Positions 1 through 64,000 of a DNA stretch of 64,000 bases are shown here, one piece after another. Made by a program: the position numbers and the translations under genes. Position 1 is the first letter of the stretch. Every line of letters starts with the position of its first letter. The stretch is taken from NCBI RefSeq assembly GCF_036227405.1, contig NZ_CP109473.1, positions 4,898,001 through 4,962,000 of the forward strand, given 5' to 3'. The DNA comes from Streptomyces sp. NBC_01460. GTDB taxonomy: Bacteria; Actinomycetota; Actinomycetes; Streptomycetales; Streptomycetaceae. The notes under the pieces were generated by a model. The model saw nothing but the letters and a program-made list of their open reading frames with translations. It had not been told where the DNA came from and made no database searches.

Positions 1-1
1 G

Positions 2-379
2 ATCCCGGTCTCCGTCGTCTGGCTGATGCTGGTCGCCACCGTCAGGGCGATGAACAACGAGGGCTACGACTACTCCAAGATCCTGCTCTACGTCGCCGGA
101 GCCGTGATCGGGGTCCTGCTGATCTCCTTCGTCGCCGACATCTTCCGCGACCGGAGGACCAAGGCCGCCGAGGAGGCGGCCGGACCCGAGCCGGCGTTCG
201 ACCCGATGGCGGGCGGATATCCGGTGCCCCCGCTGCCGGGCCAGTCCCTGCCGCCGGTGCCGCGCCGTACGCCCCGACGGGAGCGGGAGCTCGTCGTCAG
301 CGGCGGGCCGGACACCCGGAGCGACGACCTGGCGAGTGACGGAAGTGCGAGTGACGGAAGGGAGGCCGACGGTGTCTGA
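2..379 (+). CDS. nuoH: NADH-quinone oxidoreductase subunit H, C-terminal part (runs off the window)
   Basis: This is the last 125 residues of the complex I membrane subunit that helps form the quinone chamber; the rest lies before the window. The frame is open from base 2 with no start. A final membrane helix (about residues 35-55 of the fragment) is followed by a Pro/Arg-rich cytoplasmic tail of about 70 residues, longer than the E. coli tail but usual in actinobacteria. It overlaps the next gene by 8 bases, and nuoI to nuoN follow in standard order, which supports the identity. An internal ATG at 26 is not the real start, because the homologous sequence continues upstream of it. Confidence 0.93.
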
Positions 380-968
380 GTCATCGGACCCCTCAGGGGA
401 GAAGTTCCAGAATCCTGTGGCCGGCTTCGGCGTGACCTTCAAGGCCATGTTCAAGAAGCGGCTGACGGAGCAGTACCCGGAGACGCAGAAGGTGACGGCG
501 CCGCGCTTCCACGGGCGGCACCAGCTCAACCGCCACCCGGACGGGCTGGAGAAGTGCGTCGGCTGCGAGCTCTGCGCCTGGGCGTGTCCGGCGGACGCGA
601 TCTACGTGGAGGGCGCGGACAACACCGACGAGGAGCGCTACTCCCCGGGGGAGCGCTACGGCCGCGTCTACCAGATCAACTACGCGCGCTGCATCCTGTG
701 CGGGCTCTGCATCGAGGCGTGCCCCACCCGGGCACTGACCATGACGAACGAGTTCGAGCTCGCCAACACCACCCGCGAGAGCCTCATCTACACCAAGGAC
801 GAGCTGCTCGCGGGGCTGGAGGAAGGCATGGTCGACAGCCCCCACGCGATCTTCCCCGGCATGGACGAACAGGACTACTACCGCGGTCTGGTGACCGAGG
901 CGGCTTCCGGTACGGAGCGCCAGGTCGCCGTCTCCAAGGGAGAAGCGGACAAGGAGGTGGACGCATGA
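372..968 (+). CDS. nuoI: NADH-quinone oxidoreductase subunit I (two 4Fe-4S clusters)
   Basis: This 198-residue peripheral-arm subunit carries electrons between clusters N6a/N6b and N2. Two CxxCxxCxxxCP motifs are intact: Cys62/65/68/72 and Cys107/110/113/117. GTG at 372 was chosen because GGGAGG lies about 7 bases upstream; an in-frame ATG at 336 would lie deep inside nuoH and has no ribosome site. The gene overlaps nuoH by 8 bases and nuoJ by 4, so translation is probably coupled. The charged C-terminal tail beyond residue 150 is typical of actinobacterial NuoI. Confidence 0.95.
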
Positions 969-1816
969 CCGCCGCCCTGGCCGCTGCCACCGCCACCTCG
1001 ACCGGCGAGGCCGTCCAGTTCTGGATCCTCGGCACCGTCGCCGTCATCGGCGCGCTCGCGACCGTCCTCATGAAGAAGGCGGTGCACAGCGCGCTGTCGC
1101 TCGCCGGCACCATGATCGTGCTGGCGGTCTTCTACCTCGCCAACGGTGCCTACTTCCTGGGCATCGTCCAGGTCGTCGTCTACACCGGCGCGATCATGAT
1201 GCTGTTCCTCTTCGTGGTCATGCTCGTCGGTGTCACGGCGGCGGACTCGCTGAAGGAGACCCTCAAGGGACAGCGGTGGCTGGCCGCCGCCTGCGGGCTC
1301 GGCTTCGGCATCCTGCTGATCGCCGGCATCGGGCAGGCGTCCCTGTCCACCTTCAACGGCCTGGGGACGGCGAACGCCCGGCACGGCGGCAACGTCGAGG
1401 GCCTCGCCAACCTCATCTTCACCAAGTACGTCTTCGCGTTCGAGATCACCGGCGCCCTGCTGATCACGGCGACCGTCGGGGCGATGCTGCTCACCCACCG
1501 CGAGCGCACCGAGCGCGCGAAGACGCAGCGGGAGCTCTCCCACGAGCGGGTGCGCAGCAGCCACCTCCCGCCCCTGCCCGCCCCCGGTGTCTACGCCCGG
1601 CACAACGCCGTGGACATCGCGGGACTGCTGCCGGACGGCACCCCGTCCGAGCTCACCGTCATGCAGACGCTGCGGCAACGCGGCCAGATCCGCGACGTGT
1701 CCAGCGAAGCGCTCGCCGACCTCAAGGCGCTGGAACAGCGCTCGGGGGAGCGGCTCGGACGTGACCGCGGGCCGGCCCGTGACCACGCGGAAGAAGAGGA
1801 GGAGGTCGCCAAGTGA
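965..1816 (+). CDS. nuoJ: NADH-quinone oxidoreductase subunit J
   Basis: This is a 283-residue membrane subunit of complex I. About five hydrophobic helices span residues 15-175, including the conserved stretch [20 protein letters not shown], which contains the pi-bulge region of the TM3 helix. A hydrophilic tail of about 100 residues follows, as is usual in actinobacteria. ATG at 965 overlaps the nuoI stop as ATGA. The tail ends in a Glu-rich run, and its stop overlaps the nuoK GTG. Confidence 0.94.
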
Positions 1817-2112
1817 ATCCGGTCAACTACCTCTACCTCGCGGCCCTTTTGTTCACGATCGGCGCCTCCGGCGTCCTGATCAGGCGGAACGCGATCGTGG
1901 TGTTCATGTGCATCGAGCTGATGCTCAACGCCTGCAACCTCACGCTCGTCGCGTTCTCCCGGATGCACGGCAACCTCGACGGCCAGATCATCGCCTTCTT
2001 CACGATGGTCGTCGCCGCCGCGGAGGTCGTCATCGGGCTCGCGATCATCGTGTCGCTGTTCCGCTCCCGCCACTCGGCCTCGGTCGACGACGCCAGCCTG
2101 ATGAAGCTGTAA
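1813..2112 (+). CDS. nuoK: NADH-quinone oxidoreductase subunit K
   Basis: This 99-residue three-helix membrane subunit belongs to the proton-translocation chain. Glu35 and Glu71 match the two conserved membrane glutamates (E. coli Glu36 and Glu72). The length equals the family norm. GTG at 1813 overlaps the nuoJ stop, and GAGGAGG lies just upstream, which fixes the start. Confidence 0.95.
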
Positions 2113-2124
2113 GGGGTCGGAATC

Positions 2125-4020
2125 GTGGAAAACCTGATTGCGCTGCTCGTCGCGGCGCCCCTGCTCGGAGCGGCGGTCCTGCTCTGCGGAGGCCGCCGGC
2201 TCGACCGGGCCGGACACTGGATCGGCACGGTGCTCGCCGCCGCGTCGTTCGTCATCGGCGCCGTGCTGTTCACCGACATGCTGGGCAGGGGCGCCGAGGA
2301 CCGCGCCCTGCACCAGCACCTGTACAGCTGGATCCCCGTCGAGGGGTTCCAGGCCGACGTGGCCTTCCAGCTCGACCAGCTGTCGATGACGTTCGTCCTG
2401 CTGATCACCGGTGTGGGCACGCTGATCCACATCTACTCCATCGGCTACATGGAGCACGACGAGCGGCGACGCCGCTTCTTCGGCTACCTGAACCTCTTCC
2501 TCGCGGCGATGCTGATCCTGGTCATCGCCGACAACTACCTGCTGCTGTACGTCGGGTGGGAGGGCGTCGGTCTGGCGTCGTACCTGCTCATCGGCTTCTG
2601 GCAGCACAAGCCCAGCGCGGCCACCGCCGCCAAGAAGGCCTTCCTGGTCAACCGGGTCGGCGACATGGGCCTGTCGATCGCGATCATGCTGATGTTCACC
2701 ACCTTCGGCACCTTCGCCTTCGGGCCGGTGCTGGAGGCGACCGGGGACACGAGCGAGGGCAAGCTCACCGCGATCGGCCTGATGCTGCTCCTCGCGGCCT
2801 GCGGAAAGTCGGCCCAGGTGCCGCTGCAGTCCTGGCTCGGTGACGCGATGGAGGGCCCGACCCCGGTCTCGGCCCTCATCCACGCCGCCACCATGGTGAC
2901 CGCGGGCGTCTACCTGATCGTCCGCTCCGGAGCGATCTTCAACGGGGCCCCCGACGCCCAGCTGGTCGTCGTGGTCGTCGGCGCGGTCACGCTGATCTTC
3001 GGTGCGGTCGTCGGTTGCGCCAAGGACGACATCAAGAAGGCCCTCGCCGGGTCGACGATGTCGCAGATCGGCTACATGATCCTCGCCGCGGGCCTCGGCC
3101 CGATCGGCTACGTCTTCGCGATCATGCACCTCGTGACGCACGGCTTCTTCAAGGCCGGTCTCTTCCTCGGCGCCGGCTCGGTCATGCACGGCATGAACGA
3201 CGAGGTCGACATGCGGAAGTACGGCGGCCTGCGGACGTACATGCCGGTCACCTTCGTCACCTTCGGCCTCGGCTACCTCGCGATCATCGGCTTCCCCGGC
3301 CTGTCCGGCTTCTTCTCCAAGGACATGATCATCGAGGCGGCCTTCGCCAAGGGCGGCACCGAGGGCTGGATCCTCGGCTCCGTCACCCTGCTGGGCGCCG
3401 CGATCACCGCGTTCTACATGACGCGCGTGATGCTGCTGACGTTCTTCGGCGAGAAGCGCTGGCAGCCGGACGCGGAGGGCCACGAGCCCCACCCGCACGA
3501 GTCACCGAAGTCCATGACGATCCCGATGATCGTGCTGGCCTTCGGGTCGGTCTTCGCCGGAGGCTTCTTCTCCATCGGCGACCGCTTCCTGCACTGGCTG
3601 GAGCCCGTCACCGGGCACGACCACGGACACGCCCCGGTCAGCGCGACCACCGTCACCGCCGCCACCATGGTGGTGCTCGTCATCGGTGTCGCCGTCGCCT
3701 GGGCCATGTACGGGCGCAGGCCCGTCCCGGCCGTCGCCCCGCGCGGCTCGCTGCTCACCAGGGCGGCCCGCCGGGACCTCCTCCAGGACGACTTCAACCA
3801 CGTGGTCCTGGTCCGCGGCGGCGAGCACCTCACCCGCTCCCTGGTCTACGTCGACCACACCCTGGTCGACGGCGTCGTCAACGGCACGGCCGCCTCGATG
3901 GGCGGGCTCTCCGGCCGGCTGCGCAAGCTGCAGAACGGCTACGCCCGCTCCTACGCGGTCTCGATGTTCGGCGGTGCGGCGGTCCTCATCGCCGCGACCC
4001 TGCTGATGAGGGCGGTCTGA
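2125..4020 (+). CDS. nuoL: NADH-quinone oxidoreductase subunit L (antiporter-like)
   Basis: This 631-residue subunit is the most distal proton pump of complex I, with about 15 membrane helices and a C-terminal lateral-helix region (about residues 480-631). The conserved TM5 glutamate is in [15 protein letters not shown] near residue 143, and the TM7 lysine is in [20 protein letters not shown] near 228, followed by [13 protein letters not shown] at 2125 lies 12 bases past nuoK, with AAGGGG upstream. Length and motifs are normal. Confidence 0.95.
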
Positions 4021-4024
4021 TCCC

Positions 4025-5596
4025 ATGTCCTTTCCCCTCCTGACAGCGACGGCGGCCCTCCCGGCGATCGGCGCGATCGCCACCGCCGCCGTGCCGGCCG
4101 CCCGGCGCACCGCGGCCAAGTGGCTCGCCCTGGTCGTCTCGCTGGCCACACTCGTCCTGGCCGGTGTCGTCTTCGCCCGCTTCGAACCGGGCGGCGACCG
4201 CTACCAGCTCACCGAATCGCACGCCTGGATCAAGGACTTCGGCGTCCGCTACGAACTGGGCGTCGACGGCATCGGGGTGGCGCTCCTCGCGCTCACCGCG
4301 CTGCTGATCCCCTTCGTGATCCTGGCGGGCTGGCACGACGCCGACCCCCTGGAGACCAACTCCAGCCGGTGGCGCCCGACCCAGGGCTTCTTCGCCCTGA
4401 TCCTCATGGTCGAGGCGATGGTGATCCTGTCCTTCGTGGCCACCGACGTCTTCCTCTTCTACATCCTCTTCGAAGCCATGCTCATCCCGATGTACTTCCT
4501 CATCGGCGGGTTCGGGGACCGGGCCCACTCGGGCAGCGACGAGAACGCCGCGGCGCAGCGCAGCTACGCCGCCGTGAAGTTCCTCCTCTACAACCTGGCC
4601 GGCGGGCTCATCATGCTGGCCGCCGTCATCGGGCTCTACGTCGTCGCGGGGAGCTTCTCGCTCTCCGAGATCGCCGAGGCCCGGGCCAACGGCTCGCTGG
4701 ACATGGCGACCTCCACCGAGCGGTGGCTGTTCCTCGGGTTCTTCTTCGCCTTCGCGGTGAAGGCCCCGCTCTGGCCGCTGCACACGTGGCTGCCCAACGC
4801 GATGGGTGAGGCGACCACTCCGGTGGCCGTCCTCATCACGGCGGTCGTCGACAAGGTCGGCACCTTCGCGATGCTGCGCTTCTGCCTCCAGCTGTTCCCG
4901 GAGGCCAGCAAGTGGGCGACGCCGGTGATCCTCGTCCTGGCCCTGATCTCCATCGTCTACGGCGCGCTGCTCGCCGTGGGCCAGCGCGACATCAAGCGGC
5001 TCATCGCCTACGCGTCGATCTCGCACTTCGGTTTCATCGTGCTCGGGATCTTCGCCATGACCAGTCAGGGCCAGTCGGGCGCCACGCTCTACATGGTCAA
5101 CCACGGCATCTCGACGGCCGCGCTGATGCTGGTCGCCGGCTTCCTGATCACCCGGCGGGGCTCGCGGCTCATCGCGGACTACGGCGGGGTGCAGAAGGTG
5201 GCGCCCGTCCTGGCGGGGACCTTCCTCATCGGCGGTCTGGCCACCCTCTCGCTGCCCGGTCTCGCCCCGTTCGTCAGTGAGTTCCTGGTCCTGGTCGGCA
5301 CGTTCAGCGCGTACCCGGCGGCGGGCATCATCGCCACCGTCGGCATCGTGCTCGCCGCGCTGTACGTCCTCGTCCTCTACCAGCGGACGATGACGGGGCC
5401 GGTCAGGGAGGGGATCGGGGGCATGCCCGACCTCAAGGTCCGCGAGCTGGCGGTGGCCCTTCCGCTGATCGCCCTGCTGATCTTCCTCGGCGTCTTCCCG
5501 AAGCCGCTCACGGAGGTCGTCGACCCGGCGGTGCAGCACACCATGCACGACGTACAGAAGAAGGACCCCCAGCCCGAGGTGGAGGCCGCCAAGTGA
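4025..5596 (+). CDS. nuoM: NADH-quinone oxidoreductase subunit M (antiporter-like)
   Basis: This is a 523-residue membrane proton-channel subunit of complex I. The TM5 glutamate is in FEAMLIPMYFLIGG near residue 149, and the TM7 lysine is in AVKAPLWPLHTWLPNAMGEA near 240. A hydrophilic insert near residues 110-125 (about 4340-4380) joins helices. ATG at 4025 is 4 bases after the nuoL stop, and the 3' end overlaps the nuoN GTG by 4 bases. Expressed as part of the nuo operon. Confidence 0.95.
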   Translation: MSFPLLTATAALPAIGAIATAAVPAARRTAAKWLALVVSLATLVLAGVVFARFEPGGDRYQLTESHAWIKDFGVRYELGVDGIGVALLALTALLIPFVILAGWHDADPLETNSSRWRPTQGFFALILMVEAMVILSFVATDVFLFYILFEAMLIPMYFLIGGFGDRAHSGSDENAAAQRSYAAVKFLLYNLAGGLIMLAAVIGLYVVAGSFSLSEIAEARANGSLDMATSTERWLFLGFFFAFAVKAPLWPLHTWLPNAMGEATTPVAVLITAVVDKVGTFAMLRFCLQLFPEASKWATPVILVLALISIVYGALLAVGQRDIKRLIAYASISHFGFIVLGIFAMTSQGQSGATLYMVNHGISTAALMLVAGFLITRRGSRLIADYGGVQKVAPVLAGTFLIGGLATLSLPGLAPFVSEFLVLVGTFSAYPAAGIIATVGIVLAALYVLVLYQRTMTGPVREGIGGMPDLKVRELAVALPLIALLIFLGVFPKPLTEVVDPAVQHTMHDVQKKDPQPEVEAAK

Positions 5597-7257
5597 GCGC
5601 AACAGCTGTCCACAGCCTGTGGACGACGGCGGGCGGGGTGACGACGGCCGCCCCGGGCGACAAGTTCACCGCTCCGACCATCGAGTACGCCCAACTGGCG
5701 CCCGTCCTCATCGTGATCGGGGCCGCCGTCCTCGGGATCCTGGTGGAGGCCTTCGTCCCGCGACGGGCCCGCTACACCGTCCAGGTGTTCCTGACGGTCG
5801 TCGCCATCGCCGCCGCGTTCGCCGCGGTGGTGGGGCTCGCCGCCGACGGGTACGCCACGAAGAACGCGCACATCGCCGCGATGGGCGCGGTCGCCGTCGA
5901 CGGACCCGCCCTGTTCCTGCAGGGCACCATCCTGCTCGTCTCGATGGTCTCCGTCTTCACGTTCGCCGAGCGGCGCCTCGACCCGGCCGCACACGGCAAC
6001 CGTGTGGACTCCTTCGCCGCCCAGGCCGGTTCGGTGCCCGGCAGCGAGGGCGAGAAGGCCGCGGTCAAGGCCGGGTTCACCACGACCGAGGTCTTCCCGC
6101 TGGCCCTCTTCTCCGTGGCGGGCATGCTGGTCTTCCCCGCGGCCAACGACCTCCTGACGCTCTTCGTCGCCCTGGAGGTCTTCTCCCTCCCGCTCTACCT
6201 CCTCTGCGCCGTCGCCCGCCGCAAGCGGCTGATGTCGCAGGAGGCCGCCGTGAAGTACTTCCTGCTCGGCGCCTTCTCCTCGGCCTTCCTGCTCTTCGGG
6301 ATCGCCCTGCTCTACGGATACGCGGGCACCGTCTCGTACGCCGGCATCGCGAACGTCGTCGACGGCAGCGTCCAGCAGATCGACCCAGCGCTCGCCGACA
6401 CCATGGGCAACGACGCGCTGCTGCTCATCGGCGGCGCGATGATCCTCATGGGCCTGCTCTTCAAGGTCGGCGCCGTCCCGTTCCACATGTGGACCCCGGA
6501 CGTCTACCAGGGCGCCCCGACCCCGGTCACCGGCTTCATGGCCGCGGCCACGAAGGTCGCCGCGTTCGGCGCCCTGCTGCGCCTGCTGTACGTGGTGCTG
6601 CCCGGCCTCACCTGGGACCTGCGCCCCGTCATGTGGGGCGTCGCGATCGTCACGATGCTGGGCGGGGCGATCGTCGCGATCACCCAGACCGACATCAAGC
6701 GGCTCCTGGCCTACTCCTCGATCGCCCACGCGGGCTTCATCCTCGCCGGTGTCATCGCGGCCAGCCCGGAGGGTGTCTCCTCGGTCCTCTTCTACCTCGG
6801 GGTGTACTCCTTCGTGACCGTCGGCGCCTTCGCCGTCGTCACCCTGGTGCGCGACGCGGGCGGCGAGGCGACCCACCTGTCGAAGTGGGCCGGTCTCGGA
6901 CGGCGCTCACCGCTGACCGCGGCGGTCTTCGCCGTGTTCCTGCTCTCCTTCGCCGGCATCCCGCTCACCTCCGGCTTCTCCGGCAAGTTCGCCGTCTTCA
7001 AGGCGGCGGCGGACGGTGGTGCGAGCGGTCTCGTCGTGGTGGGTGTGATCTCGTCGGCCATCGCCGCCTTCTTCTACATCCGGGTCATCGTCCTGATGTT
7101 CTTCAGCGAGCCGAAGGCGGACGGCCCGACGGTCGCCGTCCCGTCCCCGCTGACGATGACCACCATCGCGGTCGGGGTCGCCGTGACCCTGGTGCTGGGC
7201 CTGGCCCCGCAGTACTTCCTCGACCTGGCGAGCCAGGCGGGAGTCTTCGTGCGGTGA
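5593..7257 (+). CDS. nuoN: NADH-quinone oxidoreductase subunit N (antiporter-like)
   Basis: This 554-residue proton-channel subunit is the last gene of the operon. The key membrane glutamate is in [13 protein letters not shown] and the channel lysine in [20 protein letters not shown]; a further lysine is in AAATKVAAF. An insert of about 40 residues near 130-170 is typical of actinobacterial NuoN. GTG at 5593 overlaps the nuoM stop (GTGA). A strong hairpin begins 16 bases after the stop, marking the operon end. Confidence 0.95.
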
Positions 7258-7272
7258 CGCACCGCAGTACCA

Positions 7273-7320
7273 CGACGACGCCGGACGGGCCTGGAAAGTC
7301 AAGCCCGTCCGGCGTTGTCG
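7273..7320 (+). terminator. Terminator hairpin of the main nuo operon
   Basis: The arms at 7273-7290 and 7303-7320 are complementary over 18 bases with a single G-T wobble and a 12-base loop. It starts 16 bases after the nuoN stop. There is no long T run, which is usual for Streptomyces terminators. Confidence 0.85.
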
Positions 7321-7375
7321 TAGGCGGCGCCTATGGTTGCTGTGGACGGGTGAAGACGGACGGACGGGCGCGACC

Positions 7376-9355
7376 ATGAGTGTGACGACCGAGAGCGCTG
7401 CGCAGCAGACGCTGCACCGGGTGTTCGGGTACGAGGCGTTCCGCGGCGAGCAGGGCGCCGTGATCGAGCATGTCGTCGAGGGCGGCGACGCGGTCGTGCT
7501 CATGCCCACCGGCGGTGGCAAGTCCCTCTGCTACCAGATCCCCGCCCTGGTCAGGCGGGGGACCGGCATCGTGATCTCCCCGCTGATCGCGCTCATGCAG
7601 GACCAGGTCGACGCCCTGCGGGCGCTCGGCGTCCGCGCGGGCTTCATGAACTCCACGCAGGACTTCGACGAGCGCCGCTCGATGGAGGCCCAGTTCGTCG
7701 CCGGTGAGCTCGACGTGCTGTACCTGGCCCCCGAGCGGCTGCGCCTCGACTCGACGCTCGCCCTCCTGGCCCGCGGTGAGATCTCCGTCTTCGCCATCGA
7801 CGAGGCGCACTGCGTCGCCCAGTGGGGCCACGACTTCCGCCCGGACTACCTGGCGCTGTCCGTGCTGGGGGAGCGCTGGCCCGGCGTGCCCCGCATCGCG
7901 CTGACGGCCACGGCGACCGATGCCACGCACCAGGAGATCACCCAGCGCCTGGGCATGCCCGACGCCAGGCACTTCGTGGCCAGCTTCGACCGGCCCAACA
8001 TCCAGTACCGCATCGTGGGGAAGTCCGACCCGAAGAAGCAGCTGCTCACCTTCCTCAAGGAGGAGCACGCGGGGGACGCCGGCATCGTCTACTGCCTCTC
8101 GCGCAATTCGACGGAGAAGACCGCCGAGTACCTCAGCCGCAACGGCATCGAGGCCGTGCCCTACCACGCGGGGCTGGACGCGGGGACGCGCGCCGCCCAC
8201 CAGTCGCGCTTCCTGCGCGAGGAGGGCCTGGTCGTCGTCGCGACCATCGCGTTCGGCATGGGCATCGACAAGCCCGACGTGCGCTTCGTCGCCCACCTCG
8301 ACCTGCCCAAGTCCGTCGAGGGCTACTACCAGGAGACGGGCCGCGCGGGGCGTGACGGAGCACCGTCCACGGCCTGGATGGCGTACGGCCTCCAGGACGT
8401 CGTGCAGCAGCGCAAGCTGATCCAGGGCGGCGAGGGCGACGAGGCGTTCCGGCGCCGTGCGGCCTCGCACCTCGACTCGATGCTGGCGCTCTGCGAGACC
8501 GTCCAGTGCCGCCGCGCCCAGCTCCTGACGTACTTCGGCCAGGAGCCCGGCGAGCAGGCCTGCGGCAACTGCGACACCTGCCTCACCCCGCCCGAGACCT
8601 GGGACGGCACGGTGGTCGCCCAGAAGCTGCTGTCGACCGTGGTCCGGCTGAAGCGGGAGCGGAACCAGAAGTTCGGGGCCGGCCAGATCATCGACATCCT
8701 GCTGGGCCGCAAGACCGCGAAGACCATCCAGTTCGACCACGACCAGCTCTCGGTCTTCGGCATCGGCGAGGAGCTGGCCGAGGCGGAGTGGCGGGGCGTC
8801 GTGCGCCAGCTGCTGGCCCAGGGCCTGCTGGCCGTCGAGGGCGAGTACGGCACGCTGGTGCTGACGGAGGAGAGCGGCTCCGTGCTCGGGCGGGAGCGCG
8901 AGGTCCTGCTCCGCAAGGAGCCGAAGAAGCCCACGACGCGGTCCGGCGGCTCGGGCGAGCGCAAGGCCAAGTCCGCGGCGGCCGTGGCCGACCTCCCCGC
9001 CGAGGCCGTCCCGGTCTTCGAGGCGCTGCGCGCCTGGCGCGGGGCGACGGCGAAGGAGCTGGGCCTCCCGGCGTACGTGATCTTCCACGACGCGACGCTG
9101 CGGGAGATCGCGGCCCTGCGTCCGGGCTCCCTCGCGGAGCTCGGCGGGGTCAGCGGCCTCGGCGAGAAGAAGCTCGCGACGTACGGTGAGGGAGTGCTGG
9201 AGGTGCTGGCGGGGCTGGGAGACACGGCCCCCGCCGCCGCTCCGGAAGCGCCCCCCGCACCGGCGGCCGGGACCTCCGTGCCGACTGCCCGGCCCGCCGT
9301 CCAGGACGCGGACCCGGAGTTCGGCTGGGACGAGGAGCCGCCGGAGTTCGAGTGA
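7376..9355 (+). CDS. recQ: ATP-dependent DNA helicase RecQ
   Basis: This 659-residue 3'-5' helicase acts in recombination and fork repair. Walker A TGGGKS lies near residue 45 and the DEAH box IDEAHC near 140. The second RecA-like domain ends with [14 protein letters not shown] four-cysteine RQC zinc site (ending CGNCDTC) lies near 375-405, a winged-helix region follows, and an HRDC domain sits at about 545-612. The Pro/Ala-rich tail ends in acidic residues. ATG at 7376 gives the usual N-terminus; a TTG at 7337 in the same frame is possible but has no supporting homologous residues. Confidence 0.93.
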
Positions 9356-9368
9356 GCCGGGGCCGGGT

Positions 9369-9977
9369 CTACTCCGGCTTCGCCGCCCGGCGGCGCGAGA
9401 CGATCGCGGTCAGATCCAGGTCCACGGTGAAGGGCGTCGAGACCTTCATCCGGTCGTGGAAGATCCCCGTGGACGTGTAGGCGCCGGTCGCGGGCTCCAG
9501 CTCGAAGACGTAGACCACCGCCGCGCCGTCCTGGTTCTCCACCCGCCAGTAGTGCGGGATCCTCGCCCGCGCGTACTTCACGGGCTTGGTCTCCCGGTCA
9601 CGGGTGACGGACTCGTCGGACACCACCTCGATCGCGAGCAGCACACTGCTCGCGGGGAACCGTGTCTGCCGCAGGCTCTCGACCGCGTCGGCGCGCACGA
9701 CGACGACATCGGGTTCCGGCCGGTTCTGGAAGTCGACGTCGATGGTGAATTCGCGAAAGACCTCGAGGTCGAGCGGTGCGAGTGACTGCAACTGCCACTT
9801 CAGGTAGTCGATCGCGCGCTCGTGGAAAACGGTCTGCGGACTCACGAAAACCAGGCTCCCGTCGATCAGCTCCGTGTGCGGAGGCAGATTCGGGAGTGTG
9901 TCCAGGTCATCGGCGGTCCAGCCGCCCACGGGCGGAACCGCCCACCTCGGCTCAGGTGCCTCGGGTCCGACGCTCAT
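9369..9977 (-). CDS. Uma2-family (DUF820) putative PD-(D/E)XK protein
   Basis: This 202-residue protein belongs to the Uma2 family, a restriction-endonuclease-like fold that is abundant in Streptomyces and cyanobacteria and has no settled function. Family hallmarks are visible: an N-terminal segment (YLKWQLQSLA region), EPDVVVV as the acidic metal-site motif, LAIEVVSDES as the second motif, and KYARARIPHYWRV near the end. ATG at 9977 has GGGAG five bases upstream; an ATG at 9989 is also in frame. It is convergent with recQ, 13 bases apart. The catalytic acid residues look present, but activity is only inferred. Confidence 0.85.
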   Translation of the reverse strand: MSVGPEAPEPRWAVPPVGGWTADDLDTLPNLPPHTELIDGSLVFVSPQTVFHERAIDYLKWQLQSLAPLDLEVFREFTIDVDFQNRPEPDVVVVRADAVESLRQTRFPASSVLLAIEVVSDESVTRDRETKPVKYARARIPHYWRVENQDGAAVVYVFELEPATGAYTSTGIFHDRMKVSTPFTVDLDLTAIVSRRRAAKPE

Positions 9978-10062
9978 CAGTGCTCCCATGGGACGAAGTC
10001 TCGCGGGTCCGTTCAGCGTATCCGGCGAGAACAGACCAGGGCCGCCCACACGTGTGAGCGAC

Positions 10063-12783
10063 TTACGCGTCGTTGACCAACGCCCCTCTGGCCGCATACG
10101 CGCGCACGTCCGCGTCCGGGTCCGTGAGCACCCCGGCCAGAGCCTCCCGGGCCGCGTCGTGGGACGTGTGGTTCAGCAGCGCCAGCACCGCCGCCTTCCG
10201 GACGTCGGCGTTCGGGTCGGCCAGTGCCCCGGTCAGCGGGGCGAGTGCGTGGACCGGTTCGGCCGAGGAGAGCGCCGTCGCCGCCCCCGCCCTGACCTGC
10301 CAGGCCGGATCGGCGAGGGCTGTGACCGCCCTGGTGGCGAAGGGCTCCGGGCACCCCGTCGCCGCCAGCGCCCCCAGGGCGGCCGCCCGCACCAGCAGGT
10401 CCGGGTCGGACAGCAGCGGAGCCAGCGGTTCCGGGCCGGGGGAGCGGGTGGCCGCCAGCCCCTTCGCGACGGCCACCCGGACCTCGCGGGACGGGTCCGT
10501 CACGGCCCCGGCCAGCAGGTCCGTGGCGTCCACCGAGACCAGGGCGCTCACCGTGTGGACGCGTACGTCGATGTCGGCGTCGCCGAGCGTGCCCGCGAAC
10601 AGCTCCGCGTCCCCCAGCCGCAGTGCCCGAAGGGTGTCCAGCGCCGTGGCCCGTACGACCGGGTCCTCCGAGCCCAGCGCCTCCACCAGCGGTTCGCGCA
10701 GGGCCGGTTCGGCCGGCAGCACCTCGACCAGCTCCCGCAGGGAGGCCGCCGCCGCCGCCCGCACGGACGGCACCGGGTCCGCGAGCCTCGCCGCCAGCGC
10801 CGGTCCCGCGCCCCGGGGCGTCGACTCGGTCAGCGCGGCCACCGCGGCCCGCCGGACCGCCGGGTCGGAGTCGCCCAGATACGGGGCGAGATCCGACAGC
10901 TCCGGCTGGTCCTCCGCCAGCGCGAGGAGTCCGAGGATGCGGGGGGAGGGCCCGGCCGACGGGGCGGCGGCGGCCCCGGCGCGGACGGTCACCGGGGAAC
11001 CGGACGGGGCGGACTCCTTCGCCCCGGCCGTCGCCACCTGCTCCGCCTCGACCTCGCCGAGCTCCCTGGAGGCCCCGCCGACAGGGTCGAACCCGTCCAC
11101 CGGCACCAGGTACGGCGCCACCGGCCTGGCCGTGAACTCCATCGCACCCGACGCCGACCTGCGCAGGTCGAGGTGGTGGAACCACTCGGTGTCGTCGCGC
11201 TCCGGATGGTCCGTACGCTCGTGGTACAGGCCCCAGCGGGACTCCGTCCGGGCCAGCGAGGAGCGCGCCGCCATCTCCGCGCAGTCCCGGATGAAGCTCA
11301 CCTCCGCGCACCGCATCAGCTCGTGCGCGGTGGTCGCCCCCATCTCCGCGATGTCCGTGCGCATCCGCTCGAAGTGCTCCAGCGCGAGCGAGAGCCGGGC
11401 CCCCGACTTCGGCGGGGCCACGTAGTCGTTCACGAAGCGGCGCAGCTTGTACTCGACCTGGGTCTGCGGGGGCCCCTCCGGATTCCGCAGAGGCCGGTAG
11501 ACCAGCTCGTGGGCCTCCCGCAGCTGCTCCGCGGGCAGCTCGCCCTCGTACGCCGTGTACCGCGAGGCGTCGGCGCCCGCGAGGTCGCCGTAGACGAACG
11601 CGCCGATCATGTAGTTGTGCGGGACGCAGGCCAGGTCCCCGGCCGCGTAGAGGCGGGGCACCGTCGTGCGGGCGTGGTCGTCGACGCGGACCCCGGAGGC
11701 CGAGTGGCCGCCGCACAGACCGATCTCGGAGATGTGCATCTCGATGTCGTGGGTGCGGTAGTCGTGGCCCCGGTTCGCGTGGAACGTGCCCCGGGTCGGC
11801 CGCTCCGTGGAGTGCAGGATGCCCTCCAGCGCGCTGACGGACTCCTCGGGCAGGTGGCTCAGCTTCAGGTACACCGGCCCGCGGTCCGAAGCGACCTCCG
11901 CCGCGAACTCGGACATCATCTGCCCCGACCAGTAGTCGGAGTCGACGAACCGCTCGCCGTGCCGGTTCACCTGGTAGCCGCCGAAGGGATTGGCGACGTA
12001 GGCGCAGGCCGGCCCGTTGTAGTCCTTGATCAGCGGATTGATCTGGAAGCACTCGATGCCGGTCAGTTCGGCGCCCGCGTGGTAGGCCATGGCATAGCCG
12101 TCGCCCGCGTTGGTGGGGTTCTCGTACGTCCCGTAGAGGTACCCCGAGGCGGGCAGACCGAGCCGCCCGCAGGGGCCGGTGGCCAGGACGACGGCCCCGG
12201 CGCGCACGGTGACGAACGCGCCGGTACGGGTGTTGAAGGCCGCCGCGCCGATCGCCCGGCCGTCGTCGCCCGTGAGGATCCGGACCGGCATCACCCGGTT
12301 CTCGATGCGGATCCTCTCCCGCATCTCCCGGCGCCGCAGCTGCCGGTAGAGGACCTTCTTGACGTCCTTGCCCTCGGGCATCGGCAGCACGTACGAGCCG
12401 GAGCGGTGCACCTGGCGCACGGCGTACTCCCCGTGCTCGTCCTTCTCGAACTTCACCCCGTACGACTCCAGCCGCCGCACCATCCCGTACCCCCGCACCG
12501 CCGTCTGCCGGACGGTGGACTGGTCGACGATGCCGTCGTTGGCCCGGGTGATCTCGGCGACGTAGTCGTCGGGTTCGGCCCGGCCCGGGATCACCGCGTT
12601 GTTCACCCCGTCCATGCCCATGGCGAGGGCGCCCGAGTGGCGGACGTGCGCCTTCTCCAGCAGCAGGACGGAGGAGCCGTGCTCGGCGGCGGTGAGCGCG
12701 GCCATCGTGCCGGCCGTGCCGCCCCCCACGACCAGTACGTCGCAGGAGAGTTCCTCGGCGTCGGCGAGGGCGGGGATCTGCAC
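10063..12783 (-). CDS. AprA/fumarate-reductase-like FAD oxidoreductase fused to HEAT repeats
   Basis: This is a 906-residue protein. Residues 1 to about 560 form an FAD oxidoreductase of the succinate dehydrogenase/fumarate reductase/APS reductase class: the dinucleotide motif VVGGGTAGTMAA is near residue 15, followed by HSGALAMGMDGVNN (like the SGAVA..G..A.N segment of AprA) and a C-terminal FAD segment YAAGDLACVPHNYM. Residues from about 600 to the end hold nine HEAT-like repeats of about 31 residues, each with a DP..xVR.AA..AL core. GTG at 12783 lies 2 bases after the ATPase stop, so it is the last gene of the operon. The paired ferredoxin upstream is the likely electron partner. The substrate is unknown; annotation as a plain fumarate reductase is probably wrong. 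Confidence 0.85.
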   Translation of the reverse strand: MQIPALADAEELSCDVLVVGGGTAGTMAALTAAEHGSSVLLLEKAHVRHSGALAMGMDGVNNAVIPGRAEPDDYVAEITRANDGIVDQSTVRQTAVRGYGMVRRLESYGVKFEKDEHGEYAVRQVHRSGSYVLPMPEGKDVKKVLYRQLRRREMRERIRIENRVMPVRILTGDDGRAIGAAAFNTRTGAFVTVRAGAVVLATGPCGRLGLPASGYLYGTYENPTNAGDGYAMAYHAGAELTGIECFQINPLIKDYNGPACAYVANPFGGYQVNRHGERFVDSDYWSGQMMSEFAAEVASDRGPVYLKLSHLPEESVSALEGILHSTERPTRGTFHANRGHDYRTHDIEMHISEIGLCGGHSASGVRVDDHARTTVPRLYAAGDLACVPHNYMIGAFVYGDLAGADASRYTAYEGELPAEQLREAHELVYRPLRNPEGPPQTQVEYKLRRFVNDYVAPPKSGARLSLALEHFERMRTDIAEMGATTAHELMRCAEVSFIRDCAEMAARSSLARTESRWGLYHERTDHPERDDTEWFHHLDLRRSASGAMEFTARPVAPYLVPVDGFDPVGGASRELGEVEAEQVATAGAKESAPSGSPVTVRAGAAAAPSAGPSPRILGLLALAEDQPELSDLAPYLGDSDPAVRRAAVAALTESTPRGAGPALAARLADPVPSVRAAAAASLRELVEVLPAEPALREPLVEALGSEDPVVRATALDTLRALRLGDAELFAGTLGDADIDVRVHTVSALVSVDATDLLAGAVTDPSREVRVAVAKGLAATRSPGPEPLAPLLSDPDLLVRAAALGALAATGCPEPFATRAVTALADPAWQVRAGAATALSSAEPVHALAPLTGALADPNADVRKAAVLALLNHTSHDAAREALAGVLTDPDADVRAYAARGALVNDA

Positions 12784-12785
12784 GG

Positions 12786-13541
12786 TCAGGCCTTTCCATG
12801 GGCGGAAGTGAGCGATTCGAGGACCTCGCGGCGCAGCGCGACGGTCGCCGGATCGGTGTGCGCGGCGCGTTCCCGCGGGCGGGGCACGTCCAGGACGCGT
12901 CCGGTGGGCAGCAGCGCCACCCGGTCGCCCAGGAACAGGGCCTCGTCCACGTCGTGCGTGACGAAGACGACCGTGGCGCCCGTGCCCCGCAGGACGTCGA
13001 CGAGCAACTGCTGCATCCCGGCCCTGGTCTGGGCGTCCAGCGCGCCGAACGGTTCGTCCATCAGGACCGCGCGCGGCTCGGCCGCCAGCGCGCGGGCCAG
13101 CTGGACGCGCTGGCGCTGGCCGCCCGAGATCCGGTGGGGGAGCTTCGTGCCGTGGCCGTCCAGGCCTACCCGGGCCAGCCAGGACTCGGCGCGTGCCCTG
13201 CGGGCGCCGCGCGGGACGCCCCTGATGGCCAGCGGGAGTTCGACGTTGGCCCGCACCGTGCGCCACGGCAGCAGCGCGTCGTCCTGGAAGACGAGGGCGC
13301 GCTCGGCCCGGGGCGCGGTGATCGCCTCGCCGTCCTGGGCGACCTCGCCGCCGAGGGCGGGCAGCAGCCCCGCCAGGGTGCGCAGGAGCGTGGACTTGCC
13401 GCAGCCGGACGGCCCGACGACGGCCAGGATCTCGCCGGGCACGACGTCGAGGTCGACGCCGTCCAGCACCGGGGCCCCGGCCCGGCCGAGCACGGCGCCG
13501 CGCAGCGTCAGCCGGACTCCCGGGGGAGTGGTCGTGGTCAT
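12786..13541 (-). CDS. ABC transporter ATP-binding protein (SsuB/TauB/NrtD type)
   Basis: This 251-residue ATPase would power import of a small anion such as a sulfonate, nitrate or related compound. Walker A GPSGCGKST is at 43-51, the Q-loop at FQDDALLPW (85-93), the signature ISGGQ at 138-142, Walker B AVLMDE at 158-163, and the H-loop in FVTHDVDEA. The sequence fits the nitrate/sulfonate/taurine ATPase family. ATG at 13541 overlaps the permease stop (ATGA), and AAGGAG lies about 11 bases upstream. Specificity cannot be read from the ATPase. Confidence 0.92.
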   Translation of the reverse strand: MTTTTPPGVRLTLRGAVLGRAGAPVLDGVDLDVVPGEILAVVGPSGCGKSTLLRTLAGLLPALGGEVAQDGEAITAPRAERALVFQDDALLPWRTVRANVELPLAIRGVPRGARRARAESWLARVGLDGHGTKLPHRISGGQRQRVQLARALAAEPRAVLMDEPFGALDAQTRAGMQQLLVDVLRGTGATVVFVTHDVDEALFLGDRVALLPTGRVLDVPRPRERAAHTDPATVALRREVLESLTSAHGKA

Positions 13542-14404
13542 GGGTGCACCCGCTCCTTCGCCAGGGGTACCGGTGCCGCCACCGGGGGTTCCGGCCGCGT
13601 CCGGTGCCGTACGGGGGGCGGAGGGCGGCTGCCCTCCGTGCGCGGCAGCCACCGGGTGAGCCGGCGGCCCAGCAGCTCCACCGCGGTCGAGGTGATCCAC
13701 CCCAGCAGGCCGATCGTGACCATGCCGACGAAGACCCCCGGGTAGTCGACGACCGTGTAGTCCTGCCAGGTGCGGTAGCCGACCCCGTACTCCCCGGAGA
13801 TCATCTCGGCGGAGATCACGCAGATCCACGACACCCCGATGCCGACGGAGAGCCCGCCGAGGATGCCGGGGAGCGCGCCGGGCAGGACGACCGAGCCGAG
13901 GATCCGCCACCGGCCGCCGCCCATCGTCAGGACGGCCTCCTCCCACACCGGGGTGAGCGCACGCACCGCGTGCCGGGTGGAGACCATGACGGGGAAGAAC
14001 GCCGCGGTGCAGGTGATGAAGACGATGCCCTGCTCGTTGCTGGGGAAGAGCAGGATCGCCACGGGCACCAGGGCGATCGCCGGGACGGGGCGCACCACCT
14101 CCAGGACGGGGCCCAGCAGGTCCGAGACCAGCCGCGAGCGGGCGATCGCCGTGCCGGCCGTGATGCCGAGGACGGCGGCCAGGGCGAAGCCGGTGACGAT
14201 CCGGGTCAGACTGTCGGTGAGGTCCTGCCAGTACGCGTCACCGCCCAGCCGGTCACCGAACGCACGGGCCACGTCGGTCACCGTGGGGAACTGCTCGAAG
14301 CGCAGCCACAGAGTGACGTCGTAGGAGGTCAGCGCCTGCCAGATGCCCAGGGCGGCCACCAGCGACAGCGCCCGCCGCACGAGCGACCACCGTCGCCCCC
14401 TCAT
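13538..14404 (-). CDS. ABC transporter permease (SsuC/TauC/NrtB type)
   Basis: This is a 288-residue inner-membrane permease with about six helices. The EAA-type coupling loop EEAVLTMGGGRWRILGSVVLPGALPGI sits at about 188-214. The family is BPD_transp_1 of the nitrate/sulfonate/taurine importers. ATG at 14404 overlaps the binding-protein stop by 4 bases. The C-terminal 35 residues are Arg/Pro-rich and cytoplasmic. It works with the ATPase and the lipoprotein encoded on either side. Confidence 0.92.
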   Translation of the reverse strand: MRGRRWSLVRRALSLVAALGIWQALTSYDVTLWLRFEQFPTVTDVARAFGDRLGGDAYWQDLTDSLTRIVTGFALAAVLGITAGTAIARSRLVSDLLGPVLEVVRPVPAIALVPVAILLFPSNEQGIVFITCTAAFFPVMVSTRHAVRALTPVWEEAVLTMGGGRWRILGSVVLPGALPGILGGLSVGIGVSWICVISAEMISGEYGVGYRTWQDYTVVDYPGVFVGMVTIGLLGWITSTAVELLGRRLTRWLPRTEGSRPPPPVRHRTRPEPPVAAPVPLAKERVHP

Positions 14405-15774
14405 GAGGCGCGGGCCAGACCGAGCGCGGTGGCGTACGGGACGGTCCGGGAGCCGGGGTGCGCCGCGACGTCCGCGCGGGCGGCCGACTCCGTGACGTAC
14501 GGCCTCAGCTCCCCGGCGTCCTCCACCCAGACCGCACGGTCCGCGAACCACAGGGTCCCGGTGCCCGCGTCGGGGACGTACGCGGCGCGGACCCTTCCCT
14601 CGTGCCCGGCGGCGTACCGCAGGACCTCGGTGGGAGTGGCGAACGCCGACGTGGTGTCCTCGCCCTTCAGCCAGACCTCGCCGCCGCGTGCGGCCGGCGG
14701 TCCGGCGGCCCGGGCCTTCGCGTAGGCGGAGCCGTACACACGCTTCACGTACTGCTCGTCGACGAAGGAGTCGACGTCCACGTCCCCGACGAGCTTCGCC
14801 GAACGCAGCACGGGGACGTCCTTCTCGAGCGCGGCCACCAGTGCGGGCTTCACCGTCGTGTCGAACGTCGCGATGCCCTGGGCGCCGTTGTAGAGGTGGA
14901 CGACCTCGGCCGGCAGGCCCGTCGCCTTCGCCACCGACTCGGAGGCCGCCACCGGGTGCGCGTGCAGGTACTCCGTCGCCCGGCCCTGCGCCCGGAGGAA
15001 GTCCTCCAGCACGGCGGGCCGCTTCTTGGCGAAGTCCTCGACGACGGTGACCCCGTGGAACGTCGGAAGATTCAGCTCCGCCCCGTCGTAGAGCGCCTTC
15101 GCCCGGCCCTGGAACGCCAGCAGTCCGGGCCAGGCCACGAACTGGGACAGGGCGTCCGCGCTGCCGGCCTGGAGGGCCGACGCGCCCACCGCGGGCTGCT
15201 GGTTGAGCTTGCGGATGTCCTTCTCCGGGTCGAGCCCGGCCTGCTGGAGCGCGCGGACGAGCGTCCCGTCCGCGGCCGAACCGACGCTCGTGGAGACCTT
15301 CCTGCCGCGCAGGTCCTTCAGGGAGCGGAGCTTCGAATCAGCCGCGGTCACCACGGTGTTGAGGCCGCCGCGCAGGTTGTAGCCGGTGACCGAGACCAGC
15401 TTGGTCGGGCGGCCCAGCTGTGTGCCACGGGCGGCGTTGATCAGCAGGGGGAAGTCGCCCATCGAGCCGATGTCGATCTTTCCCGCCGTCATCTGGGCGG
15501 TGATCGGGGCGCCGGTCGCGTAGTCCTGCCACTTCACCTCGTACGTGACGCCGTCCCGCTCGCCGCGGGCCCGCAGCTCGTCCTCGAAGTAGCCCAGCGA
15601 GCGCAGCAGCGTGCCCGCCGTGACGGTGTTGATGGTCCTGGACTGATAGCCGACGGTCACCGTGACCGTGCCGTCGTCACCCGCGCTCGCCTCGCCTCCG
15701 CAGCCCGCCGTGAGCGGGACGAGCAGCGCGGGGGCCAGCAGGGCGCCGGCCGTACGGATTGCCGTGCGTCGCAT
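14401..15774 (-). CDS. ABC transporter substrate-binding lipoprotein with NosL-like C-terminal extension
   Basis: This 457-residue exported lipoprotein has the lipobox LTAGC, with Cys25 as the lipidation site. Residues about 38-345 form a SsuA/NrtA-type periplasmic-binding fold (VTVGYQSRTINTVTAGTL start, MTAGKIDIGSMGDFPLL core, then LKDLRGRKVSTSVGSAADG). Residues from about 365 to the end are not part of that fold. They resemble NosL-type domains in pattern (a FATPTEVLRY-like start, AAYVPD, then a WV and AARADVAAHPGS end), but they lack the Cys/Met pair of NosL. Ligand unknown. The gene follows the ferredoxin by 15 bases. Confidence 0.88.
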   Translation of the reverse strand: MRRTAIRTAGALLAPALLVPLTAGCGGEASAGDDGTVTVTVGYQSRTINTVTAGTLLRSLGYFEDELRARGERDGVTYEVKWQDYATGAPITAQMTAGKIDIGSMGDFPLLINAARGTQLGRPTKLVSVTGYNLRGGLNTVVTAADSKLRSLKDLRGRKVSTSVGSAADGTLVRALQQAGLDPEKDIRKLNQQPAVGASALQAGSADALSQFVAWPGLLAFQGRAKALYDGAELNLPTFHGVTVVEDFAKKRPAVLEDFLRAQGRATEYLHAHPVAASESVAKATGLPAEVVHLYNGAQGIATFDTTVKPALVAALEKDVPVLRSAKLVGDVDVDSFVDEQYVKRVYGSAYAKARAAGPPAARGGEVWLKGEDTTSAFATPTEVLRYAAGHEGRVRAAYVPDAGTGTLWFADRAVWVEDAGELRPYVTESAARADVAAHPGSRTVPYATALGLARAS

Positions 15775-15789
15775 GGGAGGAGGGGCCTT

Positions 15790-16017
15790 TCACCGGAGGA
15801 GGTAGGGCATGTTGACCGTGACCGCGTCGGTGGGACACCTGGCCGCGCACGGGCCGCAGTACCAGCACTCGTCGACGTGCATGAACGCCTTGCCGCTGTC
15901 CGGGTGGATGGCCAGGGAGTCGAGCGGACACATGTCGACGCAGAGGGTGCAGCCGTCGATGCACTTGGACTCGTCGATGGTCACGGGCACGTCGGCCCGC
16001 TGGGGCGCCAGAGGCAT
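15790..16017 (-). CDS. AprB-like 2x[4Fe-4S] ferredoxin
   Basis: This is a 75-residue dicluster ferredoxin. Cysteines are at 19/23/26/30 (a Cx3Cx2Cx3CP first motif) and 51/54/57/61. The first motif, the KAF..V.ECWYCGPC run and the terminal PY resemble the ferredoxin core of the APS reductase beta subunit more than a NuoI or bacterial Fdx. ATG at 16017 has GGAG six bases upstream. It lies between the GntR gene and the importer, in the same operon as the AprA-like flavoprotein, so it is probably that protein's electron partner. Confidence 0.88.
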   Translation of the reverse strand: MPLAPQRADVPVTIDESKCIDGCTLCVDMCPLDSLAIHPDSGKAFMHVDECWYCGPCAARCPTDAVTVNMPYLLR

Positions 16018-16082
16018 GGCGGTCTCCAGGAAAGAGGGGATACGTCCGGGAAAGGGGAAAGGAAGGACAGAAGGGAGGGGGC

Positions 16083-16853
16083 TCAGTCGGACCGGTGCAG
16101 CAGTCCGCTCATGCTGATGCGGTCGCCGCGGAAGCGGATGAACTCCAGGTCCACGGGGCGGCCGTCACGGAGGTGGGTGAGCCGTTCCAGCATCAGGACG
16201 GCGGAGCCCTGCGGGGTCTCCAGGACGGCGGCGGAGTGCGCGTCGGCGTTGACGGCCTCCATGGTGATCTCGGCGGTGCCGAGCGGCTGCCCGGTGAGGC
16301 TCTCCAGCAGCCGGAAGACGTCGGTGTTCTCCAGGTCGCAGCCGAGGAGACCGGCCCCGATGTCCATGGGCACGTAGGTGAGGTCGAGGGAGAGCGGCAG
16401 CCCGTTCAGCAGCCTCCGCCGCTCGATGTAGAGCACGTCGGTGTGGACCGCGATCCGCAGCCGCCGTGCGACGGGGCCCGGCGCGGGCACCGGGCCGACG
16501 GTACGGACCTCGTTGGTGACCCGGCCGTGCTCGCGGAGGGTCTCGGCCAGGCCCTGGAGCCGGTCGAGGCGGTGCGGGTACCTCTCGCTGACGACGACGG
16601 TGCCGACGCCCGGCTGCCGTTCCACGAGGCCCTCGGCGCGCAGCAGGTCCAGGGCCTGGCGGACGGTGTTGCGCGAGACGCGGTAGTCGCTGCCGATCGC
16701 GTCCTCGAAGGGCAGCACCCCGCCCGGGAAGCCGCCGGTCCGCACCTGGTGGCGCAGCAGGTCGGCGAGCAGCCGCGCATGGTCCGCGCGCAGCCGGCGC
16801 CGACGGGCGGCGGCGACGGGCACGGTGTGCTCACGGGTGCGTTCGGCTGGCAT
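16083..16853 (-). CDS. GntR-family (HutC/UTRA) transcriptional regulator
   Basis: This is a 256-residue regulator. The N-terminal winged helix (about 20-90) contains DYRVSRNTVRQALDLLRAEG followed by the wing RQPGVGTVV, and the C-terminal UTRA ligand-binding domain spans about 105-250. It is the first gene of the minus-strand operon that includes the ferredoxin and importer, and it probably responds to the imported compound. ATG at 16853 or 16865 are both possible; neither has a strong ribosome site. Its promoter region carries a direct repeat that could be its operator. Confidence 0.88.
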   Translation of the reverse strand: MPAERTREHTVPVAAARRRRLRADHARLLADLLRHQVRTGGFPGGVLPFEDAIGSDYRVSRNTVRQALDLLRAEGLVERQPGVGTVVVSERYPHRLDRLQGLAETLREHGRVTNEVRTVGPVPAPGPVARRLRIAVHTDVLYIERRRLLNGLPLSLDLTYVPMDIGAGLLGCDLENTDVFRLLESLTGQPLGTAEITMEAVNADAHSAAVLETPQGSAVLMLERLTHLRDGRPVDLEFIRFRGDRISMSGLLHRSD

Positions 16854-16886
16854 GCGCTGGACCATACCGACGGGGTCCACACGGTG

Positions 16887-16905
16887 GTGTTGCGACAGTG
16901 TTGCG
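16887..16905. promoter_or_regulatory. Direct repeat upstream of the GntR gene (possible operator)
   Basis: GTGTTGCG occurs at 16887-16894 and again at 16898-16905, an 11-base period that places both copies on the same DNA face. It sits just upstream of the GntR start codons. GntR operators are usually palindromes, so assignment as the operator is tentative. Confidence 0.35.
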
Positions 16906-17012
16906 CCACCTGAGGGCGCCGGGCCCACCGCTGTGACCAGCGGTGTTCCGCCCGTCCCGGCAAGATCTGCCACCCGGGCGACCACCCCTCGGACACCCGG
17001 GGCACCGGAGCG

Positions 17013-17696
17013 TCAGTCGCCGTCGCCGCTTCCGCCGCCGCCCCCGCCGGCCCCACCGCCGGCCTGGGATGCCTTGTCCTGGCGCACGTTGCGGTGCACC
17101 GCGAGCGGCGGCCCCTCCTCTCGGGCCAGCGCCCGCGCCGCCGCGCGTGTGCGGTGGTCGCCCTGCCGCACCACCGACGGCAGCTCGACCGCCGCGGCCA
17201 GGCCCGCGAGCAGCCGGCCCCTGCGGTCCGGGTATCCGGCCGCGCGGGACGCCTCGAAGCGCTGCCGCACCTGCTCCGCCGGGGAGGCGGAGCCGGAGGG
17301 ATGCCGGTGGTAGGGGAACAGGCCGAGGAAGCGGCGCGTCTCCCTGCGCAGGACGCCCCGCTCCACCAGGGCGTCCAGGTACAGCCCTTCGGCCCGCCGT
17401 CCCACCTGCCGCACCCAGCCCCTCGCGGACACCCCCGAACCGAACCGGCTCTTGCCGGGCGGCGGGAGGCTCCGCAGGAACACCGCGAGCAGCGCGTCCG
17501 GCGGGTCCAGCGGATTCACGACCACCACCCGTCCGCGCTCCTGCGCCGTCCGGCCCTGCAGCTCCAGCTCCGCCAGGACGGCGCCGGCGATCCCGTACGC
17601 GAGGAACCGGCCGCGGCAGTACGGCCTTCCGTGTACGGGGTCCAGGGCGAGCAGCAGCAGCTCCTCGGGGAGCGTGGGCGTGACGTCGTCGCTCAC
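17013..17696 (-). CDS. GPP34 (GOLPH3/Vps74-like) family protein
   Basis: This 227-residue protein belongs to the GPP34 phosphoprotein family, eukaryotic members of which bind PI4P and sort Golgi enzymes; Streptomyces have many copies of unknown function. The family start LPEELLLLALDPVHGRPYC and the GIAGAVLAELELQGR helix are clear, as is VLRRETRRFLGLFPYHRHP in the middle. A Gly-rich tail of about 20 residues is unusual. GTG at 17696 overlaps the fumarylacetoacetase stop (GTGA), so the pair is co-translated. Confidence 0.85.
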   Translation of the reverse strand: MSDDVTPTLPEELLLLALDPVHGRPYCRGRFLAYGIAGAVLAELELQGRTAQERGRVVVVNPLDPPDALLAVFLRSLPPPGKSRFGSGVSARGWVRQVGRRAEGLYLDALVERGVLRRETRRFLGLFPYHRHPSGSASPAEQVRQRFEASRAAGYPDRRGRLLAGLAAAVELPSVVRQGDHRTRAAARALAREEGPPLAVHRNVRQDKASQAGGGAGGGGGGSGDGD

Positions 17697-18919
17697 GCCG
17701 AGGCCGTGATCCGTCCGGTGACCTCACCGAGCCCGACCCGCGTGCCGTGCGGTCCCGGCGCCCAGGCGGTCAGGGTGACGGTGTCGCCGTCCTCCAGGAA
17801 CGTCCGCTTCCCCTCGGCGAGATCCAGCGGATCGCGCCCGTTCCACGTGAGTTCGAGCAGGGAGCCGCGCTGCCCGGGCTCCGCGCCGCTGACGGTGCCG
17901 GAACCGTAGAGGTCGCCCGTGCGCAGCGAGGCGCCGTTCACCGTCATCTGGGCCAGCTGCTGCGCCGCCGTCCAGTACATGGTCGAGAACGGGGGCTCGG
18001 AGACGGTCTGCCCGTTGATCTCCACCGAGATCCGGATGTCGAAGCCGCCCGGCTCCTCGTCGTCCGCGTCCTCCAGGTAGGGGAGCAGCGCGACGTCACG
18101 GGCGGGGGCCGTGCGGGCCGCGTCCAGGGCCTCCAGCGGGGTGACCCAGGCCGACACGGACGTGGCGAAGGACTTGCCGAGGAAGGGGCCCAGCGGCACG
18201 TACTCCCAGGCCTGGATGTCCCGCGCGGACCAGTCGTTGAGCAGGGAGAGCCCGAAGACGTGCTCGCGGAAGTCGGAGAGCGGCACCGGGGAGCCCTGCG
18301 TGGAGGGGACACCCACCACGAAGCCGACCTCGGCCTCGATGTCCAGCTTCACCGAGGGGCCGAAGACGGGGGCGGGGTCGGACGGCGCCTTGCGCTGCCC
18401 GGAGGGGCGCACCACGTCCGTGCCGGAGACGACGACCGTGCCGGCCCGCCCGTGGTAACCGATCGGCAGGTGCTTCCAGTTGGGGGTGAGCGCCGCCCCG
18501 TCGGGACGGAAGATCCTCCCCACGTTGGTGGCGTGGTGCTCGCTGGCGTAGAAGTCGACGTAGTCCGCGACCTCGTACGGCAGATGGAGGGTCACCGAGT
18601 CGAGCGGGTGCAGCAGCGGCTCCAGCTGCGGGCGGTGCGACGGCACCGTCACCCACGCCGTCAGCGCCCTGCGCACATCCCGCCAGGCGGTGCGCCCCGC
18701 CGCCAGCAGCGGCATCAGGCTCGGCTGCGCCAGCAGTCTGGCGTACGGCGAACCGAGGGCGTGCGCCGCCGCTCCGGCGTCCAGCACATGTCCGCCGACG
18801 CGGACTCCGACCCTTCGGTCCTCGGGGTGCCCGGGGGTGGAGAACACGCCGTACGGAAGGTTGTGCGGACCGAAGGGATCGCCCTCGGCCAGGTCGAGCG
18901 GGCTGCTCTGCTCGGGCAT
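17693..18919 (-). CDS. fahA: Fumarylacetoacetase
   Basis: This 408-residue enzyme hydrolyses fumarylacetoacetate to fumarate and acetoacetate, the last step of tyrosine and homogentisate breakdown. It has the N-terminal FAH domain (FGPHNLPYGVFSTPG), and the metal-site region around YVDFYASEHHATNVGRIFRP, DIEAEVGFVVG and LLNDWSARDIQAWEY is intact. Length matches the family. ATG at 18919 has GGAAAGGGG upstream. It is the first gene of a pair with the GPP34 gene; no homogentisate dioxygenase lies nearby. Confidence 0.94.
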   Translation of the reverse strand: MPEQSSPLDLAEGDPFGPHNLPYGVFSTPGHPEDRRVGVRVGGHVLDAGAAAHALGSPYARLLAQPSLMPLLAAGRTAWRDVRRALTAWVTVPSHRPQLEPLLHPLDSVTLHLPYEVADYVDFYASEHHATNVGRIFRPDGAALTPNWKHLPIGYHGRAGTVVVSGTDVVRPSGQRKAPSDPAPVFGPSVKLDIEAEVGFVVGVPSTQGSPVPLSDFREHVFGLSLLNDWSARDIQAWEYVPLGPFLGKSFATSVSAWVTPLEALDAARTAPARDVALLPYLEDADDEEPGGFDIRISVEINGQTVSEPPFSTMYWTAAQQLAQMTVNGASLRTGDLYGSGTVSGAEPGQRGSLLELTWNGRDPLDLAEGKRTFLEDGDTVTLTAWAPGPHGTRVGLGEVTGRITASA

Positions 18920-19051
18920 CTGTCGCTGCCCCTTTCCAGTCGCTTGAGGAACACGGTACGTCGGCGTCGCCGGTCGGCGGCAGTGCCTCAAGTAGGCGTA
19001 ATGCCCGGAAAGTTACGTGATAACCCTGCTCGACCCGCCGTGCGGGCCGGG

Positions 19052-21046
19052 TCAGCCCGCCGTACGCGGGATGCGCTTCTCCCAGGTCCGGTGGAAGACG
19101 ACCTCGTCGCCGTCCTTGCAGACGACCTCGTTCGACGTGATGAAGTCGTCCGCGTCCGCACTCGTCTCCGAACGCGTCTCGATCCGCACGTCCCAGGACA
19201 TCTCCGGCCGGTGCAGCCGGATCGTCCAGTCGGACCGGGCCCTGGCCGACAGCGGGTCGTCCTGCTGGATCGTGTACGTCTCCAGCGCGTCCTCGGTGAA
19301 CTCCAGCCCGTCCGGGTAGACCCGCGTGCCGCCGTAGCGCGGATCGACCTCCAGCCGCCATTCGCCCTTGGCGACGTCACGGACCACGAGACGTTCCGGA
19401 CGCTGTTCGTCGAGCGTGGCCGGGAAGACGACGCCGAGCGGCTCCGCCTGCTCCGGCTCGCCGAAGGTGATCGCCGGGTCCTCGGTGTGCCGGCGCACCG
19501 GCAGCTCCACGAGGCTGCCGTCCGCTTCGAGCGTGAAGCCGTCCGAACCCGCCTGCGGCCAGATCCACGGCCAGTACGAGGAGGAGACGGCCAGCCTGAT
19601 CCGGTGGCCGGGCGGGAAGGTGTGCCCGATGCCGTTGAGCTCGAAGGTCACGTCCTCGGTCTCCCCGACGGGCCAGTCGTCGGACCGGTCGCGCCCGTGG
19701 CGGGTGGCCAGGTTGAGGGCGCCCCGGGTCACCAGGGTGGAGGCGCCGTCCGGGGCCACGTCGCAGAGCCGGGCGATCGCCTGGCCGCGCGGTACGTCCA
19801 TCCGGATGCGGAGCCGTACCCGGGGGCGGCCCAGGATCTCGATGGGGGCCTCCTCGACGGGGAACTCGAAGCACACCGACTTGGCGTCCTCGTCCCGCTG
19901 GTCGGGTGGCAGGTCGGCGTCGTTGCCGAACGGGAAGAAGCGTCCGGCGTCCATCCCGGTCTGCTGCGGCGAGCGGACGGCCTGCGCCCCGCCGGCCAGG
20001 GCGTACGCCACCGGGGAGACGTTCTCGGACGGCCAGCTCGCGTCGCCGACCCAGCGGCCGGGCAGCGTCTCGTAGACCGTGGCGGGGCGGTGCGAGCCGC
20101 TGATCCAGGACCGCAGCAGGGGCTCGCTCATCACCCCTGTGTCCTGGTCCTTGAGGTGCTGGTCCCACCAGCGCAGCGTCTCCTGGAGGAAGCCGATCGC
20201 GGGGCCCGGGGGGAGCCCGCGGTCCGGGTACTGGTGCGACCAGGGTCCGATCAGCCCGCGCACCTGCCCGGGGTCCAGGTGCTCGACGAGCCGCAGGACG
20301 GTGTCGCGGTACGGGTCGTGCCAGCCGCCCACCGCCATGACCTTCGCCGTGATCGCGCCGTAGTCCTCGCAGACGCTGCCGTGCTTCCAGTAGTCGTCGC
20401 GGGTCTGGTGGGCCAGCCAGGTGTGGATGAACGGCTCCACCTTCTCCAGGCGCCGCAGCCACATGTCCCGCCAGTCGTCGCCCACGTCCGCCGGGTCCGG
20501 GGGGCGCGAGACGAAGGCCAGCATGGTGGAGGCCCATGCGTGCATGTCCACGCCGAGGACGGAGCCGCCCATGTAGTGGACGTCGTTGTCGTAGCGGTCG
20601 TCCGCCGAACAGACGGTCACGATCGCCTTCAGGGGCTCCGGTGCGAGCGCCGCGATCTGGAGCGAGTTGAAGCCGCCCCAGGAGATGCCGAACATGCCGA
20701 CCCGCCCGGAGCACCACTCCTGCCGCGCGAGCCAGTGCACGACGGCGACCCCGTCGGCGAGCTCCGTCGCGTCGTACTCGTCACCCGGCATGCCCTCGCT
20801 GTTGCCGTGCCCGCGGACGTCGACGCGTACGGAGGCGTAGCCGTGGCCCGCGTACCAGGGGTGGCGCTGCCAGTCGCGCGGGGCCGTCCAGTCGCTGAGC
20901 CGGTAGGGCAGGTACTCCAGCAGCGCGGGCACCGGTTCGTCGGTGACCGGCCGCCAGATCCGGGCGTACAGCTCGGTGCCGTCCGCCAGCGGGATGTAGA
21001 GGTCCTCGTGGGTGGTCTCGTACGGGAAATCGGTGCGGATGTGCAT
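19052..21046 (-). CDS. CocE/NonD-family serine acyl hydrolase
   Basis: This 664-residue alpha/beta-hydrolase belongs to the cocaine-esterase / X-Pro dipeptidyl-peptidase / beta-lactam acylase class. The nucleophile is Ser122 in GISWGG; an aspartate and histidine follow further on (GGWHDPYRDTV and the GPWSHQY motif near 268). The C-terminal half (about 340-660) is the jelly-roll domain of the family. It has no signal peptide, so it acts in the cytoplasm. ATG at 21046 lies 9 bases after the POT transporter stop, and its GAGGT ribosome site overlaps that stop codon. Coupling with a peptide importer suggests a peptide or amide substrate. Confidence 0.88.
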   Translation of the reverse strand: MHIRTDFPYETTHEDLYIPLADGTELYARIWRPVTDEPVPALLEYLPYRLSDWTAPRDWQRHPWYAGHGYASVRVDVRGHGNSEGMPGDEYDATELADGVAVVHWLARQEWCSGRVGMFGISWGGFNSLQIAALAPEPLKAIVTVCSADDRYDNDVHYMGGSVLGVDMHAWASTMLAFVSRPPDPADVGDDWRDMWLRRLEKVEPFIHTWLAHQTRDDYWKHGSVCEDYGAITAKVMAVGGWHDPYRDTVLRLVEHLDPGQVRGLIGPWSHQYPDRGLPPGPAIGFLQETLRWWDQHLKDQDTGVMSEPLLRSWISGSHRPATVYETLPGRWVGDASWPSENVSPVAYALAGGAQAVRSPQQTGMDAGRFFPFGNDADLPPDQRDEDAKSVCFEFPVEEAPIEILGRPRVRLRIRMDVPRGQAIARLCDVAPDGASTLVTRGALNLATRHGRDRSDDWPVGETEDVTFELNGIGHTFPPGHRIRLAVSSSYWPWIWPQAGSDGFTLEADGSLVELPVRRHTEDPAITFGEPEQAEPLGVVFPATLDEQRPERLVVRDVAKGEWRLEVDPRYGGTRVYPDGLEFTEDALETYTIQQDDPLSARARSDWTIRLHRPEMSWDVRIETRSETSADADDFITSNEVVCKDGDEVVFHRTWEKRIPRTAG

Positions 21047-21055
21047 GGCGGTACC

Positions 21056-22555
21056 TCAGTGGACGGGGTGCATGGTGCGCTTGAGCCAGGGAGCGGCGGC
21101 GATGACGGCCACACCGGCCGCCACCGCGATAGCGCCATTGACACCGAAGTAGGCAGGGTTGGACACCTCGCCGTACAGCTTCACGATCTGTGACTGGATG
21201 CCGTTGGCGAGGGCCAGCGACAGGAACCACAGGGCCATCGTCTGGCTGGCGAACGCCTTGGGCGCGAGTTTCGTGGTGGCGGACATGCCGGACGTCTCCA
21301 CGAGGATGTCGCCGAGCCCGAGCAGCAGGTACGAGCCGACGATCCACCAGGCGGCCATCTTGTAGGTGTCGTCGGCGTGGCCGGAGGTCGGCAGGACCAT
21401 CAGGATGAACGACAGGCCGCCGAGGATCACCCCGATCGCGATCTTGTTCGAGGCGTGCGGCTGGCGCGGGCCCATCCGGGCCCACACGGCGGCCACGACG
21501 GGGGCCAGTGCCACCTCGAACGCGCCCAGGGCCGACGCGTACCAGCTCGCCGGGAAGTGGAAGCCGAAGATCTCCGTCCGCGCGTTCGTCGAGGCGAGCA
21601 GGATCATCGTCGAGTAGGCCTGGAAGAGGATGAAGTTGAAGACCACGGACGCCAGGAACAGCACGACGTACGGGCGCAGCCGCCCGCGCTCCTCCGCGGT
21701 CACCCGGGGGGAGCGGAACATGACCACGAAGTAGACGACCGGCGCGATCACCGAGATCACGGTGAGCACGTCGACGAAACGGTCCATCGTGAGCCAGCCG
21801 GCCAGGGCCAGAACCGTCGCCACGGCCGCGACCACGACGGTGCCCGCCACGATCAGCAGCACCGCCCGGCGCATCGGGCCGGGGGCCAGCGCGTACTCGG
21901 CACTGTGCTTTCGCCCGGCCAGGTGACGCCGGCCCAGGACGTACTGGATCAGGCCGAGCGTCATGCCGAAGGCGGCGGCCGAGAAGCCCCAGTGCCAGCT
22001 CGCGTGCTCGCCGAGCCAGCCGGTGATCAGCGGGCCGGCGAAGGCGCCGATGTTGATGCCCATGTAGTAGAGGGCGAAGCCGGCGTCGCGGCGCTGGTCC
22101 TCGGTGCCGTAGAGCTTGCCGACCATGGAGGCCACATTGGGCTTGAGCAGGCCCGTTCCGGCGCTGATAAGCCCGAGGCCCACCCAGGTCATCGTGGCGG
22201 TCGGGACCGCCATGGCGTAGTGGCCGCAGGCGATGAGGATGCCGCCGTACAGGACCGCGCGGTAGGAACCGAGGATGCGGTCGGCCAGCCAGCCGCCGGC
22301 GACCGAGACGAGGTAGACCAGCGTGCCGTAGGCGGCCGAGACCGAGGCTGCGGTGCCGGGGTCCATGCCCAGGCCCCCGTCGGAGACCTTGTCCGCGAAG
22401 TAGAGGACCAGGATGGCCTGCATCCCGAGGAACGAGAAGCGCTCCCAGACCTCCAGTCCGGACAGGGTCATCAGACCCCGCGGCTGGCCGAAGAACGCGG
22501 TGTCGTCTCCGGGGGGCGGCTGGGTCGGTTCGGTACCGGCCGTGGTGTGGGACAA
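21056..22555 (-). CDS. POT-family proton-coupled peptide transporter
   Basis: This 499-residue membrane protein has about 12-14 helices and imports di- and tripeptides with protons. The ERFSFLGMQAILVLYF stretch near residue 35 is the ExxERFxYYG-type motif, and GTGLLKPNVASMVGKLYG near 135-155 is the family signature. TTG at 22555 was chosen because AGGAG lies eight bases upstream and it gives the expected N-terminus (SHTTAGTEP...); no ATG or GTG fits. It leads an operon with the CocE-type hydrolase. A divergent polyprenyl synthase gene starts 156 bases away. Confidence 0.9.
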   Translation of the reverse strand: MSHTTAGTEPTQPPPGDDTAFFGQPRGLMTLSGLEVWERFSFLGMQAILVLYFADKVSDGGLGMDPGTAASVSAAYGTLVYLVSVAGGWLADRILGSYRAVLYGGILIACGHYAMAVPTATMTWVGLGLISAGTGLLKPNVASMVGKLYGTEDQRRDAGFALYYMGINIGAFAGPLITGWLGEHASWHWGFSAAAFGMTLGLIQYVLGRRHLAGRKHSAEYALAPGPMRRAVLLIVAGTVVVAAVATVLALAGWLTMDRFVDVLTVISVIAPVVYFVVMFRSPRVTAEERGRLRPYVVLFLASVVFNFILFQAYSTMILLASTNARTEIFGFHFPASWYASALGAFEVALAPVVAAVWARMGPRQPHASNKIAIGVILGGLSFILMVLPTSGHADDTYKMAAWWIVGSYLLLGLGDILVETSGMSATTKLAPKAFASQTMALWFLSLALANGIQSQIVKLYGEVSNPAYFGVNGAIAVAAGVAVIAAAPWLKRTMHPVH

Positions 22556-22711
22556 AGCGATAACTCCTGATCGTATGAGCTGATCCCGAACATACCGGCG
22601 GTGGCGGGAAGGCGCCCACGGTGATCCAAACGGGACCGGATACGCTGAGTTGAGTGAGGACAGCGACACATCGACATTCCGTGTGATCGTCAGCAGACAG
22701 GAGATCCCCTC

Positions 22712-23722
22712 GTGACCGTCGTCGGGCCGTTCGGACTGAGCGTGCGGGACCAGGCACTTGAGGCCGATGTCCAGGCCGGTTTGGCCGCTGTCGAGGCGGG
22801 GCTGCTGGATGCCACCAAGAGCGAGGTCCCGTTCATCACGGAGGCCGCGCAGCACCTCGTCAGCGCGGGGGGCAAGCGTTTCCGGCCGCTGCTGGTGATG
22901 CTCGCGTCCCAGTTCGGCGACCCGGACGCCCCGGGTGTCGTCCCCTCGGCCGTCGTCGTCGAGCTGACGCACCTGGCGACGCTGTACCACGACGACGTGA
23001 TGGACGAGGCGGACGTGCGCCGCGGGGTGGACAGCGCCAACACCCGCTGGGGCAATTCCGTCGCCGTCCTGACGGGCGACTTCCTCTTCGCCCGCGCGTC
23101 GCACATCCTGGCCGACCTCGGCCCCGAGGCCGTCCGCATCCAGGCGGAGGCCTTCGAACGCCTGGTCACCGGTCAGATCCTGGAGACCGCCGGCCCGCGC
23201 GACGGACGCGACCCCGTCGACCACTACATGGACGTGCTCAGCGGCAAGACCGGCTCGCTGGTCGCCGTGTCCGGCCGGTTCGGCGCCCTGATGGCGGGGG
23301 CCGACGAGTCGGTCGTCGACATCCTCACCCAGTACGGCGAACGCCTCGGCATCGCCTTCCAGCTCGCCGACGACGTCCTGGACATCGCCTCCGACTCCCA
23401 CGAGTCGGGCAAGACACCCGGCACCGACCTGCGCGAGGGCATCCCCACCCTCCCGGTCCTCCTCCTGCGCGCGCGGGCCGAGGCCGAGGGCCGTCCGGAG
23501 GACAAGGAGCTCGTGGCGCTGCTGGAGGGCGACCTCGGGGACGACGCCCTGCTCGCCGAGGCGCTGCGCAGGCTCCGCGCCCACCCGGCGCTCGAACAGG
23601 CGCGGCGCGACACCGTCCGCTACGCCCAGGAGGCGCGGGCGACGCTGGCTCCGCTGCCCGAGTGCTACGCGAAGGCCGCGCTCGAAGAGCTGTGCGACGC
23701 CGTGGTGCACCGCGCGGGCTGA
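22712..23722 (+). CDS. Polyprenyl diphosphate synthase
   Basis: This 336-residue trans-prenyltransferase chains isopentenyl units. GKRFRP is at 54-59, the first Asp-rich motif DDVMD at 94-98, and the second DDVLD at 220-224. Length and motifs match long-chain (hepta- to nona-prenyl) synthases; a menaquinone side-chain role is likely, as the gene lies near complex I, but chain length cannot be fixed by eye. GTG at 22712 follows CAGGAG by about 8 bases. No ribosome-site or start conflict. Confidence 0.92.
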   Translation: MTVVGPFGLSVRDQALEADVQAGLAAVEAGLLDATKSEVPFITEAAQHLVSAGGKRFRPLLVMLASQFGDPDAPGVVPSAVVVELTHLATLYHDDVMDEADVRRGVDSANTRWGNSVAVLTGDFLFARASHILADLGPEAVRIQAEAFERLVTGQILETAGPRDGRDPVDHYMDVLSGKTGSLVAVSGRFGALMAGADESVVDILTQYGERLGIAFQLADDVLDIASDSHESGKTPGTDLREGIPTLPVLLLRARAEAEGRPEDKELVALLEGDLGDDALLAEALRRLRAHPALEQARRDTVRYAQEARATLAPLPECYAKAALEELCDAVVHRAG

Positions 23723-23830
23723 CCCGCCCGTGGCCCGCCCGACCCCTAAGGGCTCGGCGGACGGCACGCCCCGCGTGTCATCCCGGAGAGGTACGCCCAG
23801 TTGCTCCCGGGGGCTGACGCTTGTCCTCGC

Positions 23831-23871
23831 CCGATTTGGTCAGATGGATAACAACCACTCCTGACCACATC
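23831..23871. promoter_or_regulatory. Long inverted repeat before the LolA-like gene
   Basis: CGATTTGGTCAG at 23831-23842 pairs with CTGACCACATCG at 23860-23871 with one mismatch and a 17-base spacer. It lies 73-113 bases upstream of the start at 23944, in the only AT-rich stretch of this gap. It may be an operator or part of the promoter; it is too far from the previous stop (108 bases) to be an obvious terminator. Confidence 0.4.
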
Positions 23872-23943
23872 GGGTGAGAATGGCGGCGGGGAGTGGACAC
23901 GCTCAACGGGATGGCAGCCGCCGACCACGGAGGTAGAGCACAC

Positions 23944-25170
23944 ATGGCACCGAACGACAGCGCGGAGACCAACGGCGAGGCCACGGGCACTGTCGTGGGC
24001 CGCCGGAAGGCGGCGCGCTACATCGTCCCGTTCGCGGTGGCGGGAGTGGCGGCGGCGACGATCGGGCTCGTCCCGGCGCTGGCGGACTCCGGCGACCCGG
24101 ATCTGCCGGACATCACCGCCCAGGAACTCATCGAGAAGATCGCCGCGTCGGACGAGGAGCAGCTCTCCGGCACGGTGAAGGTCAGCACCGACCTCGGCAT
24201 CCCCTCGCTCGGAGGGCTCGCGGGCTCCTTCGCGCCGGGCTCCGGATCCGGCGGGTCGAGCGCGTCCCCCGACGCCAAGTTGATGGAGCTCGCCTCCGGG
24301 ACGCACACGCTCCGGGTCGCGGCCGACGGTCCCGACAAGCAGCGCCTCTCCATCCTCGGCGAGGGCTCCGAGTACAGCCTCGTCCACCACGGGGACGACG
24401 TCTGGGGCTACGACAGCGAGAGCAACGAGGTCTACCACGCGGACTCCGGCGAGCGCGCGGGCGGCAAGGCCGAGGAGCACAAGGCGCCGAAGGGTGTGCC
24501 GGCCACGCCCGAGGAGCTCGCCGAGGAGGCGCTCGCCGCCGCCGACGACACCACGTCCGTCACCGTCGACGGCACCGCGCAGGTCGCGGGGCGCGACGCC
24601 TACAAGCTCCTGATCAAGCCCAAGCAGTCCGGCTCGACGATCGGCTCCGTCACGGTCGCCGTCGACGCCTCGACCGGCGTACCCCTGAAGTTCACGCTGG
24701 CCCCCAGCGGCGGCGGCAAGGCCGTGGTCGACGCGGGCTTCACCCAGGTCGACTTCGCGAAGCCCGCCGCCTCCTCCTTCTCCTTCACCCCGCCCAAGGG
24801 CGCGAAGGTGACCGAGGCCGACGAGCTGAAGGCCGGGGCCGAGGAGAAGGGCGCCGCGGAGAAGGCACGGAAGGACCTGGGCGCGCTGGAGGGCTTCCAG
24901 GGCCTGAACGTCATCGGCGAGGGCTGGAACGCCGTCGCGGAGATCGAGGTCCCGGGCGGGGCGGGCCTGCCCGCGCAGGGCTCCGGCGACGTACCGGCAC
25001 AGGCGCAGCAGTTCCTCGACGCCCTCGGCGACAAGGTCACCGGGGACTTCGGCTCGGGCACGGTCTTCAAGACGCGCCTGGTCAACGCCCTGCTGACGGA
25101 CGACGGCAAGGTCTACGTCGGCGCGGTCACCAAGGACGCGCTGGTGAAGGCGGCCGACACCGCCAAGTAG
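23944..25170 (+). CDS. LolA-like / DUF2092 exported protein
   Basis: This 408-residue protein has an N-terminal positively charged segment and one hydrophobic helix (about 21-42) ending at ALADS, so it is exported or membrane-anchored. The rest resembles LolA-like outer membrane lipoprotein carriers seen in actinobacteria: an alternating beta pattern with TVKVSTDLGIPSL, SEYSLVHHGDDVWGYDSESNEVYHA and KLLIKPKQSGSTIGSVTVAVD. GGAGG lies ten bases upstream of ATG at 23944. A hydrophobic-ligand carrier role is inferred from fold only. An ABC exporter follows, but a hairpin separates it. Confidence 0.8.
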   Translation: MAPNDSAETNGEATGTVVGRRKAARYIVPFAVAGVAAATIGLVPALADSGDPDLPDITAQELIEKIAASDEEQLSGTVKVSTDLGIPSLGGLAGSFAPGSGSGGSSASPDAKLMELASGTHTLRVAADGPDKQRLSILGEGSEYSLVHHGDDVWGYDSESNEVYHADSGERAGGKAEEHKAPKGVPATPEELAEEALAAADDTTSVTVDGTAQVAGRDAYKLLIKPKQSGSTIGSVTVAVDASTGVPLKFTLAPSGGGKAVVDAGFTQVDFAKPAASSFSFTPPKGAKVTEADELKAGAEEKGAAEKARKDLGALEGFQGLNVIGEGWNAVAEIEVPGGAGLPAQGSGDVPAQAQQFLDALGDKVTGDFGSGTVFKTRLVNALLTDDGKVYVGAVTKDALVKAADTAK

Positions 25171-25185
25171 GACGCACAGTACGCC

Positions 25186-25218
25186 CCGCCCCGTCGTACG
25201 CTCCGTACGGCGGGGCGG
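25186..25218 (+). terminator. Terminator hairpin after the LolA-like gene
   Basis: Arms at 25186-25200 and 25204-25218 pair over 15 bases with one G-T pair and a 3-base loop, 15 bases past the stop. Confidence 0.75.
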
Positions 25219-25274
25219 CTCGTGCGACAGGGCGGTCCGCGCAGGGGGCCGGCTCGTGCGACGGGGCGGTCCGC
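25216..25274. repeat. Imperfect 25-base direct repeat
   Basis: Two 25-base copies at 25216-25240 and 25250-25274 differ at one base and are 34 bases apart. They lie between the terminator and the ABC gene start. A short duplication is the simplest explanation. Confidence 0.7.
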
Positions 25275-25318
25275 ACGGCGGGGCGGACGGACACGGCGGG
25301 ACGGGACCGGGAGTGCGT

Positions 25319-26305
25319 ATGACCGAGACAGCTGCCGCGACGGCGGGCCCGGGCACGTGGCCGGGGACCGGCACCGTGATCGAGACGCACGGGCTCACCA
25401 AGCGCTACCGGGGCGGACCGCCGGCCGTCGACGGGCTCGACCTCGCGGTCCCCGCCGGCAGCGTCTTCGGCTTCCTGGGGCCCAACGGCTCGGGGAAGAC
25501 CACCACCATCCGGATGCTCATGGGGCTCATCACCCCGACCTCCGGGACCGCCCACGTCCTGGGCCGCCCCATGCCGGCCGCCGCGCGCACGGTGCTCCCG
25601 CAGGTCGGCGCGCTCATCGAAGGGCCCGCGCTGTACGGGTTCCTGACAGGCCGGGGCAATCTCGTACGGTTCGACTCGGCCGACCCGGCTGCCGATCCGC
25701 GCACCCGGCGCGCGCGGGTGGAGAGCGCCCTGGAGCGGGTCGGTCTCGCCGCCGCGGCCGGCAGGAAGGCCAAGGCGTACTCGCTCGGCATGAAGCAGCG
25801 CCTCGGGCTCGCCGCCGCCCTGCTCCAGCCGCGCGGACTGCTCGTCCTGGACGAACCGACCAACGGCCTCGACCCGCAGGGCATGCGCGAGATCCGTTCC
25901 CTGGTCCGGGAGCTGGCGGCCGAGGGCACCACGGTCTTCCTCTCCTCCCATCTGCTCGACGAGATCGAACAGGTCTGCACCCACGCGGCGGTGATGGCCC
26001 GCGGCCGGCTCCTCGTCCAGGGACCGGTCGCCGAGCTCGCCGCGGGCGCCCGGGGACGGCTCGCCGTCACCACCCCCGACCCCGGTGACGCGGCCCGGAT
26101 CCTCGCGGCGCACGGGGCGACGGGCCTGGTGAGCGACGGGGACCGGGTGAGCGCGGACGCGCCCCCGGGCGACGTGGAACTCGCGGACATCAACGCCGCC
26201 CTCGTGGGCGCCGGGGTCCGCGTACGCGCCTTCGGCGTCGAGCGGGCCTCGCTGGAGGACGCCTTCGTCGCACTCACCGGAGAGGGATTCGATGTCGCAG
26301 GCTGA
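25319..26305 (+). CDS. ABC exporter ATP-binding protein (CcmA/drug-type)
   Basis: This 328-residue ATPase of an ABC-2 type exporter has Walker A GPNGSGKT near residue 56, signature LGMKQRLGLAAALLQPRG near 158, Walker B LLVLDEPTNGLDPQ near 180 and the switch His in LSSHLLDEIEQ. The C-terminal 80 residues match the DUF4162-like extension. ATG at 25319 has GGGAG about 6 bases upstream. It overlaps the permease gene by 14 bases. Substrate unknown. Confidence 0.92.
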   Translation: MTETAAATAGPGTWPGTGTVIETHGLTKRYRGGPPAVDGLDLAVPAGSVFGFLGPNGSGKTTTIRMLMGLITPTSGTAHVLGRPMPAAARTVLPQVGALIEGPALYGFLTGRGNLVRFDSADPAADPRTRRARVESALERVGLAAAAGRKAKAYSLGMKQRLGLAAALLQPRGLLVLDEPTNGLDPQGMREIRSLVRELAAEGTTVFLSSHLLDEIEQVCTHAAVMARGRLLVQGPVAELAAGARGRLAVTTPDPGDAARILAAHGATGLVSDGDRVSADAPPGDVELADINAALVGAGVRVRAFGVERASLEDAFVALTGEGFDVAG

Positions 26306-27182
26306 CCTCATGGCCGTCGCCGTGCCCCGTGCCCCGCGCCGGGCGCTGTGGACCTTCGGGATCCTCCGCTCCGAGCTGGCCACCATGCTCCGGCGGTGGC
26401 GCACCCTGGCCCTGCTCGGGGTGCTGGCCGCCGTGCCCGTCCTCATCGGGGTCGCCGTCCGGATCGAGACGGGCGACGGACCGGGGGGCGGGCCGGGTGG
26501 CGGAGGCGGCGGGCCGGCCTTCCTCGCCCAGGTCACCAACAACGGTCTCTTCCTGGTCTTCGCGGCGCTCTCCGCGACGCTGCCCGTCTTCCTCCCGATG
26601 GCCGTCGGCGTCGTGGCGGGGGACTCCGTGGCGGGCGAGGCGAGCGGCGGCACACTGCGCTACCTGCTGGTCGCCCCGGCGGGCCGCACCCGTCTGCTGC
26701 TCGCGAAGTACGCCTCCGTGCTGGTCTTCTGCCTGGCCGCCACCCTGGTCGTCGCGGCATCGGCGCTCGCGACCGGTGCGCTGCTCTTCCCCGTCGGCGA
26801 GGTCACGACGATCTCGGGGACCCGGATCGGCTTCGGCGAAGGGCTCCTGCGGGCCGGACTGATCGCGGTCGTGGTGGCGGCGTCCCTCATCGGGTTCGCG
26901 GCCCTGGGCCTCTTCGTCTCGACCCTCACCAACAGCGGGATCGCGGCGATGGCGGCCACGGTGGGAGTGCTCATCACCGTGCAGATCCTGGACACGATGC
27001 CGCAGCTGGACGGGATCCACCCGTATCTCTTCCCGCACTACTGGCTGTCCTTCACGGACCTGCTGCGCGAGCCGGTCTACTGGGACGAGATCGTCAGGAA
27101 CCTGGGTCTGCAGGGGCTGTACGCGGCGGTGTTCGGCTCGGCGGCCTGGGCGCGGTTCTCGGCGAAGGACATCAGCGTCTGA
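26292..27182 (+). CDS. ABC-2 type exporter permease
   Basis: This 296-residue permease has about six membrane helices (roughly residues 38-55, 80-105, 131-160, 190-215, 223-240 and 270-285), with a Gly-rich loop at about 62-75. ATG at 26292 has GGAGAGG upstream. Works with the ATPase encoded immediately before. The product ends 198 bases before a TetR gene whose upstream region carries a palindrome. Confidence 0.88.
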   Translation: MSQADLMAVAVPRAPRRALWTFGILRSELATMLRRWRTLALLGVLAAVPVLIGVAVRIETGDGPGGGPGGGGGGPAFLAQVTNNGLFLVFAALSATLPVFLPMAVGVVAGDSVAGEASGGTLRYLLVAPAGRTRLLLAKYASVLVFCLAATLVVAASALATGALLFPVGEVTTISGTRIGFGEGLLRAGLIAVVVAASLIGFAALGLFVSTLTNSGIAAMAATVGVLITVQILDTMPQLDGIHPYLFPHYWLSFTDLLREPVYWDEIVRNLGLQGLYAAVFGSAAWARFSAKDISV

Positions 27183-27274
27183 GGGGCCCGCAGGGGATCC
27201 GCCCGCGCCGTCGGCCGGTCGAGCCGTCCCCCGATCGGCTCGTCGCGGCACGAACGGCACGAACGGTCTGCTGC

Positions 27275-27303
27275 ACGGAACGTCACGACACGGTACGTTC
27301 CGT
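27275..27303. promoter_or_regulatory. Palindrome upstream of the TetR gene (candidate operator)
   Basis: ACGGAACGT at 27275-27283 and ACGTTCCGT at 27295-27303 are perfect complements with 11 bases between, and an inner near-palindrome covers 27290-27303. TetR-family proteins usually bind such sites next to their own gene. It lies 78 bases before the TetR start and 92 after the exporter, so it could act on either. Confidence 0.5.
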
Positions 27304-27380
27304 TTCCAGCCTGGTCATTGTTCGACTTTTGGCGACGGCCTGTCAATAAGCGGTGGGCGGAATCCCCCTATGCTCACCGA

Positions 27381-27992
27381 ATGATCACATCGCCGAGTTC
27401 CCTGCGCCGCAGCGAGAGGTCGCGGCGGGCGACGCTGGACGCCGCTCTGGAGCTGTGTACGGAGAAGGGGTACGGGCGGGTCACCGTCGAGGCCATCGCG
27501 GCACGCGCCGGGGTGAGCAAGAAGACGATCTACCGCTGGTGGCCGTCGAAGGGCGCGGTGGTGCTGGAGGCGTTCGCCGGCATGCTCGTCGGCGCCACAC
27601 CGTTCATCGACACCGGGGACATCGAGGCGGACCTGCGGACCCACCTCACCAGTCTGGTGAGGCTGATCTCCACTCCGCCCTACGGGCCGGCCTACGCCGG
27701 GATCCTGTCGGAGCTCCACCACGACGAGGACCTGGCGCGAGCCGTCCGCGAGCAGCTCGTCGGCCCCCGGGTCGACGCCGCCGTGGGACGACTGCGCCGC
27801 GCCCAGGAGCAGGGGCAGATCCCGGCCGGCGCGGACCTCCCCCTCGCGGTCGAGATGCTCTACGGCCCCGTCTACTACCGCCACGTGCTGCGGAAGCCGG
27901 CCCAGGACGAGGCGACGATCGCCGCCCTCGTCTCCCACGTCCTGCGGTCCCTGGGCTCCGGAGGTGTCCGGGGGCCGGGGTGCCTCAGCTGA
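27381..27992 (+). CDS. TetR-family transcriptional regulator
   Basis: This 203-residue regulator has an N-terminal helix-turn-helix (about 31-58, with AARAGVSKKTIYRWWPSKGAVVLEAF) and a C-terminal ligand/dimer domain of the TetR_C_11-like type. ATG at 27381 is preferred; there is no clear ribosome site, so translation may be leaderless. Its end overlaps the end of the convergent flavin reductase gene by 8 bases. Target inferred: itself, and possibly the neighbouring exporter. Confidence 0.88.
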   Translation: MITSPSSLRRSERSRRATLDAALELCTEKGYGRVTVEAIAARAGVSKKTIYRWWPSKGAVVLEAFAGMLVGATPFIDTGDIEADLRTHLTSLVRLISTPPYGPAYAGILSELHHDEDLARAVREQLVGPRVDAAVGRLRRAQEQGQIPAGADLPLAVEMLYGPVYYRHVLRKPAQDEATIAALVSHVLRSLGSGGVRGPGCLS

Positions 27993-28533
27993 AGAAGGTC
28001 TTCGCCCGGGTGGTGGCGGCGGTGTCCGACAGCACGTCGCCGGGCTTGCTGCCGGTGCCCAGCAGCACCCCGCCCCACCGCATCCCCAGGTACTCCGCCG
28101 AGATCCGCAGGGTGCCCGCCAGCGGCTCGGCGACCGCGGGGTCGCTGTCCGCGAGGGCCGTGACCCCCCAGAGGGTCTTGCCCGCCATCCTCCGCCTGAA
28201 GTCGGCCCCGGGCGTCCTCAGCCAGTGCGACCAGTGGTCCAGGTACCGCTTGGTGGACGAGGAGACCGAGTACCAGTAGAGCGGCGACGCGATCACCACG
28301 TCGGTGGCGTCCAGCGTGGCCCGGAGCAGGGTCCCGGCGTTGCCGCCGGGAGGGGCGTGACGGCGTTCGGGGTGGCGCACGTCCTCGAACTCGGGCAGCG
28401 GGAGCTCCCGCAGGCTCAGCCAATGCTGCCCGGTGTCCGTGGGGAGCTGTTCGGCGGCGATCCGCGTGAGCGTCTCGGTGTTGCCGTCGGGCCGGCTGCT
28501 GCCGAGTACGAAGAGGAAAGAGCGTGCTGCCAT
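27985..28533 (-). CDS. NADPH-dependent FMN reductase / flavodoxin-fold oxidoreductase
   Basis: This is a 182-residue NAD(P)H:FMN or quinone reductase of the flavodoxin fold. The phosphate-binding loop GSSRPDGNTE is at about residues 10-19 and the flavin-contact segment SPLYWYSVSSSTKRYLD near 80-96. ATG at 28533 is used. Convergent with the TetR gene, overlapping at the stops. Possibly a target of that regulator; the sequence alone cannot show it. Confidence 0.85.
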   Translation of the reverse strand: MAARSFLFVLGSSRPDGNTETLTRIAAEQLPTDTGQHWLSLRELPLPEFEDVRHPERRHAPPGGNAGTLLRATLDATDVVIASPLYWYSVSSSTKRYLDHWSHWLRTPGADFRRRMAGKTLWGVTALADSDPAVAEPLAGTLRISAEYLGMRWGGVLLGTGSKPGDVLSDTAATTRAKTFFS

Positions 28534-28612
28534 GATCACTCCATTTGCCCGCGTGCGGCGATTACATGCGTGCGCAGCATATCGGCGCACGACGGGTCGG
28601 CGGGAGTGGTTT

Positions 28613-29422
28613 TCAGCCGAACAGGCGCTCCAGCACCGAGGCCACCCCGTCCTCCTCGTTGGACCCGGTGATCTCGTCCGCCTCGGCCCGGAGCGCGGGG
28701 TGGGCGTTGCCCATCGCCACGCCGTGGCCGCAGAGCCGGAACATCGGCAGGTCGTTGGGCATGTCGCCGAAGGCCACCGCCCCGGCCGGGTCGAGGTCCA
28801 GCATCCCCGCGGCCAGGGAGATGCCGGTGCCCTTGTCCACGCCGTACGGCGCCAGCTCCACCGTTCCCGGGCCCGCCATCGTCACGGACGCCAGATCGCC
28901 GACCGCGCCGCGGGCGGACGCGGCCAGTTCGTCGTCCGTCAGCTCCGGGTGGCGTATCAGGACCTTGATGACCGGGGCGGCCCACAGCTCCGAGCGGAGC
29001 CCGGCCCGCTGTGCGGGGAGTGAGGGGTGCGGCATGAGGTAACCCGGCTCGGTCAGGGTCCGGCCGTCGGTGCCGTCCTGGTCCACCGCGGCGGACACCG
29101 GCCCCACCTCGGCCTCGATCTTGCCGAGCGCGGTGTCGGCCAGTTCCCGGTCCAGCGTCACCGAGCGCAGCAGGCGGCCCGAGCCCGCGTCGTACAGCTG
29201 GGCGCCTTGGCCGCAGACCACGAGGCCGTCGTAGCCGAGGTCCGCGAGCAGGGCGCGTATCCCGGGCACCGGGCGGCCCGTGACGATCAGATGCCGCGCG
29301 CCGGCCGACGTGGCGCGGGCGAGGGCGGCGCGGGAGCGGGGGCTCACGGTGTCGTCGGAACGCAGCAGCGTGCCGTCCAGATCCGTGGCGACGAGGGTGT
29401 GTGCGGCGGGTGGCGTGACCAT
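28613..29422 (-). CDS. HAD-superfamily hydrolase (Cof/YidA type)
   Basis: This is a 269-residue phosphatase. The nucleophile motif DLDGTLLRSD has Asp14 and Asp16, VTGRP lies near residue 49, and the metal motif GDMPNDLPM near 218. The C2B cap (about 85-190) places it among Cof-type sugar-phosphate or nucleotide phosphatases. ATG at 29422 is preferred. Single gene, with 79 bases between its end and the preceding reductase start. Confidence 0.9.
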   Translation of the reverse strand: MVTPPAAHTLVATDLDGTLLRSDDTVSPRSRAALARATSAGARHLIVTGRPVPGIRALLADLGYDGLVVCGQGAQLYDAGSGRLLRSVTLDRELADTALGKIEAEVGPVSAAVDQDGTDGRTLTEPGYLMPHPSLPAQRAGLRSELWAAPVIKVLIRHPELTDDELAASARGAVGDLASVTMAGPGTVELAPYGVDKGTGISLAAGMLDLDPAGAVAFGDMPNDLPMFRLCGHGVAMGNAHPALRAEADEITGSNEEDGVASVLERLFG

Positions 29423-29487
29423 GGGGTCAGCCTAGAGAGACCGCTTTCCCGCCGTACGCCTCCGACCTGCGGGGACGGTCGGTCCCG

Positions 29488-29937
29488 TCACTGGACGCAG
29501 AATTCGTTGCCCTCCGGGTCCAGGAGCACCTGCCACGTCCCCCCGGGCTCCTCGACGAGCCGCAGCACGCTCGCGCCCAGCCCCACCAGTCGTTCCGTCT
29601 CGGCCTCGCGCCGGCCGGGGGCCGCGTGGACGTCGATGTGGAGGCGGTTCTTGACCGTCTTGGCCTCCGGTACGCGCTGGAAGAGCAGCCGGCGGCCGAG
29701 CCCCGCGCCGCTCTTCTCGTCGTACGGGTCGTCGGGATGCCGTGCCGCGGCGAGGTCGCGCCAGGCGTGGCGGCCGTGCGGCTCGACCGTGTCGGCCTCG
29801 GTCACGACACCGGCCTGCAGCAGCTCGTCGATCAGGACGCTGTTGTCCTCCACGAGGTAGCCGAGGGCCTCGGCCCAGAAGTCGGCCTGGGTGTGCGGGT
29901 CGGTGGCATCGATGACGAGCTTCCAGTGCAGTGTCAT
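29488..29937 (-). CDS. VOC-family (glyoxalase-like) protein
   Basis: This 149-residue protein has two betaalphabetabetabeta modules. The end DPEGNEFCVQ is the usual metal-ligand motif, and HIDVHA in the middle gives another ligand. It begins 22 bases from the divergent CGNR gene, so both share a promoter region. A dioxygenase, antibiotic-binding or isomerase role cannot be told apart from the fold. Confidence 0.85.
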   Translation of the reverse strand: MTLHWKLVIDATDPHTQADFWAEALGYLVEDNSVLIDELLQAGVVTEADTVEPHGRHAWRDLAAARHPDDPYDEKSGAGLGRRLLFQRVPEAKTVKNRLHIDVHAAPGRREAETERLVGLGASVLRLVEEPGGTWQVLLDPEGNEFCVQ

Positions 29938-29948
29938 GGAAACCGTTT

Positions 29949-29954
29949 ATACTG
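29949..29954 (+). promoter_or_regulatory. Possible -10 box giving a leaderless CGNR transcript
   Basis: TATACT ends 5 bases before the ATG at 29960, so the transcript would start at or near the start codon. AACC at 29941-29944 and GGTT at 29954-29957 flank it as a short dyad. No clear -35 box was seen. Confidence 0.4.
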
Positions 29955-29959
29955 GTTAC

Positions 29960-30589
29960 ATGAATGGTGCGGCAACGGGCACGCCGGAACCGGGGCTGAT
30001 TCTTCGTACACCCCGAGGCCGCGTCTTCCGCTTCGATCCGGGCGCCCTCTGCCTGGAGTTGCTGCTCACCAGCGATCCGGGCGGCCTGCCCTGGCACTAC
30101 GAGACCCTGGGCGAACCCGCCGACCTGGTGCGCTGGGCGCAGGAGAGCCGGCTGCCGGACGGACTGCGGCTCGCCGTCGACGCGGCCGAGCTCGACCGCG
30201 CCCGTGAACTACGGGGCGCGCTCTGGCGGATGACCATGTCCCGGGCCCGGGGTGACGGCCTCGCCCCGGCCGACACGGACCTGGTGAACACCGTGGCGGC
30301 CCGTTCGCCGCTGGTGGCCGCCATGACGCCCGGCGGCGAGCGGAGGTGGGCGCCGGAGGCGAGCGGCACGGCGCTGCTGTCGACGGTCGCCCGTGACGCC
30401 GTGGACCTGTTCACCGGCCCGTACGCCCACCGGATCCGTGTGTGCGAGGCCCATGACTGCGCCCTGCACTTCGTCGACACCTCCCGGCCCGGCAGGCGGC
30501 GCTGGTGCGCGATGGGCCGGTGCGGGAACCTCAACAAGGTGCGGGCGCACCGCGCCCGCCACACCGCACCCGGCGACGCCGGGGAGTGA
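29960..30589 (+). CDS. ABATE/CGNR zinc-finger transcriptional regulator
   Basis: This 209-residue protein has an N-terminal ABATE domain (about 25-130) and a C-terminal CGNR zinc finger with Cys162, Cys167, Cys183 and Cys188 (RWCAMGRCGNLNKVRAHR). Such proteins are predicted stress-response regulators. ATG at 29960 has no ribosome site, and a -10-like box lies five bases away, so translation is probably leaderless. The SRPBCC gene follows 13 bases later and may be co-transcribed. Confidence 0.87.
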   Translation: MNGAATGTPEPGLILRTPRGRVFRFDPGALCLELLLTSDPGGLPWHYETLGEPADLVRWAQESRLPDGLRLAVDAAELDRARELRGALWRMTMSRARGDGLAPADTDLVNTVAARSPLVAAMTPGGERRWAPEASGTALLSTVARDAVDLFTGPYAHRIRVCEAHDCALHFVDTSRPGRRRWCAMGRCGNLNKVRAHRARHTAPGDAGE

Positions 30590-30602
30590 AGGGAGAGCCG
30601 CG

Positions 30603-30992
30603 ATGCCGACCGGACTCACACAGGACGCGGGATGGGAGATCGGTGTCTCCCGGACCCTGCCCCTGCCCGCGGACGCGCTCTGGGACTTCGTCGCGGGGGA
30701 GGAGGGGGTGGCCCTCTGGCTCGGGCCCGGGGTGACGCTGCCCACCGAGAAGGGCGCCGCCTACCGCACGGCCGAGGGGGTCGAGGGCGAGATCCGCAGC
30801 TACCGCCCCGGAGACCGCGTCCGCCTCACCCACGGGCCGACGACCGTGCAGGTCGCCGTGGCGCCCGGCGTCCGGGACGGCAGGTCCGTCCTCCGCTTCC
30901 ACCAGGAGCACCTGACGAGCGCGGAGGAACGCGAGGAGCGGCGCGCCCACTGGAAGGGCGTGATGGACCGGGTCGAGGCCGCGCTCGGCTGA
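30603..30992 (+). CDS. SRPBCC (AHSA1-like) family protein
   Basis: This 129-residue START/Bet v1-fold protein would bind a hydrophobic ligand in a deep pocket. The start SRTLPLPADALWDFV and the ending TVQVAVAPG...VLRFHQEHLTS..EREERRAHWKGVMDRVE are typical. GGGAG lies upstream of ATG at 30603. Likely in an operon with the CGNR regulator. Convergent to the next small gene. Confidence 0.84.
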   Translation: MPTGLTQDAGWEIGVSRTLPLPADALWDFVAGEEGVALWLGPGVTLPTEKGAAYRTAEGVEGEIRSYRPGDRVRLTHGPTTVQVAVAPGVRDGRSVLRFHQEHLTSAEEREERRAHWKGVMDRVEAALG

Positions 30993-31002
30993 CCCGCGGA
31001 CC

Positions 31003-31452
31003 TCAGCGCCGCGGGCAGGTCCCGCAGACGTGCACGCCGAGGGCCGCCAGCAGCTCCCCGGCCGCCGCGCTCACCGCCGGGTCGCCGTCGGCGGCCAGCA
31101 GCTCGGCCGTCGGGCGGCCGGCCAGCACCGCCAGGTGCGCGTCCCTGGTCCACTCGGGGTGGTGCGCGTGGCCGTGGGCGAGGATCGTCCCCAGCAGCCC
31201 GAGCACCCCGGCGCGGTCCTTCACGGTCTCCATGGCGGCCAGCTCCCAGAGGAACGGCACCGCGGCGACCGTCGCGTCGAAGACGGCCATGGCGCCGATC
31301 CACCGCCCCAGGTCGCTCAGCGCGTCCTCGGCCGACTCGCTGTCGCCCCAGGCGATGCGCGACAGCATCCCGGGGACCTGGGAGGCGGAGCCCTGGGCAT
31401 GGCGCAGCTCATGCCACTGAACGTGCCTCATGTCCTTCAGGATCGTCGCCAT
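31003..31452 (-). CDS. Hypothetical protein (HEAT-like, actinobacterial)
   Basis: This is a 149-residue protein I do not recognise. It is mostly alpha-helical, with HVQWHELRHAQGSASQVPGMLSRIAWGDSE followed by helices of Ala/Leu-rich pairs similar to HEAT repeats, and a CGTC end that could bind metal. ATG at 31452 is used; a TTG at 31464 next to the hydroxylase stop is a possible alternative. It follows the FAD hydroxylase by about 12 bases and may share its mRNA. Function unknown. Confidence 0.7.
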   Translation of the reverse strand: MATILKDMRHVQWHELRHAQGSASQVPGMLSRIAWGDSESAEDALSDLGRWIGAMAVFDATVAAVPFLWELAAMETVKDRAGVLGLLGTILAHGHAHHPEWTRDAHLAVLAGRPTAELLAADGDPAVSAAAGELLAALGVHVCGTCPRR

Positions 31453-31464
31453 CCGGGCACTCAA

Positions 31465-33084
31465 TCAGCCTTTGCGGGTGCCGTCCACCATGCCTGCCAC
31501 ACTCATCGGATCGGGCTTCCGCACGCCGTCCAGCGCCTCCAGATACCGGTGCACCGCGTCGAAGCCGTCCGTGTCCGAGATCAGCCCCACGTGGTTGTCC
31601 GGCCGGATCACGACGACGGTGTCCCGGCCGACGCCGTACGCCGTGCGGGCGAGCCCCTCCCGGTCGTGCAGGGCGTCCGGACCGGCCGCCTCCGTCCCGG
31701 GTTCCGGGGCGTCGGCGCCGTACACCCGCACGGCGCGCACCGCGTCACCGTGGGCCGAGGCCGCGGCCCGCAGCACCCCCTCGGTGCCGGCGCCGAAGCC
31801 CAGGACGGTGAGGTGCGGCCCGGCGAAGGAGCGGAAGAGGCGGGTGGGCGCGCCGGTCGCCGCCACGGCGCAGGGCGCGTCCGGGGCGCGGTCGCCGGAC
31901 CGCAGGGCGTCGCCGTCGCCGCCGGGGTGGGCGAGCGAGCTCCACCGGTAGCCGCGGTCGAGCCCGCTCGTCGAGGGTGTGATCGCGCTGTCGAGCCCGC
32001 CGCCCGGCTTCCTGATCGCCTCCAGCGTGGCCCGCAGTCGCTCCGACGTGAGGTCCAGCGTCCAGGCGGCGACCGGGAGCCGCTCCTCCTCGTAGGTGTC
32101 CAGCAGCTCCGTGCCCGACCGTCCCCGCAGCACCTGGGCGAGCTTCCAGCCGAGGTTGAACGCGTCCTGGATGCCGGTGTTCATGCCCAGCCCGCCCGCG
32201 ATCGCGTGCACATGGGCGGCGTCCCCGGCCAGGAAAACCCTGCCGACCCGGTAGCGGTCCGCCATGCGCACGTTGACGCGGTACGTCGAGAGCAGGGTGG
32301 CCTCGGTGAGGTGGGCGGCCGGAAGCCGGGTGTGCCGGGCGAAGAGCCGCCGGAAGCCGTCGGCCGAGGGGGCGAGGGGCCGGCCGTCGGCGTCCCGCTC
32401 GGGGCCCGACTGGAACCACCAGGCCGCCCGGGTCCCGGGAACGGGGCAGAGCATGACCGCGCCGTCCTCGTCGAACCACTGGTGCCAGATGCCCCGGTCC
32501 AGCACACCCGGATCGATCTCGACGTCGCCGCAGACCATCACCTGGTCCTCGGCCGTCTCCCCCTCGAAGGGGACGCCGAGCAGTTTCCGTACGCGGCTGT
32601 GTGCCCCGTCGCAGCCCGCCACGTAACGGGCCGAGGTGCTGGAGCCGTCGGCGAGGGCGACGGTCACGGAGGTGCCGTCGTCGGTGAGGCCCACGACCTC
32701 GGTGCCCGTCTCCACGGCCACGCCGTACCCGGCGAGGCGGTCGCGCAGGATCTCCTCCAGCCGCCACTGCGCGATCAGCCGGCCCCGGTCGTAGGGCGCG
32801 TCCGGCGTCGGCGCGGAGCCGGCGTACGGGTCGGTGTCGGCGACGGGGACGCCGTCGCGGTACTTGCGCATCGGGAGCGGCGCCGAGCCCGCCGCCAGCA
32901 CCGCCTCGACGACGCCCAGGTCCTCCAGCACCTCCAGGGAGCGGGCGTTGGGCCCCTTGGCCCGCGAACTGCGCGGGTGGCCGGGCGACTTGTCCACGAT
33001 CCGGATGGTGAGGCCGCGCCTGGCGAGATCGCACGCCAGAGTCAGTCCGGTCGGGCCCGCGCCCACGATCAGTACGTCGGTCAT
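31465..33084 (-). CDS. FAD-dependent aromatic monooxygenase (PHBH/RdmE type)
   Basis: This 539-residue class A flavoprotein hydroxylase has GAGPTG at 8-13, the DG motif in CDGAHSRVRKLLG near 155, and the GD motif in VFLAGDAAHVHAIAGGLGMNTG near 285. The C-terminal third is a thioredoxin-like domain with no catalytic cysteines, as in PHBH-like phenol and polyketide hydroxylases. ATG at 33084 has GAGGAG upstream. The intergenic AT-rich stretch upstream (33085-33153) is short, and no biosynthetic cluster is adjacent. Substrate unknown: phenolic compounds or an antibiotic are possible. Confidence 0.89.
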   Translation of the reverse strand: MTDVLIVGAGPTGLTLACDLARRGLTIRIVDKSPGHPRSSRAKGPNARSLEVLEDLGVVEAVLAAGSAPLPMRKYRDGVPVADTDPYAGSAPTPDAPYDRGRLIAQWRLEEILRDRLAGYGVAVETGTEVVGLTDDGTSVTVALADGSSTSARYVAGCDGAHSRVRKLLGVPFEGETAEDQVMVCGDVEIDPGVLDRGIWHQWFDEDGAVMLCPVPGTRAAWWFQSGPERDADGRPLAPSADGFRRLFARHTRLPAAHLTEATLLSTYRVNVRMADRYRVGRVFLAGDAAHVHAIAGGLGMNTGIQDAFNLGWKLAQVLRGRSGTELLDTYEEERLPVAAWTLDLTSERLRATLEAIRKPGGGLDSAITPSTSGLDRGYRWSSLAHPGGDGDALRSGDRAPDAPCAVAATGAPTRLFRSFAGPHLTVLGFGAGTEGVLRAAASAHGDAVRAVRVYGADAPEPGTEAAGPDALHDREGLARTAYGVGRDTVVVIRPDNHVGLISDTDGFDAVHRYLEALDGVRKPDPMSVAGMVDGTRKG

Positions 33085-33153
33085 GCCTGCTCCTCGGTTC
33101 GCTCGTCCCGGAGGACAGAAAACCGCAACCAGGTCAAAAAAGCAACCGAGTAA

Positions 33154-34143
33154 CTATTTCATGGCGGGGGTGTCCGTGTCCGGCGCCGAGGCGGACGCCG
33201 TCCCGACCGGACCGGCGGCTTCCGCGGCCCGCACGGCCAGGCGCAGTGCCTCCGCCCTCGTGCGCCGTGACGTCCGCAGCGCGTCCCAGGTCAGCAGCAT
33301 CAGGGCCACCCAGACCAGCGCGAAACCGGCCCACCGCTCGGGCGGCATCTCCTCGTGGAAGTACAGGATGCCGAGCGCGAACTGGAACACCGGCGCCAGA
33401 TACTGCAACAGGCCCAGCACCGACAGCGGCACCCGGATCGCCGCGGCGCCGAACGAGACGAGCGGGATCGCGGTCACGAGTCCCGTCGCGGCGAGGAGGG
33501 CGCCGTGCCCCGCACCCCCGGAGAGGAACGTCGCGTCGCCGCTCGCCCCGAGCCACAGCAGGAAGCCGAGCGCGGGCAGGAAGAGCACAGCGGTCTCGGC
33601 GGCGAGGGACTCCAGGCCGCCCATGCCGACCTTCTTCTTGATCAGGCCGTACGTCGCGAACGAGAACGCCAGCACCAGCGAGATCCACGGCGGCTGCCCG
33701 TAGCCGATCGCCAGGACGAGCACCGCCGCGAAGCCGGTCGCCACCGCGGTCCACTGGACCGGGCGCAGCCGCTCGCCGAGCAGCAGGACGCCCATGGCGA
33801 TCGTGACCAGCGGATTGATGAAGTAGCCCAGCGACGCCTCGACGACGTGGCCGTTGTTGACGGACCAGATGTACAGGCCCCAGTTGACGGAGATCACGGA
33901 CGCGGCGAGCGTGATGAGCCCCACCCGCCGGGGCTGCCGTATCAGCTCGCCGATCCACGCCCAGCGGCGCAGGACCAGCAGGGCCACGCCGACGACGCCC
34001 AGCGACCAGACCATCCGGTGGGCGAGGATCTCCACCGCCCCCGACGGTTCGAGCAGCGGCCAGAAGAGGGGGACGAGCCCCCACATCCCGTACGCAGCGA
34101 CTCCGTACAGCAGGCCTGCCCGCTGCTCGTTCTTCCCCTTCAC
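33154..34143 (-). CDS. rarD: EamA-family transporter RarD
   Basis: This 329-residue membrane protein has ten helices arranged as two EamA halves. The YIWSVNNGHVVEASLGYFINPLV segment is the RarD signature. Its transport substrate is unknown. GTG at 34143 (MKGKNEQRAG...) is preferred because GGGAGG lies four bases upstream; a GTG at 34158 in the same frame has poor spacing. Tail after residue 300 is polar. Confidence 0.88.
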   Translation of the reverse strand: MKGKNEQRAGLLYGVAAYGMWGLVPLFWPLLEPSGAVEILAHRMVWSLGVVGVALLVLRRWAWIGELIRQPRRVGLITLAASVISVNWGLYIWSVNNGHVVEASLGYFINPLVTIAMGVLLLGERLRPVQWTAVATGFAAVLVLAIGYGQPPWISLVLAFSFATYGLIKKKVGMGGLESLAAETAVLFLPALGFLLWLGASGDATFLSGGAGHGALLAATGLVTAIPLVSFGAAAIRVPLSVLGLLQYLAPVFQFALGILYFHEEMPPERWAGFALVWVALMLLTWDALRTSRRTRAEALRLAVRAAEAAGPVGTASASAPDTDTPAMK

Positions 34144-34256
34144 GGGCCCTCCCGGCACTCCTGTGTCGGCGATCGGCCGACTGCACGACGGTAGCGCCGG
34201 AAGAGCCCTCTGTCATTGCCGTCTCACGGAAACGGTCGTGACCGGTGCGAGGGTGC

Positions 34257-35114
34257 TCAGGCGGCCAGTGCCGCGGCGACCGTCTCGGCCAGCGGGGTGG
34301 TCGGCCGGCCGATCAGGCGGGCCAGGTCACCGCTCGTCCCGGCGAGCAGGCCGCGCGCGATGGCCTCGTCCACATCGACGAGGATCGCGGCGAAGGGCTC
34401 GGGCAGTCCGGCCTTGACGAGGATCTCCTGGTGCACCTCCGCCGGCACCTCGGTGTACACGATCTCCTTGCCGGACGCGGCGGCCACCACGGCGGCGTAC
34501 TCGGACAGCGACCAGGCGACGTCGCCGCTCAGCTCGTACGCCGCGCCGATGTGCCCCTCGCCGGTCAGTACGGCGGCGGCGGCGTCCGCGTAGTCGGCCC
34601 GGGTGGCGGAGGCGACACGGCCCTCGCCGGCGTTGGCGACGACGGCGCCGTGCTCCAGGACGGGTCCGAGGTTCGCCGTGTAGTTCTCGGTGTACCAGCC
34701 GTTGCGCAGGAAGGTGTACGGGACTCCGGAGTCCAGGATCAGCTGCTCGGTCACCTTGTGCTCGGCCGCCAGCAGGAAGTCCGCGTCGGGGCCGCCCAGC
34801 ACCCCGGTGTAGGCCAGCTGCGCGACGCCTGCCGCCTTCGCGGCGTCGATGACGGCCGTGTGCTGAGGTACGCGCCTGCCGGCCTCGCTGCCGGAGACGA
34901 ACAGCACGCGGTCGCCCGCCCGGAACGCGTCGGCGAGGGTCTCGGGCCGGTCGTAGTCGGCGACGCGGATCTCGACACCTCGGGCGGCGAGCGATGCGGC
35001 CTTCTCCCGGTCGCGGACGACCGCGGCGACCGACTCCGCCGGGACGGTGGCGAGCAGCCGCTCGACGACGAGACGGCCGAGCTGTCCGGTTGCTCCGGTG
35101 ACGACGATGCTCAT
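34257..35114 (-). CDS. NmrA/QorB-like NAD(P)H-binding reductase
   Basis: This 285-residue atypical SDR has the dinucleotide motif TGATGQLGR at 6-14 and resembles QorB NAD(P)H:quinone oxidoreductase or NmrA-type proteins (YTGVLGGPDADFLLAAEHKVTEQL; SGVPYTFLRNGWYTENY). It has no Tyr-Lys catalytic pair typical of classical SDRs. AGGAGG lies six bases before ATG at 35114. A HxlR regulator is transcribed divergently, 107 bases away, with a palindrome between them, so expression is probably under redox or quinone control. Confidence 0.87.
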   Translation of the reverse strand: MSIVVTGATGQLGRLVVERLLATVPAESVAAVVRDREKAASLAARGVEIRVADYDRPETLADAFRAGDRVLFVSGSEAGRRVPQHTAVIDAAKAAGVAQLAYTGVLGGPDADFLLAAEHKVTEQLILDSGVPYTFLRNGWYTENYTANLGPVLEHGAVVANAGEGRVASATRADYADAAAAVLTGEGHIGAAYELSGDVAWSLSEYAAVVAAASGKEIVYTEVPAEVHQEILVKAGLPEPFAAILVDVDEAIARGLLAGTSGDLARLIGRPTTPLAETVAAALAA

Positions 35115-35193
35115 GAGGTTCCTCCTGGATGCGCTGATCCTCGTATGTGTGCTTTCTCCTTACTCACCATAAGGCTGGCACTAACCAAGAGAA

Positions 35194-35218
35194 AGTACCC
35201 ACTTTGAAGTAAGGTACT
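35194..35218. promoter_or_regulatory. Imperfect palindrome in the HxlR/reductase gap (candidate operator)
   Basis: AGTACCCACTT at 35194-35204 and AGTAAGGTACT at 35208-35218 are 11-base arms with a 3-base centre (two mismatches). The site touches the HxlR start at 35222. HxlR proteins usually bind such sites at their own promoter. Confidence 0.55.
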
Positions 35219-35221
35219 GAT

Positions 35222-35599
35222 ATGAACGTAAGCCCGGTGAGGTCCTCCGACGTCAACCAGCCGATGTGTCCCTCCCGGCTGGTGCTGGAGCACGTCACCA
35301 GCCGCTGGGGGGTGCTGGTGCTGGCCGAGCTGCTGGAGCGTTCGTACCGCTTCAGCGAGCTGCGCCGCGCCGTCGGGGGCGTGAGCGAGAAGATGCTGGC
35401 CCAGACCCTGCAGACACTGGAGCGCGACGGGTTCGTGCACCGGGACGCCAAGCCCGTGATCCCGCCGAGGGTGGACTACTCGCTCACCCCGCTCGGCAGG
35501 GAGGCCGCGGAGCAGGTCTGGGGACTGGCCCGGTGGGCGGAGCGCCGGCTGGGCGCGGTGGAGACGGCCCGCGAGGCGTACGACGAAGCCCGGCCCTGA
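35222..35599 (+). CDS. HxlR-family winged-helix regulator
   Basis: This 125-residue regulator has a winged helix, CPSRLVLEHVTSRWGVLVLAELLERSYRFSELRRAVGGVSEKMLAQTLQTLERDGFVHR, with a Cys15 that could sense thiol or quinone stress. The pattern matches HxlR/YodB. ATG at 35222 lies right next to the palindrome. It is divergent from the NmrA-like reductase, a typical pair. The 3' end lies inside a bidirectional terminator. Confidence 0.9.
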   Translation: MNVSPVRSSDVNQPMCPSRLVLEHVTSRWGVLVLAELLERSYRFSELRRAVGGVSEKMLAQTLQTLERDGFVHRDAKPVIPPRVDYSLTPLGREAAEQVWGLARWAERRLGAVETAREAYDEARP

Positions 35600-35618
35600 T
35601 CGTCCGGGGCCGGGCTTC
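35585..35618. terminator. Bidirectional terminator between hxlR and korB
   Basis: GAAGCCCGGCCC at 35585-35596 and GGGCCGGGCTTC at 35607-35618 pair perfectly with a 10-base loop. The left arm overlaps the end of the hxlR coding sequence; korB ends at 35636 on the other strand. Confidence 0.8.
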
Positions 35619-35635
35619 GGGCGTGCGGGGACGGG

Positions 35636-36686
<1,051 letters not shown>

Positions 36687-36694
<8 letters not shown>

Positions 36695-38642
36695 CAATGG
36701 CCTCCTTGAGTACGGTGGCGAGCTGCTCGGCCTTGAAGGGCATTCCGTTGACCTGGTTGAACGACTGCGCGTCGACCAGGTACTTCGCGCGGATGAGCAG
36801 GGCCAGCTGACCGAGGTTCATCTCCGGGACGACGACCTTGTCGTAGCGCCTCAGCACCTCGCCGAGGTTCCTGGGGAAGGGGTTGAGGTGGCGCAGATGG
36901 GCCTGTGCGATGGTCTCGCCGGCCGCGCGCAGCCGCCGGACGGCCGCGGTGATCGGCCCGTACGTCGAACCCCAGCCCAGGACGAGGGTCTTCGCGCCCG
37001 CCGGGTCGTCGACCTCCAGGTCGGGGACCTCGATGCCGTCGACCTTCGCCTGACGGGTGCGGACCATGAACTCGTGGTTGGCCGGGTCGTAGGAGATGTT
37101 CCCCGAACCGTCCTGCTTCTCGATCCCCCCGATCCGGTGCTCGAGACCCGGCGTGCCGGGCACCGCCCAGGGACGGGCGAGGGTCTCCGGATCCCGCTTG
37201 TACGGCCAGAACACCTCCGTACCGTCCGCGAGTTCGTGGTTCGGCCCGGTCGCGAACCGGGTCCGCAGGTCCGGGAGGCTGTCGGCCTCGGGGATCCGCC
37301 ACGGCTCGGAGCCGTTCGCCAGGTAGCCGTCGGACAGCAGGAAGACCGGGGTCCGGTAGGTCAGCGCGATCCGGGCGGCGTCCAGGGCCGCGTCGAAGCA
37401 GTCCGCCGGGGTCCTCGGCGCCACGATCGGGACCGGCGCCTCACCGTTGCGCCCGTACATGGCCTGGAGCAGGTCGGCCTGCTCCGTCTTGGTCGGCAGG
37501 CCGGTCGAGGGGCCGCCGCGCTGGATGTCGATGATCAGCAGCGGCAGCTCCAGCGACACCGCCAGACCGATCGTCTCCGACTTGAGCGCCACACCCGGAC
37601 CGGAGGTCGTGGTCACGCCGAGCGAACCGCCGAACGCGGCCCCGAGCGCCGCCCCGATCCCGGCGATCTCGTCCTCCGCCTGGAACGTCCGTACGCCGAA
37701 GTTCTTGTGCTTGCTGAGCTCGTGCAGGATGTCGGACGCCGGGGTGATCGGGTACGAGCCCAGATACACCGGCAGATCCGCCTGCCGGCCCGCCGCGATC
37801 AGCCCGTACGACAGGGCCAGGTTCCCCGAGATGTTGCGGTACGTGCCGGTCGGGAAAGCCTTCGACGCGGGGGCGACCTCGTAGGAGACCGCGAAATCCT
37901 CCGTCGTCTCACCGAAATTCCAGCCCGCGCGGAACGCCGCCACATTCGCCTCGGCGATGACCGGCTTCCTGGCGAACTTGGACCGGAGGAATGTCTCCGT
38001 CCCCTCGGTCGGACGGTTGTACATCCAGGACAACAGCCCGAGCGCGAACATGTTCTTCGACCGCTCGGCCTCCTTACGGGAAAGCCCGAACTCTTTCAGA
38101 GCCTCGATCGTCAAGGTCGTCAAGGGAACCGGATGGACGTTGTACGCCTCGAGTGACCCGTCCTCGAGCGGGGACTCGGCATATCCGACTTTCGCCATCG
38201 GACGTTTGGTGAACTCATCCGTGTTCACAATGATGTCGGCACCGCGCGGCACGTCGGCGATATTCGCCTTCAGTGCGGCCGGATTCATGGCGACCAGTAC
38301 ATTCGGCGCGTCACCCGGTGTGAGGATGTCGTGGTCCGCGAAATGCAGCTGGAACGACGACACACCCGGCAGGGTGCCGGCAGGCGCCCGGATCTCGGCC
38401 GGGAAGTTGGGCAGCGTCGACAGGTCGTTCCCGAAGGACGCCGTCTCCGACGTGAACCGGTCACCCGTCAGCTGCATGCCGTCGCCGGAGTCACCCGCGA
38501 AACGGATGATCACCCGGTCCAGGCGGCGGATTTCCTTCTCGGTGGTGCTCGGACGATCACCGTGCGGGGCGCGCTGCTCCCCGACGACGGCCTCGCCGGC
38601 CTCGTCGGACATTCCGGCTGGGCTACTGACCTGACTGGTCAC
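36687..38642 (-). CDS. korA: 2-oxoacid:ferredoxin oxidoreductase, fused gamma-alpha subunit
   Basis: This is a 651-residue subunit. The N-terminal gamma domain (about 40-210, IIRFAGDSGDGMQLTGDRF) is fused to the alpha domain (about 240-640, YPITPASDILHELSKHKNFGVRTFQAEDEIAGIGAALGAAFGG). This two-subunit form is common in actinobacteria and has no ferredoxin-like delta subunit. GTG at 38642 follows GGGAGG by 9 bases. korB is translationally coupled downstream. Electrons go to an unlinked ferredoxin. Confidence 0.93.
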
Positions 38643-38866
38643 TGAACTGGACCTCCCTCTGGGCGGCGGCTCGGGACCGGCCGGCCCCCCGGCGGTCCAG
38701 GCACCACCCTACTTCTGTAAGGGTCACCTTCCTCGGACCGGTCATATGGTGGACGCGTTTCCGGCGCTTGAATGCGTCACGCTCCGCCATATTTCCCGGA
38801 ATCCCCAGGTGAGGGGACGAGCTTCCCCCGGTGCCCATCCTTTCGTCGGGGGTGAGGTATCGGTTC

Positions 38867-38889
38867 ACCGCGGGTGGATCACCCGCGGT
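38867..38889 (-). terminator. Terminator hairpin after the response-regulator gene
   Basis: Arms ACCGCGGGTG at 38867-38876 and CACCCGCGGT at 38880-38889 pair perfectly around GAT, 24 bases past the stop of the minus-strand regulator gene. The rest of 38643-38913 holds only the korA upstream region; no other ORF there looks real. Confidence 0.7.
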
Positions 38890-38913
38890 GATCGCGGATG
38901 GATCATCGTTCTG

Positions 38914-39573
38914 TCACGAGTTCAGATACGTAAGAACGGCGAGAACTCGCCGGTGATCGCCGTCGCTGGGTGACAGGCCAAGTTTCAGGAAGATGTTGCT
39001 GACGTGCTTCTCCACGGCTCCGTCGCTGACCACCAACTGGCGGGCGACGGCTGAATTCGTACGCCCCTCCGCCATCAGGCCCAGGACCTCCCGCTCACGG
39101 GGAGTGAGACCCGCCAGGACGTCCTGCTTGCGGCTCCGGCCCAGCAGCTGGGCCACCACCTCCGGGTCCAGCGCGGTCCCGCCCTTCGCCACCCGCACGA
39201 CGGCGTCCACGAACTCCCTGACCTCGGCCACCCGGTCCTTCAGCAGGTAGCCCACCCCGCGGCTGCTGCCGGCCAGCAGCTCGGTGGCGTACTGCTCCTC
39301 GACGTACTGCGAGAGCACCAGCACCCCGATGTCCGGGTACTCCTTGCGCAGCTTCACCGCCGCCCGCACCCCTTCGTCGGTGTGGGTCGGCGGCATGCGC
39401 ACATCGGCGACCACCACGTCCGGCAGCGCGTCCTGTCCCGCGAGGTCGGCCACCGTCTTGAGCAGTGCCTCGGCGTCCCCCACCCCCGCGACGACGTCGT
39501 GCCCGAGATCGGTCAGCAGCCGGGTGAGCCCTTCCCGGAGCAGCACCGAATCCTCGGCGATGACGACCCGCAC
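38914..39573 (-). CDS. NarL/LuxR-type response regulator
   Basis: This 219-residue response regulator has a receiver domain with phosphoacceptor Asp57 (VVVADVRM), Asp8 and Lys107-like residues (LLKDRV), and a LuxR helix-turn-helix at about 145-205 ([25 protein letters not shown]). GTG at 39573 is preferred because GGAGG lies five bases upstream; in-frame upstream starts lack this. A terminator separates it from the kinase gene at 39771, so it has its own promoter. Partner kinase inferred: one of the two upstream. Confidence 0.91.
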
Positions 39574-39717
39574 TCTTTCCTCCACGACGATGTGTCCCCC
39601 ACTGTCTGTCTTCCGTGTGTACGCCGCTGCACGCGCCGCCCTGGACGCCCAGCATTCCAGCATCGGCGCCCCGAAGGGGGCGGACCAGCGGTTCCGGTCC
39701 GTGCCGGGCACGCCGTG

Positions 39718-39750
39718 GTGCCCCGGACGCCGTCACGGCGTCCGGGGCAC
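39718..39750 (-). terminator. Strong palindromic terminator after the first sensor-kinase gene
   Basis: GTGCCCCGGACGCCGT at 39718-39733 and its exact complement at 39735-39750 leave a single central base; the stem starts 20 bases past the kinase stop on the minus strand. It insulates the response-regulator gene downstream. Confidence 0.85.
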
Positions 39751-39770
39751 CACGGGCAGCGGCTCAGGGC

Positions 39771-41123
39771 TCAGCCCCTCCAGGGCAGCTCCGCCGTGAC
39801 CGTCGTCGGGCCCCCGGCCGGGGAGTCGACGACGAGGATGCCGTCCACCGCGTCCAACCGCTCCGTCAGCCCGGCCAGACCGCTGCCCGTCGCCACATCG
39901 GCGCCGCCCCGTCCGTTGTCGGTGACCTGGAGCATCAGCCGGTCGGCGGTGCGCCAGACGTCGACGGTGGCGCGGGTGGCGCGGGCGTGTTTGCTGACGT
40001 TCTGGAGGAGTTCGGAGACGGTGAAGTAGGCGATGCCCTCGATGGCCTGGGCGGGTCGTGAGTCCAGGTCGACGGTGACGGTGACGGGGACGGTGCAGCG
40101 GGAGGCGATGGCGGAGAGTGCGGCGTCGAGGCCGCGGTCGGTGAGGACGGCGGGGTGGATGCCGCGAGCGAGATCGCGGAGTTCCTGGAGGGCGACCTTG
40201 ACCTCTCCGTGCGCTTCGTCGACCATGCGGGCGGCGGCTTCGGGATCGTCGGTGAGTTTCTCCTTCGCCAGCCCGAGATCCATGGCGAGGGCGACGAGGC
40301 GGGCCTGTGCGCCGTCGTGGAGGTCGCGTTCGATGCGGCGCAGGTCCGCGGCGGCCGTGTCCACGACCACACCCCGGTCCGACTCCAGCTCCGAGACCCG
40401 GGTGGCCAGCCGGGAGGGACCGAGCAGACCCGCCACCATCAGCCGGTCCACGGACACCAGACCACGGATGATCCACGGTGTGACCAGGACGAGCGCCAGA
40501 CCGAGCGCGCTGGTCACCGCCATCTCGAAGGGCGAGTCGAGGTAGACCTGGTGCGTCGCGTCGCCGTACAGCTGGATGCCGTCGACACCCGCGTACGCCG
40601 GGAAGACCCAGCGCCACAGCGGATACGTGAACGCGGCCCAGCCGTACGCCCAGAACGTCACCGCGACGGTGAACGCGAACGTCGCCCACGGCATGTGCAG
40701 CACCGCGTAGAGCAGGTGCCGCCAGGACACCCCGCTCTTCAGCACCGCGCCGACCCAGGACATCAGGCCGCCCCTGCCGCGCACCGGCGCGGGATCGGCG
40801 ACGTCCAGCCTCAGCAGCCCGCGCGCCCTGCCCCGCTCCACTGCGCCGAAGCCGCGGCACATGACCAGGCCGGCGGCGAGTATCGGGATGCCGAGGAAGG
40901 TGATCAGCATGCCCAGGCCCAGCGACACCATGGTGACCGCCAAGCTGAACGTCACGACACCGATCGGCAGGCTCAGGATCACGTAGGCCAGCTCGCGCCA
41001 GGTACGCGCCTCGACTGGCGCGCGCAGTGCCGCGGGGAGGAAGTGCTTCGCCGGGGGGCGGCCCCCCGACCCGGTGGCGGGCCTGTAGCGGTCCCGCGTG
41101 TCCGGTCCGTATGCCGTGGCCAT
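39771..41123 (-). CDS. NarL-type sensor histidine kinase (tandem copy 1)
   Basis: This 450-residue membrane kinase has about five or six N-terminal helices (about residues 45-230), then a HisKA_3 dimer/phosphoacceptor region with His269 in [17 protein letters not shown], and an HATPase domain with [14 protein letters not shown] and GLTERLDAV. ATG at 41123 overlaps the stop of a possible 95-residue ORF. Its kinase core is nearly identical to copy 2, while the membrane part is different. No sensory ligand is evident. Confidence 0.9.
   Translation of the reverse strand: MATAYGPDTRDRYRPATGSGGRPPAKHFLPAALRAPVEARTWRELAYVILSLPIGVVTFSLAVTMVSLGLGMLITFLGIPILAAGLVMCRGFGAVERGRARGLLRLDVADPAPVRGRGGLMSWVGAVLKSGVSWRHLLYAVLHMPWATFAFTVAVTFWAYGWAAFTYPLWRWVFPAYAGVDGIQLYGDATHQVYLDSPFEMAVTSALGLALVLVTPWIIRGLVSVDRLMVAGLLGPSRLATRVSELESDRGVVVDTAAADLRRIERDLHDGAQARLVALAMDLGLAKEKLTDDPEAAARMVDEAHGEVKVALQELRDLARGIHPAVLTDRGLDAALSAIASRCTVPVTVTVDLDSRPAQAIEGIAYFTVSELLQNVSKHARATRATVDVWRTADRLMLQVTDNGRGGADVATGSGLAGLTERLDAVDGILVVDSPAGGPTTVTAELPWRG
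39958..40390. repeat. Nearly identical kinase block, copy 1 (pair at 41630-42062)
   Basis: This block matches 41630-42062 at a fixed offset of 1672 bases without gaps. Most differences fall in a stretch near 40044-40087. It covers the phosphoacceptor and first half of the ATPase domain in both kinases. Confidence 0.85.
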
Positions 41124-41410
41124 CAGTGGCGTCCGTCCGTTTCTTCTGGGCGGGAGTTCCCCGCGGGTTCTTCCGGGCGGGATTTCCCCGCGAGCCGATA
41201 CGTCGGCTGATACCTCAAGACTGCTGTGCCCGGGGACTCCGCACCATGAGGGCGGTCTCCGTATCGGGCAGGGGGTTTTCCCCACCATGGGGACGGGCGG
41301 CGGCCGCGGCGGGCTGCCGTGCTCGTGCCGTCGCGGTGCGGGGGCGTGCGGTCCCGTCCCGCGGTCGAGCCGTCGCGTCGCGGGGGTGTGCGGTCCCGCC
41401 TCGCGGTCAT
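41123..41410 (-). CDS. Possible small ORF (95 aa) coupled to both sensor kinases
   Basis: This ORF fills the whole gap between the two kinases. Its ATG overlaps the stop of copy 2 (ATGA) and its stop overlaps the ATG of copy 1 (TGATG), as translationally coupled genes do. The predicted peptide is Arg/Pro/Asp-rich with two 14-residue repeats (from the 42-base repeat) and a GEIPP/GELPP-like coding strand in another frame. No recognised domain is present. Third-position GC bias is weaker in the second half. It could also be non-coding repetitive sequence. Confidence 0.3.
   Translation of the reverse strand: MTARRDRTPPRRDGSTAGRDRTPPHRDGTSTAARRGRRPSPWWGKPPARYGDRPHGAESPGTAVLRYQPTYRLAGKSRPEEPAGNSRPEETDGRH
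41141..41194. repeat. 27-base tandem repeat, two copies
   Basis: Copies 41141-41167 and 41168-41194 differ at three positions. They lie close upstream (minus strand) of the first kinase start, inside the possible small ORF. Confidence 0.75.
41327..41410. repeat. 42-base tandem repeat, two copies
   Basis: Copies 41327-41368 and 41369-41410 are similar over their whole length with a few substitutions. The second copy runs into the stop of the second kinase gene. The 42-base unit keeps frame as a 14-residue peptide repeat. Confidence 0.7.
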
Positions 41411-42606
41411 GCCGCACCGACCCGTTCGGCTCCGGAGTCCGCACGGTCGCGCCAGGGCAGCTCCGCGGTGACCGTGGTGGGGCCGCCCTCGGGGGAGTCC
41501 ACGACGAACAGCCCGTCGACCGCGCCCAGCCGCTCCGCCAGACCCGACATGCCCGTACCGCCGTCGAGCCGGGCACCGCCCCTCCCGTCGTCCCGCACCT
41601 GGAGCATCAGCCGGTCGGCGGCGCGCCAGACGTCGACGGTGGCGCGGGTGGCGCGGGCGTGCTTGCTGACGTTCTGGAGGAGTTCGGAGACGGTGAAGTA
41701 GGCGATGCCCTCGATGGCCTCCGCCGGCCGGGACTCCAGGTCCACCGACACCGTGACGGGGACGGTGCAGCGGGAGGCGATGGCGGAGAGTGCGGCGTCG
41801 AGGCCGCGGTCGGTGAGGACGGCGGGGTGGATGCCGCGGGCGAGGTCACGGAGTTCCTGGAGGGCGACCTTGACCTCTCCGTGGGCTTCGTCGACCATGC
41901 GGGCGGCTGCTTCGGGGTCGTCGGTGAGTTTCTCCTTCGCCAGCCCCAGGCCCATGGCGAGGGCGACGAGGCGGGCCTGTGCGCCGTCGTGGAGGTCGCG
42001 TTCGATGCGGCGCAGGTCCGCGGCGGCCGTGTCCACGACCACACCCCGGTCCGACTCCAGCTCGGCGATCCTGCGTTCCAGCTCGTCGGAGGGCGAGAGC
42101 AGCGCCCGCGCCATCGCCCGGTCCGCGTTCGTCAGTCCCCGCGCGATGAACGGGAGCACCGGCCAGAGCACGAACAGGCCCACCAGCGTCACGACGAACG
42201 TCGCCACCCCCCACGGCAGCCGCATGAACGCGTACAGCAACGCCCGCCATCCCACCGGGTCCTTCAGCCCCGACCACAGCCAGGAGAAGAAGCCCTGCTC
42301 CCGTCGGCCGCGCGCCATCGGGCTCGGCTCGTCGATCCGCACGCCGAGCATCCCCCGCGCCCGGGCGCGCTCGGCCCGGCCCAGCCCGCGCGCACCCTGC
42401 AGCCCCAGCGCGAGGAGCGGCAGTCCGATCACGGTGACCGAGAGCCCGGCGCCCACCCCGACCAGGAACACGGCGTACACGAACCCGGCGATCGCCATCG
42501 GCAGATTGGCCAGGAGATGGGCGATCTCCTTCCACGTCCGCCGGTCGAAGGCGAAGCGCGCGGGCGGCGGCCGGTCGTTGTCCGGCAGTGAGGGGCTCAT
42601 GGTCAT
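41407..42606 (-). CDS. NarL-type sensor histidine kinase (tandem copy 2)
   Basis: This 399-residue membrane kinase has about four or more N-terminal helices (about 30-170), phosphoacceptor His206 in [17 protein letters not shown] and an ATPase domain ending in [14 protein letters not shown] at 42606 or 42600 are both possible; neither has a strong ribosome site. Its kinase domain is nearly identical to copy 1 at DNA level over about 430 bases, while the sensor half is diverged. It lies upstream of copy 1 in the same direction. Confidence 0.9.
41630..42062. repeat. Nearly identical kinase block, copy 2 (pair at 39958-40390)
   Basis: Second member of the duplicated block; flanking sensor-domain sequence is clearly different. 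Consistent with a recent duplication or gene conversion. Confidence 0.85.
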
Positions 42607-42809
42607 AGGACCAGCGTGCCGGGCCGGGCCCGGCCACGCCATGGGGTTCGTGGGTGGGAGCCGGGTAGGGGTAACCCCACCTCGCACCGGGCCCCCTGTC
42701 ACCTCCCGTCCCACCCGTTGTGCGACGGGGCTGCTTACCGTCTCTTTAACAGGGCCTAGACTCCCGTGCGTACAGACCGTCGAACAGGTTGAGGGAGCGA
42801 GGGGCGGAC

Positions 42810-43211
42810 GTGGCGGACGTGCCGGGACCGACCGTTCTCGCGTCGGACTACTTCCAGAGCTACTCAGTGGTCGGACTGCTCGCCCTGGTGGGCGTGCTGT
42901 TCGTCGCCGTCGCCTTCGGGGCCGGCCGGCTGCTGAGGCCCGTGGTCCCGACGCCGGAGAAACTCCTCACGTACGAGTGCGGCGTGGACCCCGTGGGGGA
43001 GGGCTGGGCCCACACCCAGGTTCGCTATTACGTGTACGCCTTCCTGTACGTGATCTTCGCCGTCGACTCGATCTTCCTCTTCCCCTGGGCGACGGTGTTC
43101 GCGGCTCCCGGATACGGGGCGACGACGCTGGTGGAGATGTTCATCTTCCTCGGTTTCCTGGCCGTGGGACTGCTCTACGCATGGAAGAAGGGCGTCCTCG
43201 CATGGGCGTGA
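42810..43211 (+). CDS. nuoA2: NuoA-like subunit of the second (partial) complex I cluster
   Basis: This 133-residue protein is the NuoA/ND3 membrane subunit: about three helices, with the loop [45 protein letters not shown] that lies near the quinone site and contains the conserved Cys. GTG at 42810 has GGGGCGG before it. It overlaps nuoB2 by 10 bases and opens the second cluster. A candidate -10 (TAGACT at 42757-42762) lies upstream. The rest of 42607-42809 shows no ORF. Confidence 0.92.
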
Positions 43212-43837
43212 CGAGCCGGCCGAACCCCGAACCCCCCGTGTCGCTGCCCGATCCGACGACGCTCCCCGGGCCGAAGAAGCTCGGGGTGCTGTCCCGGCTC
43301 GCGCCCGAACCGATGAAGGTGGTCCTCAACTGGGGCCGCCGCTACAGCCTCTGGGTCTTCAACTTCGGACTCGCCTGCTGTGCGATCGAGTTCATCGCCG
43401 CCTCCATGGCACGGCACGACTTCATCCGGCTCGGCGTCATCCCGTTCGCTCCCGGCCCCCGGCAGGCCGACCTGATGATCGTGTCCGGCACGGTGACGGA
43501 CAAGATGGCGCCGGCCGTGAAACGCCTGTACGAGCAGATGCCCGAGCCGAAGTACGTCATCTCCTTCGGTGCCTGCTCCAACTGCGGCGGACCGTACTGG
43601 GATTCGTACTCCGTGACGAAGGGCGTCGACCAGATCATCCCCGTCGACGTCTATGTACCCGGGTGCCCGCCCCGGCCCGAGGCGCTCCTGCAGGGCATCC
43701 TCAAGCTCCAGGAGAAGATCGCCCGCGAATCGCTCGCCGAGCGGTACGCGACCGAGGACACGGCGCGGCCCTCGTCCGCCGCCCTGCGCAGCGGTCTCGT
43801 CGCCGCCCCGAGGACGCCGGGGGAGGAGGACAGGTGA
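43202..43837 (+). CDS. nuoB2: NuoB-like subunit (cluster N2) of the second complex I cluster
   Basis: This 211-residue subunit holds the terminal 4Fe-4S cluster N2. All four ligands are present: the Cys59-Cys60 pair (GLACCAIEF), Cys125 (GACSNCGG) and Cys155 ([11 protein letters not shown]). The N-terminal 30 and C-terminal 30 residues are polar extensions. ATG at 43202 overlaps nuoA2. Intact ligands argue that the second complex is redox active. Confidence 0.93.
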
Positions 43838-45282
43838 ACCCCTCGGACGCCACCCCGGGTGCCGCATCGGACACCGCCTCGGACGCCACCCCGGGTGCCG
43901 CATCGGACGCCTACGACCGGCTGCCCGACGCCGTCACCGACGTCTTCGGCGAGGGCGCCACCGCCGCGCACGCGTACGACCTGCTCACCGTGGACGTCCC
44001 TGCCGCGTCCTGGACCGGGGCCCTGGAAACGGCCCGCGACGCGCTGGGCTGCACCTACTTCGACTGGCTGAGCGCCGTCGACGAACCGGGCACCGGCTTC
44101 CGCGTCTGCGCCCACGTCGCCGCGCTCGGCGACGGCACGGTCCGGCGCCTGCTGATCCGTACGACCGTCCCGCACGACGCGGCCACCCTGCCCACCGCCG
44201 TCGGCGTGTACGCGGGCGCGGCATGGCACGAGCGCGAGACGCACGAGATGTTCGGCATCGCCTTCGAGGACCACCCGCACCTGGTCCCCCTGCTGCTGCC
44301 CGAGAGCTTCGAGGGCCACCCGCTGCGCAAGGACTTCGTCCTGGCGGCCCGGGTCGCCAAGGCATGGCCGGGGGCGAAGGAGCCGGGCGAATCCGAGCAC
44401 GGCGGGCCCAAGCGGCGCACGATGCTGCCGCCCGGGGTGCCCGATCCCAACGAATGGGGCCCGCTCAAGGGACAGCTCCCGCCCGCTCCCGCCCGCCCGG
44501 CCCGAGGGGCGCGCGCGGCGGGCGACCGCCCGGTGCGCCGGGCCCGGAGCGTGACCGAGGGGTCGGCGGCGCAGCGGCCCGACGCGGCGGAGACACCGCA
44601 GGCGTCGCCTCCGCGCCGCAGCCGCAGCGTCTCCCAGGGCTCGGCGAGCCAGGCCGCGGGGCCGGCGGCGACGCCTCCGGCAGGGACGCCTGCGCCAGAG
44701 ACGCCTCCGGCAGCTACACCTCCGCCCTCCGTACCTCCGCCCGCCACGACGGAGACCGGCACCACCCAGAGCGGCGGCGACACGGCACGGGCGAGGGGCG
44801 CGGCGAGCAGTGCCGACGCACCCTGGCACGACGCGCGCCCCGCGTTCGACGAGGCCGCCCCGGAGCAGCCGACGGGGGAGCGACGGTCCGCGCCTGCGCC
44901 CGAACAGTCCTCCGAGCCCGAGTCGTCCTCCGAGCCCGAGTCCTCCGGGCCTGCTCGGACGGAGCCCGAACCGTCGGACTCTGCGTCGGCGGAGTCCGCG
45001 TCGGCCGAACCCGCGCCCGAGCAGTCTGCCGAGTCCGCACCGTCGGAACCGGCAGCCGAGCCCACACCCGAGTCCGAGCAGCCGACGGAGCCCGAACCCT
45101 CGGACACCGCCGCGCAGGACGATGACGTCCGCGAACCGGACCGTGGCCCGGACAGCGGTCCGGACGGCCAGGGGTCCGGCACCGACCCGGACCGTTCCAC
45201 CCCTGACCCGGACCCCGACTCCTCGTCCCGACCCGACCGTTCCGCCGGTCCCGACCGACCTGCCGGAGGCGATACCGCGTGA
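43834..45282 (+). CDS. nuoC2: NuoC-like subunit with a long disordered C-terminal tail
   Basis: This 482-residue protein has a NuoC core (about 30-190) with [19 protein letters not shown] and [14 protein letters not shown]. Family members are usually about 200 residues; from about 225 onward this one has some 255 residues of Pro/Ser/Glu/Asp-rich, low-complexity sequence with repeated SEPE and PEPSD motifs. The N-terminus also repeats [12 protein letters not shown] at 43834 overlaps the nuoB2 stop. The next gene is nuoH2; nuoD, E, F and G are absent between. The tail may bind a partner or be a linker remnant. Confidence 0.9.
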
Positions 45283-46247
45283 ACGACGTACTCGACGTCG
45301 CCCTCCGCCTCGTCATCGTCTTTGCCGTGTTCATGGTGGTCCCGCTCGTCGTGGGACAGGCCGAGCACAAGGTGATGGCCCACATGCAGGGCCGCCTCGG
45401 CCCCATGTACGCGGGCGGCTTCCACGGCTGGGCCCAGCTCGTCGCGGACGGGGTGAAGTTCGCGCAGAAGGAAGACGTCGTACCGGCCGCCGCGGACCGC
45501 CGCGTCTTCCAGATGGCCCCCGCCGTCGCCCTGCTCCCGTACCTCCTCGTGATCGTCGCCATCCCGATCGGCCCCGGTGAGGGAGCGGTCGGTCAGGTCG
45601 TCGACGCGGGCATCTTCTTCGTGCTGGCCGTCATGGGCGTGGGCGTGCTCGGCTCGCTGATGGCGGGCTGGGCCTCGGCCAACAAGTTCTCCCTCCTCGG
45701 CGGTCTCCGCACGGCCGCACAGCTCCTCGCCTACGAACTGCCGATGCTGCTCGCCGCGGCGTCCGTGGCCATGGCGGCCGGCACCGTCTCCCTCCCCGGC
45801 ATCCTCAACGCCTTCGAGTGGTGGTGGCTGCCCTGGCAGATCGTCGGCGCCCTGGTCTTCTTCGTGGCGGGCCTCGCCGAACTCCAGCGCCCGCCCTTCG
45901 ACATGCCGGTCGCGGACTCGGAGATCATCTTCGGTGCCTACACCGAGTACACGGGACTTCGCTTCGCCCTCTTCCTGCTCGCCGAGTACGCCGGGATCGT
46001 CGTCCTGTGCGGCCTGACGACCGTCCTCTTCCTCGGCGGGTGGCACGGACCGCTCGGCGCCGACGGGCTCGGCTGGGTCTGGACCCTGCTCAAGACCGCG
46101 GTCCTCGCGTTCGTCGTCATCTGGCTCCGGGTCACCTACCCCCGCCTGCGTGAGGACCAGCTGCAGAAGCTCGCCTGGACCACGCTCATCCCCCTCGCCC
46201 TCGCGCAGATCGCGCTCACCGGCATCGTGAAGGTGGCGATCAACTAG
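45279..46247 (+). CDS. nuoH2: NuoH-like membrane subunit of the second complex I cluster
   Basis: This 322-residue membrane subunit has eight helices and the charged loops that build the quinone channel ([55 protein letters not shown]). The key acidic residues of the E-channel are visible. GTG at 45279 overlaps the nuoC2 stop, and the nuoI2 start overlaps its own stop (TAGTG). Its quinone-chamber features suggest real quinone binding even though a nuoD partner is missing here. Confidence 0.94.
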
Positions 46248-46852
46248 TGCCCCCGATCCCCGGCTCAGGCCTGGCCAAGGGTCTCGCCGTCACCCTGCGG
46301 ACCATGACGAAGCGCACGGTCACCGCGCAGTACCCGGACGTCCAGCCCGAACTGCCGCCCCGCACCCGGGGAGTCATCGGACTGTTCGAGGAGAACTGCA
46401 CGGTCTGCATGCTCTGCGCCCGCGAGTGCCCCGACTGGTGCATCTACATCGACTCCCACAAGGAGACGATGCCCGCCGCCGCACCCGGCGGCCGGGAGCG
46501 CAGCCGCAACGTCCTGGACCGCTTCGCGATCGACTTCGCCCTGTGCATGTACTGCGGTATCTGCATCGAGGTGTGCCCCTTCGACGCGCTGTTCTGGTCG
46601 CCCGAGTTCGAGTACGCGGAGACGGACATCCACGAGCTCACCCACGAGCGCGACAAGCTCCGTGAGTGGATGTGGACCGTTCCCGAGCCGCCCGCGCTCG
46701 ACCCGGGGGCCGAGGAGCCCAAGGAGATCGCCGCCGCCCGCAAGACGGCCGACAAGCTCCAGGCCCAGGAGGCCCAGGAGGCCCAAGAGGCCCTCCAGGC
46801 ACAGGAAGCCCAGCGGTCGGGCCAGGAAGCGGAACAGGAGGGGCAGGAGTGA
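46247..46852 (+). CDS. nuoI2: NuoI-like ferredoxin-type subunit of the second complex I cluster
   Basis: This 201-residue subunit has two 4Fe-4S motifs: Cys51/54/57/61 ([12 protein letters not shown]) and Cys100/103/106/110 ([12 protein letters not shown]). The C-terminal 40 residues are a Gln/Ala/Glu repeat ([16 protein letters not shown]), absent in nuoI of the main operon. GTG at 46247 overlaps the preceding stop by one base. Both clusters' ligands are complete, so electrons could pass to NuoB2. Confidence 0.93.
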
Positions 46853-47514
46853 CCCTCGCGGCCGCCGCCGGCCATCCCGGCTTCCTCTCCCCGACCGGTG
46901 TCGAGATCGCCTTCGTCCTCGTCGGCCTCGCCACCCTCGGCGCAGCCCTGATCACCGTCACGACCAAGCAGCTCGTGCACGCGGCCCTCTGGCTCGTCGT
47001 GGCACTCGGCGGCATCGCGGTGGAGTACCTGCTGCTCACCGCTGAGTTCATCGCCTGGGTGCAGGTCCTGATCTACGTCGGCTCCGTCGTCGTCCTCCTC
47101 CTCTTCGGGCTGATGCTCACCAGAGCCCCCATCGGCCGCTCCCCGGACGCCGACTCGGGCAACCGGTGGATCGCGCTCGGCGCCTCGGCCGCCGCCGCGG
47201 GCACCCTGGTCTGGGTCGTCGTGGACGCCTTCCGTACGACCTGGATCGATCTGGACGGTCCCGCCCAGGGCTCGACCAAGGCCTCCGGGGAATTCCTCTT
47301 CAGGCACTGGGTGCTGCCCTTCGAAGCACTCTCCGTCCTGCTGCTCGCCGCCCTCGTGGGCGCGATCGTCGTGTCCCGCAAGGACGGCACGGACGGCACG
47401 GACCGCCAGGACGGCAAGGACCGCCAGGACGGCAACGGCGGCAAGGGCGGCAAGGGCAGCGACGACCGCCGGACCGGCCGGAACCTTCGGGCCGAGAGGG
47501 AGGAACAGAGCTGA
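46849..47514 (+). CDS. nuoJ2: NuoJ-like membrane subunit of the second complex I cluster
   Basis: This is a 221-residue membrane subunit with five helices, including the [22 protein letters not shown] stretch. The last 40 residues are Gly/Asp/Lys-rich with [20 protein letters not shown] repeats. GTG at 46849 overlaps nuoI2, and the stop overlaps nuoK2 by one base. Confidence 0.92.
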
Positions 47515-47930
47515 TGCACCTCGCCTATCCCGCCGTCCTCGCCGTCCTCCTCTTCTGCACCGGGCTGTACGGAGTGCTGGCCCGCCGCAACGTGATCCTC
47601 GTCCTGATGTCCGTCGAGCTCATGCTCAACGCCGTCAACCTCAACCTGGTCGCCTTCGACGTCTGGCTCCGCGACGCGCTCCACGCCGGCCAGGCCCTCA
47701 CCCTCTTCACGATCGCCATCGCCGCGGCCGAGATCGGTATCGGGCTCGCGATCGTCCTGGCCGTCTACCGCAACCGCGGCAGCTCGGACATCGACCGTCT
47801 CCGCGACACCGCGGAGACCGACGACGCCGAATCGCTCCCGGACGACGCCGACGACGGCTCCCAGGACACCACCGCAGACCAGGCCACTGCTCCGGCAGGG
47901 AAGGCAAAGAAGGCAGAGGCCACCGCGTGA
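47514..47930 (+). CDS. nuoK2: NuoK-like subunit of the second complex I cluster
   Basis: This 138-residue protein has three helices; the usual length is about 100. Membrane glutamates Glu35 and Glu73 match the conserved pair. The last 45 residues are an acidic, Ala/Lys-ended tail ([21 protein letters not shown]...), again an extension absent from the main nuoK. ATG at 47514 overlaps nuoJ2's stop by one base; GTG of nuoL2 overlaps its own. Confidence 0.93.
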
Positions 47931-49927
47931 CCACCACGACCCTCGCCGTCCTCGTCCCCCTCCTTCCCTTCCTGGGTGCCGCCGCAGGGCTGCTCCTGGG
48001 CCGGAGCGCACCCGGCTTCGTCCGCCCCCTCGCCGTCCTGCCGACCCTGACCGCCGCCGTGCTCGCCGTCGTCGTCGCCGCGCGCCAGGGCGGCGGCCGC
48101 CCCATCGACGCCGCGACGCAGCTGACCCCCACCGGCTCCGTCCCGATCGACCTCGCCCTGCACCTCGACGGCTTCGCCGTCCTCGTCGCCGTCCTCGTCG
48201 GGCTCGTCGCCACCTGCGTGCAGATCTACTCGACGGCGTATCTCAAGGACGACGTCCGCTACCCCTCGTACGCGGCCCTCGTCTCCCTCTTCACCTCCGC
48301 GATGCTGCTCGTCGTCTACTCCGGCGACCTGATGGTGCTCCTGGTCGGCTGGGAGATCATGGGCATCTGCTCGTACTTCCTCGTCGGCCACTACTGGGAG
48401 ACCCCCGAGGCGCGCGCCGCCTCCCTCAAGGCCTTCCTCGTCACCAAGCTCGGCGACGTGCCGTTCCTCATCGGCCTGTTCGCGCTCGCCGCGGACACCG
48501 GGACCTTCCGCATCACCGGCATCCTGGCCGCGGTCACCAACGGCGGACTCGACCACCCCACGATCGTCGCCCTGCTGCTCCTCGCCGGTGTCGCGGGCAA
48601 GTCCGCGCAGTTCCCCCTGCACACCTGGCTGCCCGACGCGATGGCCGGCCCCACCCCCGTCTCCGCGCTGATCCACGCCGCGACGATGGTCGCCGCCGGC
48701 ATCTACTTCGTGGCCCGGCTCCTGCCCGTCTTCGCCGCCTCGGGCGCCGCCCTCGTCGTCCTCGCCGTGATGGCGGCCGTCACCATGGTCGGTTCTGGAC
48801 TCGCCGCACTCGCCCAGGACGACATCAAGCGCGTCCTCGCCTACTCGACGATCGGCCAGCTCGGCTACATGTCCGGCGCCCTCGCCGTCGGCGACCGCGG
48901 GGCCGCCGTCTTCCACCTCCTGTCCCACGGCGCCTTCAAAGCAGTCCTCTTCCTTGCCGCGGGCGTCGTCATCCACGCGGCCGGCACCAACTCACTCGCC
49001 GCGATGTCCCGCATGGGAGGCCTGACCAAGCGGATCCCGGACGCCTACTGGACGATGACCGTCGCCCTTCTCGCGCTCGCCGCCATCCCCCCGTTCGCCG
49101 GCTTCTTCTCGAAGGAAGCCGTTCTCGTCGCCGCCGAGCACACCGCCTTCGGGGACCGCGACGTCGCACCGGCCGCGGCGGGCTGGACGATCCTCGTCGC
49201 CGGACTCGCGGCGGCGGTCCTCACCGCCGCCTATGCCACCCGGCTGTGGCTCCTGGCCTTCCGCGGACGCGGCCCCGAGGCCCCCGACCACGGCAGGCAG
49301 CCCGTCGCGATGACCTCCGTGCTCTGGGTCCTCGCCGTCCCGACGATCGCCTTCGGCCTCACCGTCGGCACCCTCACCGACTGGTTCGACGGACACAGCC
49401 TCACCCCCTCCCTCACGACCGCCGTCCTCTCCACCGGCGTCGGGCTCGTCGGCGGACTCGTCACCTACGGGGCCTGGCGCCACACCACGGCGCTCGCCGA
49501 CCGCCCCCCGGTCGGCGCCGTCGCCGCCCACCCCGACGCCGAACCCGCCCTCGTGGAGGCCGAGGCGATGACCTCGCACACCGCCGCGTACGGCACCATC
49601 GCGGACGCCCAGGACCCCTCGGACCCCGGCCGTCTCCTGCTGGGCCCGCTCCACCGCCACGCGGTGACCGGCTTCCACCTGGACGCCCTCTACACGGCGG
49701 TGTTCGTCCGCCCCGTCGCCGCCGCCGCCCGGCTCGTCCGCTTCCTGGACCGCGAGGTCGTCGAGACCTACGTACGCGGCTCGGGCAGCATCGCCCGCGG
49801 ACTCGGCACCGCGGTCCGCCGCGCCCAGACGGGCAACGTGCAGACCTACCTCGGCGCGCTGCTCGCCGGAACCCTTGTCCTGGCGATCGCCGCCGTCGTC
49901 TTTGCCAACGTCTACGCCGGGGCGTGA
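47927..49927 (+). CDS. nuoL2: NuoL-like antiporter subunit of the second complex I cluster
   Basis: This 666-residue proton-channel subunit has the TM5 glutamate in [15 protein letters not shown] near 140 and the TM7 lysine in [20 protein letters not shown] near 225. It includes the long C-terminal lateral helix region after about 520. GTG at 47927 overlaps the nuoK2 stop. Key residues are intact, so pumping is plausible. Confidence 0.94.
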
Positions 49928-49930
49928 GCC

Positions 49931-51505
49931 GTGTTCGATATCAGCGCATCCGTGATGCAGTTCCTTCTGGCGTTCGTCGTCGTCGCCCCGCTCCTCGGCG
50001 CGGTCGCGGCCCTCCTGCCCGCCCCGCCCGGGCTCAAGGGCAGCAGCCCCGACCAGGCCGTGCTCCGCCACGGCGTGACCGTCACCGGCGCCGTACTCCT
50101 GGCCACGCTCGTCCTGGCCGCCGGCTTCGACCACGACCACCCGTCGAGGATGCAGGCCACCACGGACATCAGCTGGATCCCGGCACTCGACGTCCGGATC
50201 CATCTCGGCACAGACGGCATCTCGCTCCCCCTTCTCGTGCTGACCGCGCTGCTGACCTTCCTCTGCGCGCTCTACAGCTACTTCAAGCTCCCCGCGGGAC
50301 CCTCCCCGAAGGCCTTCGTCGCTCTCGTCCTCGTCCTCGAGGCCGGCACCCTCGCGACCTTCGCCGTCCTCGACCTGATGCTGTTCTTCCTGGCCTTCGA
50401 GATGGTCCTCATCCCGATGTACTTCCTCATCGCCCGCTGGGGCGGCGACCGGAAGCAGCCCGCCGCCTGGAAGTTCATCCTCTACACCCTGCTCGGTTCC
50501 GTGATCATGCTGCTGGGGCTGCTCCTCATCGGACTGAAGAGCGGCACCTTCGACATGGTGGCACTCGCCACTGACAACGGCCGTGGCCTGACCACGTCCG
50601 TGCAGGTCATCGCCGTACTCGCCGTCGGGATCGGGCTCGCCGTGAAGACCCCGATGTGGCCCCTGCACAGCTGGCTGCCGGACGCCCACACCGCGGCCCC
50701 CACCGTCGGCTCCGTCCTCCTCGCCGGCGTGCTGCTGAAGATGGGCACCTACGGCTTCGTCCGGATCCTGCTCCCCGTCGCCCCCGACGGGATGCGGACC
50801 TTCGCGCCGTACCTCGCCGCCTTCGCCGTCGTCGGGATCATCTACGGATCCCTCGCCTGCCTCGCCCTCGCCCGCCCCGGCGCCAAGGGCGACCTCAAGC
50901 GCCTGATCGCCTACTCCTCCGTGGGCCACATGGGCTTCGTGCTCCTCGGCATCGCGACGATGACCCCGACCGGCGTCAACGGCGCGCTCTTCGCGAACAT
51001 CGCCCACGGCCTCATCACCGGCCTGCTGTTCTTCCTGGTCGGCGCCGTCAAGGACCGCTACGGCACCGCCGACCTCGACACCCTGTCGGGTGCCACCGGA
51101 GCCGCCCTCTACGGCCGCGCCCCCCGGCTCGGCGGACTCCTCGCCTTCGCCGCGGTCGCGTCGCTCGGACTCCCCGGCCTCGCCGGATTCTGGGGCGAGA
51201 TGCTCACGCTGTTCGGCGCCTTCGACCCCGCCGCGGGACTCAGCCGCCCCGCCTTCCTCACCTTCATGGCGATCGGCGCCTTCGGCACCCTGCTCACCGC
51301 CGCGTACATGCTGATCGTCGTACGCCGCGTCTGCATGGGCGAGCACCGCGAGCAGCCCCACCCGGTCGCCGACATCCAGCGCTACGAATTCGCCGCCTGG
51401 ACCCCGCTCGCCGCCCTGACCGTCCTTGCCGGCCTCTGGCCCGCCGTCCTCCTCGGCCTCACCGACCCGGCCGTGCAGAAGCTCCTCGCAGGAGGCAAGT
51501 CGTGA
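49931..51505 (+). CDS. nuoM2: NuoM-like antiporter subunit of the second complex I cluster
   Basis: This 524-residue membrane proton channel has FEMVLIPMYFLIARWG (TM5 Glu) and AVKTPMWPLHSWLPDAHTAAP (TM7 Lys). GTG at 49931 follows nuoL2 by three bases, and the 3' end overlaps nuoN2. Length is as in the main nuoM. Confidence 0.94.
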   Translation: MFDISASVMQFLLAFVVVAPLLGAVAALLPAPPGLKGSSPDQAVLRHGVTVTGAVLLATLVLAAGFDHDHPSRMQATTDISWIPALDVRIHLGTDGISLPLLVLTALLTFLCALYSYFKLPAGPSPKAFVALVLVLEAGTLATFAVLDLMLFFLAFEMVLIPMYFLIARWGGDRKQPAAWKFILYTLLGSVIMLLGLLLIGLKSGTFDMVALATDNGRGLTTSVQVIAVLAVGIGLAVKTPMWPLHSWLPDAHTAAPTVGSVLLAGVLLKMGTYGFVRILLPVAPDGMRTFAPYLAAFAVVGIIYGSLACLALARPGAKGDLKRLIAYSSVGHMGFVLLGIATMTPTGVNGALFANIAHGLITGLLFFLVGAVKDRYGTADLDTLSGATGAALYGRAPRLGGLLAFAAVASLGLPGLAGFWGEMLTLFGAFDPAAGLSRPAFLTFMAIGAFGTLLTAAYMLIVVRRVCMGEHREQPHPVADIQRYEFAAWTPLAALTVLAGLWPAVLLGLTDPAVQKLLAGGKS

Positions 51506-53037
51506 CCGTGGCAGCCGGCAGCGCAACCGGGGCGGAAAGCCTCGTCCAGTCCGTCGACTGGCTCGCCATCGCACCCCCCGTCATCGCGGCGTCCGCAGCC
51601 CTGCTGATCCTCGTCGCGGACCTCTTCGTCGGCGAACGGCACAAGCCGCTCCTCGGCTACGGGGCGGTGGCCGGGCTCGTCGCCGCGCTCGCCGTGCTCG
51701 TCCCGCTGCGCGCCGGTGACCGCTCCACCTTCTGCCTCACCGGCGCCACCCAGGCCTGCAGCTACACCGCCGACCACTTCGCGCTCGTCATCCAGGCGCT
51801 CGTGCTCGGCGGAGCACTGCTCACCGCGCTGCTCTCGATCGGCGACACCCGCAAGCTCCCCGCCGGCGAGTTCTGGTTCCTGCTGCTCTCCTCCGCGGCG
51901 GGCGCGGCGCTCCTGCCGGCGGCCCGGGACCTGGCCACCCTCGTCGTCGCGCTCGAAGTCGCCTCGCTCCCCGCGTTCGCCCTCGTCGGCATCAAGCGCG
52001 GCGACCGGCGCTCCTCCGAGGCCGCCCTGAAGTTCTTCCTCTCCTCGGTCGTCGCCACCGCCGTCATGCTCCTCGGCGTCAGCTTCGTCTACGCCACCAC
52101 CGGCACCATGCACCTCACGGAGATCGCCGCCCGGCTCGACGACGTACCGGGCAGGTTCACCACCCTCGCCGAGGCGGGCGTCGTCCTCACCCTGGTCGGC
52201 TTCGCCTTCAAGACGGCCGTCGCCCCGTTCCACTTCTGGGTCCCCGACACCTACGTGGGGGCGCCGCTCCCCATCGCCGCGTACCTCTCGGTCGTCGGCA
52301 AGGCGGTCGGTTTCTCCGGCCTCATCCTCGTCACCGTCATCGGCTTCCCGTCGTACGCCGACGTCTGGGGCCCGGCCCTGGCCGTCCTCGCCGCGCTGAC
52401 CATGACCACGGGCAACCTCGCCGCGCTCCGCCAGAACGCCACCCGCGCCCGGAGCGCCGTGCGCCTCCTCGCCTGGTCGTCCGTCGGCCAGGCCGGCTAC
52501 CTCCTCGTACCGATCGCGGCAGCCGCCTACGCCGGGGACACACAGATCGGCTCGACCGTCGCCTACGCGCTCATGTACGCCGTGGTGAACCTCGGAGCCT
52601 TCGCGGTCGCCGCCCTGGTCGCCCGCAGCCACCCCGGCAACCGCCTCAGCGACTACCGCGGCCTTTACGCAACCCGGCCCCTGGCCGCGCTCGCCCTGGG
52701 CTTCTTCCTGCTCTGCCTCGCGGGCCTGCCGCCCGGCATCGTGGGCCTCTTCGCCAAGGTCACGGTCTTCTCCACGGCCGTCGACGCGGGACTCGGCTGG
52801 CTCGCCGTCGTCATGGCCGTCAACGTCGTGATCGCGCTGTACTACTACCTCCGGTGGACCGCCGCGCTCTTCAGGAGCCCGGCGAAGGACACGGCCGCCG
52901 AAGACGTCCCCGCCGCGCCCACGCACCGGGTCCCCGCGCCGCTCACCGTGGCGATCGTCCTGACCGCCGTAGCCGGAATCACACTCTCCGGGGCACCGCA
53001 GCTCATCCTCCGCTTCGCCGCCGTCAGCCTCTTCTGA
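51502..53037 (+). CDS. nuoN2: NuoN-like antiporter subunit of the second complex I cluster
   Basis: This 511-residue subunit has VALEVASLPAFALVG (Glu) and FKTAVAPFHFWVPDTYVGAP (Lys). GTG at 51502 overlaps nuoM2 (GTGA). It is the last gene of the cluster; 113 bases separate it from mscL. No clear terminator was seen directly after it. Confidence 0.93.
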   Translation: MTVAAGSATGAESLVQSVDWLAIAPPVIAASAALLILVADLFVGERHKPLLGYGAVAGLVAALAVLVPLRAGDRSTFCLTGATQACSYTADHFALVIQALVLGGALLTALLSIGDTRKLPAGEFWFLLLSSAAGAALLPAARDLATLVVALEVASLPAFALVGIKRGDRRSSEAALKFFLSSVVATAVMLLGVSFVYATTGTMHLTEIAARLDDVPGRFTTLAEAGVVLTLVGFAFKTAVAPFHFWVPDTYVGAPLPIAAYLSVVGKAVGFSGLILVTVIGFPSYADVWGPALAVLAALTMTTGNLAALRQNATRARSAVRLLAWSSVGQAGYLLVPIAAAAYAGDTQIGSTVAYALMYAVVNLGAFAVAALVARSHPGNRLSDYRGLYATRPLAALALGFFLLCLAGLPPGIVGLFAKVTVFSTAVDAGLGWLAVVMAVNVVIALYYYLRWTAALFRSPAKDTAAEDVPAAPTHRVPAPLTVAIVLTAVAGITLSGAPQLILRFAAVSLF

Positions 53038-53150
53038 GCCGCTCCGACCGGCTTGCCCGCGGAGCCGCGGACAGGGCATGGTCATGCGTGCAGGCGTCAC
53101 GAAAAGGGACGCAGGACGACCACACAGAAGAGCACAGAGGAGCCAGAGCG

Positions 53151-53615
53151 GTGCTGAACGGGTTCAAGGACTTCATCCTCCGCGGGAACGTCATCTCCAT
53201 GGCCATCGGCCTCGCCGTGGGAGCCGCCTTCACCGCTGTCGTCACCGCCTTCAGCAACGCCTTCATCCTGCCGCTGATCGGCCTCTTCACCCGCGGCACC
53301 GGAGACTTCAGCAAGGCCTCCTACTCCGTCGACGGCGTGACGTTCCCCTACGGCCTCTTCATCAGCGCCGCCATCGCCTTCCTCATCACCGCCGCGGTCC
53401 TCTACTTCCTGGTCGTCCTCCCCATGGCCAAGGTCCAGAACCGCTTCACGGCCAAGGCGGAGGAGAAGGCGGCCGACATCAAGGCCGCCCTGCGCGACTG
53501 CCCCCAGTGCTTCAGCGAGATCCCCTCGGTCGCCAGCCGGTGCGCGCACTGCACCTGTGAGGTCGAGCCGGACGCCGAGGCGCGCGCTCTCGCGGGGCTC
53601 CCCGCCCAGCGCTGA
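53151..53615 (+). CDS. mscL: Large-conductance mechanosensitive channel with zinc-ribbon tail
   Basis: This 154-residue channel opens under membrane tension to release solutes. Two helices are clear: FKDFILRGNVISMAIGLAVG plus following residues (TM1) and PYGLFISAAIAFLITAAVLYFLVV (TM2, about 66-89). The cytoplasmic end (after about 100) carries Cys117, Cys120, Cys131 and Cys134 as CPxC...CAHC, a zinc-ribbon layout in place of the usual helical bundle end. GTG at 53151 has GAGGAGC upstream. Single gene, ended by a clear terminator. Confidence 0.92.
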   Translation: MLNGFKDFILRGNVISMAIGLAVGAAFTAVVTAFSNAFILPLIGLFTRGTGDFSKASYSVDGVTFPYGLFISAAIAFLITAAVLYFLVVLPMAKVQNRFTAKAEEKAADIKAALRDCPQCFSEIPSVASRCAHCTCEVEPDAEARALAGLPAQR

Positions 53616-53670
53616 CCCCTCCACCGCGCGGAGCCACCCGCCCGCGGCGGCACTTCCACCCGTACGGCCC

Positions 53671-53698
53671 AGGGGCGGATCCACCAGGATCCGCCCCT
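53671..53698 (+). terminator. Terminator hairpin after mscL
   Basis: AGGGGCGGATCC at 53671-53682 and its exact complement at 53687-53698 leave a 4-base loop, 55 bases after the mscL stop. Confidence 0.8.
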
Positions 53699-53729
53699 GC
53701 TGCCTGTGCCCCCGGCCACCTCGCACAAG

Positions 53730-53755
53730 GGAACTAGCTCCCTTCGCCTCGCGTT
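53730..53755 (+). promoter_or_regulatory. Sigma-R-like promoter before htpX
   Basis: GGAAC at 53730-53734 and GTT at 53753-53755 are separated by exactly 18 bases, matching the sigma-R pattern GGAAT-N18-GTT except for the last base of the -35. It lies about 80 bases upstream of the htpX start. A near-palindrome at 53727-53744 overlaps it. Confidence 0.6.
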
Positions 53756-53835
53756 GACCAGTACAGGACGTTCCACTGGGGAGTGGAGCACCACCGAGCA
53801 AGGGTTCCCCTGCTGCACCATTTGGAGGGCGTACC

Positions 53836-54699
53836 GTGCACCGCCGGCACAACGGGCTGAAAACCGCTGTACTCCTCGGGGGCCTCTCGGCCCTCATCAT
53901 CGTCATCGGCAGCTTCTTCGGACGGACCGGCCTGATCGTGGCCCTCCTCGTCGCGCTCGCCACCAACGCCTACGCGTACTGGAACAGCGACAAGCTCGCC
54001 CTGCGCGCCATGAGGGCCCGCCCGGTCAGCGAATTCGAGGCACCGCAGCTCTACCGCACGGTCCGCGAGCTCTCGACTGCGGCGCGCCAGCCCATGCCCC
54101 GGCTCTACATCTCCCCGACGCAGGCACCGAACGCCTTCGCCACCGGCCGCAACCCGCGCAACGCCGCCGTGTGCTGCACCGAGGGCATCCTCCAGATCCT
54201 CGACGAGCGCGAACTGCGCGGCGTGCTCGGCCATGAGCTGAGCCACGTCTACAACCGCGACATCCTCATCTCCTCCGTCGCGGGAGCCCTCGCCTCCGTC
54301 GTCATGTTCCTGGTCAACTTCGCCTGGCTCATCCCCGTCGGGCGGTCGGACGACGACGACGGCCCCGGTCTCCTCGGGATGCTCCTGATCATGATCCTCG
54401 GCCCGCTCGCCGCCTCCGTGATCCAGCTCGCCGTGAGCCGATCCCGTGAGTACCAGGCCGACGCGTCCGGGGCTCAGCTCACCGGCGACCCGCTCGCCCT
54501 GGCGTCCGCCCTGCGCAAGCTGGACGCCGGGACCAAACAGCTTCCGCTCCCGCCCGAACCGCGGATCGAGACCGCGAGCCACATGATGATCGCGAACCCG
54601 TTCCGTCCCGGGCAGGGCATGTCCAAGATGTTCTCCACCCACCCGCCCATGGCTGAACGCATCGCCCGACTCGAGCAGATGGCAGGGTATCGACCATGA
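53836..54699 (+). CDS. htpX: M48-family membrane zinc metalloprotease HtpX
   Basis: This 287-residue protease degrades damaged membrane proteins. Two N-terminal helices (about 8-50), zinc motif HELSH (His133, Glu134, His137), further helices near 145-190, and the third ligand in [10 protein letters not shown] near 207 are present. GTG at 53836 has GGAGG upstream. The gene overlaps yccF by four bases. The sigma-R-like promoter suggests induction by thiol-oxidative or heat stress. Confidence 0.93.
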
Positions 54700-55088
54700 A
54701 CGCAATCCTGAACGTCATATGGCTGGTCCTGTGCGGACTCTGGATGTTCCTGGGCTACATCGCCGCGGGGCTCCTGCTCTGCATCACGATCATCGGCATC
54801 CCCTTCGGCGTGGCCGCGTTCCGTATCGGCGTCTACGCCCTCTGGCCCTTCGGCCGCACCGTCGTGGACCGTCCCGGAGCCGGAGGCGGCTCCCTCATCG
54901 GCAACGTCCTCTGGGTCGTCCTGGCGGGCTGGTGGCTCGCGCTCGGCCACATCTTCACCGGCATCGCCCTGTGCGTCACGATCATCGGCATCCCGCTGGG
55001 CATCGCGAACTTCAAGCTCATCCCGGTCTCGCTGATGCCCTTCGGCAAGGAGATCGTCCCGAGCGACCAGCCGCTCGTGGGCCACTGA
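54696..55088 (+). CDS. YccF domain protein
   Basis: This 130-residue inner-membrane protein has two copies of the YccF unit (about 1-45 and 68-112), each with [18 protein letters not shown] and [21 protein letters not shown] segments. Function unknown. ATG at 54696 overlaps the htpX stop (ATGA), so it is probably co-translated with htpX. Confidence 0.87.
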
Positions 55089-55167
55089 CGGAACGGCCGG
55101 CCGGCAACCGCACCCGTCCTGAAGGCGTCATGGCTTGCAGGAACGAGTGACGGGTAGGAACGCGGAC

Positions 55168-55440
55168 ATGAGCATCATCAGCTGGATCATCCTTGGGCTG
55201 CTGGCCGGCGCCATAGCCAAAATCCTGCTTCCGGGCCGCGACCCCGGGGGCATCATCGGCACCACCCTGATAGGCGTCGTGGGCGCCTTCCTCGGCGGCT
55301 GGCTGTCGTCGCGCTTCCTGGACCGCCCCATCAGCACGGACTTCTTCGACGCGGCTACCTGGGTCGCCGCCATCGCGGGATCCCTCGTCCTGCTGATCGC
55401 CTACCGGCTGCTCTTCGGCAACTCCCGCGAACGCCGCTGA
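55168..55440 (+). CDS. GlsB/YeaQ/YmgE-family stress membrane protein
   Basis: This 90-residue membrane protein of the transglycosylase-associated family has three helices with the GLLAGAIAKILLPG..PGGIIGTTLIGVVGAFLGG signature. ATG at 55168 is preferred; an in-frame ATG at 55135 lacks family residues. It may share transcription with htpX and yccF. Its 3' end is followed by a bidirectional terminator. Confidence 0.85.
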   Translation: MSIISWIILGLLAGAIAKILLPGRDPGGIIGTTLIGVVGAFLGGWLSSRFLDRPISTDFFDAATWVAAIAGSLVLLIAYRLLFGNSRERR

Positions 55441-55484
55441 CCCGGCCCCCGGTCGCCGCTGCCCGCTGCCACGCGAACGGCAAC

Positions 55485-55518
55485 GGGGCGGGAAGCGCCG
55501 CACGGCGCTTCCCGCCCC
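55485..55518. terminator. Bidirectional terminator between the GlsB-like gene and yajQ
   Basis: GGGGCGGGAAGCGCCG at 55485-55500 and its exact complement at 55503-55518 leave a 2-base centre. Genes converge on it from both sides. Confidence 0.85.
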
Positions 55519-55551
55519 GCCCGCGCCCCGCTGCACACGGCAGCGAGCCGT

Positions 55552-56040
55552 CTACCGGTAGTTGGCGAACTGCACCGCGAAGTCGAGGTCCTTGCCCTTG
55601 ACCAGCGCCTGCACCTCCTGCAGGTCGTCCCGGCTCTTGGAGCTGACGCGCAGCTCGTCGCCCTGGACCAGCGCCTTGACGCCCTTCGGGCCCTCATCGC
55701 GAATGATCTTCGCCACCTTCTTGGCGTTCTCCTGGGAGATGCCCTCCTCGATCGTGGCGAAGATCTTGTACTCCTTGCCGGAGAGCTGGGGCTCGCCCGC
55801 GTCCAGCGACTTCAGGGAGATCCCGCGCTTGATCAGCTTGGACTGGAAGATGTCGAGGATCGCCTTGACCCGCTCCTCGCCGTTCGCCTCCATGAGGATC
55901 TTCTCGCCGGACCAGGAGATCGACGCGCCCGTCCCCTTGAAGTCGTAGCGCTGGGAGATCTCCTTGGCGGCCTGGTTGAGGGCGTTGTCGACCTCCTGCC
56001 GCTCGACCTTCGAGACGATGTCGAAACTGGAGTCGGCCAT
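55552..56040 (-). CDS. yajQ: YajQ-family cyclic-di-GMP/nucleotide-binding protein
   Basis: This 162-residue protein matches YajQ: N-terminal [30 protein letters not shown] and the end [20 protein letters not shown]. Some homologues bind cyclic di-GMP and act as regulators. ATG at 56040 has AAGGAG nine bases upstream. Convergent to the preceding cluster and divergent from the tRNA gene. Confidence 0.92.
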
Positions 56041-56203
56041 GACGTGTGGCTCCTTGCGTCGTATGCGGTGGGTACGGCACAAAGCCTAGCCACCCCCGCC
56101 GGCGCCCGGTGCTGATCAACCGGGTGGCGTAGCACCCCTGGGTATCGGGTATCGTTTACGTCGTCGCCAAGGAGCCCTTACGGGGATCCGAGGCGTCGTT
56201 CCA

Positions 56204-56285
<82 letters not shown>

Positions 56286-56294
56286 CAGGACGGG

Positions 56295-56340
56295 AAACCC
56301 CGTCCGACCTGCTTAAACACCAGGTCGGGCGGGGTTTTTT
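56295..56340 (+). terminator. Terminator after tRNA-Tyr
   Basis: Arms around 56298-56311 and 56321-56334 pair over 14 bases with one G-T pair and are followed by a run of six T. The further region 56341-56627 contains no credible gene, only an imperfect hairpin at 56445-56469 (AGCCTGTCCCCC with its near-complement). Confidence 0.9.
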
Positions 56341-56627
56341 CGTGCGTGCACGTGTCGCTGCGGAGCGGGCCTGCCGGCCCCCGAAATCCCACGCCGTCCC
56401 ACCGGGATCCGCCCTTGTCGGGGTGTGTCCCCCCGGCTGCCCCCAGCCTGTCCCCCGGGGGAACAGGCTCACTCCGTCTCGTCCCACTCTCGTGCGGGTC
56501 TCGTTCCACTCCCGTAGTGCTGTGCCGATCCCCGAAGAGCGCGATCCATCAGCACGGTCGGTCCAGGGGCGGATCCGGCCCGGCCGGCCTCCGGCGTAGT
56601 CGGCCGGTGGATTCGGTTCTGGTGGCG

Positions 56628-56831
56628 TCAGCCGTCGAACCGGACGACGAGGCGGACTCCCTCGTCGCCGCGCAGGTGTGCCGGCGAGCGCATGACCGAC
56701 CGGACGGCGCCCCATTCGCTGTCGGGTACGGCGTCCTTCCGCCGCAGGCGGCCGACGCGGAAGAGCCGGTCGCCGTCCGGCCACTCCGAGTTCTCGGGAA
56801 ACGGTGCCCGCGGAGTCGAGCTGCCGGGCAT
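56628..56831 (-). CDS. Small hypothetical protein or gene remnant
   Basis: This short frame has a strong G/C third-position bias (67 residues from ATG at 56831: PFPENSEW..., then LFRVGRLRRKDAVPDSEWGAVRSVMR). An ATG at 56888 in the same frame adds 19 residues with weak bias, so the true start, or a lost 5' part, is uncertain. I do not recognise the protein. It follows the membrane gene at 56905 in the same direction. Confidence 0.42.
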   Translation of the reverse strand: MPGSSTPRAPFPENSEWPDGDRLFRVGRLRRKDAVPDSEWGAVRSVMRSPAHLRGDEGVRLVVRFDG

Positions 56832-56904
56832 CGGTGAGGCCGCAGCAAGTGCTGTATGCGCAGAGCGCGGTCCGCCCGTGCGGGACATGCTCCTTCTCGG
56901 CGGA

Positions 56905-57741
56905 TCAGGGCCGCTCGTAGAACTGCAGCACCCCGCCGGCGGAGAAGCAGGCCGCGCCCGTGAGCGTGCCCCAGTTGGCGATGTCGACGTTCAGGACGCT
57001 CCCCGTGGCGGGGCGGGTGAAGTCGGCCAGTGCCGAGGCCATGAAGAGCACCGATCCGAGCTGGTTGACCGCGACGATCCACCAGCCGAGATCGCGCGTA
57101 CGGATGCCGGGCCGGCCGTGGCACACCTCGACCAGGGCGAGGTGTCCGGAGACGAGGAACAGCGTGCACCCGATCAGGTCGGGGGACCAGATCAGCGCGT
57201 TCGCCTGCCGTACGGAGAGCCCTTGCATCAGGGAGCCGAGCAGGTTGATCCCGAACACCAGCGTTCCCGCGAACAGCAGGAAGGTGCTGAGCCAGTCGAT
57301 CCGGCCGGGTTCGTAGCTCCACCATCTCCAGAGTCGTGGGGAAAGCGCCCCGCTGCGGCTGTCCTGGCGAGGAGCGTTGATCACCTGGAGCAGGGACGCG
57401 TAGCCGCCCGTGTTGAAGAACAGGCCTCCGAGGAAGTAGATCCAGGCACCCGTCGCACCGCCCGTGCCGAACTGGGCCACCGAGGCCCCGGAGACGAACA
57501 GGCCCCCGCCGGCCGCGAACGCGCCCGCGGCGATGGCGTTCAGCCTGCGGAGGCGATCCACCGACGCGGTGTCCGCGCGTCGGGGCCGGTTCCCGGACTC
57601 TCCTGAGGCCCGCACGGTGAGCAGGCCGCGCTTCCGCGCCCGCCGTGAGTCCCAGACAGCGGTGCTTCCATCACTGAGGCGCCAGGTCAGACGGGTCGTG
57701 AACGGCCCTGCGCCTTCGGCGCGCTCCTCGGTTCGGCTCAC
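56905..57741 (-). CDS. Hypothetical multi-pass membrane protein
   Basis: This 278-residue protein has about six or seven hydrophobic helices from residue 68 onward. The soluble N-terminus starts with an actinobacterial-style TWRLSDGSTAVWDSRRARKR motif. Possible helices are near 72-95, 100-118, 148-172, 190-210, 222-245 and 252-272. GTG at 57741 is preferred. No function can be assigned; an uncharacterised YrhK-like or vitamin-K-cycle-like membrane domain is possible. Confidence 0.72.
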   Translation of the reverse strand: MSRTEERAEGAGPFTTRLTWRLSDGSTAVWDSRRARKRGLLTVRASGESGNRPRRADTASVDRLRRLNAIAAGAFAAGGGLFVSGASVAQFGTGGATGAWIYFLGGLFFNTGGYASLLQVINAPRQDSRSGALSPRLWRWWSYEPGRIDWLSTFLLFAGTLVFGINLLGSLMQGLSVRQANALIWSPDLIGCTLFLVSGHLALVEVCHGRPGIRTRDLGWWIVAVNQLGSVLFMASALADFTRPATGSVLNVDIANWGTLTGAACFSAGGVLQFYERP

Positions 57742-57846
57742 CTGCCGACCCTAGTCCTGCGGTGGGTGTTTCATCCCGCTTGCGTGCCCGGGGCGGGGGG
57801 AATTCTGTCCCGGGCACGGAAGCGGGCCGGGGCTGCTGAACCGACG

Positions 57847-58209
57847 TCAGGTGCGGGGAGCGGGGGAGCGGTCCAGGCGGAGGACGAGCGCACGCAGGGC
57901 CCGGAGTTCGGCGTCCAGGGCACGCGCGCCGTCCCGGGTGAGGGTGACCCATGTCCGGGGGCGCCGGCCCGCATAGCCCTTCTCCACGGTGATCAGACCC
58001 GATTCCTCCAGCACCCTCAGATGCCGCGAGAGGTTCCCGTCCGTGACGGCCAGCTGCTTCTTCAGGAAACCGAACTCCACCCGGTCGGCTTCCCGGGCGA
58101 TGGTGAGAACGCCGAGCCGCACACGTTGGTGGACGGTGTCGTCCAGCGACTGGGTCGGATGCGGTCCTTCTTGCTCGTCCGACGTAGCAGCCGAGGCCCC
58201 GACACTCAT
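57847..58209 (-). CDS. Winged-helix transcriptional regulator (HTH_27/MarR-like)
   Basis: This 120-residue regulator has a winged helix at about 30-100 with VRLGVLTIAREADRVEFGFLKKQLAVTDGNLSRHLRVLEESGLI and wing KGYAGRRPRTWVTLT. ATG at 58209 overlaps the stop of the upstream membrane gene (ATGA). It likely represses the pair through the palindrome upstream of that gene. Confidence 0.88.
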   Translation of the reverse strand: MSVGASAATSDEQEGPHPTQSLDDTVHQRVRLGVLTIAREADRVEFGFLKKQLAVTDGNLSRHLRVLEESGLITVEKGYAGRRPRTWVTLTRDGARALDAELRALRALVLRLDRSPAPRT

Positions 58210-59036
58210 GGGGCAACCGTACCCGTACCGGCGTCCCCGGACGCGGCTCGGCGGAGGGAGACCGCCCGTTCGGCCAGGCCGCCGAGGAGCAGGACAGCGG
58301 CGAGCAGCAACGCCTTGGCCTCGGGGCCGTCGGCCCAGCCCGGGTGGACGGGGTGCTGCCCGGGAACCCAGCCGCTGCCCCAGGACGCGCCGAGATAGCC
58401 GGTCAGCAACAACGCGTGGGCGGTACCGGCGGCTACGGCGATCCAGCTGCGTTCGACCAGTCCGAGGGCGACGAGGCCGATGCCGGCCAGATACCAGGGC
58501 GAGGTGTAGCTGTTCTCCAGCAGAGTTGCCTCCCACGACTGGCCCCGGACGAACAGCAGTGCCAGCAGGGCCGTCCCGATCGCCGCGGTGGCCAGGGCGG
58601 TCGTACGGATCCACGCGCCGCGACGCGGGACGACGCCCCTGGACTCGCCGCGCACGCGGTACCAGCGGGCGAAGACGAACCAGGCCAGGGGGAGAAGCGC
58701 GAACCACACGCCCCAGGCCGCGAAGCGCAGGGTGGCGCCGTCGAACTCGCCTTTCAGGCACGGCGTTCCTGGCTCATGGACCACGCAGAGGCCGCTCAGC
58801 TCCGCGTACGCGAAGAGCGGATAGGACGCGACGTTGCGGCCGTGGGCTCCGAAGTTGAAGGCGTACCGGGCGACGGGAGCGGCCGCCAGGGCGAGAAGGC
58901 CGAGGCCGACGAGGGAGATCCACGAGCCGTTCATCTGCGCGCGGGTGCCGGCCCGCAGGCTTTCCGCCGTCGCCAGGAGGCCGGCCGCGTGAGCCTCCGG
59001 CCCTGACTCCGTACTGCTTGATGCCGGCCTTCCCAT
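58206..59036 (-). CDS. Hypothetical membrane protein co-expressed with the winged-helix regulator
   Basis: This 276-residue membrane protein has about six helices (near 38-58, 107-125, 145-165, 178-196, 202-220 and 242-258) and a Cys pair (CVVHEPGTPC) in an outer loop. ATG at 59036 is preferred; GGGGGA lies 4 bases upstream. It is the first gene of a two-gene operon with the regulator. Function unknown. Confidence 0.78.
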   Translation of the reverse strand: MGRPASSSTESGPEAHAAGLLATAESLRAGTRAQMNGSWISLVGLGLLALAAAPVARYAFNFGAHGRNVASYPLFAYAELSGLCVVHEPGTPCLKGEFDGATLRFAAWGVWFALLPLAWFVFARWYRVRGESRGVVPRRGAWIRTTALATAAIGTALLALLFVRGQSWEATLLENSYTSPWYLAGIGLVALGLVERSWIAVAAGTAHALLLTGYLGASWGSGWVPGQHPVHPGWADGPEAKALLLAAVLLLGGLAERAVSLRRAASGDAGTGTVAP

Positions 59037-59087
59037 GACGTCCCCCGTCGGTCGTGCCTCGGTAGCCGTCGGCCACCCCGCACATCT

Positions 59088-59117
59088 ACTTTGTATTGCA
59101 AAGTGCCTGGCGGTCAA
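59088..59117 (-). promoter_or_regulatory. Operator-like palindrome and promoter of the membrane-protein/regulator pair
   Basis: ACTTTG at 59088-59093 and CAAAGT at 59099-59104 form a perfect inverted repeat around 5 bases, 52 bases before the ATG. On the minus strand a TTGACC at 59117-59112 lies upstream as a -35 box, with the repeat overlapping the spacer and -10, so binding would block transcription. Confidence 0.55.
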
Positions 59118-59242
59118 GAGTGATTGGCGGAACAGGAGACGGGTGGGGTCGCGGCGACTCCTTCCCGCGGTGCCTGAGGGGCCCTCGGCCGTTCGGCTCG
59201 CCCCACTGGGGACGGAAGCGCCGACCGGGGGCCACCGCTCTC

Positions 59243-60442
59243 TCACGCCGCCGCGGCACCCGCCGGGCGCCGCAGCAGGTAGACACCGGCGCACGACACC
59301 AGGACGGCCATGCACGCGATGAAGACCAGCCCCGCGTCCTGGAGGCCGATGTGGACCGACAGGACGCCCACGCCGATCACCGGCAGCGAGATGCCCGCGT
59401 AGGCCACCACGAACAGCGTCGAGATGACCGCCGCCCGCTTGTCGGCCGGTGACGCCGCGGCCACTTGGGCCAGGGCGGCCCGGAAGGTCAGCCCCTGGCC
59501 CGCGCCGCCGAGGAGTGCGCTCAGCACCACCAGGGGCAGCAACTGCCACCACAGCGCGGCCGCGAGCAGCGCGAGCCCGCCGAGGAGTCCCGCGCAGCCC
59601 AGGGGCAGTGACCGCCGCTCACCGATCCGGCCGACGGCCGACTGCCCGGCGATCGAGGCGAAGAAGGCCAGCGCGACGATCAGCCCGCTCACCGCGTGGT
59701 TGTCGACGTCCAGGAACTCGGACAGGAACGCCGGGCTGACCGAGGTGAACACCCCGAACAGCGCGAACCCCACGAAGGACGCAGCCGCCGCCGGCCGGAA
59801 CACCGCCCGGACTCCGGGCGGCAGTCCGGGCCGCTGCGGACGGACGGTGTTCAGGGGCCGCCGCTCGCCCACGGTCTCCTTCAGGCCGAGCAGGACGACC
59901 ACGGAGACGGCCAGCAGCGCCAGGTGCACGACGAACGGCAGGTACAGCGGCCAGGGCGCGTACTGCGCGAGGATCCCGGCGAGCAGCGGCCCGCAGCCCA
60001 GGCCGCCCATGTTCGCCGCCGTCGCCACGAACGAGGCCCTGGGAGAGCCCCTGCCCGGCGCCAGCTCCATGACGTACGCGGTGGCCGCCCCGGTGAACAG
60101 CCCGGCCGACAGGCCCGACAGCAGCCGTCCCGCGAAGAGCCAGCCCAGAGCGGTGGCGCACAGGAAGCAGACCGCGCTCGCCGCCGCGCAGCCCAGGCCC
60201 CAGAGCAGCACCGGGCGTCTGCCGACCGCGTCGGAGGCGTTTCCCGCCAGCAGGAGCACCCCGATGACGCCGAAGGCGTACACGGCGTACACCACGGTCA
60301 CCGTCAGCTCGGAGAAGCCGAGCTTCTGCTGGTAGAGGCTGTAGAGCGGCGTCGGCAGAGTGGTCCCCGCCATGCACACCGCGAACACCGCCCCGCTGAG
60401 ACAGCAGGCGAGCCAACCCCGGCGATCAAGGCCACCGTCCAT
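59243..60442 (-). CDS. MFS transporter (drug-efflux type)
   Basis: This 399-residue, 12-helix exporter has the MFS loop motif GNASDAVGRRPVLLWG near residues 67-82 and LAPGRGSPRASFVATAANMGGLGCGPLLAG (motif-C-like region) near 125-155. It has an Ala-rich end. ATG at 60442 is preferred. No regulator is directly adjacent. Substrate unknown. Confidence 0.9.
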   Translation of the reverse strand: MDGGLDRRGWLACCLSGAVFAVCMAGTTLPTPLYSLYQQKLGFSELTVTVVYAVYAFGVIGVLLLAGNASDAVGRRPVLLWGLGCAAASAVCFLCATALGWLFAGRLLSGLSAGLFTGAATAYVMELAPGRGSPRASFVATAANMGGLGCGPLLAGILAQYAPWPLYLPFVVHLALLAVSVVVLLGLKETVGERRPLNTVRPQRPGLPPGVRAVFRPAAAASFVGFALFGVFTSVSPAFLSEFLDVDNHAVSGLIVALAFFASIAGQSAVGRIGERRSLPLGCAGLLGGLALLAAALWWQLLPLVVLSALLGGAGQGLTFRAALAQVAAASPADKRAAVISTLFVVAYAGISLPVIGVGVLSVHIGLQDAGLVFIACMAVLVSCAGVYLLRRPAGAAAA

Positions 60443-60496
60443 GGGACCGACGGTATCCCGCAGGCGCTCCGGCAGGCCGCAACGCCTCGCGCCCGG

Positions 60497-61141
60497 CTAC
60501 GACTCCAGGTACCTCAGGACGGCGAGGATCCGCCGGCTGTGACCGGTGGTCCGCGACAGATCCAGCTTGTCGAAGATCGCGTTGAGGTTCTTCTCGACCG
60601 CGCTCACGGAGATGTGGAGCTGCTTCGCGATCGCCGTGTTGGTGAGCCCCTGGGCCAGGGCTTCGAGGACATCGCGTTCGCGCGGTGTGAGGCGGGCCAG
60701 GGGGTCACCGTGGGCGGAGCGGACGACAAGCTGCCGGACCACCTCGGGATCGAGGGCGGCGCCACCGGCCCGCACGCGCTCCAACGCCTCCAGGAACTCC
60801 TCGACCTGGGCGACCCGGTCCTTGAGGAGGTACCCCACCCCTTCCGCGCCGGAGGCCAGCAGTTGGGCCGCGTAGTGGCGTTCGATGTGCTGCGACAGCA
60901 CCAGCACACCGGTGTCCGGCCACCGCTCGCGGATCTCCAGCGCCGCGCGCAGCCCTTCCACGGTGTGCGTCGGAGGCATCCGGATGTCGAGGACGACGAC
61001 GTCCGGCCGCCGTGCCTCCATCTCCTTCAGCAGGGACACCGCGTCCCCGAACGAGGCCAGAACCTCGTGCCCCTCCTCGACGAGGAGCCGGACCAGCCCC
61101 TCGCGCAGCAGGGCCGAGTCCTCGGCGAGCATCAGGCGCAT
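60497..61141 (-). CDS. NarL/LuxR-type response regulator (third kinase pair)
   Basis: This 214-residue regulator has phosphoacceptor Asp52 (VVVLDIRM), Lys in LLKDRV, and a LuxR DNA-binding domain at about 145-205 (LTPRERDVLEALAQGLTNTAIAKQL). ATG at 61141 overlaps the kinase end by 10 bases, showing a coupled pair. It is closely similar in layout to the regulator at 38914-39573. Confidence 0.92.
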   Translation of the reverse strand: MRLMLAEDSALLREGLVRLLVEEGHEVLASFGDAVSLLKEMEARRPDVVVLDIRMPPTHTVEGLRAALEIRERWPDTGVLVLSQHIERHYAAQLLASGAEGVGYLLKDRVAQVEEFLEALERVRAGGAALDPEVVRQLVVRSAHGDPLARLTPRERDVLEALAQGLTNTAIAKQLHISVSAVEKNLNAIFDKLDLSRTTGHSRRILAVLRYLES

Positions 61142-62355
61142 GGAAGCTCCGCGGTCACCGTGGTCGGTCCCCCCTCGGGGCTGTCGACGCGCAGAGTGCC
61201 GTCGAGCGCGTCCACCCGGCTGCGCAGACCGCTCAGCCCGATGCCCGCGGGGTCCGCGCCGCCCTTGCCGTTGTCCTGGACGCACACCGTGAGCACTCCG
61301 CGGTCGAGCAGCACGCGCACGGACACAGCCGTGGCGACCGCGTGCTTGGCCGCGTTGGTCACGGACTCCGACACCACGAAGTACGCGGCGGTCTCCACCG
61401 GCCGGGGCAGGGGCCCGCGGACATCGAACTCCGTGCGGACGGGGATCGAGCACCGCTCGGACACCCCTCCCAGGGCCTCCTCCAGCCCCAGGCTGTCGAG
61501 CGCCGAGGGGTAGACCCGCCAGGCCACTTCGCGCAGTTCCGCGAGGACGTCCCCCGCCTCCTGGTGCGCCTGGCGCAGCAGCGCGTCCGCCTGCCCCGGG
61601 TCGCGTCCCCTGCGGGCCCGGCCGAGCAGCATGGCCAGGGCAACCAGCCGCTGCTGGATTCCGTCGTGGAGGTCGCGCTCGATGCGCCGGCGCTCGGCGT
61701 CCACCGCCCGGACGGCCGCCGCCCGGCTTCCGGCCAGTTCGTCGACCCGCCGGCGCAACAGTTCCTGCTCGGAGGGGCCGAAGCACGCGCGGGCGAGCCG
61801 GGAGTCCAGAGCGAGGAGCGAGCGGAGCCCCTGGAGGTCGAGGAAGAGCAGCACACCGCCGAGGACGGCCTGCACGAGCAGCTCCTCCCACCGGAGCGAA
61901 CCCCGCAGCATCCCCCTCGTGAGCAGTCCCGCCAGGACGGCACCACAACCCAGCAGCCCGATCACGAGGGCGCACAACAGCCCGGCGTAGCTGCGGGCCG
62001 CCAGGTAGCGGAGGACCCTGCGGTCGGACGCCTCGTAGTGCTCCGGGAAGCGGTCGCCGAAGAAGGACGACCTGCGCTTCCGTTCCAGCTCCGCCTGCCG
62101 TCGGGCTCCGGCCACGAAGACGCGGAGGGCGCGGGCCCGGGTGCGCGGCCACAGCAGGAAGGGGCCGAGAACGCTTCCGGCGAGGACGACGTAGAGGAAT
62201 CCGGCCAGGGCCGTCGCGCAGCCGAGGAGCGTTCCCCGCACACGGCGCCACCAGGAGACGGTCCGGCCGGCCTCGGCATCGTCCGTTCCGGAGCCCTTCC
62301 GCCCTGGCGGGCCCAGGAGGTGACGGGTGGTGAGGTCCGCGGGATTCCCCTGCAC
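61132..62355 (-). CDS. NarL-type sensor histidine kinase (third kinase)
   Basis: This 407-residue kinase has about four helices in the N-terminal half (about 42-170), phosphoacceptor His230 in [21 protein letters not shown], and an ATPase domain with NAAKHAVA and DNGKGG. GTG at 62355 is preferred, though without a clear ribosome site. Its kinase core differs from the two tandem kinases at 39771-42606. Cognate regulator follows directly. Confidence 0.9.
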   Translation of the reverse strand: MQGNPADLTTRHLLGPPGRKGSGTDDAEAGRTVSWWRRVRGTLLGCATALAGFLYVVLAGSVLGPFLLWPRTRARALRVFVAGARRQAELERKRRSSFFGDRFPEHYEASDRRVLRYLAARSYAGLLCALVIGLLGCGAVLAGLLTRGMLRGSLRWEELLVQAVLGGVLLFLDLQGLRSLLALDSRLARACFGPSEQELLRRRVDELAGSRAAAVRAVDAERRRIERDLHDGIQQRLVALAMLLGRARRGRDPGQADALLRQAHQEAGDVLAELREVAWRVYPSALDSLGLEEALGGVSERCSIPVRTEFDVRGPLPRPVETAAYFVVSESVTNAAKHAVATAVSVRVLLDRGVLTVCVQDNGKGGADPAGIGLSGLRSRVDALDGTLRVDSPEGGPTTVTAELPCA

Positions 62356-62447
62356 GACGACGGAGCCTAGTGCGGCGGCGGGTCCGCAACAAGATCGCTC
62401 GGACCGTCCAGGAGGCGGGGGCGCCACCCGCGGGTGGCCCGGGCGGT

Positions 62448-63110
62448 TCACGAACTGCGGCGGTGCTGAGCGCGGTCGTTGCCGCGCAGCCGCAGGACCA
62501 CGTACGTCACGACGGCCACGACCGCCAGGCCGAGCACCGCCTTGGAGGCGTAGCCCACGTACGTCCCCACCGACTCCCACCGGTCGCCCAGCCAGTATCC
62601 GGCCATCACCAGAACCGAGTTCCAGATCAGGCTGCCGAGCGCCGTCAGCGTGACGAAGACGGGCAGGGGCATGCGCTCCACGCCCGCGGGGACGGAGATG
62701 AGGCTGCGGAAGACCGGCACCATGCGGCCGAAGAAGACCGCCTTGGTGCCGTGCCGGGCGAACCACTCCTCCGTGCGCACCAGGTCGGAGGCCTTCACCA
62801 GCGGCAGCTTCGCCCACAGGGCGTGCATGCGCTCCCGGCCGAAGCCGGCGCCGATCCAGTAGAGGACCAGGGCTCCCACGACCGAGCCGAGCGTGGTCCA
62901 GAACAGCGCCGAAGCCAGGCTGAGGACTCCCTGCCCGGCGGCGAAGCCGGTCAGCGGCAGGATCACCTCGCTCGGCAGCGGGGGGAAGAGGTTCTCCAGA
63001 GCGATGGCCAGGCCCGCTCCGGGGCCGCCCAGGGTCTCGACGAGTCCGGTGGCCCAGCCCGCGATGCCGCCCGAGGGCTCCTGCGGTGCAGCCGCGTACG
63101 TGAGATGCAT
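62448..63110 (-). CDS. DedA-family membrane protein
   Basis: This 220-residue protein has two membrane regions of the SNARE-associated/DedA fold with FFGRMVPVFRSLISVPAGVERM near 130-150 and ENLFPPLPSEVILPLTG near 40. Family members are proposed lipid-phosphate flippases or proton-dependent transporters. ATG at 63110 has GGAG five bases upstream. It stands alone, downstream of a terminator. Confidence 0.9.
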   Translation of the reverse strand: MHLTYAAAPQEPSGGIAGWATGLVETLGGPGAGLAIALENLFPPLPSEVILPLTGFAAGQGVLSLASALFWTTLGSVVGALVLYWIGAGFGRERMHALWAKLPLVKASDLVRTEEWFARHGTKAVFFGRMVPVFRSLISVPAGVERMPLPVFVTLTALGSLIWNSVLVMAGYWLGDRWESVGTYVGYASKAVLGLAVVAVVTYVVLRLRGNDRAQHRRSS

Positions 63111-63215
63111 AGGGTCTCCAAGTCGGCGGGTCGTCACTCCGGGGCGTGTACCCCGATCACCCTCCATCTTGGGAACCGCAGCTCACCGGCCGGTATGCGG
63201 ACGGCCGTCCGGTCC

Positions 63216-63258
63216 GGTGCGGTTCTCCGCAGGAACCGGACCTGCGGAGAACCGCACC
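63216..63258 (-). terminator. Strong terminator after the NAD(P)-binding gene
   Basis: An 18-base stem (63216-63233 with 63241-63258) pairs perfectly around a 7-base loop, 22 bases past the stop of the minus-strand gene. Confidence 0.85.
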
Positions 63259-63280
63259 CCTGCGCGGGCAGCGCCCGGCC

Positions 63281-63937
63281 TCAGTTCCCCGCGATGTCCT
63301 TCACCGCCACGGTCACCGGCTTGGAGCCGCTGATCAGCTCCAGCGTCAGGCCCGCCGTCGCGGGGGTGTCCAGCAGTTCCGCCAGCACCGCCGCCACGTC
63401 GTCACGCGGGACCGGCCCGCGGCCCGTCGACGCGGCGAGCAGGACCTGGCCGGTGCCGGCGTCGTTCGTGAGCATCCCGGGGCGCAGGATCGTCCAGTCC
63501 AGGCTGCTCCTGGAGCGCACGTACGCGTCCGCCTCGCCCTTGGCCCGCTGGTAGATGTCGAAGACCTCGTCGCCGGAGCGGCCGGGATCGGCGCCCATGG
63601 AGGACACCACGACGTAGCGGCGCACCCCCGCCCGCTCCGCGGCGTCCGCGAAGAGCACGGCCGCTCCCCGGTCCACCGTGTCCTTGCGCGCCGAGCCGCT
63701 GTCGGGGCCCGCGCCGGCCGCGAAGACCACCGCGTCCGCTCCTCGCAGGACCTCCGCCACCTCCTCGACCGAGGCCGACTCCAGGTCGAGGACCACGGGC
63801 TCGGCGCCCGCCGCCTCCAGGTCCTCCCGCTGCTCCGGGTTGCGGATCACACCTACCGCTTCGTCACCGCGCGCGGCGAGCAGCCGCTCCAGCCGCAGCG
63901 CGATCTGACCATGTCCACCTGCAATGACAATGCGCAT
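63281..63937 (-). CDS. NAD(P)-binding protein (atypical SDR a5)
   Basis: This 218-residue Rossmann protein has GGHGQIALRLERLL at 7-20 as dinucleotide motif, followed by SSMGADPGRSG, YQRAKGEADAYVRSR (Tyr...Lys) and LRPGMLTND. The family includes NAD(P)H-binding proteins with redox or flavin reductase roles of unclear substrate. ATG at 63937 is preferred. Bases 63938-64000 hold only its upstream region. Confidence 0.88.
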   Translation of the reverse strand: MRIVIAGGHGQIALRLERLLAARGDEAVGVIRNPEQREDLEAAGAEPVVLDLESASVEEVAEVLRGADAVVFAAGAGPDSGSARKDTVDRGAAVLFADAAERAGVRRYVVVSSMGADPGRSGDEVFDIYQRAKGEADAYVRSRSSLDWTILRPGMLTNDAGTGQVLLAASTGRGPVPRDDVAAVLAELLDTPATAGLTLELISGSKPVTVAVKDIAGN

Positions 63938-64000
63938 GCTTCCGACCGTACGCCGCGCGGGACGCTCGTGCTCAAGCCCCGCCGCCGGGGCCGGAATCGG

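What the first reader, a model, noticed from the sequence alone, without database searches (positions are those of the whole stretch)
10063..16853. Candidate uncharacterised AprAB-like redox and import system
Six minus-strand genes run with 2-4 base overlaps or short gaps: GntR/UTRA regulator, AprB-like ferredoxin, SsuA-type lipoprotein, permease, ATPase and an AprA-like FAD protein. Sequence shows the flavoprotein shares the SGALAMG...N segment and layout of APS reductase alpha, and the small ferredoxin shares the KAF..ECW.C pattern of APS reductase beta. Inference: an aerobic system that imports a sulfur- or nitrogen-containing anion and oxidises or reduces it in the cytoplasm. It has no sulfite-transfer or sulfate-activation gene beside it, so it is not ordinary sulfate assimilation.
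Basis: partly seen in the sequence, partly recalled or inferred. Interest (0 to 1): 0.78.

Follow-up and report, generated by a model that had tools for sequence, protein, structure and literature searches.

The report
Orphan AprA-like enzyme with sulfonate-type importer
A conserved six-gene operon of soil bacteria pairs a sulfonate-type importer with a flavin/iron-sulfur enzyme that databases call fumarate reductase but that is a sister of the sulfate-pathway enzyme AprAB with a different active site, and it may be an untested way of using organic sulfur.

Summary
The six minus-strand genes are real. NCBIfam calls the protein fumarate reductase/succinate dehydrogenase. Profile scores, a 26-row tree, the nearest solved structure (a PAPS reductase) and the predicted fold instead put it beside AprA. 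It is not an APS/PAPS reductase: it keeps the Asn74 and His398 equivalents but has Leu and Met for Arg265 and Arg317. The succinate-dehydrogenase residues are replaced too. It is not the Asf-type pair of Cupriavidus metallidurans CH34. Gene order holds in 48 of 51 actinobacterial loci; equivalent clusters occur in Pseudomonadota and cyanobacteria. Sulfur context: the binding protein is nearest to SsuA and TauA; metX plus O-acetylhomoserine sulfhydrylase lie near it in one cyanobacterium and one actinobacterium; SfnB-, SsuD-, LLM- or TauD-like genes lie near 12 of 91 loci, so most lack them. Best reading: import of an organosulfur anion, then AprA-type flavin chemistry linked to ferredoxin. Substrate, direction and product are inferred. 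Ten searches of an open-access library found no functional description. New variant of a known kind.

The parts
16083..16853 (-). GntR/UTRA regulator, first gene of the operon
   Evidence: PF00392 and PF07702; ATG and TGA read
15790..16017 (-). 75-aa 2[4Fe-4S] ferredoxin, AprB-like without the C-terminal tail; eight Cys and the Trp of ECW.C invariant in nine aligned members
14401..15774 (-). SsuA/TauA-like substrate-binding lipoprotein (457 aa)
   Evidence: PF09084; TIGR01728 131 bits, below its cut-off of 163.5; nearest solved 2x26 SsuA
13538..14404 (-). ABC permease
   Evidence: PF00528; ATGA overlap read
12786..13541 (-). ABC ATPase
   Evidence: PF00005; ATGA overlap read
11089..12783 (-). 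FAD domain of the flavoprotein (residues 1-565), AprA sister
   Evidence: PF00890 and PF02910; NF006131 857 bits, cut-off 587; tree; fold
10063..10944 (-). C-terminal HEAT-repeat domain of the flavoprotein (from about residue 614)
   Evidence: PF13646 and PF02985; helices 614-903 in the model; the separate HEAT protein of Cupriavidus matches profile positions 633-896
16887..16904 (-). candidate operator: direct repeat GTGTTGC-N4-GTGTTGC (sequence as on the + strand)
   Evidence: only match in the window with up to 2 mismatches, 0.27 expected; exact in 9 of the 20 Streptomyces loci L138-L157; conserved block
16861..16866 (-). TATGGT, conserved -10-like hexamer just before the GntR start
   Evidence: alignment of upstream regions

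Best explanation
A sulfur-source acquisition operon. The lipoprotein, permease and ATPase import an oxyanion of the sulfonate class. Ferredoxin and FAD-HEAT protein form an AprAB-like complex in which electrons pass between two [4Fe-4S] clusters, a tryptophan and FAD, and the flavin acts on the imported organosulfur compound, most likely reductively, so that its sulfur can enter cysteine/methionine synthesis as sulfite. The HEAT part is a scaffold or maturation partner. The GntR/UTRA protein senses the substrate or a product. Shown: gene set and its conservation, AprA-sister ancestry, the altered pocket, the HEAT fusion. Inferred: substrate class, reductive direction, sulfite as product, the roles of HEAT and regulator.
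For: AprA-sister clade and fold. Asn74, Lys267, Asp268, His398 kept; Arg265, Arg317, Trp234, Gly274 changed in 230 of 230 sequences (frame-picking caveat in Tried and rejected). AprB-like ferredoxin with the Trp. Fixed gene order in 48 of 51 loci, and binding protein in 69, permease in 67, ATPase in 74 of 89 loci mostly of other phyla. Solved kin of the binding protein are SsuA and TauA. metX and O-acetylhomoserine sulfhydrylase near it in Nostoc and Nonomuraea; SsuD in Nonomuraea; SfnB-like, NtaA/DmoA and SsuA genes in Cupriavidus; TauE/SafE or TSUP genes in Leptolyngbya, Aquabacterium and Acinetobacter. FdxA in 16, a PRK06567-like NAD(P)H oxidoreductase in 8 and a ferredoxin-NADP reductase in 3 of 89 loci.
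Against: No substrate, phenotype or expression data. Only 12 of 91 loci have an SfnB/LLM/SsuD/TauD-like gene in the fetched flanks, and 2 of 47 Streptomyces loci; no background rate was measured. The binding protein misses the SsuA cut-off, and its family also binds non-sulfur ligands (recalled). Attack of flavin N5 on an unactivated sulfonate is chemically hard (recalled). FdxA and reductase genes show an electron link, not a direction.
Confidence: 0.45

Rival explanations
1. An electron-supply module: flavoprotein and ferredoxin feed a desulfonating oxygenase encoded elsewhere, as proposed for AsfAB in aromatic desulfonation; the flavoprotein does not touch the organosulfur substrate.
For: AsfAB is described that way (PMC4267179 passages; PMC2864759 passages). 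LLM, SsuD, TauD or SfnB-like genes lie near 12 of 91 loci.
Against: The operon itself holds no oxygenase. An AprA-type pocket kept in 230 of 230 sequences suggests a substrate of its own. 12 of the 49 genomes have no strong SsuD match.
Confidence: 0.25
2. The imported and transformed compound is not a sulfur compound (for example a nitrogen oxyanion, carboxylate or heterocycle).
For: The ATPase and permease also resemble nitrate and other importers; one solved relative of the binding protein, 3e4r, is named nitrate transport protein; most flanks hold no sulfur gene.
Against: Binding-protein matches are led by SsuA and TauA models and structures; sulfur genes lie near several unrelated clusters.
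Confidence: 0.18
3. The system is the AsfAB system of Pseudomonas putida S-313 under another name.
For: Same described layout of binding protein, ABC transporter, reductase and ferredoxin. Asf-like and PRK08275 genes are neighbours in two Sinorhizobium plasmids.
Against: CH34 is said to carry asfRAB on CHR2, which has no family member over the cut-off. Its FAD/ferredoxin pair there is a separate clade. Asf has a LysR regulator, this operon a GntR.
Confidence: 0.08
4. It is an APS or PAPS reductase used for sulfate assimilation.
For: Sister clade and best fold match.
Against: Both AprA models are far below cut-off (263 of 557 and 127 of 642 bits); Arg265, Arg317 and Gln145 equivalents replaced; other PAPS_reduct-family genes in the genome.
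Confidence: 0.02
5. It is a fumarate reductase or succinate dehydrogenase, as NCBIfam names it.
Against: The tree separates it from SdhA and NadB; E. coli SdhA H242, T254, E255, R286, H354 and R399 are replaced or fall in gaps (near H354 the alignment has a gap, and His360 could stand in).
Confidence: 0.02

Closest known systems
AprAB-type PAPS reductase of Methanothermococcus thermolithotrophicus (8a8o) and dissimilatory APS reductase (1jnr/2fja, 3gyx)
   Different: Arg265, Arg317, Gln145 and Trp234 replaced; HEAT domain fused; small subunit has no tail; an ABC importer in the operon; no activation gene among the nearest neighbours scanned
NCBIfam PRK13800 (NF010374) and PRK08275 (NF006131)
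   Same: The window protein is a full member: 1611 and 857 bits, cut-offs 1196 and 587
   Different: The family name (fumarate reductase/succinate dehydrogenase) does not fit its phylogeny or its residues
AsfAB/asfRABC aromatic desulfonation system (P. putida S-313; CH34 pair used as proxy)
   Same: Flavoprotein-ferredoxin pair with a binding protein and ABC importer, as described
   Different: Different flavoprotein clade, 111-aa ferredoxin in CH34, LysR instead of GntR regulator
SsuABC and TauABC importers
   Same: Solved kin of the binding protein: SsuA 2x26 and 3uif, TauA 6ssy
   Different: Binding protein is longer (457 aa against 308-348 in the solved SsuA/TauA kin) and below the model cut-offs

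Membership tests
NCBIfam PRK13800 (NF010374) | Score over the curated cut-off along the whole protein | tested here: met
   1611 bits, cut-off 1196, residues 1-900
APS/PAPS reductase alpha (AprA) | Score over the AprA equivalog cut-off | tested here: not met
   263.5 of 557 (PRK06854), 127.5 of 641.75 (TIGR02061)
APS/PAPS reductase alpha (AprA) | Falls inside the AprA/PAPSR clade | tested here: not met
   Sister to it: own clade 99/98, AprA clade 100/100; long-branch warning given by the program
APS/PAPS reductase alpha (AprA) | Substrate arginines 265 and 317 (roles recalled) | tested here: not met
   Leu251 and Met289 in 230 of 230 sequences
APS/PAPS reductase alpha (AprA) | Asn74 and His398 (roles recalled) | tested here: met
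   Asn61 and His360 in 230 of 230 sequences
APS/PAPS reductase beta (AprB) | Eight Cys for two [4Fe-4S] clusters and the Trp | tested here: met
   9 of 9 aligned members
APS/PAPS reductase beta (AprB) | Score over the aprB cut-off | tested here: not met
   29 of 135.65 bits
Succinate dehydrogenase/fumarate reductase | Catalytic residues (E. coli SdhA H242, R286, H354, R399; roles recalled) | tested here: not met
   Asn249, Ser, Ile and a gap in the alignment; alignment-dependent near H354
L-aspartate oxidase (NadB) | Score over cut-off and grouping with NadB | tested here: not met
   122 of 639 bits; separate in the tree
AsfA/AsfB | Groups with an AsfA sequence | tested here: inconclusive
   Outside the clade of the CH34 pair taken as AsfA; that the pair is Rmet_4334/5 is inferred; S-313 AsfA was not available
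AsfA/AsfB | Needed for growth on aromatic sulfonates as sulfur source | not testable with these tools
   Needs mutants
SsuABC/TauABC importer | Binding protein of the sulfonate class | tested here: inconclusive
   Nearest solved are SsuA/TauA but 131 of 163.5 bits for TIGR01728
GntR family with UTRA domain | GntR and UTRA domains over gathering score | tested here: met
   52.6 (cut-off 27) and 115.2 (cut-off 23.8) bits

The most novel reading that the evidence does not exclude
A third catalytic class in the AprA lineage: an FAD/[4Fe-4S] enzyme of aerobic bacteria that releases sulfur from an imported organosulfur anion by low-potential, oxygen-independent flavin chemistry, widespread in soil bacteria and hidden under the name fumarate reductase.
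Probability: 0.15. Interest if true: 0.85.

Novelty: new variant of a known kind. Interest (0 to 1): 0.6.

Why it matters
Over 95% of soil sulfur is organic (PMC4267179 abstract, seen), and the aerobic routes to sulfonate sulfur that I know of are oxygenases (recalled). Here is a conserved import-plus-redox operon found in Actinomycetota, Pseudomonadota and Cyanobacteriota whose enzyme descends from the AprA line and not from the enzyme it is named after. It turns a mislabelled family into a directly testable one, could add a non-oxygenase route to organosulfur use, and would show how the APS reductase scaffold was reused by changing its substrate pocket.

Tried and rejected
AsfAB as the identity was my first idea, from the shared layout. 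CH34 is said to carry asfRAB on CHR2; that replicon has no family member over the cut-off and its FAD/ferredoxin pair is another clade. Kept as an analogy only. No source called a relative of that pair AsfA among the 120 rows listed.

APS/PAPS reductase, fumarate reductase and L-aspartate oxidase: rejected on scores, tree and residues.

A gene-calling and clustering script gave antisense ORFs; it was replaced by tblastn with reference proteins. Those counts take a hit of over half the query anywhere in the fetched stretch (in one search over 0.3 for the operon modules), so some ATPase, permease and binding-protein hits are not in the cluster. A viral-contig scan found nothing.

reading frames of 109 loci were picked with a motif covering positions 247-254, which partly fixes those positions; the 120 database proteins in the same count (the top hits) were not picked so. 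Its ferredoxin count is circular for the same reason and is not used; one search is. The full-length AlphaFold model is weak at 245-361; the second is better but still weak at 209-225 and 248-256, part of the pocket, so no pocket geometry is claimed.

The CH34 895-kb gene of the first tree was left out of the second because I took it for a wrong frame; one search showed a genuine FrdA-like ORF with an N-terminal overrun. In one search it grouped with SdhA and NadB, and the window family was placed the same way.

Sulfur genes near some loci were noticed after the fact; no background rate was measured.

Literature: ten searches gave no functional description of PRK08275/PRK13800; the library holds open-licence papers only. 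The one paper that holds the string PRK13800 (PMC8401276) was seen in the listing alone. Of PMC4267179, PMC9694294, PMC2864759, PMC10322725, PMC7174415, PMC10504309, PMC8305402, PMC6971185 and PMC10433963 I saw passages, not whole texts.
Full report
What is there. Six genes run on the minus strand from 16853 to 10063 (window = G000:C1:4898001-4962000). The host is a Streptomyces, judged by the names of near-identical proteins. The genes encode a GntR/UTRA regulator, a 75-aa 2[4Fe-4S] ferredoxin, an SsuA-type lipoprotein, a permease, an ATPase and a 906-aa flavoprotein. Two junctions are ATGA overlaps and one is a 2-base gap (read). NCBIfam places the whole protein in PRK13800 (1611 bits, cut-off 1196) and its N-terminal part in PRK08275 (857 bits, cut-off 587).

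What the active site says. In A. fulgidus numbering, Asn74, Lys267, Asp268, His398 and Gly451 are kept. Arg265 is Leu251, Arg317 is Met289, Trp234 is Tyr220, Tyr235 is Glu221, Gln145 is Val132 and Gly274 is Cys260 in the window protein. Apart from Val132, which was not counted, these are the same in 230 of 230 family sequences (with the frame-picking caveat under Tried and rejected). The M. thermolithotrophicus paper says that the catalytic residues of APS reductase are retained in its PAPS reductase and names Gln145 as conserved in APS reductases (PMC10322725, passages). The roles of Asn74, Arg265, Arg317 and His398 are recalled. The E. coli SdhA residues H242, T254, E255, R286, H354 and R399 (roles recalled) are replaced or fall in gaps; near H354 the alignment has a gap, so His360 could stand in for it. 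The enzyme is therefore neither an APS/PAPS reductase nor a fumarate reductase but a third pocket on the AprA scaffold.

The ferredoxin. All eight cysteines and the Trp of ECW.C are invariant in nine aligned members. It is 39% identical over 71 aa to the small subunit of an AprAB-like pair in another actinobacterial genome (L137). That pair lies beside genes that I read as sulfite/nitrite-reductase-like, ThiS-like and TusA-like (those three names are my reading). The ferredoxin lacks the AprB tail and misses the aprB cut-off (29 of 136 bits). Several polyferredoxins score higher against it than AprB does.

Conservation. 49 of 150 Streptomyces genomes (own genome included) carry PRK13800 over its cut-off, and 8 of 296 genomes drawn from the phylum carry PRK08275 over its cut-off, five of them Streptomyces. 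I fetched 47 of the other 48 Streptomyces loci and three from another family of the class. With the window, 48 of 51 have all seven modules (HEAT counted apart) in the same order and strand. Two of the exceptions are cut by contig ends; in the third (L201) all modules are found but the order test failed. In those 80 and nine plasmid-collection loci tblastn finds the ferredoxin in 89 of 89, a HEAT protein in 86, GntR in 83, ATPase in 74, binding protein in 69, permease in 67, a GBBH-like/DUF971 protein in 65 and FdxA in 16; a few of the transporter hits lie outside the cluster. In all nine annotated loci outside Actinomycetota HEAT is a separate gene. In Streptomyces 47 of the 49 matches run on into the HEAT part; of the other two one stops at a contig end and one is split. 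Tsukamurella and Nonomuraea are also fused. This is Rosetta-stone evidence that the two parts touch.

Sulfur context. The solved relatives of the binding protein are SsuA (2x26, 3uif), TauA (6ssy) and 3e4r, which is named nitrate transport protein. Nostoc edaphicum pNe_5 has the flavoprotein, ferredoxin and HEAT genes with two sulfonate-type binding proteins and Mrp, and metX and O-acetylhomoserine sulfhydrylase a few kilobases on. Nonomuraea gerenzanensis has the actinobacterial form followed, on the other strand, by an SsuD-like gene (below the equivalog cut-off), O-acetylhomoserine sulfhydrylase and MetX. Cupriavidus pinatubonensis has an SfnB-like gene (223 of 431 bits), an NtaA/DmoA monooxygenase and an SsuA-type binding protein beside it. 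Sinorhizobium fredii has MsnO8 and NtaA/DmoA oxidoreductases on one side and an Asf-like stretch on the other. In S. americanum the Asf-like and PRK08275 matches lie 910 bases apart on one strand. TauE/SafE or TSUP genes occur in the Leptolyngbya, Aquabacterium and Acinetobacter stretches. Against this, 79 of 91 loci have no SfnB/LLM/SsuD/TauD-like gene in the fetched flanks, and 45 of 47 Streptomyces loci have none of the sulfur genes tested. SsuD-like genes are commoner in Streptomyces with the operon (37 of 49 against 51 of 101, Fisher 0.0045), but genome size explains part of it (odds ratio 3.0, or 2.1 stratified).

Relation to Asf. The Asf system is described as a reductase/ferredoxin pair with a binding protein, an ABC transporter and a LysR regulator, required for aromatic sulfonates (PMC4267179, passages). 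CH34 is said to carry asfRAB on its second replicon (PMC2864759, passages). That replicon has no member of the present family over the cut-off. Its FAD plus 111-aa ferredoxin pair at 928 kb (L049), which I take to be Rmet_4334/5, is a different clade. Relatives of that pair lie next to ABC-importer genes in Azospirillum (named NrtA/SsuA/CpmA type), Paenibacillus and Paracoccus. So two different flavoprotein types have been teamed with ABC importers.

Mechanism. Shown: gene set, ancestry, pocket changes, fusion, conservation. Inferred: the importer brings in a sulfonate-class anion; electrons pass between a ferredoxin/NAD(P)H system (FdxA, ferredoxin-NADP reductase or PRK06567-like genes stand in some clusters), the small ferredoxin with its Trp, and FAD; the flavin acts on the substrate at the Asn61/His360 site; sulfur leaves as sulfite. 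A less charged pocket (Leu, Met, Val, Cys) would suit an organic group where APS has its charged part. Direct N5 attack on a C-S bond is the weakest step; a better leaving group, a dehydrogenation, or electron supply to an oxygenase are open.

Regulation. A direct repeat GTGTTGC-N4-GTGTTGC lies at 16887-16904, followed by a conserved TATGGT close to the GntR start codon. It is a candidate operator.

Verdict. The sulfur reading is the best supported at about even odds. The family name in the databases is misleading.

Noticed in passing
L137 (G375, another genome of the phylum): 328-3556: A compact AprAB-like pair (812 bits to PRK06854, over cut-off) beside genes that look like a sulfite/nitrite reductase, ThiS and TusA; probably an assimilatory APS or PAPS reductase in a small genome.
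   Followed up: partly
L166, L167, L168, L169, L171: A second FAD-protein/ferredoxin pair family (the CH34 Asf-like one) next to or near ABC-importer genes in Azospirillum, Pseudonocardia, Paenibacillus, Paracoccus and Rhizobium; two tandem pairs in Paenibacillus; two SfnB genes nearby in Rhizobium etli.
   Followed up: partly
L044: 10102-14035, and L050, L052, L056, L068, L072, L119, L123: FdxA plus a large NAD(P)H oxidoreductase resembling PRK06567 near the flavoprotein cluster in Acidithiobacillus and other, partly sulfur-oxidising, lineages.
   Followed up: partly
L165: 6525-8091: Unannotated Asf-like stretch, matched by tblastn in three pieces, directly upstream of the S. fredii cluster; may be a broken gene. 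Described only.
   Followed up: no
L170: 9899-15053: In Nostoc edaphicum two HAD hydrolases, a methyltransferase, a GNAT and a VOC protein stand between flavoprotein and ferredoxin, an expanded version that may hint at the substrate.
   Followed up: no
window 9369-9980 and 17013-17696: Flanking genes on the same strand: a Uma2-family protein downstream and a GPP34 protein upstream; then RecQ (7337-9355, + strand) and a fumarylacetoacetase (17693-18991, - strand). No sulfur link seen.
   Followed up: no
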